A stretch of 27,989 nt of DNA, taken from positions 1 to 27,989 of the IMG/VR virus record IMGVR_UViG_3300030107_006634. The stretch is one strand, 5' to 3'. Below are positions 1-27,989 of the stretch, piece after piece (within the stretch, counting starts at the first letter, position 1; the number at the start of each line of letters is the position of its first letter). This DNA comes from a virus. Below the pieces are notes generated by a model, which saw nothing but the letters and a program-made list of their open reading frames with translations, did no database searches and was not told where the DNA came from. The translations under genes and the position numbers were made by a program.

Positions 1-72
1 AAAAGAAAGAAGGATAATCGTATTAAGGCGTATTATAGGAGAAAATACTGGAATGGGCAAGCGTTTAGATAG
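1..72 (+). CDS. C-terminal end of a basic protein (partial)
   Basis: Frame 1 is open from the window edge to a TAG at 70-72 and encodes about 23 very basic residues (RIKAYYRRKYWNGQAF near the end). The composition is like the C-terminal tail of the zinc-finger protein that follows (KRENDKKRWKKANY), so this may be the end of a related small protein. The rest lies outside the window, so the function cannot be told. It overlaps the longest form of the next gene by 20 nt, or is clear of it if that gene starts at 95. Confidence 0.4.
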   Translation, partial: KRKKDNRIKAYYRRKYWNGQAFR

Positions 73-265
73 TTTAAAAGGTGGCAGGCATGAAATGGTT
101 ACTAAAAAATTCAATGAGAGGCTTGTTGATGGAGGTATGGTTTGTAATAAGTGCAAAGAGGTGAAAAAGCCTAAAGATTATGGCTCAAATAAAAGTTATT
201 GCCTTCCTTGCAAAAGAGAAAACGATAAAAAGAGATGGAAAAAGGCCAATTACAAGCTTTGGTAA
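53..265 (+). CDS. Small CxxC...CxxC zinc-finger protein
   Basis: This encodes up to 70 residues with a four-cysteine zinc site, CNKC (31-34) and CLPC (50-53), followed by a strongly basic tail. Such fingers are frequent in small phage proteins and usually bind nucleic acid or sit beside HNH nucleases, but no HNH residues are present here. The start is uncertain. ATG 53 has AGGAGA at 37-42, about 10 nt away, but overlaps the preceding reading frame. ATG 95 (MVTKKF) would avoid the overlap and follows a GGTGG-like sequence. The zinc site is visible; a DNA- or RNA-binding role is inferred. Confidence 0.65.
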   Translation: MGKRLDSLKGGRHEMVTKKFNERLVDGGMVCNKCKEVKKPKDYGSNKSYCLPCKRENDKKRWKKANYKLW

Positions 266-320
266 AAAAATAGGTAAGCAGAGATGCTTTCTAGTCGAAA
301 AGAGATAAGGGAAGGGCAAA

Positions 321-342
321 TTGTTAACAGGAGCGTTATAAT
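321..342 (+). promoter_or_regulatory. Possible -10 element (TATAAT) in a 119-nt gap
   Basis: A perfect TATAAT lies at 337-342 between the zinc-finger gene and the gene starting at 385. The best -35-like hexamer, TTGTTA at 321-326, is only 10 nt upstream, far from the usual 17, so this is a weak prediction. The same gap holds a 7-bp inverted repeat, GGGAAGG (309-315) and CCTTCCC (353-359). Nothing else is recognisable in 266-384. Confidence 0.25.
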
Positions 343-384
343 TTGGTGCAAACCTTCCCAAGTCTCATAAAAAAAGGAAAAACA

Positions 385-597
385 ATGCCGAAATTAACAA
401 ATAAAGAAAGAGATCAGCAATTAAGATGGCTTACAGGCCAAATCCAGAATATGAATAGCTTATTTGCAAGTTATGTAGAGTGGAGAGGCTTATCTGCTGA
501 TTTCCAGAAGCATATAATTGATTTAAATGAAGAACTAAAGAAAAAGGCACAAGATGATACAAGCACTAATAATAAAGTGGATTCTAAAGAAGGGTAG
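385..597 (+). CDS. Small helical protein of unknown function
   Basis: A 70-residue protein begins MPKLTNKERDQQLRWLTGQI. ATG 385 was chosen because AAAGGAA lies about 6 nt upstream. The frame is open further back to a TTG at 343, but that extension (MVQTFPSLIKKGKT) looks like untranslated leader. The body is predicted to be largely helical (residues 5-55) with a polar, low-complexity tail (DDTSTNNK). There is no cysteine cluster, signal peptide or membrane segment. Small helical proteins of this type are common beside phage packaging genes, but I cannot assign a role. It is too short and lacks the features needed to call it a small terminase subunit. Confidence 0.6.
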   Translation: MPKLTNKERDQQLRWLTGQIQNMNSLFASYVEWRGLSADFQKHIIDLNEELKKKAQDDTSTNNKVDSKEG

Positions 598-628
598 TAC
601 TGAATTTTTGTTATTTATAGGTGATTTG

Positions 629-706
629 ATGGTAAAAACCACGAAATCGAAGAAAGATGACAAGATGTGGGCTGAAATTAAGCCTATTATTAAAAAATAT
701 AAGTAA
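629..706 (+). CDS. 25-residue basic micro-protein
   Basis: ATG 629 follows AGGTGATTTG, giving a usable ribosome binding site, and the frame runs to TAA 704-706. The product (MVKTTKSKKDDKMWAEIKPI, then IKKYK) is lysine-rich and probably forms one helix. The stop abuts, without overlap, the stop codon of the MuF-like gene on the other strand at 707, which fits the gene packing here. Function is unknown. Because of its size, chance cannot be excluded; the ribosome binding site and exact tiling are the support. Confidence 0.45.
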   Translation: MVKTTKSKKDDKMWAEIKPIIKKYK

Positions 707-1246
707 TTATCTACTAGATTCTATCCCACCAACGCCCTGAACTATAACTTTGTCGTCAATAGGTATATCTTCTGGTATAAGTTGGCAATAGCAGTTCTCT
801 TTACAGACTGAAAACCCACTTGCAGGTAGGCCAGCAGCTTGCCAGTTTTCCCAAGTGTCGATTTGACCAATTCTAGCAGCGCAATCACCACATATTTTAG
901 GGCTTCCGACAGAAACCCAGCGCATCATTACGTTATCCCCATAAATATTGTCTTGTCCGACCCTGAAACCTTGCATAACACCTCCAACAATTCCACGCTT
1001 AATGGTATTTCTGAACTCTCCAAAAATTCTTCCTCCAGTCCTAAGATCATCGGACAGAATTTGGATAATTGCTCTATCTCCGACTCCAGACCCTCTGAGT
1101 ACTGCAATTTCTCGTTCAATTCTTGAAGCAAATACATCAATTCCATAAGCAAGTCCGAGTGCGACCCAGAGAAGGGTGTCTTCGTCTTGTTGTTCGATTT
1201 CTTCGGCATCTAAAAATTCCTCCAGGGTTTCGTATTGTTCAGCCAT
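707..1246 (-). CDS. MuF-like phage head morphogenesis (minor head) protein
   Basis: A 179-residue protein whose C-terminal part has the cysteine arrangement of the Mu gpF / SPP1 gp7 minor head family: C119-x2-C122, then C148, C152 and C154 in the context RWVSVGSPKICGDC and KENCYCQ. The N-terminal half is acidic then helical. Family members sit inside the procapsid near the portal and are thought to help DNA ejection or head assembly. It is the last gene of the minus-strand head cluster. Its ATG overlaps the TAA of the preceding gene as TAATG (1246-1248) with no clear ribosome binding site, so translation is probably coupled. It is shorter than many MuF proteins, consistent with a form carrying only the C-terminal domain. 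Confidence 0.8.
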   Translation of the reverse strand: MAEQYETLEEFLDAEEIEQQDEDTLLWVALGLAYGIDVFASRIEREIAVLRGSGVGDRAIIQILSDDLRTGGRIFGEFRNTIKRGIVGGVMQGFRVGQDNIYGDNVMMRWVSVGSPKICGDCAARIGQIDTWENWQAAGLPASGFSVCKENCYCQLIPEDIPIDDKVIVQGVGGIESSR

Positions 1247-1743
1247 TATTTTTTCATAACCTTATTTAGTAGCTTTACTGTCTCAGATTCAATTTTTTTT
1301 ATTTCTTTTTCATCTGCTGGGCTAGATTCTGTGCCAACTATAAATGGTCTAGCTTTTACTGTTTTTTTACTACCAAAACCAATATTCTTAGCTGGCGTAG
1401 TCCAACCCCCAAGATGATGATTTAGTCCATAAGATTTCATTTCAATTCCTTCTTTTTTTGCTTTTATGGATTTTTTTAAATTACCAGTATAATCTAATGG
1501 CTTATTTTCTAAGTTTGGCCTTTTCCCAGAATTATGTCCAGTAAATGAAGATAATCCTAAACTTCTAGCCTCTTTAGTCCTATCTGTAAGCTCAGGCAAC
1601 CTACCTTTCTCAATTTTATCTATAGTCGCCTTAGTAAAGTCTTTTATAATTTCAGTGTTATTAGATTGCATAACTTCTTGAAATTTATCCTTTAATTTTG
1701 CAAAACTAAAATTAGACTTTACTTCAAATGATCGCTTCGCCAA
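1246..1743 (-). CDS. Mu gpG / HK97 gp10-like virion morphogenesis protein
   Basis: A 165-residue protein with the hallmark of the phage virion morphogenesis / gp10 family: LDYTGNLKKSI (83-93), YGLNHHLGG (105-113) and KARPFI (130-135), matching the family pattern L-x-x-T-G-x-L-x-x-S-I ... H-x-x-G ... ARPF. These proteins act at the head-tail junction or in tail completion. The start is a TTG at 1743 (LAKRSF in DNA, Met in protein), supported by AGGAGAA about 5-8 nt upstream. It overlaps the small gene before it by 20 nt. An early position near portal and MuF is normal in Mu-like gene orders. Confidence 0.8.
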   Translation of the reverse strand: MAKRSFEVKSNFSFAKLKDKFQEVMQSNNTEIIKDFTKATIDKIEKGRLPELTDRTKEARSLGLSSFTGHNSGKRPNLENKPLDYTGNLKKSIKAKKEGIEMKSYGLNHHLGGWTTPAKNIGFGSKKTVKARPFIVGTESSPADEKEIKKIESETVKLLNKVMKK

Positions 1744-1957
1744 ATTCTTCTCCTAGTTTTCGTGCTTTTTTAATTCTATCTATATTCTGAAGTAATATTT
1801 TGTTAGCTATCTTCTCAGCGAACGCTTTTGGGTCTACTATAACTTCGCTAATATCTCCATCAATGTCAATATCTATTTTATGAAGGTCTTTGATTTTGCT
1901 GACGTATTCTCTCAAAAATTGATTGTTGCTCGTTTTCTTGCTTGTTTGCTCTGACAA
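1724..1957 (-). CDS. Small protein overlapping the portal 3' end; unknown function
   Basis: A 77-residue acidic, helical protein without recognisable motifs. The only reasonable start is a TTG at 1957, 9 nt after a full AGGAGG (complement of 1967-1972), which lies inside the portal coding sequence. The gene therefore shares about 80 nt with the last codons of portal in a different frame and 20 nt with the gpG-like gene after it. It fills an otherwise empty gap in a tightly packed operon, which favours a real gene. The position between portal and gpG-like genes suggests a connector or head accessory role, but this is only context. No in-frame ATG is present. Confidence 0.6.
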   Translation of the reverse strand: MSEQTSKKTSNNQFLREYVSKIKDLHKIDIDIDGDISEVIVDPKAFAEKIANKILLQNIDRIKKARKLGEEFGEAII

Positions 1958-3182
1958 TTTCTCTCGCCTCCTCTATAGATAAATCTTTGTTTTGTTTTAC
2001 TAGTAGCTCTGGCTGTGTAGTAAGATTATTTTGTAGTGCGTGATTATCAAGTAAAATCTGGTCTTGTACTGTCTTAGGATATTCAGGCTCAATAAAATCA
2101 AGTTTTAGTTCATTTGGCAAATTAATACCATTATAACCTGCAATCGCACGCTCAACGTGATAAAGTTCATGCTCATACATTCTCCAAAGCTCTATATCAT
2201 CCTGATAATCTTCAAATCGCTCTAAGTCTTTAATTTTAAGTGCAATACCTGATGGAACTTCACCTCCATCTTGAGCAAACTGAACATACAAGTGATTGTT
2301 TTGTGCTACAAGGTCTACCTGGAACTTAACACTTTCTATTACAGACTGAATATCTCCCTGTGGAGCAGCAATACCAAAAGTAGAACCTTCAGGAAGGTCA
2401 AGTATTTGATCACTACCAGTTCTCTTCATACCTTTATCACTATATACTCCAGTAACAAATGGCTGCCCAAACATCTGGAATCTAAGTCCAAGCTGTAGCT
2501 CAGTCATTGTAATATTAACTTGCTCATTACAATCAACAATATCATTAGCCCCTTCTACGAAGAAAGAGTCTAGTTGATTTTCTCTATGTGTAAATACAAA
2601 AGGAATAACTCCATATCCATGCTCATATTCATTCATTATATTACCATCTTCATCATAATGCGCATACATATTAGCATCCCAATACGCATATTCTAGTTTT
2701 GTAGTATCATAAACTTCATTCACGTTATGTAATATGGGATAAGTAATTGCAGTAGGTATAAATGGATTATCCTCCATGTGAACATCAAAGTAATATACTG
2801 GTCTATAGTCAAAATGTGGCATATCCCCATCTCTAAAGATAACTTGCGTGGCTACAGTTCCAAGAAGTCTTGTCATTTTTTCGATATGCTTCATTCTAGC
2901 ATCTTTTTTTATAGTCAGCTCATCGTATTTTTTCCCCACGTTACGATTTGCACCTACATTGTAAATCCTTGACATTTTATTTATAAAACGCTTAGTAAAA
3001 TTTGCATTATATAAAGGAATTTCTCTAAACGCATCAGCATCAAAATAATCATCAATATACTTTTGGGTTTCTGTTCCTGAATAATAATCTATAAGCCTAT
3101 ATATCTCTTGCCTTCTTGCTTGTGCGTGAGAAAGCTTTAAATCCCTTATGGATTCTTGTATAATTTGTTCAACTGTAGTCAT
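1878..3182 (-). CDS. Phage portal protein
   Basis: A 434-residue protein directly after the large terminase, with features of SPP1/HK97-type portals: a helical N-terminus, a mixed central wing (RPVYYFDVHMEDNPFIPTAI, about 126-145) and the conserved EVPSGIALK stretch near residue 310 followed by long helices (DDIELWRMYEHELYHVERAI, the stem/crown region). Portals form the dodecameric ring at one capsid vertex through which DNA is packaged and ejected and on which the terminase docks. ATG 3182 overlaps the terminase TAA as TAATG, with GAGGA about 7 nt upstream. The glutamine-rich C-terminus (RIRQQNQRPS) overlaps the next gene. Length is normal. Confidence 0.85.
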   Translation of the reverse strand: MTTVEQIIQESIRDLKLSHAQARRQEIYRLIDYYSGTETQKYIDDYFDADAFREIPLYNANFTKRFINKMSRIYNVGANRNVGKKYDELTIKKDARMKHIEKMTRLLGTVATQVIFRDGDMPHFDYRPVYYFDVHMEDNPFIPTAITYPILHNVNEVYDTTKLEYAYWDANMYAHYDEDGNIMNEYEHGYGVIPFVFTHRENQLDSFFVEGANDIVDCNEQVNITMTELQLGLRFQMFGQPFVTGVYSDKGMKRTGSDQILDLPEGSTFGIAAPQGDIQSVIESVKFQVDLVAQNNHLYVQFAQDGGEVPSGIALKIKDLERFEDYQDDIELWRMYEHELYHVERAIAGYNGINLPNELKLDFIEPEYPKTVQDQILLDNHALQNNLTTQPELLVKQNKDLSIEEAREIVRANKQENEQQSIFERIRQQNQRPS

Positions 3183-4507
3183 TATCTATTCCTCATTATT
3201 AATTTATTTCGTTTGATTGGAAATTGGTTTATAAAAAAATACCTAAGCATATCACAACCATGGTCGTGAAAACCATCTTTTAGTGGGTCAGGCTTTAAGT
3301 CTTTATTCTCAATAGCTTCTGGATAGCGATAGTTTTCAAGATCTTGAGCCAGTCCCACGCATTTATTATCCAGATGCAAATATCTATTATTATTAGCATT
3401 TTCAATAAATCCCCTAACGTGAGTAATTCCAGAGGCAATATTTCTTGAAGTTTTATCTCTTACAGACCTTACGTTGATACCATGTCTCCTAAAAATTTCT
3501 ATATCTCCCAACCCTGACTGTCCTTGAGCTTGCATACCTGCTGGGTCGCCATAATAAGCTCTAACAGGATATCCTTTTTGTTCAATTTTAGCAATAAGTT
3601 CATCTGTTTTTATATTTTTCTCGTGTATAATCTCGTCAATAACATTTATATGCCATTCCCCATTTATTCTATGAGTTTGAAACCAGCCCACTGCTGGCAT
3701 CCTATATCCAAAGTCTATAGAGCAATACGTTGGGAAATTAGGATTATAAGGAAAGTGACCAACGTCTTTATTCCTATCAAAAGGATAAACTTTTCCTTCA
3801 AACGATGTAAATGCTGACCCAAACTCTTGGTCAAACATTTCCTTAGACATATTCCTTTTCCTTTCAACAAGGAAAGGGTCATCTATTCCTTCAGGAAACG
3901 CATATTGATTTTCCCACGATGGAGCTTGATGCGATTCCCATAATTTATCAGATTGACCTAATAAATAAAGGTCATATATCCAATTAAATCCTTCTGGGGT
4001 AGTAATAAAAATACATTTACTATCTTTCTTATCTGCTAGGGTAGGAGATAAATACATCTCCCATATTTTTCTTTTAACCTTAGCTGCCTCGTCAATAACA
4101 AGTAGATCAAGACCAGCACCCACTAAAGAATCTGGGTTATCTGCTGACTTTGCTTCTACTACGCTACCCCACTTGAAGCGTATATATCGTTCTTTCTCTG
4201 AGGCTTTTTCTATATCATTAGCTTTACCAACGACCATTCGCTTCCAAACTTCTCTAAACATAATATCTGCTTTATCGTAGGATAATCCAACAAGCCATAT
4301 TCGCTTGTCAGGTTGGGATGCGTAATACGTTGCCTCCATAGCTGCTGCTGTTGATTTTCCAAACCTACGACCACATACCATGACAAAAAACCTTGCTTCT
4401 TCCTTCGATGGAAAGTGCAATTTAATTTGACCATTATGAGGACTATACCCCATAAAGTCAAACCATTTATCCTTAAATTTTTTTAGATTGTTATTAAATG
4501 TTTGCAT
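3182..4507 (-). CDS. terL: Terminase large subunit (ATPase and nuclease)
   Basis: A 441-residue packaging motor. Walker A is GRRFGKST (46-53), Walker B LDLLVIDE (133-140) with catalytic Glu140, and the coupling motif TTP is at 169-171. The C-terminal RNase H-like nuclease carries its acidic residues in SIDFG (D265), YGDPAG (D321) and HDHGCD (D415/D419). It pumps DNA into the procapsid through the portal and cuts the concatemer. ATG 4507 is the furthest possible start because TAA lies directly upstream. The ribosome binding site is weak (GGG). It is the first gene of the minus-strand cluster, divergent from scaffold and capsid. No small terminase subunit is recognisable in this window. Confidence 0.95.
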   Translation of the reverse strand: MQTFNNNLKKFKDKWFDFMGYSPHNGQIKLHFPSKEEARFFVMVCGRRFGKSTAAAMEATYYASQPDKRIWLVGLSYDKADIMFREVWKRMVVGKANDIEKASEKERYIRFKWGSVVEAKSADNPDSLVGAGLDLLVIDEAAKVKRKIWEMYLSPTLADKKDSKCIFITTPEGFNWIYDLYLLGQSDKLWESHQAPSWENQYAFPEGIDDPFLVERKRNMSKEMFDQEFGSAFTSFEGKVYPFDRNKDVGHFPYNPNFPTYCSIDFGYRMPAVGWFQTHRINGEWHINVIDEIIHEKNIKTDELIAKIEQKGYPVRAYYGDPAGMQAQGQSGLGDIEIFRRHGINVRSVRDKTSRNIASGITHVRGFIENANNNRYLHLDNKCVGLAQDLENYRYPEAIENKDLKPDPLKDGFHDHGCDMLRYFFINQFPIKRNKLIMRNR

Positions 4508-4595
4508 TTATAACCCAACATAATATAACTTACGCAATAGGAAACATACAAGATATTGTGTGTTTGCAATAAAAAAAACTATATATGGAGGCAGT
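4508..4595. promoter_or_regulatory. Divergent control region between terL and scaffold genes
   Basis: This AT-rich 88-nt stretch separates terL (-) from the scaffold gene (+), so it should hold promoters for both. On the minus strand, TTGTAT and TATATT are 18 nt apart just upstream of terL, with a weak -35 and a good -10. On the plus strand only loose matches are seen. A short inverted repeat (CAATA 4535-4539, TATTG 4553-4557) lies in the middle and could be an operator. The scaffold ribosome binding site GGAGG is at 4587-4591. Confidence 0.4.
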
Positions 4596-5120
4596 ATGTC
4601 ACAAGAAAATAGTGAAGTAGAAAGCAACACAGTAAGTGAGCAGCCTACAGTAGAAACCAATGATAGCTCGACCGATATCAAAGGATTGGTACTTGAAAAT
4701 AAAAAGTATCGTCAAAGGTCGCAGGAAGCTGAGGAAAGATTAGCTAAACTTGAAAAAAAGCTTGCTAGTGCAGAAGAAGCTAAACTTAAAGAAAAAGAAG
4801 ACTTTAGAGCATTGTATGAAAAAGTATCTTCTGAGAATGAAAGTTTATCTGCAAATGCACAGAAGTGGAACAAGTATGAAGATAATCGCAGAAATGCTTT
4901 ATTGGAGTCAGCCCCTGAAGAAGAGAGAGAAAGATTAGCATCACTCGATCTTGATACTCTTGAATATTTAACAAGTAAGATTAATAATATTAAATCCAAC
5001 GCTCCAGAGGTTGTTGGTAACCCAAGGCAGAAAGTATTAAAAGAGAAAATAGATTACTCCGATAAAAAAGCCTTGAGGGAGAATTGGACAGATATAGTTA
5101 AGTCTTACTCCAAAAATTAA
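4596..5120 (+). CDS. Capsid scaffold-like protein
   Basis: A 174-residue protein, strongly charged and helical, with an acidic low-complexity N-terminus (MSQENSEVESNTVSEQPTVE) and a coiled-coil core (about residues 30-100, rich in E, K and L). The C-terminus (about 135-174) is basic. This fits a phage scaffolding protein, whose C-terminal basic part usually contacts the capsid protein during procapsid assembly; the scaffold is then removed. The position immediately before the major capsid gene supports this. ATG 4596 was preferred to the upstream GTG 4560 because GGAGG lies at 4587-4591 and the extra 12 residues read as leader sequence. There is no protease gene nearby, so the scaffold may leave intact. 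Confidence 0.8.
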   Translation: MSQENSEVESNTVSEQPTVETNDSSTDIKGLVLENKKYRQRSQEAEERLAKLEKKLASAEEAKLKEKEDFRALYEKVSSENESLSANAQKWNKYEDNRRNALLESAPEEERERLASLDLDTLEYLTSKINNIKSNAPEVVGNPRQKVLKEKIDYSDKKALRENWTDIVKSYSKN

Positions 5121-5122
5121 CA

Positions 5123-5165
5123 TACGTTCAAAATGAAGGTGCGATTGCATAGTTGAAAGAACGTA
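5123..5165 (+). promoter_or_regulatory. Stem-loop in the leader of the capsid gene
   Basis: TACGTTC (5123-5129) and GAACGTA (5159-5165) form a perfect 7-bp stem, with three further pairs possible inside (CAA with TTG). The structure sits directly between the scaffold stop and the capsid ribosome binding site (GGAGG 5171-5175) and has no T-tract after it. It may therefore stabilise or process the capsid mRNA rather than terminate it. No function is proven by the sequence. Confidence 0.45.
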
Positions 5166-5183
5166 AATTAGGAGGCTATTTCA

Positions 5184-6056
5184 ATGGCTGAAGTAACAAC
5201 AACCACAGCAGCTAATTTTATTCCAGAAATGTGGAGTGATGCAATATTAGATTATGCTGAGGCTAAATTTCAATTAAAAAACCAAGTTCTCGATTTTAGT
5301 AGCATGGTAGCTGGTGGAGGGGATACATTGAATATTCCAAAAGTAACAGAAGAGACTGCTGCAAACTTATCATCAGGCAGTGCTGTAACTTATGGTGCTA
5401 ATACAGATGGAGTAGTTTCGTTGACTATTGACCAGCACGCTGTAGAGGCTAAAAGAATAGGAGATCATGTAAAAGTCCAAGAAAGCGCAGACCTATTTGG
5501 TGCTTATGCTAAATCAATGGGATATTCTATAGCAAAGTACATTGAAAACTATATTGCTGTTAGCGTTTTACAAGCAGCTACTGGGAATGATGTAACGCTT
5601 GGAACTGATAATAATATGACATCTGCAAAAATCAGAGAAGGATTACAAAAACTTCTTGATGGTAATTGGGATTATGGCGATGGAGATACATTTCTTTATT
5701 GTTCCCCAGCAGCGTATATGTACATATTAAGCCTTCAAGACTTTTATGATGCATCAAGAAGGGGAGACTCTACAAACCCAGCAGTTAATGGTTCGTTGGG
5801 GTCTATTTATGGGATGCCTACATTCTCTTCAACAGACTGGGATGACGATGGTGGCACTGGCGATGAAACTGCTACAATTTTCAACAGAAACGCAGTTTAT
5901 TTTGCACAGCAGTTAGCTCCAAGGGTACAAAGCCAATATGATATTGATTATCTATCTACATCTATTGTTGTAGATGTTATGTTTGGCGCAGCACTCTCAG
6001 GTGCAGCAGGTGGGACTACAGATGTTCCAGTTGTTAACTTTGCAAATCCATCATAA
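5184..6056 (+). CDS. Major capsid protein
   Basis: A 290-residue protein following the scaffold gene, with a strong ribosome binding site (GGAGG 5171-5175, 8 nt from ATG). It resembles the major capsid proteins of marine-type siphoviruses: N-terminal segment with IPEMWSDAILDYAEAKFQL, a beta-rich arm (DTLNIPKVTEETAANL), the long spine-helix region IGDHVKVQESADLFGAYAKS to the ENYIAVSVLQAA helix, and a C-terminal VDVMFGAALSGAAGG. The HK97 fold is inferred from gene order and size. There is no N-terminal propeptide typical of HK97 delta domains, consistent with the separate scaffold gene. The gene is bracketed by RNA stem-loops, as expected of a highly expressed product. Confidence 0.85.
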   Translation: MAEVTTTTAANFIPEMWSDAILDYAEAKFQLKNQVLDFSSMVAGGGDTLNIPKVTEETAANLSSGSAVTYGANTDGVVSLTIDQHAVEAKRIGDHVKVQESADLFGAYAKSMGYSIAKYIENYIAVSVLQAATGNDVTLGTDNNMTSAKIREGLQKLLDGNWDYGDGDTFLYCSPAAYMYILSLQDFYDASRRGDSTNPAVNGSLGSIYGMPTFSSTDWDDDGGTGDETATIFNRNAVYFAQQLAPRVQSQYDIDYLSTSIVVDVMFGAALSGAAGGTTDVPVVNFANPS

Positions 6057-6068
6057 TAAATGATGAAA

Positions 6069-6096
6069 ATTGGGGGGAGAGTAATCTCCCCTCAAT
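6069..6096 (+). terminator. Strong 12-bp hairpin with GTAA loop after the capsid gene
   Basis: Bases 6069-6080 pair with 6085-6096 over 12 bp (one G-T wobble), with a GGGG/CCCC core and a GTAA loop of the GNRA type. It starts 12 nt after the capsid stop codon. No T-tract follows on the plus strand, so it is more likely an mRNA 3'-end stabiliser or partial attenuator that separates capsid expression from downstream genes than a classical terminator. A TTTT run is present only in the opposite orientation, where no gene reads in. Confidence 0.6.
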
Positions 6097-6111
6097 ATAA
6101 ATGGAGATACT

Positions 6112-6285
6112 ATGTTATATTATAAAAGAAAAGATGGTAGTGTTTTTGGTAAAGTAGATACTATTTCTAAAAAGGTTAAAGATTCTTTCAAGAAAAAAGG
6201 TTATGTTGAATGTACAGAAGATGGGAAGGAATTAAAGACTAAAAACTCAATAAAAAAGAAAGAAAAGAAGAAAAGTGACTCATAA
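6112..6285 (+). CDS. 57-residue lysine-rich protein
   Basis: A small gene with GGAG 6 nt upstream of ATG 6112. The product starts MLYYKRKDGSVFGKV and ends in a lysine tail (KKKEKKKSDS). The start resembles that of the 60-residue protein encoded right after the tail tube gene (MKYYKVRN at 15207), which also ends in a lysine tail. Both follow a major structural gene. No catalytic or metal-binding motif is seen and the function is unknown. A virion-associated or assembly role is suggested by position only. The stop overlaps the next gene's GTG start by 11 nt. Confidence 0.65.
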   Translation: MLYYKRKDGSVFGKVDTISKKVKDSFKKKGYVECTEDGKELKTKNSIKKKEKKKSDS

Positions 6286-6460
6286 TTACACTTGCAAAGA
6301 TTGTGGATATAAGTGGGTAGGCTTTTATAAAAAATCAGAGACCCCTAAATGTATTAAGTGCGAATCATTTAATTGGAATCGATTTGGAAGCCCACAAGTG
6401 CAACTTAACCCAATAACTGACAAACACCTAAGAAAAGAGCTTGGTGAAGATATTTTATGA
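6275..6460 (+). CDS. Small zinc-ribbon protein
   Basis: A 61-residue protein with a zinc ribbon: CKDC (7-10) and CIKC (26-29), around YKWVGFYKKSETPK. The fold is that of short rubredoxin-like or FmdB-like ribbons found in many phages. The start is GTG 6275, overlapping the previous gene by 11 nt. The stop overlaps the lysozyme ATG as ATGA, so translation is likely coupled. Function beyond zinc binding is unknown. Confidence 0.7.
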   Translation: MTHNYTCKDCGYKWVGFYKKSETPKCIKCESFNWNRFGSPQVQLNPITDKHLRKELGEDIL

Positions 6461-6882
6461 AAGACTTAGATAATTTAAAAGAACAGATTGCACGCCACGA
6501 AGGCTACGAGCCTAAAGTATATAAATGCTCTAATGGGTTTGATACTATTGGTTATGGGTTCGCTATAAAAGATTTGGTAATGGATCGTGAAGTTGCAGAC
6601 CTCATTCTAGATGGAAAAATAAATAATATAATTAAAAGTATAGGCAATCACGATGATTGGAGCGAATGGTTTTTTGAAAAACCAAAAGCTATACAAGAAG
6701 TACTTATAAATATGATATTCCAGATTGGATTTTCTGGAGTACGAAAATTTAGAAAAACAATACAATATATAAAAGATGATAACTTTTTGAAGGCTAGCGA
6801 GGAGATGCTCGATTCTAAATGGGCAAAGTCTGACAGTCCTAATAGGGCTAAAGAGTTAAGTGAGATAGTAAAATCACAATAA
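6457..6882 (+). CDS. T4-type lysozyme (GH24 endolysin)
   Basis: A 141-residue muramidase that should cut the beta-1,4 bond between N-acetylmuramic acid and N-acetylglucosamine at lysis. The catalytic core aligns with T4 lysozyme: E15 in ARHEGYEPKVY, C24 where T4 has Asp20, and T30 in DTIGYGF, giving E-x8-C-x5-T. The downstream IQEVLINMIFQIG and KFRKTIQYI helices match the C-terminal lobe. There is no signal peptide, so release would need a holin. It is somewhat shorter than T4 lysozyme (164). ATG 6457 overlaps the previous stop (ATGA). Cysteine at the Asp20 position occurs in this family and engineered D20C T4 lysozyme is active, so activity is likely retained. Confidence 0.88.
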   Translation: MKDLDNLKEQIARHEGYEPKVYKCSNGFDTIGYGFAIKDLVMDREVADLILDGKINNIIKSIGNHDDWSEWFFEKPKAIQEVLINMIFQIGFSGVRKFRKTIQYIKDDNFLKASEEMLDSKWAKSDSPNRAKELSEIVKSQ

Positions 6883-6894
6883 GCTAGGAGGTCT

Positions 6895-8109
6895 ATGATA
6901 GACCCTAAAAAGTTAGTTTGTCCTAACTGCTATCATATAGGTTTAGCCAAAAAAGGCAAGTGCGCCAATACAGGCAAACAGAGGTATGGTTGCATCAAAT
7001 GTGGCTCAAGAACTATATATCCTATATGGGATGCTGACTTAGATATCGTACGAGAAAATGTAAGATTATCTAAGCAGAAGCAGAAAGCCCAGGACAACAA
7101 TAGAATATATAACAAAGCATTTCGTGAACACGCAAGAATCGAAAATGCTGTAGAAGAATACACTAAAAAATTAGTAGCGCTTTTTGAAAAAAACGAGTTA
7201 AGCAAGACAACCAATAAGTTTAAAGTCAATAATAAGGCTGTTGGCGTATTACAGTTAAGTGATGTCCACTTCAACGAATTGGTCGAATTAGAAAACAATC
7301 GATATGATTTTAGAGTTGCATCGGCAAGAGTAAGACACTTTGTAAATAAGGCTAAATCTTACTTTAAAACAGCAAATGTAAGCAATGTAGTAATGGCTCT
7401 AACTGGTGACCTTATGAATAGTGATAGGCGAGTTGATGAACTTTTAAATCAAGCTACAAATAGAGCTAATGCGACATTCCTTGCTGTGGACATACTTCAA
7501 CAGGCTATTATGGATTTAAATGAAGACTTTAACGTCACTGTAGCATCTATTATTGGCAATGAAGGTAGAGCTAACAAAGAAATGGGATGGAGTAGGATTG
7601 TAGCTTCAGATAATTATGATTATACTATTTTCCAATGTTTGCACTATTTATTTAGAGATAGTTGTGTTAAATTTATACATGGAGATCCATCAGAATTAGT
7701 AATAAATGTAGCAGGTCAAAATTTATTAATGCTTCATGGGCATGGTTCGCTAAGAGGAAAATTAGATACTTGTGTGAACCAAATCGCTGGAAGATACTCT
7801 TTAAAAGGAATAAAAATTGACTATGTTATATTTGGTCACGTTCATTCAGCTAGAGTGGGCGATAATTTTGGTAGAAGCTCGTCAATGGTTGGGGCAAATG
7901 ATTATTCAGAGAAGGCCCTAAACTTAAATGGTAGAGCAAGTCAGAACTGCTATATCTTCTATGATGATGGCAACAGAGATGGAATTAAAGTTGACCTTCA
8001 GAATGTTAAAATAAAAGGATATAATATTGAAGAATCTTTGGAGGCGTATAATGCAAAAAGTGCGAAGAAAGGTAAACAGAAAAAGACAATCTTTGAGGTT
8101 GTCGTATAA
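6895..8109 (+). CDS. Zinc-ribbon metallophosphoesterase (calcineurin-like)
   Basis: A 404-residue two-domain protein. Residues 9-36 form a zinc ribbon (CPNC ... CIKC) like those at the start of transposases and DNA-binding proteins. A charged linker follows (about 50-110). Residues 117-350 are a calcineurin-type metallophosphoesterase with SDVHF (D123, H125), TGDLMNSD (D172), IIGNEGR (N222), LHGHG (H281/H283) and FGHVHS (H315, H317). The usual GNH(D/E) is GNE, so one histidine is missing. Such enzymes use two metals to hydrolyse phosphodiesters or phosphomonoesters; the nucleic-acid-like ribbon suggests a DNA or RNA substrate. AGGAGG lies at 6886-6891. It stands between lysozyme and membrane proteins, an unexpected place for a DNA-processing enzyme. 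Confidence 0.85.
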   Translation: MIDPKKLVCPNCYHIGLAKKGKCANTGKQRYGCIKCGSRTIYPIWDADLDIVRENVRLSKQKQKAQDNNRIYNKAFREHARIENAVEEYTKKLVALFEKNELSKTTNKFKVNNKAVGVLQLSDVHFNELVELENNRYDFRVASARVRHFVNKAKSYFKTANVSNVVMALTGDLMNSDRRVDELLNQATNRANATFLAVDILQQAIMDLNEDFNVTVASIIGNEGRANKEMGWSRIVASDNYDYTIFQCLHYLFRDSCVKFIHGDPSELVINVAGQNLLMLHGHGSLRGKLDTCVNQIAGRYSLKGIKIDYVIFGHVHSARVGDNFGRSSSMVGANDYSEKALNLNGRASQNCYIFYDDGNRDGIKVDLQNVKIKGYNIEESLEAYNAKSAKKGKQKKTIFEVVV

Positions 8110-8152
8110 GTATTGGAGTGATACAACGCCAATGCCAAAATTTTATAGGTAA
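8051..8152 (+). CDS. Hidden 33-residue basic micro-protein overlapping the phosphoesterase end
   Basis: ATG 8051 has an ideal ribosome binding site (GGAGG 8040-8044, 6 nt away) inside the metallophosphoesterase gene, in another frame. The product begins MQKVRRKVNRKRQSLRL and ends TTPMPKFYR. It is very basic in its first half and aromatic in the second. It overlaps 59 nt of the phosphoesterase gene and bridges the gap up to the next gene, whose ATG overlaps its TAA as TAATG. The binding site, exact tiling and coupled stop together support a real gene. Function is unknown; RNA, DNA or membrane contact is possible from charge alone. Confidence 0.7.
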   Translation: MQKVRRKVNRKRQSLRLSYKYWSDTTPMPKFYR

Positions 8153-8448
8153 TGGATATTTTTGAGTTAATTAGAGAGTATGGAGTTAGTCTAGTGGGTT
8201 TAGTGGCTCTCGCATATTACGTTAAGACTCAGAACGATTGGATAACAAACGAACTACAAACAGAGTTAAGAGAATCTTTTACTCGCCTTGAAGGTATAGT
8301 GATTAAGCTTATCGACAACAGCAAGAAAGTTGAGATAAAGCAATCAGAGCTAAAAGCAAGTTACAGGGCGATAGTAGAAATATTAGCTTCTATGAGTGGT
8401 AATGGCTTAAAAGAAAAATTCATGCGCAAGCAAGACAAGCATTATTAA
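8152..8448 (+). CDS. Single-span membrane protein; holin or lysis accessory candidate
   Basis: A 98-residue protein with one N-terminal membrane segment (VSLVGLVALAYYV, about 13-25) followed by a charged, probably coiled-coil cytoplasmic part with a basic C-terminus (KEKFMRKQDKHY). This shape, one early span plus a helical tail, is that of BhlA/XhlA-like phage lysis proteins. Close linkage to the lysozyme gene supports a lysis role, but no family-specific motif is visible. ATG 8152 is coupled to the preceding micro-gene (TAATG). Confidence 0.6.
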   Translation: MDIFELIREYGVSLVGLVALAYYVKTQNDWITNELQTELRESFTRLEGIVIKLIDNSKKVEIKQSELKASYRAIVEILASMSGNGLKEKFMRKQDKHY

Positions 8449-8461
8449 AAGGAGATAACAT

Positions 8462-8770
8462 ATGTTAGATTCAGTATTAGGAATGTTGGGAAATAATTCA
8501 AGCTTAATGGTAGGTGGTGGAGCATCTGCTGTAGTTTTATGGGTGCTAAAAAAAGTGCCTAACGAGCATATTTGCTCAGTAGTAGAAACAGCACTAGAAG
8601 CTGTTGGAAGATTGATGACTTTAAATTTAAGTAAATGGAGTGTCACTAAAAAGGTTTGGAATAGCACAATAGAGCCATGGTTTATAGATTTAATAGACAA
8701 TGTTTTTGGCTCTATGATAAGAGGATTGATTAAAGGGCTAAGAACTGATGATAAAGTGGCTGGCAAATAA
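8462..8770 (+). CDS. Small membrane-associated protein; possible holin
   Basis: A 102-residue protein with a strong ribosome binding site (AAGGAGAT, 6-7 nt before ATG 8462). A glycine/alanine-rich hydrophobic segment (MVGGGASAVVLWVLKKV, about 16-32) could span the membrane, and the rest is amphipathic with several tryptophans (LSKWSVTKKVW, EPWFIDLIDN). The position after lysozyme and next to another single-span protein suggests a holin or other lysis factor. I recall similar proteins from marine phages but cannot assign a function from sequence alone. It overlaps the next gene by 23 nt. Confidence 0.55.
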   Translation: MLDSVLGMLGNNSSLMVGGGASAVVLWVLKKVPNEHICSVVETALEAVGRLMTLNLSKWSVTKKVWNSTIEPWFIDLIDNVFGSMIRGLIKGLRTDDKVAGK

Positions 8771-8966
8771 ACTAGAACATTTTATACAGATACAAGGGTG
8801 GGTCATTAATATTTTTAGAAGACTTGACAAATTAGAGGACAATGCCCACCCTCCTCTATTTGAAAAAGATCAAGTCAATAAAATACATAAAAGATTAGAA
8901 GATTTGGAAACTACAAAGTTTGTTGAGAAATTTCCAAGCATGAAGAATTACGAAGGTACAGATTAA
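8748..8966 (+). CDS. Small protein of unknown function after the lysis candidates
   Basis: A 72-residue protein starting at ATG 8748, overlapping the previous gene by 23 nt. The first 25 residues are amphipathic (IKWLANKLEHFIQIQGWVI), and the middle is a charged helix (NKIHKRLEDLETT). There are no cysteines and no clear signal peptide or lipobox, so it is not a recognisable spanin. It may be membrane-associated through its N-terminus. The ribosome binding site is poor (AAGGG about 13 nt away), so expression probably depends on coupling. Confidence 0.55.
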   Translation: MIKWLANKLEHFIQIQGWVINIFRRLDKLEDNAHPPLFEKDQVNKIHKRLEDLETTKFVEKFPSMKNYEGTD

Positions 8967-8968
8967 GA

Positions 8969-9817
8969 GTGTTTATAAACGAAAATTATTTAAAATTACA
9001 GCATAAGCTAAAGTCAGATAGACAAGTTGTAAAAGTCGGAGATGACTCTAGTGGCTTATTACTAAAAGATAATCGTGTTTATGTAGAACAACAACCATCT
9101 GAAGAGCAAGAAGTAGCTACAAAAAAATATGTAGATGATAATAGTGGAGGTGGCGCATCAGCTTTAAATGATTTATCAGATGTAACTTATTCGAGTGGTG
9201 ATTTAACAATAACCAGCTTAGATAAAATTGTAGCAGATGACTTTGTTGTAGATTCTGGTGCTAGTATAGAGTTAGATTCTCATAATGGTAATTTTGTAGC
9301 TAAAAAAGCAGGGACTGAATTTAGTGCAGCTAATAGTGCTTATGCAGGTATGATACTTGGATATACTTGCTATAGAAATGATGGAGGAACAGGAGATGTT
9401 ATAACAATAGGAGCATCAATGACTGTATTACAAACAGCAGCAGGTAATGATGTTAAGGTAACTTTTACAGCTCCTCCAAGTGGAAATGTTGAATTAGAGT
9501 TATCTGCTTTATTTTATGGTACAGATAAAGAAATATATCTTTCCTTGTCAGATGCTGCTAGTTACAATGAATTGAATCAAATACATACTTATGATATGAA
9601 AATGATACATATAGATGAATCAGATTGGTATGTAAATAATATAAAATGGACTTTAACAGGGCTAACTGCAGGGACTTCATATACATATTATATAGCTGCT
9701 GAAGCAAGTACAGCTAGTGCTTATATAGCTTTTGGTGAAAATAGATTTGCAGAACATAGCCCACCTATTATAGTAAAAGCAGTAGCATTACCAGCCACAA
9801 TAGTTACTGGTGGATAA
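8969..9817 (+). CDS. Virion surface or fibre-type structural protein
   Basis: A 282-residue protein with a GTG start at 8969, GAAGGT about 11 nt upstream. Near the N-terminus it has EVATKKYVDDN (48-58) followed by a GGG linker (60-62) and ALNDLSDV, a signature found in many phage fibre and appendage proteins at the hinge between a virion-anchoring part and the exposed part. The C-terminal half is beta-rich and low in charge (TAPPSGNVELELSALFYG, SYTYYIAAEAS), like an adhesion or decoration domain. No enzyme motif is seen. Substrate or receptor cannot be told. Confidence 0.7.
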   Translation: MFINENYLKLQHKLKSDRQVVKVGDDSSGLLLKDNRVYVEQQPSEEQEVATKKYVDDNSGGGASALNDLSDVTYSSGDLTITSLDKIVADDFVVDSGASIELDSHNGNFVAKKAGTEFSAANSAYAGMILGYTCYRNDGGTGDVITIGASMTVLQTAAGNDVKVTFTAPPSGNVELELSALFYGTDKEIYLSLSDAASYNELNQIHTYDMKMIHIDESDWYVNNIKWTLTGLTAGTSYTYYIAAEASTASAYIAFGENRFAEHSPPIIVKAVALPATIVTGG

Positions 9818-9826
9818 GGGGAATAA

Positions 9827-10615
9827 ATGAGTTTATCAGGAAAGACAATAAAAAATTCTTATGTAGATTTATTACAATTAGATAATTCTAATAGTGGAGT
9901 TTCTACATCAGTTACATCTGTTAAGGATGGGTCTGGCTCAAGTACAGCTTTACAATTATCAGACGACAACGTAAGAGTTTTACCACAGAATGATGATACA
10001 TCAACAGCATTTGCAGTTAGATCAAAGTCAGGTGCAACAGTATTAAGTGTTGATACAACAAATGAACTCGTATCTGCATCAGGAAATACAGTAAACACGC
10101 AGTACGCATATTTTGCCACAGGTAGTGGAGAAGCAACGTATTTTACAGTAAACACGCATACTGCCATAACATTTTCCTCAGCTAATTTTGGAACATCAGC
10201 TACTCCTCCTACTTTTGGGACAAGTACAGATCCTGCAACAACATTTGCAACAGCAGACAGTAATGGAGAAAGAGCATCAGATTTAGTACCAACTATGTGG
10301 TATGTAGCTGATAACATGGTTATTGATGCAGTGTATTCAATAGAGGGTGCAGATGCTGCAACTGGCGATACTACTCGTATGCACCTAATGAGCTATGATT
10401 TTACATCAGGTGTAGTAAATTGTTTGAATAATGGAACATTATTAGCTCATAATAGCGATGTTACTAACGCAGGAAGCGAGCAGCCATATTTATCTACTTG
10501 GACAGTAGATTCGTCATCAGTAGCATCAGGAAAAGTAATTTTAGCATTATTTAGGTCAGACAGTATAAACTCTGATTATTCAGTAAAAATTAAAGTAAAA
10601 TATCATTTAACGTAG
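9827..10615 (+). CDS. Ser/Thr-rich beta structural protein, probable appendage or decoration
   Basis: A 262-residue protein, rich in S, T, A and G, with short beta-strand patterns (TALQLSDDNVRVLP, AFAVRSKSGATVLSVDTTNE). The latter resembles repeat units in phage fibre shafts. The C-terminus forms a compact beta domain (SVKIKVKYHLT). GGGGA precedes ATG 9827. A 15-bp direct repeat at 10087-10101 and 10144-10158 lies in frame (19 codons apart). Its neighbours on both sides are the same kind of protein, so the three probably form one virion sub-structure. Confidence 0.6.
   Translation: MSLSGKTIKNSYVDLLQLDNSNSGVSTSVTSVKDGSGSSTALQLSDDNVRVLPQNDDTSTAFAVRSKSGATVLSVDTTNELVSASGNTVNTQYAYFATGSGEATYFTVNTHTAITFSSANFGTSATPPTFGTSTDPATTFATADSNGERASDLVPTMWYVADNMVIDAVYSIEGADAATGDTTRMHLMSYDFTSGVVNCLNNGTLLAHNSDVTNAGSEQPYLSTWTVDSSSVASGKVILALFRSDSINSDYSVKIKVKYHLT
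10087..10158 (+). repeat. 15-bp in-frame direct repeat in the appendage gene
   Basis: TACAGTAAACACGCA occurs at 10087-10101 and again at 10144-10158, 57 nt apart, so the reading frame is kept. It encodes TVNTQ and TVNTH. It could be the trace of a small duplication or a site for slippage. Confidence 0.6.
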
Positions 10616-10625
10616 GGGAAGAATT

Positions 10626-12197
10626 ATGTCAAAGATACCAGGTTATGGTGGGAACAATAGTAGTAATCAAGGCAGTGCAGTAACTAAAAAAGCTAGAGCG
10701 CCAAAAACAGCTATAACAAAAGCTATTTCATATAGCGATACAACTAATGACTTGCTATTAGATATTAGTAAAGATGCGAGTGCCTCATCGCAAAAGTCTG
10801 GAGACATATCTATGGTAAAAGTTTCTAATACTGGCTCTACCCCTGCTGTAGCAATATTTGGATTTCAGTTATGGACAAATGAAGATACTATCGGTTCAGA
10901 AAACTTTATGCACTTCTTATTAAGTCCTGGCGAAACAATAAGTATGCCAGCGACTAGAGCTTTAATAACTGCTGGGGCAACTCCAAGTGATATTAATGGG
11001 GACAAAATAACATCTGTAGCGCCAAACTCAAATGAGTATGTAGATTCTACAGCAAATGTAGATAGTGCAACAGCAGATGGTATTGTTAATGATGCCTCTG
11101 ATACTACTGTATATTTAGAGCCTTATACTGATGCAGCTAATTGCACAGCAAATCTCTTTAGAGTTGGCGATTTAATTAGAGTCGATAATGAAATAATGGA
11201 GGTTACAGGAATTGGAGCAAAAGCAGCGCTAGCAACAAATACATTAACTGTAAAAAGAGGGATGTATGGCTCAACAGCAGCAACTGGCGCAGCAGATGGT
11301 GAGCCAGTAAGTCTACCATTCTTTAATGCCTATCATGATTTTGATAAGTATACTGTAGCACAAACAGATAGCCTTGGTAGATTTAAAGCGATGAACTTTT
11401 TTGGTTATGGCAGAGCAACAACAACATTATGTGGAATAACACCAGGGTCAGTTGCAATACAGTTTTACACAAAAGGGTATCAAGGTCTAGGATTATCTGA
11501 TGTTACATCAAATACACCTACAGGATTAACAGCTTCTACTACATATTACCTCACAATAGCAGCAGATGGAGGTTCAGCGTTAGAGATAAACTTTACTACA
11601 GATGCAACTAATGGTAATTTTGGAGGAGAGAATGGACTTGTTCAAAAAATACAAAATGCTTTAGATACAGCTTACTATACAGCAGGTAATCTATTTGAGA
11701 AAAAAGTAAACGTACTTATAAAAGGTGGAGACGTTATATTTGAATCGCAAAGCAAATTATCCACGTCAGCAATAGCATTAACAGCAGGAACAAGTGGATC
11801 TGGCGCATCAGTTAGATTCTTAGCTCAAGCTAATGGTAGAATCCCAGCACTTGCAAATATAGCAAGCGCAGTAGATGCAAGGCTAGAAGTTGATACAGTT
11901 TACGATCCAGTGACTTACAGTTCGTCTTATAAAAATATATTCATAACAGATGATGGATATGGGAATCTAAAGTATGGTGGTAGAAACGTGGGTACAATAA
12001 ACTACGAAACAGGCGCAGTAGATTGGCAGATATCAAGCTGCCCAAATGCAGAGTTCGTAGTAAGCGCATTATACAACGCACCATTTAGTGGTAAACAAGA
12101 TTCCACAGATGCAGCAAAAGTAAATTCACTAATGGAAGTATTAGGGAACACTCCACAGCAAAAAGGTGGAGCAACATTAAAAGTAGAAACATTTTAA
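10626..12197 (+). CDS. Large virion structural protein (523 aa)
   Basis: The protein has a polar N-terminus (IPGYGGNNSSNQGSAV), then a beta domain (ISMVKVSNTGSTPAVAIFGF, about 61-80) similar in style to decoration proteins. A module at about 177-216 (FRVGDLIRVDNEIMEVTGI ... NTLTVKRGMYGS) is shared with the adaptor gene at 12307. A long beta-rich C-terminal part follows. Module and composition point to an exposed virion component; no enzyme motif is present. GGGGAAG precedes ATG 10626. Whether it belongs to the head or the tail cannot be decided from sequence, though the position before the head-tail adaptor and after fibre-like genes allows both. Confidence 0.65.
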   Translation: MSKIPGYGGNNSSNQGSAVTKKARAPKTAITKAISYSDTTNDLLLDISKDASASSQKSGDISMVKVSNTGSTPAVAIFGFQLWTNEDTIGSENFMHFLLSPGETISMPATRALITAGATPSDINGDKITSVAPNSNEYVDSTANVDSATADGIVNDASDTTVYLEPYTDAANCTANLFRVGDLIRVDNEIMEVTGIGAKAALATNTLTVKRGMYGSTAATGAADGEPVSLPFFNAYHDFDKYTVAQTDSLGRFKAMNFFGYGRATTTLCGITPGSVAIQFYTKGYQGLGLSDVTSNTPTGLTASTTYYLTIAADGGSALEINFTTDATNGNFGGENGLVQKIQNALDTAYYTAGNLFEKKVNVLIKGGDVIFESQSKLSTSAIALTAGTSGSGASVRFLAQANGRIPALANIASAVDARLEVDTVYDPVTYSSSYKNIFITDDGYGNLKYGGRNVGTINYETGAVDWQISSCPNAEFVVSALYNAPFSGKQDSTDAAKVNSLMEVLGNTPQQKGGATLKVETF

Positions 12198-12208
12198 GGA
12201 GGTAGACT

Positions 12209-12304
12209 ATGCCTTATGGTAAAGGTACATATGGTAAAAAGAGAGGAAGACCTAAGAAGTCTAAGAAAAGAAAAATGAAACGAAAGTCTACTAAGAGGAG
12301 ATAA
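12209..12304 (+). CDS. 31-residue AT-hook-like basic micro-protein
   Basis: ATG 12209 follows AAGGAGG (12196-12202) and the frame ends at TAA 12302-12304, two nucleotides before the next ATG. The product starts MPYGKGTYGKKRGRPKK. KKRGRPKK (10-17) is a canonical AT-hook core (RGRP flanked by lysines), which binds the minor groove of AT-rich DNA. About two thirds of the residues are K or R after position 10. No acidic residue is present. It could coat or compact the AT-rich phage DNA, travel with the virion, or bind RNA. Short basic proteins are known among phage structural genes, but the AT-hook match is a more specific clue. Expression is likely given the strong binding site. Confidence 0.7.
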   Translation: MPYGKGTYGKKRGRPKKSKKRKMKRKSTKRR

Positions 12305-12306
12305 TA

Positions 12307-13494
12307 ATGGCATCAGCCCCAATATATTGTACGCACAAAGAATTAAAAAGAGTATTTCCACAGCTTGATGAGTATGATCAAAAGACTCCAGTATATGGTT
12401 GGACAACTGAAACATTAGATGGTAATTCATATTACGTCTCTTACGATTCAGGATTAATGACTCAATTATTTATTGATGGAAAATCTCAACAATCAGGAAA
12501 TCAAACAGTTGCTACAGCAGCATCAACAGCAGTGAATAATGTATCAGGATATGCAGTGGGCGCTACAACTATTGTAGTCGATGATGGCTCAACATTAACA
12601 AATTCAACGTATATAAAAATAGGCGATGAAATTTTAGGTATAACAAATATATCTACCAATGAATTAACAGTAGTAAGAGGGCAACTCGCAACAAATGCTG
12701 CTGCTATAGTAGATGATGCTCCAATATATAAGCATTTTCAACCATCTGCAACTGGCGACAATTTGTACGATGAAGATAATGACTTTATAATATATAAAGG
12801 CTCTGACCCTAATGATTCACTAGCTGAAGTTGGTGAAGATTTTAAAGGAATGGTAACAGAGTTTAGAACCGATGCAAGTAGATACTTAGATTCTAGGCTT
12901 GACCCTAAGCTACCTAAGAATATGTGGAAAAATGAAGCTGGTGAATTTGACTATATGATTATCAGAACAACTGCTTTATATGCTGCTGCGTTTATGGTGA
13001 AGACTAAAGACCCAACATCAGAATTAGCAACTGCGCTTATGACAGAAGCAGATAATAACGTGCAACTTTTAAATGAAGGTAGAGCTGCATTATCTTGGCA
13101 GAATACTGGAGATGCTTCAAGAGGTGTAATTAGAGACGTTACCTATACTGATAATAGGCTAAGACCTGTAGATTTAAGAGGTAGAGCAGGTGGCGTTGAT
13201 TATGATTTAATTAAAATCTCTATAGGCACTGGGGGTGTGTTGGGGACAGCAACATATAATGTATTCGTAAAAGATAGCACAGGACTAAAGACAAACCAAG
13301 TAGTTACAGAAGAAGTTATTACTGGCGACTATCAGACTTTAGCTTATGGGTTGCAAGTAAGGTTTGGCCATGAAAGTTTGCTTAATGCTGTCGCTAGCAA
13401 TGAATGGGAAGTTGAAGTCAGAGGATACAACGAAGAAGTCGACACTGGAGACTTAAAAGGAATAAAAATGACTAGAAGAAGGCATTATTTATAA
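12307..13494 (+). CDS. Head-tail adaptor-like protein with an inserted beta module
   Basis: A 395-residue protein. The N-terminus (IYCTHKELKRVFPQLDEYDQ) and the helical part at about 180-265 (RYLDSRLDPKLP, YMIIRTTALYAAAFMV, ALMTEADNNVQLLNEGRAAL) look like head-tail connector proteins of the gp36/DUF1320 or HK97 gp6 type, which cap the portal. A beta module lies between (about 80-145), including TYIKIGDEILGITNI and ELTVVRGQLA, and matches the module in the upstream 523-residue protein. A C-terminal beta part (about 295-380) follows. AGGAG lies upstream of ATG 12307. The stop overlaps the next ATG as TAATG. The adaptor assignment is inference from pattern and order. Confidence 0.65.
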   Translation: MASAPIYCTHKELKRVFPQLDEYDQKTPVYGWTTETLDGNSYYVSYDSGLMTQLFIDGKSQQSGNQTVATAASTAVNNVSGYAVGATTIVVDDGSTLTNSTYIKIGDEILGITNISTNELTVVRGQLATNAAAIVDDAPIYKHFQPSATGDNLYDEDNDFIIYKGSDPNDSLAEVGEDFKGMVTEFRTDASRYLDSRLDPKLPKNMWKNEAGEFDYMIIRTTALYAAAFMVKTKDPTSELATALMTEADNNVQLLNEGRAALSWQNTGDASRGVIRDVTYTDNRLRPVDLRGRAGGVDYDLIKISIGTGGVLGTATYNVFVKDSTGLKTNQVVTEEVITGDYQTLAYGLQVRFGHESLLNAVASNEWEVEVRGYNEEVDTGDLKGIKMTRRRHYL

Positions 13495-13931
13495 TGGCTG
13501 TAAATTTTACTAACAACTTTAAGAATATTCTTGATAAATTACGCAATACGATAAGGACAGAATTTAAGGGTGCATTGCCTGTATATATAGGCCATGAGAC
13601 TAGTCAAGCAGGTGCGCAATTCTTAAGGTTAGACCCAATAGGGTCTGAGCTAACATCATTCACATCAAACTCAGAAACAAGAGAGTTTACAGTGAATATG
13701 TATTATTATTTTTTAGATAAAAACATTAAGAAGTCATCTCTTGACCATGTCTTGAGGTACGTCTCTCGAATAGAGGCATTATGTCACGATAACCATATCA
13801 TGACATTATCAGATTCTTCTAGAGTATTTGAAGCTAGAGTAGAATCAACGAGTCTTAATACACTAGAAGAAGAAAATGAGTATGTTGTCGAGATGGTATG
13901 GAAGGGACAGCATACAGGTAACATGACATAA
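13494..13931 (+). CDS. Tail completion / tail terminator-like protein
   Basis: A 145-residue alpha/beta protein (NFKNILDKLRNTIRTEF, LPVYIGHE, REFTVNMYYYFL, YVVEMVWKG). Size, the alternating helix/strand pattern with aromatic strands, and position between adaptor and tail tube fit a tail terminator or completion protein (the lambda gpU / HK97 gp10-neighbour role), which stops tube growth and joins tail to head. No catalytic motif is seen. Translation is coupled to the adaptor gene by TAATG at 13492-13496. Confidence rests on order more than sequence identity. Confidence 0.6.
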   Translation: MAVNFTNNFKNILDKLRNTIRTEFKGALPVYIGHETSQAGAQFLRLDPIGSELTSFTSNSETREFTVNMYYYFLDKNIKKSSLDHVLRYVSRIEALCHDNHIMTLSDSSRVFEARVESTSLNTLEEENEYVVEMVWKGQHTGNMT

Positions 13932-13949
13932 AACACCAAAGGAGAAACA

Positions 13950-15194
13950 ATGAATAAATTATTGGGTAACATACAAGGATGGATAGAAGGAGGTTATGCT
14001 GGAAACCATCTACAGAATGATCTTTCTAGTTCTGCTGAATTTGCAAAAACATATTCTGGAAGAGAATTTTCAGTATTCGTAGCAGAAGATGGTAGTTCAG
14101 GTAACGCTAAGATTGGAACATTTAACACAACCAATTCAGATTTTCAGCAATTTGACGTAGAAGGGATTACTCTACCAACATTCACTCCAGACCAAGAGTT
14201 TGAAATGCGTTCTGGAACTGGTAGAGTTGCACAGTTTGAATCTATGTATAATAATAGTAAAGGAGTTGTAACTGAATTTACTTTATCTGGAAGGCTTGAC
14301 CTTAATACTCTTGCGATATTAATGCAAAATGTAACTGCAACAGCAGTTACAACAGATGAATCTGCTGAAGCTGATGCTCAAAATGTAGTGTTAATTTCAG
14401 GTGGTGGTGCTTACTCACCTACTCACTTAGAGCATGATGCTGCTGTTGCTGCTGATGCTTTTAACAAAACATTATCTGTATATTTTAAAGCGCCAGAAGA
14501 AGCGAACTCTTATCAGTTTACTGGGTGCGTATGTACCTCTTTCCAGATCTCAGGAGACATGGGGACTGCGAGTGGAAGATTTGATTATAGTGCAACATTT
14601 CAAACAGGCTACGCTCCTACGAAGGGGTCAAGAACTATGTCTGGATATGGAACTATAGGTAGTAACGTATTTATGACAGATTTGTCAAAAAGATACATGA
14701 ATATGATAAACGTAGATTCTTCTGGGAATGATTATTATAAAATGACACCTATTTTTAATTCAATGTCTTTTACTATTGAATCTCCAAGCGTTATGTTGGG
14801 TTCTCAAGGGACAAATAATGAGCCAGAGGTTATAGCAAGAGCAGTACCTGAGCTTAATATCACATTTGGTGGGTCTTTAAAATATGATACAGATACAGAT
14901 AAATTGCTTGAGGCTCACAGAGATGCAGGAGAAGGGTCTTTCATACAGTTCTTTGGAGCAACACATGATCCTGATTCAAGCGCAGCAATTTCAACTAGTG
15001 CAATATTCCCACAAGACCTTGCCTTTGAAGATAACGATGCGCATGGCTTAGGGATACTATTCCATAAAGCTAAACTAATTAGTGCTGCTGTTGGAAGTGG
15101 AGATGTTGCAACGCTTGACTTTGAAGCAAAAGTAGTTGATGCAGGCTCAACTTACGAAGTTCTACAAGTTGCAGTTGGTGATACTAATACATAA
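13950..15194 (+). CDS. Major tail (tube) protein candidate
   Basis: A 414-residue beta-rich protein with a strong ribosome binding site (AAAGGAGA before ATG 13950). Typical tube-protein features are FDVEGITLPTFTPDQEFEM near the N-terminus and the repeated strands EFTLSGRLDLNTLAILMQN, SFQISGDMGTASGRFDYSAT and LNITFGGSLKYDTDTD. Position before the chaperone pair and tape measure is the expected place for the tail tube gene in long-tailed phages. It is larger than most tube proteins, so an added decoration domain is possible. No sheath-like protein precedes it, which supports a non-contractile tail. Confidence 0.7.
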   Translation: MNKLLGNIQGWIEGGYAGNHLQNDLSSSAEFAKTYSGREFSVFVAEDGSSGNAKIGTFNTTNSDFQQFDVEGITLPTFTPDQEFEMRSGTGRVAQFESMYNNSKGVVTEFTLSGRLDLNTLAILMQNVTATAVTTDESAEADAQNVVLISGGGAYSPTHLEHDAAVAADAFNKTLSVYFKAPEEANSYQFTGCVCTSFQISGDMGTASGRFDYSATFQTGYAPTKGSRTMSGYGTIGSNVFMTDLSKRYMNMINVDSSGNDYYKMTPIFNSMSFTIESPSVMLGSQGTNNEPEVIARAVPELNITFGGSLKYDTDTDKLLEAHRDAGEGSFIQFFGATHDPDSSAAISTSAIFPQDLAFEDNDAHGLGILFHKAKLISAAVGSGDVATLDFEAKVVDAGSTYEVLQVAVGDTNT

Positions 15195-15206
15195 TAAGGG
15201 CTAAAT

Positions 15207-15389
15207 ATGAAATATTATAAAGTAAGGAATCAAATAAGAGTTAGAATTGTTGCAGATGAGGATGTAGATTTAGTCCCATCTCATTGGGTTGATGTTAGTG
15301 ATATCCAAGTACCAAGGAGTGGCGACAAGCCTAATGTTAAATTTGATAGGCCTAAGCCTAAAAAAGTAAAAAAGAAACAAAAAAAATAA
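15207..15389 (+). CDS. 60-residue protein with lysine-rich tail
   Basis: A small gene right after the tail tube gene, with AAGGG upstream. The product begins MKYYKVRNQIRVRIVADED and ends KPKKVKKKQKK. The first 40 residues are probably a small beta structure with the motif SHWVDV. Compare the 57-residue protein after the capsid gene (MLYYKRKDG ... KKKEKKKSDS): both follow the gene for a major virion protein, begin with a YYK motif and end in lysines. No known family motif is visible and the function is unknown. Confidence 0.65.
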   Translation: MKYYKVRNQIRVRIVADEDVDLVPSHWVDVSDIQVPRSGDKPNVKFDRPKPKKVKKKQKK

Positions 15390-15404
15390 AAAGAGGGAAT
15401 AACT

Positions 15405-15686
15405 ATGGAATTTAAAACTAAATCTGGTAAAAAGGTTGTATTTAAAGATGTATCTATTGACGAGCAAGATATGCTCTTAGATTCTGTTGAGTATAATTAT
15501 GATGAGAATGGCAATGTAGGTGCATTTAAAATGCTTAATACTACAATAACAAAGTGGCTTAGAACTGGATTAAAAGGAGATACTTCTGATAAATTCTTAA
15601 AAACACTTTCTATAGAAGATAGAACAGAAATATTTTTAGGATTACAGAAATATATAATGGTGGGGGAAGAGAAAGCCTCCAAGTAG
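15405..15686 (+). CDS. Tail assembly chaperone, upstream ORF (gpG-like)
   Basis: A 93-residue protein starting MEFKTKSGKKVVFKDVS, after GAGGG. It stands between the tail tube and tape measure genes, the fixed position of the gpG/gpGT tail chaperones in long-tailed phages. These bind the tape measure protein and recruit tube subunits, and are normally made as a short form and a -1 frameshifted long form. The helical C-terminal half (KMLNTTITKWLRTGLKGD, RTEIFLGLQKYIM) fits. A slippery sequence and stem-loop near its 3' end (15662-15719) link it to the next ORF. Only short runs of sequence resemble known chaperones, so position and the frameshift signal carry the call. Confidence 0.75.
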   Translation: MEFKTKSGKKVVFKDVSIDEQDMLLDSVEYNYDENGNVGAFKMLNTTITKWLRTGLKGDTSDKFLKTLSIEDRTEIFLGLQKYIMVGEEKASK

Positions 15687-15719
15687 AACTCAATGTAATG
15701 GTTGAGCAGTGTGGAGGCT
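15662..15719 (+). promoter_or_regulatory. Candidate programmed -1 ribosomal frameshift signal
   Basis: The zero-frame codons GTG GGG GAA contain G-GGG-GAA at 15662-15668. After a 5-nt spacer comes a nested stem-loop: AGCCTCCA (15674-15681) pairs with TGGAGGCT (15712-15719), and inside it CTCAA (15689-15693) pairs with TTGAG (15702-15706). The -1 frame has no stop from 15623 to 16108, so a slip would fuse the two chaperone ORFs. P-site pairing is kept exactly on slipping; A-site GAA to GGA is imperfect. The stem covers the zero-frame UAG and puts ATG 15698 in the loop. A weaker alternative is A-TTT-TTA at 15632-15638. Confidence 0.65.
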
Positions 15720-16108
15720 GCAAATTTCATAGTTATCCTTACGAGGCGCAACTACCTGTTATGGTTAATGGCGAGTATGAGACTCGAACATTTACTTGCG
15801 ATGAAGATGTTTGGGATGTTGTTGATTTAATTATTGAAGAAACTAAGGAAATGAGCTTGAAACAAAATAAAGATTTTAGTATAGCTAGTTCTGTAAAATC
15901 TCAACTCCCATTCTTTGCTTGCAATGATATCGTATATGACAAGCAGTGCCAAAAAGATATTCAAAGATATATATACTCAGAAAACTTTGGGATACAGCCA
16001 TATAGTGGATCTTATGGTGACCAACCATGTAGATGGGTGCAAAAATCTTTTGTAATTAAAAAAGCATTAAATAAAGTTCAACAAAAGGCAATAAAAGATG
16101 TCAAATAA
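15665..16108 (+). CDS. Tail assembly chaperone, frameshift extension (gpT-like)
   Basis: This open frame lies in the -1 frame relative to the preceding gene and reaches 16108. It may be read as a fusion (about 233 residues in total) after frameshifting near 15665, or from ATG 15698 as a free 136-residue protein (MVEQCGGCKFHSYPYEAQLP). No Shine-Dalgarno sequence precedes ATG 15698, which favours fusion. The part has seven cysteines, including CGGC (5-8 from that ATG), C35, and later cysteines near FACNDIVYDKQC and QPCRW, so it may bind metal or form a knot. Cysteine-rich gpT extensions are unusual. It overlaps the tape measure start by 11 nt. Confidence 0.6.
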   Translation, partial: GRESLQVELNVMVEQCGGCKFHSYPYEAQLPVMVNGEYETRTFTCDEDVWDVVDLIIEETKEMSLKQNKDFSIASSVKSQLPFFACNDIVYDKQCQKDIQRYIYSENFGIQPYSGSYGDQPCRWVQKSFVIKKALNKVQQKAIKDVK

Positions 16109-18197
16109 TACCATCACAGTAAAGTTTAAACCTGAAGGCGATAAGGCTTTAAAGGCTGCAATAAATTCTTTAGCAGCAGCTCAAAAAAAATACGAACAAG
16201 GCGTACATCTTGTAGAGCAAAGAGTTTCTAGTAATACGAAAACCCATAGGTCACACTCAAAAATTCTTGATAGTTTAAAAGGTAAATTTGCTGTTCTAAG
16301 AAACAGTCTTCTTTTATACGCTTTTGGATATGGGATATTAAAGAAAAGTATAGGTGGGGTAATTTCTTCTTATGCAGAACAGCAACTAGCAGAAAAAAAG
16401 CTAGAGCAAGCCCTAGGAAGAACTAGTAGTGCATTGTTAAGCCACGCATCTGCATTGCAAGGAGTGACTACATTTGGAGATGAAACGATTATATCTGCTC
16501 AAGCATTACTTGCTGCGTTTGTTGATGACGAGCAACAATTAAAAAGAGCAACTATAGCGACATTAGATTTAGCAGCAGCTAAGGGAATGGACTTAGCATC
16601 AGCAGCAGACCTTGTAGGAAAAACATTAGGGTCGTCAACTAATTCTCTGTCAAGATATGGAATTGAGGTTGAAGGGGCTGTTGGTTCTACGCAAAGATTA
16701 GATACTCTTACTAGAAATATATCAAATACTTTTGGTGGTCAAGCTAAAGCTCAGGCAGAAACTTTATCTGGAAGTATACAGCAAATGCAAAATTCAATGG
16801 GAGATGCAGCAGAACTTATGGGGCAAGTTCTTGAGCCTGCAATGCTTGTGGTGGTCGACTTACTTAGTTCAGCAGCAGAAGCTGCTATATCATTTATGAG
16901 AGGATTAACTGAGACTCCTTTAGAATCAACAATAAGAGAACTTGAAGCTTTAAATATTGAAGCAGAGTCTTTAATGCAATTAAAAAATATACAATTAAAT
17001 AAAGAAATAAGAATTTTAAACGCAGAGATAGAAAAAGTTAATACTGAAATGTTAACTCAGGAAGATATACAAACTAGGCTGAACAAAATAACATCAGAAA
17101 GAAATGATGTGTTAACTGAGCTTGGCAAAAAACAAGCAGAAGTGAGCGAAGATGCTTTGAGTGATGTAAAAATGCAAGTAGCTAGTGTCCAAGATAGGCA
17201 CATGAGAGAAAGAGAGCTAATGGAAGATGGTAATTCTACAAGGGCAGATTTCGCAGCTTCAGAAAAAAGAGAGAGAGAAACAATAGCAGCTATATATGAA
17301 AATTTTTACAAAAACCGAGGCGATGCTGAGGCTACTAGGCTTCTTGAGCTAGACAAAGAAGAAGAAAAATTACTAGAAATTGCCTCGATATTAGCTCAAA
17401 GATTAGGATTAGAGGCTCAAATAACTGGCCTAAACGATAGAGGAACTGGATCTGGAGGTGCTGACAGTAGGACATCTCAAGAAATAGAATTAAACTCAAA
17501 ACTAAGAGAGTCTCTTATAGAACTAAGGGCTGAAAGAGGCGAAATCAGCAGAGTTAAAGAAGAAGAGCTTTTAATGGATTCTCAAATTTTAGCGATGCAG
17601 CAACTTGTTCAACAAGGACACAAAGATCAAATAGATTTAACTATCTTAGAAAATGAAATGGAGTTAAAATCAATTCAAATAAAGAAACAAAAACAAAAAG
17701 TTCAAGCAGATGTAACAAAGCAAATAATATCAGATACTATAAAGTTAGGGCAGTTGTTGGCTAAAGATGAAAAAGATCAAAAAAAGCTTGCCTTTGCTGG
17801 TGCGATGGTTGATGTTGTCGCTGCTTCTTTAGCTACTTTTAGGAAAGTTTCAGAGATAATGCTACCTCCAGCACCTCAAATTGCTGCTTTAGCACAGTTT
17901 GGCATAGGATCAGCAATAGCATTTAAAATGAATGAATTTGAACAAGGTGGACTTGTAGGTGGTAGAAGACATAGCCAAGGAGGCACAATTATAGAGGCAG
18001 AGCGTGGAGAGTATGTTATGAGCCGAAATGCTGTAGATTCTATTGGTGTTGATAATTTAGATGCTATGAATCAAGGTGGCGCTGGGACATCAATCGTAAT
18101 AAACAATCCTATAATTTCTTCTGAATTTGTAGAAACAGAATTACCTGAGCTAATTGCAGAGGCAGTTAGAAAAGGTGCAGACTTTGGGATGTCATGA
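16098..18197 (+). CDS. Tape measure protein
   Basis: A 699-residue protein following the chaperones. The N-terminal third has a hydrophobic stretch (FAVLRNSLLLYAFGYGILKK, about 63-85) and the SAADLVGKTLGSSTNSLSRY pattern of tape measure proteins. Long helical coiled-coil segments (about 280-360 and 470-560) follow. The C-terminal part has a hydrophobic region (FAGAMVDVVAASLATFRK) and the common phage motif FEQGGLVGGRRHSQGG ... AERGEYVMSRNAVDSIG (about 612-650). It sets tail length and is ejected with DNA; at roughly 0.15 nm per residue the tail would be near 105 nm. The start overlaps the chaperone end by 11 nt, and its stop overlaps the next ATG as ATGA. Confidence 0.88.
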   Translation: MSNNTITVKFKPEGDKALKAAINSLAAAQKKYEQGVHLVEQRVSSNTKTHRSHSKILDSLKGKFAVLRNSLLLYAFGYGILKKSIGGVISSYAEQQLAEKKLEQALGRTSSALLSHASALQGVTTFGDETIISAQALLAAFVDDEQQLKRATIATLDLAAAKGMDLASAADLVGKTLGSSTNSLSRYGIEVEGAVGSTQRLDTLTRNISNTFGGQAKAQAETLSGSIQQMQNSMGDAAELMGQVLEPAMLVVVDLLSSAAEAAISFMRGLTETPLESTIRELEALNIEAESLMQLKNIQLNKEIRILNAEIEKVNTEMLTQEDIQTRLNKITSERNDVLTELGKKQAEVSEDALSDVKMQVASVQDRHMRERELMEDGNSTRADFAASEKRERETIAAIYENFYKNRGDAEATRLLELDKEEEKLLEIASILAQRLGLEAQITGLNDRGTGSGGADSRTSQEIELNSKLRESLIELRAERGEISRVKEEELLMDSQILAMQQLVQQGHKDQIDLTILENEMELKSIQIKKQKQKVQADVTKQIISDTIKLGQLLAKDEKDQKKLAFAGAMVDVVAASLATFRKVSEIMLPPAPQIAALAQFGIGSAIAFKMNEFEQGGLVGGRRHSQGGTIIEAERGEYVMSRNAVDSIGVDNLDAMNQGGAGTSIVINNPIISSEFVETELPELIAEAVRKGADFGMS

Positions 18198-21100
18198 TAG
18201 ATGTAACTAATAAAATGAGAAGGGATTTAATTGACGATGTAAGCGCATTTGATATTATGGCTGTAATATCTTCTGCGACTGAAACTTTTTACATATCAAC
18301 AAGAGAACAATATTTTGAAGGTAATTTTTACGAAGACTACGACCTCAATATAGGGAGTCTAAAAGAATCAATAAATTTCAAAACAAAAAAAATAAAAATA
18401 TCTTCAACAAGCGTAACACTAAATAACTTTGAAAAGGATGGACTTAGATTTACAGATAGGGCGAAACATGGATTACTCAATGCAACTGTAGATATTTATT
18501 TAAAGACAGCAACCTGTGATAACCTATCAGATTGTGCTAAGATAGCTATGCTAAAAGTAGCTAGGTTTAATCAAGACCCACAAAAAGTAACATTGAAATG
18601 TGAGGAATACTTGTCAAATGCACTACAAACTGAACTTCCTAGAAAAGAAACCACCTTATTTTCTGAAGATAACGATTCAAATTACTTAAATGCTAAAACT
18701 CAAGAGATATATAACAACCAAAGAGTGCCAATCTTATATGGTCATTTAGAAGAAGCGCCAGCAATATCATATATGCCTATTGGTACAGGGCAAATAAGAA
18801 TAATCCCAGATTTAGTTGCAGGTGTTGGAATAAAAGATATGCCAAACCCTGCTATCTCAACTGACGTTGGTATAGAAACAGATAGTAATTTTGGTGGAGT
18901 AAAAGTTACTCAGTTGATAGATCAAGATGTTTTAACTATAAAACTAGGAGATGCTGGGGCTAGAGTATACAAGCATATCCCAAGGCAAGCCAATGATAAA
19001 ATTTTAAGGAGTCCATTTGATAGGCAATTTGATGTAAGAAATGAATCTGAGCTTAATTTTGTTGACTTTTACACAGAAAGAATTGATGCGAAAGACGTTT
19101 CTCCATTTTTAGAGCAAGGCGCTTTACTCGTGGGAGAGCTATCAAAATTAACAAATGCTGTAGCACATCATAATGTATATGCTGTTGATGCGTATCGTGA
19201 TACTGCAAATGAATACTTTAGATTTAATCTTAACAACAATATAAATAATTTAGATTTCTCTAATTCAGATTTATTTACAGAAGTATGCGCCAAGTGGGGT
19301 GATGTTTCAAATTTTAATGGCAGTTCACCTAACAATATCCCTTATTCGCAAAGAATAGTCGGAGGAGAAGAGGTGTCAGTCCACCTTGGTGGTTCTGGAG
19401 CTGGATCAGAAGGTGACCATTATCTACAAAGCAATCCTTGTATAGATTTTCAGTTCGAGGAAATGAAATGCGATTCTGATATTTTTAAAGACAACAAAGG
19501 AATAGAAGCTCCATCTGATTACAATTTAATTACTTTTGCACAAGTGCATCATGGGTGGGATGACGCTCAGTATCAAGGTTATTATGGATATCAGCCTAAA
19601 TTAGCTTGGTGTTTTTTCCCTGGAAAAGCAGACCAAACTTTCGGTAATGCCCTCTCTTTTAAAACTAGCTTCACAGAAGACGAGAAAGACGAATATTTTC
19701 AAAGTGAAAACCCTCTAGGGTTTCATCCAAACGTATTAAATGGTGCTGTAGCAGACTTTGAATTTGATCCAGAAGAATATAGTGAAGAAGAAATTTTAGA
19801 AAAAAATACTTATGAAGGGCTAAACGATAAAGCTGGAACGTCTTCTAATGGATACTATTATAAACAACAAAAAGTTCCATCAAGAATAGCGCCAATGCTA
19901 TTAATGTCAACACGAAATTATGTTGGGACTACTTACATATCTAATACGACCTATGATGCGTATCCAATAATTGATTACAGACATTGCTTTAATTATCCAT
20001 TAAATGATAGCAACGATAAAGATATAAACCAATGGAGGAATAGGAGTGGATGGGTTTCTTCTTATTCTATGCACGATACAAGATCTGTGTTGCTTAATTT
20101 TGTTCCTTTCAGTGGCAGCACTACTGACGATGATGCTTTTAATGACATTAACTATATAGATATGGATTTTTATGCAGAATTTGCAGGTATGCTAATTAGA
20201 AGAACTTGGTTTCAAAAAGATGCTTTTAATAAAAAGTTTTTCTTGAACGCTAAAGGAAGATACGACAACTATCTTCCTAATCCAGAAAATAGAATATGGA
20301 GGGTAGATAATGCTATTCTTACTGCAATATCTAAAAATAAAAGACCATCTGGAGATGAGGGAGATTTTGGAAATAGTACTACAGCTATAACACAAAATGA
20401 TTCACTACTAAGGTATGTATTAGACTACATCGGCAATAAAAAACTTAAATATAGAGAACAAGGGGATTATTCTTCGGAGATAATGTTAAAATTATTCTTC
20501 GAGCCAGATGGTAGCGACTCATTGGCAGATTCTCTGTTAGAAGGGGAAATTGACTACGTTTTTGATTTAGAGCTAAATCAATTTACAAGCACGATACAAA
20601 TAGGAGTTCTTGCTGCATACCCATTTCAAATAAGTGGAACTTTGTTTAGGCAAAATAGCCCTTATTATGAACAGTATGGGACATATAACGATTTAACTGA
20701 AGATGTTGATGTCCAATGTAAAAATATTAGTTTAGTATATTGCAGGAAAAATATAGATGTTAATGGTAATGTTACAAGTATAGATGAAGTCGAAGAAATT
20801 GTTGATTTCACAGAAGAAGTCCCAGATAATGATGAGTTTACTAGATTTAGGTTAAAAAGCGAAGATATAAGCCCAGCAAAAAAATTAATAACAATTCCAA
20901 AGAGTATAGCTAAAGATTTACTTGTAAGAGAATTGCAAGTACCATCAAGCCAATTTATAACAAAAAATACAAATGATTCTCAATATAGTTTAAGTTTTTC
21001 CTTGCATGAGCCACAGAGAACAGTAGATGTTTTACAGAAAATATGTGAAAATTCTAATTCTTACTATAAGACTTCTATAAAAAATTCAGTCCCTACTTTT

Positions 21101-23191
21101 ATAGGGATTACAGATAATTATATTAGCGCAGATAAGACTATATATGTTGACTATATGGAGTCTTATAAATTCAGCAAAACTAAAATAGAAGATTTGGCGA
21201 TTAAATGTAGGGTGAAATATGGCTATGATTACATTGCAGAAGAGTATAAAAATATTACTGAAGAAAGAATAGTTCCGAATATAGAAAATTACAAAAATTA
21301 CTATGGATTGACTGACAGCCAAATAGATGGAGAAGATTTTTTATTAGAGCATGAAGCTCCATATATACAAGATTCACAGACAGCGCTTCTATTGAGAAAT
21401 CATTTGCATGAGCTACACAAGAACCAACATACTATTGTAGATTTTAAATTAAACTTATCTCAAGGATTTGACTTAGAGGTAGGAGATATCGTTGATTTTA
21501 AAACTATAGGAAGTGATGAGTATAAATCATTCTTTTCTCCCTATGGAGTAGACATTATGGCTGTCACAGGTCTTCCTATGTTACCAGATATTATAGGAGA
21601 CCAACAAGCAGTTCTTCCATACTTTATGCTAACAGACGTAACAAAAACAATGAATGGTGTATCTGTTAGGGCAATTCAAATGCACGACTTATCAGGAGCA
21701 GTTGCAGTCCCTGGAGAGCAAGACGAACCTGATGCTCCACAAGTTTTAATTGGCGATGTTGATAATGATGGAGAGGCTTATACTATCAATGACTTCCGAT
21801 TATTATACGATTTTGTTATGGAGGATGGGGTTTTAGACGAACAACAACTTTTAAATGCAGATATAGCTGGTGAAGGTGATGGGAATGTAGATGTTTTAGA
21901 TCTTATGGATTTTGTTGCTAATGTAAAGAATGACATGGGAGATGCTTTTCTTCCTGGAGATGCAAATCTTGATGGGGTTGTTACTGAGGAAGACATAGAA
22001 TTAGTTCAAAGCTATATAGATAATCCAAACACTTCTGAACTTACAATGGCAGGCTTTATAAATGCAGATATGGATGAAAACTTTATAATTAATGAGGTTG
22101 ATATAGAAGCGATTGATGCGCTACTCCCTCCAGATGAAGCCGAAGCTACAGGTCAACTTTTAATTGATACTACAAATGACAATGGATATGGAGCTATAAC
22201 TTTAGGATATACTAATAATGAGATTGCAATTACTTTTTTGAAAGCTGTTAATATTGATGCAGGCGACTATGAGTTGGAAGATTTTTTGCTAGACCTAGAA
22301 AATAACGACCTTACTTTGGTTGGCACTAATATAACTTTTCAGCCACTTTTTACAGGTGAATTAGATTATACCAATGGAGACATTATTAATATCACATACC
22401 CTTGGTTAGAAGCAGCAGGAGATTATACTATAAATGCTATAGAATACAACACTTCATTTGGTGGACTTTATACCTTTCGTTTAGATGCAAGTGGGATAGA
22501 TAGTACAGGCTTAACAGATTTGGGTACTACCCAAGGTATTGGTGGAACAAATGACGTTAATGTAAAAATATATGGAACTCCAGAGACAATATTTGTCCCA
22601 GACCCAGATGGAGATGGATATGTTGAGCTTTTATCTACTAGGCATTATTATGAGCAAAATGGTTATGATAGCTATATGCCAGCTTCTTATACATATTCAA
22701 GTGGAGCGCAACTTCAAGGTTTGGATAATAGTGAAATGATAATTACAGGTAATAATAATACAATTCTTCCAAATGCTACATTTCCTGAACTTAGAGGTGA
22801 AGCTTCTGACTTAATAGTAAATGGTGCGCAGACATATTATAGATTAAATTTTACCTTTAATGAAGAGCGTGCAAATCTGACTAGCCAAACTCTTACCGAT
22901 GATGAATTGACTATAATAAATAATTGGCTGCAATTAAATGGATGTTACGCTAGGCTCAGTGGTTCTAATGCTAATTTCATGAGGTTTAATTGGGGTACTC
23001 TTCTAAATCCAGATGGTGGAGATACAGAATATGATTGGTTTCCAGATTTTAATGTAGGGTTACTTCAATTATATCCTTCAGAAGCAGGAGGATTCAATTT
23101 AACAATAAACGCTGATAATCTTCAATTAGTGCCTTCAATTAGAGATTTTCTTATTTTAACTATAGAATATCCACTGGATTACAATGAGTAA
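18194..23191 (+). CDS. Giant tail-tip protein with dockerin-like calcium-binding repeats
   Basis: A 1665-residue protein, by far the largest in the window, placed directly after the tape measure (ATGA overlap), where distal-tail, hub and tip functions are encoded. The first 1180 residues include hub-like segments (LHEPQRTVDVLQKICENS, LEVGDIVDFKTIGSDEYK) typical of tail-associated proteins of marine siphoviruses. Residues about 1187-1313 hold four dockerin-type calcium loops (D1188, D1223, D1256 and D1292 as first residues). The remaining 350 residues are a beta-rich part with a PDPDGDGYVE acidic loop, probably a receptor-binding or carbohydrate-contacting domain. The distal tail role is inferred from order; the calcium loops are seen directly. 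No peptidase or lysozyme motif was found. Confidence 0.75.
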   Translation: MIDVTNKMRRDLIDDVSAFDIMAVISSATETFYISTREQYFEGNFYEDYDLNIGSLKESINFKTKKIKISSTSVTLNNFEKDGLRFTDRAKHGLLNATVDIYLKTATCDNLSDCAKIAMLKVARFNQDPQKVTLKCEEYLSNALQTELPRKETTLFSEDNDSNYLNAKTQEIYNNQRVPILYGHLEEAPAISYMPIGTGQIRIIPDLVAGVGIKDMPNPAISTDVGIETDSNFGGVKVTQLIDQDVLTIKLGDAGARVYKHIPRQANDKILRSPFDRQFDVRNESELNFVDFYTERIDAKDVSPFLEQGALLVGELSKLTNAVAHHNVYAVDAYRDTANEYFRFNLNNNINNLDFSNSDLFTEVCAKWGDVSNFNGSSPNNIPYSQRIVGGEEVSVHLGGSGAGSEGDHYLQSNPCIDFQFEEMKCDSDIFKDNKGIEAPSDYNLITFAQVHHGWDDAQYQGYYGYQPKLAWCFFPGKADQTFGNALSFKTSFTEDEKDEYFQSENPLGFHPNVLNGAVADFEFDPEEYSEEEILEKNTYEGLNDKAGTSSNGYYYKQQKVPSRIAPMLLMSTRNYVGTTYISNTTYDAYPIIDYRHCFNYPLNDSNDKDINQWRNRSGWVSSYSMHDTRSVLLNFVPFSGSTTDDDAFNDINYIDMDFYAEFAGMLIRRTWFQKDAFNKKFFLNAKGRYDNYLPNPENRIWRVDNAILTAISKNKRPSGDEGDFGNSTTAITQNDSLLRYVLDYIGNKKLKYREQGDYSSEIMLKLFFEPDGSDSLADSLLEGEIDYVFDLELNQFTSTIQIGVLAAYPFQISGTLFRQNSPYYEQYGTYNDLTEDVDVQCKNISLVYCRKNIDVNGNVTSIDEVEEIVDFTEEVPDNDEFTRFRLKSEDISPAKKLITIPKSIAKDLLVRELQVPSSQFITKNTNDSQYSLSFSLHEPQRTVDVLQKICENSNSYYKTSIKNSVPTFIGITDNYISADKTIYVDYMESYKFSKTKIEDLAIKCRVKYGYDYIAEEYKNITEERIVPNIENYKNYYGLTDSQIDGEDFLLEHEAPYIQDSQTALLLRNHLHELHKNQHTIVDFKLNLSQGFDLEVGDIVDFKTIGSDEYKSFFSPYGVDIMAVTGLPMLPDIIGDQQAVLPYFMLTDVTKTMNGVSVRAIQMHDLSGAVAVPGEQDEPDAPQVLIGDVDNDGEAYTINDFRLLYDFVMEDGVLDEQQLLNADIAGEGDGNVDVLDLMDFVANVKNDMGDAFLPGDANLDGVVTEEDIELVQSYIDNPNTSELTMAGFINADMDENFIINEVDIEAIDALLPPDEAEATGQLLIDTTNDNGYGAITLGYTNNEIAITFLKAVNIDAGDYELEDFLLDLENNDLTLVGTNITFQPLFTGELDYTNGDIINITYPWLEAAGDYTINAIEYNTSFGGLYTFRLDASGIDSTGLTDLGTTQGIGGTNDVNVKIYGTPETIFVPDPDGDGYVELLSTRHYYEQNGYDSYMPASYTYSSGAQLQGLDNSEMIITGNNNTILPNATFPELRGEASDLIVNGAQTYYRLNFTFNEERANLTSQTLTDDELTIINNWLQLNGCYARLSGSNANFMRFNWGTLLNPDGGDTEYDWFPDFNVGLLQLYPSEAGGFNLTINADNLQLVPSIRDFLILTIEYPLDYNE
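21752..22132 (+). other. Dockerin-like domain region (four F-hand loops) within the tail-tip gene
   Basis: Encoded loops: GDVDNDGEAYTINDF (residue 1187 on; one extra residue), ADIAGEGDGNVDVLDL (1222 on; expanded), GDANLDGVVTEEDI (1255 on; D1256, N1258, D1260, G1261, D1267, a perfect type I F-hand) and ADMDENFIINEVDI (1291 on; D, D, N, D in order). Each is followed by a short helix (LLYDFV, MDFVANV, LVQSYI, EAIDALL), so they make two paired modules of the type I dockerin plan. Dockerins bind calcium and usually dock onto cohesin partners. No cohesin is recognisable in the window. Confidence 0.75.
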
Positions 23192-23609
23192 TTTAATACA
23201 ATATCAAAACCATGTAGACTTTGATTCCAAAGGTAGCATTTTATCTATGCAGATAGAATATTATGGTAGAATGTCAATAGATTTAAATATAGATGTTAGA
23301 AACGCTAATATTACAGATAATAAAATATCTATAACATTTTTCCCAGGAACTCAAATTAATGATACTTTGTTTACTTATAAAGGAATTTTAAATATTAGGC
23401 AAGTTACTATTTTTGGTAAAGGTCGTAGATTAAATGCAAGTACTAAAGTAGTAGATCAAACATTTGCGAAAGTTACAGATAAATGGGATGAGGCACATAC
23501 AAATACATGGGAGTCTTATCGTTTTAAAGTTAATAGCTCTAAAGAGCAAAAAAAGAGTATAACATATAGCTATAAAGGCTTAAAGAAAAAAAAGACACCA
23601 AGATTATAA
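23184..23609 (+). CDS. Conserved-position unknown protein after the tail-tip gene
   Basis: A 141-residue protein overlapping the tail-tip stop by 8 nt. It is beta-rich in the first 90 residues (GSILSMQIEYYGRMSIDLN, NKISITFFPGTQIND) and ends in a basic tail (YSYKGLKKKKTPRL). No motif is recognised. Coupling to the tail-tip gene and lack of a strong binding site suggest a stoichiometric partner, perhaps another tail-tip component. Cellular location is unknown. Confidence 0.6.
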   Translation: MSNLIQYQNHVDFDSKGSILSMQIEYYGRMSIDLNIDVRNANITDNKISITFFPGTQINDTLFTYKGILNIRQVTIFGKGRRLNASTKVVDQTFAKVTDKWDEAHTNTWESYRFKVNSSKEQKKSITYSYKGLKKKKTPRL

Positions 23610-23619
23610 GGAATTATAG

Positions 23620-24756
23620 ATGGCATTACCAAAAGCAACATATTCAGTACCAAAAACACCTCGTGTTTATATAGACAATTTGCTATTTGCAAAAGCAATG
23701 AATATAAAGGTAAACTTTGGAGACCTTTTAAGGGTAGCAGAAAATGATACTTCGCCTACGTTTTTTAATAACATTGCAGAAAGAAGAAGAATTTGGGATT
23801 TAGACCCTAGTAGATATGTTACGATAAAAAATACAGATGTAAGTATTAAAAAGATTGCTACTGAATTTTATATAACACAGGATTATGGGGATAGTATAAG
23901 GCCATTTTTAAATTTAATGCACACTTCTAATTATGCTGCGCTATTTAATCATAATTTACATACTGGCTCAGATTCGCCAGTAACATTAGATGTGTTTTAC
24001 AATGGGCAAAGTTCAAATGATTCTTCTGGAAATGTATTGGGCACTGGTGGGACTCCAGGCTCTACTCCTATTGTAGGTCAATTTGGTCAAGACGTAGATG
24101 AAGATGGCTTTATATTATCAGGTATTAATTTAAACGCAAGTGAGGATGAAGGGCAATTACATCAATTTGATTTTGTTATAAAGCCAAGTGATGCAGATTA
24201 TTTGCCTGGTGAATTTTCATATAATATTGGGAGTTTTTCAGTTGGTACATACCTAGACTTTCCTTTTGCTCCAGATATAGAGGTGAAAATGTCTTACTCT
24301 CATGAAGGCGTAAGTAATAAAAGAACTGTAGCAGGAAAAGATTTAACGCACATCAATTACACTGGCGCACCAAATTGGGGGAATCTAGCACCATTTACTA
24401 CATCAAAGGGCGCTACAGATAATTTTATAGGAGTAAATTATACTGGCAGAAAATCTTGGGATATGAAATTTTCTTATATAGATAAAACAGATATGTTTAA
24501 CGCTATTCAATCTGGCAGTACAGCAGGTGGGTACTTTAGGGTTGTTGATGGATTTTCTGTTGGTTTAAAAACAGAAAGCTCAATACTTGCTACCTATCTA
24601 AATAGAACATTGTCAGGAAGCTTAAAGCATATCCTGCAACCAGACAATACAAGGAATGAATTTTACATAGTTAAATTAGATCAAAAATCTACAAAAATAA
24701 ATCAAGTCGCACCTGGAACATTTGAAATAAATCTTAAATTTGTTCAGGTTTGGTAG
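23620..24756 (+). CDS. Probable tail-associated structural protein
   Basis: A 378-residue protein with AAGGA upstream of ATG 23620. It is beta-rich with many aromatic residues (RRIWDLDPSRYVTIKNTDVS, NYTGRKSWDMKFSYIDK). A Gly/Ser/Thr-rich linker (about 130-150) divides two halves, suggesting two domains. It is the last gene of the long plus-strand unit and ends tail-to-tail with the nuclease gene, overlapping it by 23 nt. No enzyme motif or membrane segment is visible. A tail or tip component is the best guess from order. Confidence 0.6.
   Translation: MALPKATYSVPKTPRVYIDNLLFAKAMNIKVNFGDLLRVAENDTSPTFFNNIAERRRIWDLDPSRYVTIKNTDVSIKKIATEFYITQDYGDSIRPFLNLMHTSNYAALFNHNLHTGSDSPVTLDVFYNGQSSNDSSGNVLGTGGTPGSTPIVGQFGQDVDEDGFILSGINLNASEDEGQLHQFDFVIKPSDADYLPGEFSYNIGSFSVGTYLDFPFAPDIEVKMSYSHEGVSNKRTVAGKDLTHINYTGAPNWGNLAPFTTSKGATDNFIGVNYTGRKSWDMKFSYIDKTDMFNAIQSGSTAGGYFRVVDGFSVGLKTESSILATYLNRTLSGSLKHILQPDNTRNEFYIVKLDQKSTKINQVAPGTFEINLKFVQVW
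24712..24748. terminator. Weak inverted repeat at a convergent gene junction
   Basis: CCTGGAACA (24712-24720) can pair with TGTTCAGG (24741-24748) over 8 bp with one bulged G and a 20-nt loop. It lies where plus- and minus-strand units converge, and TTT follows. A role as a two-way transcription stop is possible but the structure is weak and within coding sequence. Confidence 0.25.
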
Positions 24757-25108
24757 GCTTATATAGCTCTAGTTCGTCTTTTAGTTGCCGATATCTGCGC
24801 ATTTCTGCAAGATAATCCTCATACCTAATAACTATGTAGGCTTCACCTCTATCCTCTCTAATAAGCTGAGAATCTATAGCATCATCTTTTGGGAAAATAT
24901 AAGTAGGTAAACGCTTTCTAATCTTACATTGAACGTGCATTTCATCATTATAGTTTTTATCACCCAAAACAATATCTACCTCTGGATGTAATCCTAATGA
25001 TCTGCCATCTGAACCCCATGCTCTTTTGCTTGGTATTTCAAATAGTTCTGCTTTTTTACAGCAATCTCTTTCAAACTTATTGCCTTTAATCTTGCTTGGA
25101 TGGCTCAT
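24734..25108 (-). CDS. PD-(D/E)XK nuclease, Holliday-junction resolvase-like (QxK variant)
   Basis: A 124-residue protein with the Hjc-like layout: KGNKFERDCCKKAE (E13), a GSDGRSLG loop, D45 in HPEVDIVLG and Q60-C61-K62 in MHVQCKIRKR. In most family members the last motif is E-x-K; here it is Q-x-K, a variant known from Mrr-type nucleases. It probably cuts branched DNA during phage recombination or before packaging. ATG 25108 overlaps the methyltransferase TAA as TAATG, with AAGGAGA upstream. It is the last gene of the minus-strand early cluster and overlaps the end of the facing structural gene. Substrate is inferred. Confidence 0.7.
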   Translation of the reverse strand: MSHPSKIKGNKFERDCCKKAELFEIPSKRAWGSDGRSLGLHPEVDIVLGDKNYNDEMHVQCKIRKRLPTYIFPKDDAIDSQLIREDRGEAYIVIRYEDYLAEMRRYRQLKDELELYKPTKPEQI

Positions 25109-25581
25109 TATTCTCCTTTTTGTTGAAAAACTATTATTGCAGATGGAAATGGAGCAGGGTCTTTTGACTTTCCATCTACCTCAAATTTTACCCTGCCTCT
25201 TAAAAACTCTATATTAGCTGCGTTTGGGAATATATAATCATGCCAGTAAGTTGTATCTGTCCTTGCAGGTATCAAGCAAACTACTGTGCATCCTAAAATA
25301 GATTCATCTAATGCTTTTTTTATCCATTTTTTAATATCTCTACCATAGGGAGGATTCATAAAAACAACTTCACCCTTCCAGTTTTTTGAAAGGCCATTAT
25401 CTTCTTCAGTATAATATTTTTTACATTTTGCATTTGTATGTGTTGCACAAGGATCAAGCGTGAAACGATAAATTGCATCTAGCTTATCAAATAATTGCTG
25501 TGGAGTTTCCCAATCATCCTTATTAGATGTTTTTATTATATCTTTTGAATAAAAGCCTTTTTCGCCCATTACTTGCCCCAT
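25108..25581 (-). CDS. Phage N6-adenine DNA methyltransferase (Dam type)
   Basis: A 157-residue protein of the phage DNA N-6-adenine methyltransferase family: DDWETPQQLFDKL (22-34), TLDPCATHTNAKC (41-53) and the catalytic NPPY at 76-79 within VVFMNPPYGRDIKKW. It transfers methyl from S-adenosylmethionine to adenine in DNA, which can shield phage DNA from restriction. Two starts are possible: ATG 25581 after TAAGGGC, or ATG 25569, which would give a TAATG junction with the preceding stop. The longer form is given. The C-terminal LRGRVKFEVDG and PFPSAIIVF pattern fits the family. It is small because this family lacks a separate target-recognition domain. Confidence 0.88.
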   Translation of the reverse strand: MGQVMGEKGFYSKDIIKTSNKDDWETPQQLFDKLDAIYRFTLDPCATHTNAKCKKYYTEEDNGLSKNWKGEVVFMNPPYGRDIKKWIKKALDESILGCTVVCLIPARTDTTYWHDYIFPNAANIEFLRGRVKFEVDGKSKDPAPFPSAIIVFQQKGE

Positions 25582-25919
25582 TTATTTGCCCTTAATACCA
25601 TTAACATATTTGCATAGTTCATTATATCAATAGCTGTATCTTCTATGGATTCTTTAACAGCAGTAGATTCTTCCATATCTTTTTTATATAAATTAATCAA
25701 TCTACTGATTTTATCATTTAATCTAATCGTAATACCCAGTTGGGCTAGCCTATTGTTCTGCGAACGCTCGGATGAGGAGGAGTTAAGGTCTAAGCCCAAT
25801 CGGATATTAGAATCGCCATAGTCATTTTGCTTTTTACACCAAAGTTTATATGCTCTTTCTTGATTATCAAGTAATTCATTGGTACATTCTGGATATAATT
25901 CTTCTATTTCTTTTATCAT
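25569..25919 (-). CDS. DUF1599 / nucleotide-modification-associated protein-like
   Basis: A 116-residue helical protein with the pattern QNDYGDSNIRLG followed by RLNDKISRLINL, a run of acidic residues, and DTAIDIMNYANMLMV. These are typical of the DUF1599 (nucleotide-modification-associated domain 1) group, related to MazG-like all-helical nucleotide pyrophosphohydrolases. A role in nucleotide-pool control or base modification is likely but not proven. The start was set at ATG 25919, not 25931, because GGGAGA lies just upstream and the ATG then overlaps the previous TGA as ATGA. It lies directly before the methyltransferase gene, which fits a DNA-modification pair. Confidence 0.7.
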   Translation of the reverse strand: MIKEIEELYPECTNELLDNQERAYKLWCKKQNDYGDSNIRLGLDLNSSSSERSQNNRLAQLGITIRLNDKISRLINLYKKDMEESTAVKESIEDTAIDIMNYANMLMVLRANKWGK

Positions 25920-26356
25920 ATTTTCTCCCATGGTATTTTATAATATGCTTTTCCATTGTCTTCATAATAATCTATCTTGCACGTTGCTACAATCTCTGTT
26001 ATTTTATCAAGTGCAACAATTTTTTTCTCTTTAAATTTAGTTGAGTAGCTAAAAATATAAAGTTTGCAGAGATTATTCCAAAAATTATAAGCTTTTAAGT
26101 CATTTAACTTTAATTTTAGTATGTCAAAGCATCCTTTTGCTTCTAAAAAAAATGCAGAGTCTCTAAAAACCATATAATCTGGTGTAGATCTTAAATTTTC
26201 AGGTATTTTCATAAAATCTTTTGCAGGAACATCGTGTAGGCAGTCAAATCCATACCTAGTAAATAAAATATTGTTTTTTTGTAAGTATTCCACACATTTT
26301 TCCTCTGCTGTATTTATTGTATTCCTTTTTTTAAATGACTCTTTATAATTAGGCAT
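25916..26356 (-). CDS. PD-(D/E)XK nuclease-like protein
   Basis: A 146-residue protein with a clear PD-(D/E)XK core: helix with E18/E19 (TAEEKCVEYL), RSTPDYMVF (P59-D60) and FFLEAKGC (E72, K74). The layout is that of small phage endonucleases that act on branched or single-strand-containing DNA. The N-terminus is basic. It overlaps the zinc-finger gene before it by 8 nt, and its TGA overlaps the next ATG. This is the second of three such nucleases in this cluster. Exact substrate is unknown; homing and restriction-type roles cannot be ruled out. Confidence 0.7.
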   Translation of the reverse strand: MPNYKESFKKRNTINTAEEKCVEYLQKNNILFTRYGFDCLHDVPAKDFMKIPENLRSTPDYMVFRDSAFFLEAKGCFDILKLKLNDLKAYNFWNNLCKLYIFSYSTKFKEKKIVALDKITEIVATCKIDYYEDNGKAYYKIPWEKI

Positions 26357-26558
26357 TAAATGCTTCTTTAAATTGCTTCATTGTCTTATATTTACCCTCT
26401 CTCAGCGCACATTTTTGACATATTATAAGCTTTTCTGAAGGTGTTTTAGGTAAAATTCCATAAGTATAAAAGACATAAGAAAAGTTGTGAAAGAATTTAC
26501 CTTTGCACATATCACAAGAGAATGAAGATTTTTTTTGCTGTTCCTGGAGGCCATACAT
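26349..26558 (-). CDS. Small CxxC...CxxC zinc-binding protein
   Basis: A 69-residue protein with C15-x2-C18 (SCDMCKGKF) and C47-x2-C50 (ICQKCALREG), a zinc-ribbon spacing. Between them are aromatic residues (FHNFSYVFYTYG). Its start, ATG 26558, lies just downstream of a possible RNA structure (26567-26637) and has only GGG as ribosome binding site. The next gene overlaps its stop by 8 nt. It may bind nucleic acid or assist the nuclease beside it; both are guesses. Confidence 0.6.
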   Translation of the reverse strand: MYGLQEQQKKSSFSCDMCKGKFFHNFSYVFYTYGILPKTPSEKLIICQKCALREGKYKTMKQFKEAFNA

Positions 26559-26649
26559 AGAAAATTGGCTACCCTGTTAACAAAAATTAACAATGAAGGA
26601 AAAGAAAGGATATGGAAAACCTCCAAAATGGGTAGCCTCCATAATATAA
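26559..26649 (-). promoter_or_regulatory. Structured leader upstream of the zinc-binding gene
   Basis: On the minus strand, GGCTACCC (26637-26630) is complementary to GGGTAGCC (26574-26567), 8 bp, the latter only 8 nt from ATG 26558. Nested inside is GTTAA-TTTTTG-TTAAC (26591-26576). The upstream GGAGGC (26640-26635) can alternatively pair with GCCTCC inside the start of the coding sequence (26551-26546), excluding the first helix. The gap could also hold a promoter. A 21-codon ORF (ATG 26642 to TAA 26577) crosses it. Confidence 0.4.
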
Positions 26650-26796
26650 TCAATCCTCAAATACTTTAGTAGTGATTTTATCTATTTCTTCCAAGGTTTT
26701 TACTGCTATAGGATTCTCAGTCATTTGCTTTAATCCTTCCCTTGCTACCTCAAGTGCTTCATATACCACTTGCAAATGTTTAGCTATATCTGTCAT
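26650..26796 (-). CDS. 48-residue helical protein of unknown function
   Basis: The frame from ATG 26796 to TGA 26650 encodes 48 residues beginning MTDIAKHLQVVYEALEVARE, predicted helical throughout with a mixed charge pattern. Its ATG overlaps the stop of the preceding gene as ATGA, good evidence of coupled translation. No motif is recognised. It lies between a replication-type gene and small DNA-processing genes, so a regulatory or accessory role is possible. Codon and base composition look like its neighbours. Confidence 0.6.
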   Translation of the reverse strand: MTDIAKHLQVVYEALEVAREGLKQMTENPIAVKTLEEIDKITTKVFED

Positions 26797-27218
26797 TTTT
26801 TATAATTTTTCTCCATTTGTTTAAATGCTTCAGCTAACTTATTACGTTTTTTAATCTGATATTCATTTTTTTCTTCTTCTGCTACCATTGTAGGATTTGC
26901 TCTTGCAATCCAATTATAACAAAATTTCTTCAAGTCTTTTTTATAAGATTTATTAGATATAAGCCACATCTTTGCTTTGTCAAGCTCGTTTTTAATATTA
27001 ATTCCAGGGAAAGCCTTACCCATATCAGATAACCATTGTTTGTCTAGGGATATTTCGGCAAAGAAATTATCTAATTTTTCTGAGTAAGGCATTGGTTTCC
27101 CTTTAGCTTTCTTCGACCTTCCTTCATTTTTTACATAACGCTCGTACAACCAAGCAAATACTTTATCCCCATCTGCCCAGTATTCTTTATTATTCTTTTG
27201 GATGTACAGCTTAATCAT
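26793..27218 (-). CDS. Probable phage replication protein (replisome organiser / loader-like)
   Basis: A 141-residue basic helical protein. The segment WLSDMGKAFPGINIKNELDK (about 62-81), then KMWLISNKSYKKDLKKFCYN and W103, follows a pattern (aromatic, P-G, E-L, W-L, K-K, F-x-x-x-W) common in C-terminal parts of phage replication initiators and helicase-loading proteins. No ATPase motif is present, so it is not a loader of the DnaC ATPase type. ATG 27218 overlaps the SSB-like gene's TAA as TAATG. The neighbourhood (SSB-like protein, nucleases) supports a DNA replication role. Similarity is by recollection of pattern. Confidence 0.5.
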   Translation of the reverse strand: MIKLYIQKNNKEYWADGDKVFAWLYERYVKNEGRSKKAKGKPMPYSEKLDNFFAEISLDKQWLSDMGKAFPGINIKNELDKAKMWLISNKSYKKDLKKFCYNWIARANPTMVAEEEKNEYQIKKRNKLAEAFKQMEKNYKK

Positions 27219-27589
27219 TAGAAAGGTATGTCTTGATCTGCTTTAGCAGTTTCTTGTTTAGATTGCTTTACATTTGGTGCATCTGGATTATACTTAGTCC
27301 ATCCACCATCGTCAAGCCAATTGCCATCTGCATCTTTTCTGCGTGGAAATAAACTACCATCTTTTTTAGTCTGACCAAATTTAAGAGTATGGAATGTATC
27401 TCTATCATACATCTCGTAGTACTTATTGCCATCTACCTCTCTACATCTGAAGCCAATATTCTCACTGCCATTTGCTTTATTCTTTGCATTTCCAAATACA
27501 CTATCAAATGTTGCTAGTTGCTCAAAGATTTCTTTAATACCACCTTCAACTTCGACATTGTATTTTCCAGAATTATAAGTTACTTTCAT
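27218..27589 (-). CDS. SSB-like single-stranded DNA-binding protein candidate
   Basis: A 123-residue protein ending in DQDIPF after a polar linker (NVKQSKQETAKA). This matches the acidic tip DDDIPF by which bacterial SSBs recruit replication and repair partners. The body (KYNVEVEGGIKEIFEQL, KYYEMYDRDTFHTLKFGQ) is mixed alpha/beta, but I cannot confirm an OB fold. A family I recall with the same FGQTKK-LFPRRKD motifs carries zinc-binding cysteine pairs; here those positions lack cysteine (only C49 remains). AAGGAG lies about 9 nt before ATG 27589. The context of nuclease and replication genes agrees with an ssDNA role. Confidence 0.55.
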   Translation of the reverse strand: MKVTYNSGKYNVEVEGGIKEIFEQLATFDSVFGNAKNKANGSENIGFRCREVDGNKYYEMYDRDTFHTLKFGQTKKDGSLFPRRKDADGNWLDDGGWTKYNPDAPNVKQSKQETAKADQDIPF

Positions 27590-27592
27590 TAT

Positions 27593-27989
27593 TTACTTCT
27601 CCTTGTTTAATGTAAATTTTGTTTGAAATTCTTTTTTAAATCGTGGTGTGGGCGCATCCCCTTTAGTGCTAGAGTTGTGCCACTTCCATAAATCATAGCA
27701 ATTCTTTACTAAGTCATAATCAATATCATAATATTTAAGAGTATAGGTCGGTGCTTTAATCCATGTGCTTTTTAAGTGCAAACACGCAACTTTTGTTATT
27801 GGATACTTTGGAAATAATTTATTCCATATCATAGCATAGGCTGATAACTGAATTTGATGTACTGGATAATTCAAGCCAGTTTTATAATCAACTAAGGTTA
27901 TATCAGACTTTTTAGTCTTTGGATTTGTTATCATACCTACAAAGTCAGCAGTGCCACAAAAAGGTATGTCTTTATGATGTAGCTGAATT
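27593..27989 (-). CDS. RecB/Cas4-like PD-(D/E)XK exonuclease (5' part outside window)
   Basis: The frame is open to the window edge: codons before the first internal ATG (27934) read IPFCGTADFVG, which belongs to the domain, so the gene continues past 27989. Visible motifs are GTADFVG, DITLVDYKTG (catalytic D-x-K) and QIQLSAYAMIW, the RecB-type nuclease order D ... DxK ... QxxxY. These nucleases process DNA ends in recombination or replication. The C-terminal part is AT-rich and ordinary. Whether it has the four-cysteine iron-sulphur cluster of Cas4 or AddB cannot be told because the N-terminus is missing. Confidence 0.75.
   Translation of the reverse strand, partial: IQLHHKDIPFCGTADFVGMITNPKTKKSDITLVDYKTGLNYPVHQIQLSAYAMIWNKLFPKYPITKVACLHLKSTWIKAPTYTLKYYDIDYDLVKNCYDLWKWHNSSTKGDAPTPRFKKEFQTKFTLNKEK

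Follow-up and report, generated by a model that had tools for sequence, protein, structure and literature searches.

The DNA at 15405-16108 very likely carries a genuine -1 ribosomal frameshift site which, judging from sequence comparison, would yield a tail assembly chaperone in two lengths, short and long. It lies in a window (the whole stretch of DNA that was analysed, 27,989 bases) from an uncultured virus record, in which terminase, major head and tape measure genes are recognisable by profile. With high confidence, we regard the two reading frames as a chaperone pair of the lambda G/GT type, whose fusion would arise through a -1 slip at 15662-15668 together with a downstream stem. From comparison and modelling, we obtained conservation of the frame, the heptamer and the stem, the absence of an alternative start, and a fold match for ORF1. 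The features of the region are:

13950..15194, plus strand: probable major tail protein, 414 aa, named from position and gene order only
15405..15686, plus strand: ORF1, putative gpG-like tail assembly chaperone, 93 aa, ending at TAG 15684-15686 without a shift
15662..15668, plus strand: slippery heptamer G_GGG_GAA, in ORF1 phase GTG GGG GAA
15668..16108, plus strand: -1 frame extension (ORF2), putative T-like domain, 146 aa plus stop, -1 in all relatives
15669..15673, plus strand: 5-nt spacer from heptamer to stem
15674..15681, plus strand: 5' arm of the outer, putatively stimulatory stem, AGCCTCCA
15689..15706, plus strand: inner hairpin (15689-15694 paired with 15701-15706), without conservation in the family
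15712..15719, plus strand: 3' arm of the outer stem, TGGAGGCT
16098..18197, plus strand: tape measure protein (phrog_27166, tail length tape measure, E 4e-12)

In the 0 frame, ORF1 ends with GTG GGG GAA GAG AAA GCC TCC AAG TAG. The -1 frame, which is the reading frame of ORF2, is open through 15623-16108, just as a first reading made from the letters alone (the sequence-only reading) had described it, with no stop from 15623. Directly downstream comes the tape measure gene, whose ATG lies within the last bases of ORF2. On the other side, family searches with the protein at 13950-15194, the presumed major tail protein, returned no match; the chaperone pair is therefore placed between the major tail and tape measure genes by a PHROG match downstream and by position only upstream. 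The tail assembly chaperones G/GT of lambda are likewise encoded by overlapping ORFs in a -1 relationship, ahead of the tape measure gene (PMC5009743). As in lambda, the two ORFs here overlap with the second in the -1 frame, they lie just upstream of the tape measure gene, the slip site is near the end of the first ORF, and both a short and a fused product are expected. However, the slip heptamer of lambda is GGGAAAG, while here it is GGGGGAA and is followed 5 nt downstream by a conserved strong stem, and the proteins are dissimilar in sequence. Taken together, gene order, the -1 overlap and the predicted fold of ORF1 are best read as those of a lambda G/GT-like pair.

Relatives were collected by scanning IMG/VR with ORF1 and ORF2 as queries (loci L001-L255), and 136 distinct ORF1/ORF2 pairs, window included, were retained after repeats were removed; these sequences come from related metagenomic contigs and are not independent trials. 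Every distinct pair (136 of 136) has ORF2 in the -1 frame relative to ORF1. The sequence-only reading had suggested comparing related genomes for the heptamer, and a slippery heptamer was found in phase in 136 of 136 pairs: GGGGGAA in 113, GGGGGAG in 21 and the canonical GGGAAAC in 2. The codon preceding GGG is TTG, GTG, CTG, ATG, ACG, GAG or GGG, so that the residue differs among pairs (Leu, Val, Met, Thr, Glu or Gly) and the final base is always G. In the genes of the window, codons ending in G make up 12% and GGG accounts for 15% of Gly codons; against these values, a preceding codon that always ends in G indicates that the G run appears to be kept for itself. The string GGGGGAR occurs 3 times in the window (2.0 expected), thus the string alone means little, and the case is made by comparison. 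As an in-frame NNG_GGG_GAR, it is missing from all of the 16 further plus-strand genes tested, whose 6141 codons would be expected to hold about 0.5.

Five consecutive G, present in every case, could also be read as a site of RNA polymerase slippage, in which a G is gained or lost and the fused frame is translated from the altered mRNA. This is very improbable. Polymerase slippage is independent of codon phase, yet the run stands in the phase NNG GGG GAR in 134 pairs, and in the two pairs with the other phase (L060:2993-3001 and L064:2993-3001; GGG GGA AAC) further bases complete the canonical heptamer G_GGA_AAC. Moreover, five bases is short for polymerase slippage, and a 3' stem at 5-nt spacing is the usual stimulator of a ribosomal shift.

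ORF2 might instead be a separate gene, translated from ATG 15698 by translational coupling or re-initiation. The position of this ATG, 12 nt past the ORF1 stop TAG 15684-15686, suits such a start, and an ATG or TTG is present near 15698 in 15 of 42 sampled relatives. However, from the heptamer to +45 in the -1 frame, ATG is absent in 118 of 136 pairs, and in 89 of 136 GTG and TTG are missing as well. A Shine-Dalgarno match of at least 4 nt ahead of such a start codon was found in none of the 42 divergent relatives sampled, while most of the window's head and tail genes have such a match. The residues RESLQVELNV ahead of ATG 15698 are conserved, and in the AlphaFold2 model of ORF2 (mean pLDDT 93.8) they account for the first helix (helix 2-11, upstream of ATG 15698). 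A separate start would also leave the -1 phase and the heptamer with no need for conservation. We therefore consider independent initiation highly unlikely, and both it and polymerase slippage were rejected on the evidence of start codons and Shine-Dalgarno matches, phase, heptamer and stem.

The sequence-only reading had noted that ATG 15698 has no ribosome binding site, and no Shine-Dalgarno match is present there. It had also named in advance what would speak against a frameshift, namely relatives with a -1-frame stop between 15623 and 15698 and with a conserved ribosome binding site for this ATG. No -1-frame stop separates the heptamer from ORF2 in any relative, and the counts above (0 of 42 with a Shine-Dalgarno near 15698, ATG absent in 118 of 136) answer the second point, so that this check speaks for the frameshift. 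Thirty-four pairs have their ORF1 stop at the heptamer or shortly behind it, and changes in the -1-frame codons that follow fall on the third position in 1789 cases, on the first in 1033 and on the second in 357. In the same stretch, single differences are synonymous in 1198 cases and non-synonymous in 142 (summed over non-independent pairs). Since the changes are mostly third-position and synonymous, the stretch ahead of ATG 15698 is translated in the -1 frame. The T-like domain would then lack a start of its own and appears to be reached only by a -1 frameshift from the G-like ORF.

In order to locate the shift, stops that lie flush with the heptamer are informative. A -1-frame stop abuts the 5' end of the heptamer in L034, L059 and L142, in which the -1 frame opens at the first base of the heptamer. 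In 32 of the 136 pairs, the ORF1 stop is directly behind the heptamer; for example, L036 reads TTG GGG GAA TAG. This subgroup (GGG GAR TAG, with the stop at bases 8-10 from the heptamer start) consists of L036, L029, L062, L065 and 28 others, and in it termination and frameshifting would take place at a single site. The alignment indicates that the slip site is homologous across members, and if it is homologous in all of them, flush stops on both sides mean that the shift must fall on the seven bases of the heptamer. GGGGGAA is poorly understood as a slip site, and the family offers a natural experiment on it: a stop behind it in a subgroup, a stop in front of it in a few members and the canonical GGGAAAC in one lineage localise the shift to seven bases without experiment.

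On GGGG, re-pairing in the P site is perfect, while in the A site the change from GAA to GGA needs a central G-U pair. Because tRNA-Glu in the A site re-pairs with GGA only through this central G-U, G_GGG_GAA departs from the canonical X_XXY_YYZ rule. The sequence-only reading had called the A-site re-pairing imperfect and atypical; this feature is real, and it is already documented for tail chaperones (PMC10885494). If both tRNAs slip in tandem, the junction is expected to be KYIMVGE|RESLQ. A variant of this ribosomal shift differs in one step: tRNA-Gly in the P site would slip alone (GGG to GGG) before GAA is decoded, in which case A-site re-pairing is not needed and the junction is KYIMVGG|RESLQ. 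Neither route yields the GEE/GRESLQ junction that had been proposed for mass spectrometry. Perfect pairing in the P site beside imperfect pairing in the A site speaks for the variant. However, the codon after GGG is GAA or GAG in all 134 pairs, which fits a role of tRNA-Glu in the A site, though conserved Gly-Glu coding could explain it too, and the two canonical members (G_GGA_AAC) permit tandem slippage. On balance, we think slippage of the P-site tRNA alone rather doubtful. A similarly tentative idea concerns the G_GGG_GAR_TAG subgroup: the flush stop could be part of the stimulus, with termination and frameshifting in competition, and the heptamer could be retained across wide divergence through a route without full A-site re-pairing, but we rate this as unlikely. 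Such a route may be P-site Gly slippage or the central G-U pair made by tRNA-Glu.

The heptamer (15662-15668), the 5-nt spacer and the 8-bp stem (15674-15681 with 15712-15719) had all been placed correctly by the sequence-only reading. The outer stem encloses a 30-nt loop. The folding check which that reading had proposed gave -22.7 kcal/mol for 15660-15730 (z -2.93; 4 of 200 shuffles as stable), and the mean folding z is -2.6 over 42 divergent sequences. In these 42 sequences, 92.6% of the outer-stem cells are paired, compared with 44-54% in slid controls, and none of 500 shuffles reaches this value. Compensatory changes on both arms, for which relatives were also to be examined, are present in 16 cells (GC to CG in 11, AU to GC in 4, CG to UA in 1). 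A stem is kept even in the alignment outliers, 12 bp long in L060 and L064 and, with another sequence, 13 bp long in L065; L108 is the only relative with no clear equivalent of the outer stem. A 5-nt spacer, an 8-bp stem and covariation are in line with a stimulatory structure about 5-9 nt downstream of a slip site. The second stem inside the loop does exist in the window (5 bp plus one G-U, 15689-15694 with 15701-15706), but only 56% of its cells are paired in the family, so it is not conserved and does not stand as part of the signal.

For protein identity, the AlphaFold2 model of ORF1 (pLDDT 88.6) aligns with YqbN (3KLU) over 77 residues (VIA-align Z 5.1, 3.9 A, 9% identity), and this was the sole chain among 241 with a VIA-align Z of at least 2. 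Foldseek with the same model gave no significant match, thus the YqbN support is modest but specific. YqbN has been described as a phage tail assembly chaperone (PMC9603447), and the model gives modest support for a tail assembly chaperone fold of the gp13/YqbN kind in ORF1. The earlier assignment of the pair to tail chaperones agrees with this fold match and with the tape measure gene that follows. ORF1 resembles the YqbN and HK97 gp13 chaperones (PMC9603447) in its predicted fold, as aligned to YqbN; it differs in having 9% identity and no sequence-level family match, and HK97 gp13 was absent from the search list.

Profile searches of ORF1 and ORF2 against Pfam and PHROGs gave no confident match to named chaperone families. 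One of 42 ORF2 relatives has a weak match to phrog_9001, tail assembly chaperone (E 0.0046), and the Pfam matches of ORF1 relatives to MRP-S27 and DUF2283 look like chance and were discarded. Relatives of ORF2 are encoded in some 300 IMG/VR stretches; none were found in bacterial and archaeal genomes, and tblastn of ORF1 and ORF2 against cultured phages had 0 matches in 50,697 records. A PDB sequence search gave nothing meaningful. The ORF2 fold has no match of note in the PDB and no characterised structural relative, and it has three significant matches in BFVD, all nameless (best A0A516LCZ5, 47% identity).

The ORF2 extension contains six cysteines by sequence, not seven as had been counted. 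Early in the T-like domain, at ORF2 residues 15-21 (15710-15730), there is a nearly invariant CGGC motif, and the family has two more near-invariant cysteines, one of which is Ser in the window. These cysteines could serve in metal binding or in disulfide bonds. The DNA that encodes the CGGC motif contains the 3' arm of the stem.

In the proposed mechanism, most ribosomes would finish ORF1 and release the 93-aa gpG-like product. A minority would pause at the stem (15674-15719) with GGG GAA of 15662-15668 in the P and A sites, shift by one base in the 5' direction and continue in the -1 frame as far as 16108. The resulting fusion protein would have about 234 aa, of which 88 come from ORF1 and 146 from the extension. 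In lambda, G binds the tape measure protein and T binds the tail tube protein, at a ratio of about 30:1. By analogy, the short form may act as a coat on the tape measure protein, and the fusion, as the scarcer product, may recruit the tail tube protein.

Frameshifts of this kind are already known, since GGGGGAA ('fivetwo') is the heptamer in about a thousand annotated SEA-PHAGES actinophage frameshifts, nearly all of them in tail chaperones, for which the G-U re-pairing explanation has also been offered (PRFect, PMC10885494), and a GGGGGAA frameshift in tail assembly genes was predicted for gp14A of corynephage phi16 (PMC5506516). The locus shares the GGGGGAA heptamer with the 'fivetwo' type, and the heptamer stands in phase with the 0 frame where two putative tail chaperone ORFs overlap. 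Unlike those high-GC actinophages, the family here consists of uncultured phages, uses GAG as well as GAA, and has its shift pinned by comparison. It is also similar to phi16 gp14A in combining GGGGGAA with a downstream RNA structure in tail assembly genes; in contrast to the pseudoknot and internal Shine-Dalgarno predicted there, a simple stem with no obvious upstream Shine-Dalgarno is found here. The lambda-like chaperone frameshift is thereby extended to a sizeable family of long-tailed phages that are uncultured. Pfam and PHROGs recognise neither protein, so the finding allows both genes to be annotated.

Some other observations were made in the window. Rfam and tRNA scans of it found nothing. 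The structural module is arranged divergently: the minus strand (707-4507) carries the terminase gene and its neighbours, presumed to be portal and neck genes, and the plus strand (4560-24756) carries those for head and tail. After the tape measure gene, a 1665-aa protein (18194-23191, plus strand) contains several stretches, DVDNDG, DANLDG and DMDENF among them, which resemble calcium-binding dockerin or EF-hand loops.

Follow-up and report, generated by a model that had tools for sequence, protein, structure and literature searches.

Dockerins are plugs known mainly from the cellulose-digesting machines of bacteria. What, then, would a pair of them be doing in the tail tip of a phage? The question was raised by a virus record of 27,989 bases, analysed here over its whole length and referred to as the window. 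In a first-pass annotation, four consecutive loops of the dockerin plan had been noticed at 21752-22132 and assigned to a tail-tip protein. These loops were located in residues 1187-1313 of the open reading frame at 18194-23191, where they make up two dockerins. This reading frame, the parts of its protein, the tape measure gene before it and the two genes after it lie on the plus strand, and residue numbers refer to this protein.

The tail-tip protein and its gene setting

Genes for a terminase, a major head protein, a tape measure protein and other tail proteins were identified in the window. The open reading frame that carries the tandem dockerin (18194..23191, 1665 residues) lies directly downstream of the tape measure gene (16098..18197; PHROG 27166, E 4e-12), and its first codons overlap the stop of that gene. 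Such adjacency is a feature of siphophage baseplate hub proteins, as in T5 pb3 and in lambda gpL plus gpJ.

Relatives were collected in two ways. Viral contigs were scanned with the tip protein, yielding L002, L005, L009, L011, L012 and L017, and a hub-only pattern (ILYGHL..EAPA), which is blind to the dockerin, yielded L027, L036, L029 and L033. The window, the six contigs of the first scan, L027 and L036 form the clade set of nine sequences, all of them contigs of uncultivated phages that are taken to be siphophages; L003, L004 and L010 end before the dockerin region and were left out of the count. L029 (tip at 1240-6105) is a distant hub relative.

The first 147 residues (18194..18634) were matched by VIA-align to tail-tip proteins. 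All of the top 12 matches were tail proteins, with Z values from 8.1 to 11.6, including Sf11 (9occ_F, Z 11.6), lambda gpL (8iyk_L, Z 11.3), GTA (6tba, Z 10.9), T5 pb3 (7zqp_b, Z 10.3), Chi, T1 and others. This segment, modelled with a pLDDT of about 60 in a hub model that reached only 42 overall, displayed the tail-tube-like beta sandwich of domain I of a siphophage baseplate hub protein. Together with the adjoining tape measure gene, the match bears out the tail-tip setting that had been proposed.

The rest of the hub (residues 148-1170, 18635..21703) is conserved down to L029, with 22-43% identity, and residues 901-1170 are the best-conserved part of the tip protein within the clade. Neither fold nor sequence allowed recognition of hub domains II-IV, for which the model was of low confidence. 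Searches of NCBIfam and PHROGs with the tip protein gave nothing useful, and the whole protein had no match among GenBank phages.

A linker delimited by alignment (residues 1171-1184, 21704..21745) leads to the dockerins; it is long and rich in Asp and Glu in L005, L009, L017 and L027. After the dockerins, a beta-rich domain was modelled (residues 1321-1461, 22154..22576; block pLDDT about 38-83). Its best fold match, a weak one, was the phage Sf11 tail chain 9occ_E (Z 6.9), and matches to Sen1/Upf1 and other proteins (Z about 5) were discarded as a common barrel arrangement. The C-terminal end (residues 1466-1665, 22589..23188; pLDDT under 50) is the least conserved part of the protein, with a mean identity of 22% in the clade, and is probably the receptor-binding end. 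The order is hub, linker, two dockerins, beta domain and variable C-terminus, which supports the position first described for the loops, between the hub and a beta-rich C-terminal part.

On the 3' side of the tip gene, two genes encode proteins of 141 (23184..23609) and 378 residues (23620..24756). Elsewhere in the window, an SbcD-like exonuclease gene (6895-8109; PHROG 284, E 2e-62), with its nearest relatives in Synechococcus and Pseudomonas phages (41-44%), sits within the structural block, between the head protein and the tail genes. A small lysozyme-like protein (6457-6882), encoded next to the head protein gene, matched both tail lysozyme and endolysin PHROGs.

Identification of two dockerin domains

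A six-frame search of the window with the Pfam profile Dockerin_1 (PF00404) gave 26.1 bits at 21953-22114, over the curated cut-off of 22.9 bits. A scan restricted to the C-terminal 607 residues gave 24.0 bits, and one of the whole protein 18.9 bits, below the cut-off. A double-dockerin of C. thermocellum (8x39/8x3a) aligned over both units with E 8e-6 for the window alone, a value that improved to E 1e-7 with three phage sequences.

A structure model of the dockerin stretch was built from seven phage sequences, with a block pLDDT mostly of 67-92, and its best Foldseek match was 8x3a. Two packed F-hand loop-helix repeats were predicted for each dockerin. VIA-align superposed residues 1184-1248 on the dockerin 2ccl_B (Z 11.7, rmsd 1.6, 62 residues) and residues 1252-1313 on 1ohz_B (Z 9.9, rmsd 1.7, 56 residues). 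Dockerin 1 was assigned to residues 1185-1250 (21746..21943) from the fit to 2ccl_B and from its copy in L002, which is over the Pfam cut-off, and dockerin 2 to residues 1252-1313 (21947..22132) from the Pfam match and the fit to 1ohz_B.

A single loop was rejected as proof of a dockerin. The residues named in the first-pass annotation (D1256, N1258, D1260, G1261 and D1267) are correct and loop 3 is perfect; however, a perfect loop arises in about 3% of segment shuffles and 9% of whole-protein shuffles, which is near chance, and the claim was therefore rested on profile, fold and family conservation. Because the profile score exceeds the Pfam cut-off, the double-dockerin is similar in sequence, the predicted fold agrees and the clade conserves the stretch, the observation is considered real: judged by sequence and model, residues 1185-1313 are two complete dockerin domains. 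Both the profile search and the structure prediction, with its paired loop-helix units, came out as had been anticipated. The tip protein was also considered as a component of a cellulosome, in which it would be an enzyme or a scaffoldin paired with a cohesin; this was rejected in view of its setting among phage structural genes and the absence of a cohesin.

Predicted calcium-binding loops

The four loops belong to the two dockerins, and in the window only loop 3 (D1256-D1267, 21959..21994) is canonical. Loop 1 (D1188-D1200, 21755..21793), with invariant first and last Asp, has 13 residues in all nine clade sequences and a ligand at position 13, an unusual mark of the clade. Loop 2 (D1223-D1236, 21860..21901) has 14 residues in the window and is degenerate, with weak ligands; in L002 and L017 it has the canonical 12 residues. 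In loop 4 (D1292-D1303, 22067..22102), Phe replaces Gly at position 6, as is also the case in L002, the other relatives having Gly. Taken alone, the dockerin copy of the window is partly degenerate. Asp or Asn ligands were found at loop positions 1, 3, 5 and 12, as it is expected for a dockerin, with the exceptions of loop 1, which uses position 13, and of the degenerate loop 2 in the window. Binding of calcium by the tandem is inferred.

Distribution among relatives

The tandem dockerin was found at the same place in 9/9 main-clade sequences that cover the region, and in each record scanned for them the Pfam dockerin matches were confined to the tip protein. Five relatives (L002, L011, L012, L017 and L027) are over the Pfam cut-off on their own; in L002, which is 77% identical to the window, this holds for both dockerins. 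In L005, L009 and L036, which are under the cut-off, the dockerins were recognised by alignment.

L029 has no dockerin, and its sequence is unrelated from the hub boundary onward. By eye this sequence could be taken as Ig-like; searches of Pfam and the PDB returned no match to it. Since the hub is kept and the dockerin replaced, it is suggested that the slot after the siphophage hub takes different modules. The tip gene of L029 is followed, in the same places, by genes of sizes similar to those of the 141- and 378-residue proteins of the window (paired by position and size, and not by scored homology), and thus no gene next to the tip is an obvious partner that comes and goes with the dockerin.

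The tip genes of L009 (7971-12884) and L027 (6490-11382) are mosaic. Identity between them is about 95% in the hub ends and in dockerin 2 and falls to 30-65% over residues about 200-840 and over helix 1 of dockerin 1 together with the linker. This pattern suggests recombination inside the tip gene.

Sources and hosts were sought as well. With the dockerin of L002, no match was obtained among GenBank phages, and with that of L011 a single weak one (E 0.07). The search for a dockerin source in cell genomes returned only one ordinary match, from Oscillospiraceae, with 34% identity over half the stretch. No relatives of the hub were found in bacterial genomes, and a tRNA scan, intended as a hint to the host, found none. 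In L036, the linker upstream of about 3989, just before the dockerin, contains two cysteine repeats, GCTDPTANNYDPDATVNDGSC and GCTDPEATNYNPDATANDGSC. Repeats of this kind occur widely in proteins that Bacteroidota secrete and give a weak hint to host or habitat.

In BFVD, three unnamed viral proteins (A0A516MGL7, A0A516LSC1 and A0A516MDL0) match the C-terminal half of the tip structurally, with 27-34% identity; the best match to the model was A0A516MGL7 (E 1.5e-5, 30% identity over 201 columns). These proteins are possibly further dockerin-bearing tips, and the matches probably mean that related architectures exist among deposited, undescribed sequences. Gene 40 of phage VvAW1 (L043:16288-18654, JQ801337) has been published with dockerin homology (PMC3558961), in the only phage genome paper with such a statement among those searched. 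It was rejected as a dockerin, Pfam finding in it only an SASA carbohydrate esterase domain, and the label probably came from dockerin-bearing esterases.

Conservation of ligands and of cohesin contacts

The calcium ligands proved to be the constant part of the tandem. In a comparison over the nine sequences that ignores their relatedness, mean entropy was 0.51 at the ligand positions and 1.26 over all columns. Positions 10, 11, 17 and 18, at which type I dockerins contact cohesins, had a mean entropy of 1.74, above the average and higher than expected from random columns (0.3% of draws). Asp, Asn, Ser, Thr or Glu occupy the ligand positions in 131/135 residues, compared with a background of 37%, and the homologues thus keep the Asp/Asn positions, as the first reading of the loops demanded. 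The presence of the tandem in all nine sequences indicates that the dockerins are probably a working part of the encounter between tail tip and host. The two degenerate loops of the window could point to a chance or decaying insertion that has no function, but with the tandem kept in all nine sequences and its ligands near-fixed this is extremely improbable.

An exception among the contact positions is found in loop 3, of dockerin 2, where all nine sequences have Gln at position 17 (Q1272) and either Glu or Gln at position 10 (E/Q1265). These two conserved non-ligand residues, both at cohesin-contact positions, could form a binding face, and they favour the idea that the dockerins act as plugs for a cohesin or a cohesin-like beta-sandwich, located on the host surface or in a separate receptor-binding module of the phage. 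In the other loops, however, the contact positions vary more than average, and no cohesin was found by Pfam in the 13 phage records, the window included, in agreement with what had been noted for the window at the outset. Moreover, the genes after the tip are of similar size in L029, which has no dockerin. We regard the plug as unlikely, and a cohesin-like partner of the tandem as possible but unsupported. The original suggestions that the loops hold a detachable module or bind a host protein through a cohesin gained no positive support, while the dockerins themselves, the tail-tip setting, the position in the protein and the absence of a cohesin in the window were supported; among the functional ideas put forward, a calcium-dependent structural joint fits best.

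The highest mean entropies were those of helix 1 of dockerin 1 and its linker (1.77 and 1.90). Between L009 and L027, identity is 49% in the 60-residue block that contains this linker and helix, and 95% in the blocks on either side. It could be argued from these values that the receptor-binding surface includes the dockerin itself, with helix 1 and the adjoining linker varying fast on a frame fixed by calcium. Nevertheless, the variation may reflect relaxed constraint, and the hub at about 200-840 and the C-terminal end are equally or more variable, which makes this reading very unlikely. A broader form, in which the dockerin was co-opted for adsorption and its calcium-fixed frame would show the fast-changing helix to a cohesin-fold or other surface protein of the host, or would hold an exchangeable receptor-binding module, is judged quite unlikely.

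A probable calcium-dependent spacer after the hub

The hub of lambda gpJ and of T5 pb3 consists of four domains, after which come a linker and two FNIII domains that open the central fibre, and in T5 this linker shifts on receptor binding (PMC10721106, PMC10038345). Here no pair of FNIII domains directly follows the hub, and the stretch is the tandem dockerin. Its placement in the FNIII slot is based on hub domain I, the gene order and the domain order. On balance we find it probable that the tandem occupies that slot as a structural spacer dependent on calcium and connects the hub with the fast-evolving, probable receptor-binding end. Each dockerin would fold on calcium into a compact spacer stabilised by the ion. 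Located at the foot of the central fibre, this spacer would link the hub to the receptor-binding end and may carry a mechanical signal between them; load bearing and signal transmission by the tandem are inferred roles. The weak ligands of loop 2 in the window count against a calcium-dependent spacer.

Alternatively, calcium might operate a switch, the receptor-binding end being folded back or loose when the sites are empty, and the tip stiff and primed for adsorption when they are loaded with extracellular calcium. Dockerins usually require calcium to fold rather than as a switch, and the present data show no sign of two states. On the other hand, the ligands are near-fixed, acidic linkers adjoin the tandem in several relatives, and the calcium passages of a review give a precedent for calcium-driven activation of a siphophage baseplate in the lactococcal phage p2 (PMC3499812). 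Taken together, a switch is rather unlikely.

Nearly everywhere, a dockerin is interpreted as a plug for a cohesin, and this clade shows the domain serving another machine: the tandem is kept in the tail hub with its ligands fixed and its cohesin contacts free to vary. This suggests that the spacer modules after the siphophage hub, whether FNIII, dockerin or other, are interchangeable. With a calcium-dependent spacer, adsorption in this clade is predicted to depend on calcium. The open-access literature searched yielded no description of a tail hub with a dockerin; the dockerin fold and the hub are each known, and their union in a tail tip is the new part, as far as the open literature shows.

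Comparison with known systems

The type I dockerins of cellulosomal enzymes (2ccl, 1ohz, 5m2o; PF00404) have the same fold as those of the tip protein, with two F-hand repeats and Asp ligands. In contrast to them, the phage clade has a first loop of 13 residues, cohesin contacts that are mostly not conserved, and an internal position in a structural protein.

The closest known tandem is that of the S8 protease Clo1313_0689 of C. thermocellum (PDB 8x39, 8x3a), which was the best sequence and Foldseek match over both units and likewise has two consecutive dockerins. A review describes this double-dockerin as cohesin-binding and as carried by a secreted protease of a cellulosome bacterium (PMC12484212), whereas the tandem studied here lies inside a phage tail hub and no cohesin was found in the phage records.

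The baseplate of the lactococcal phage p2 shares the use of calcium in a siphophage adsorption apparatus. The proteins and sites are different, and the calcium passages of the review make no reference to a dockerin (PMC3499812).

The nearest parallel in architecture is with T5 pb3 and lambda gpL/gpJ. No sequence similarity was detected when the hub and lambda gpJ were compared by profile, but the fold of hub domain I is the same and a giant protein is likewise encoded directly after the tape measure gene. In all of them, a pair of spacer domains follows the hub and precedes a C-terminal part, the pair being FNIII in T5 pb3 and lambda gpJ (PMC10721106, PMC10038345) and dockerin in the phages described here.
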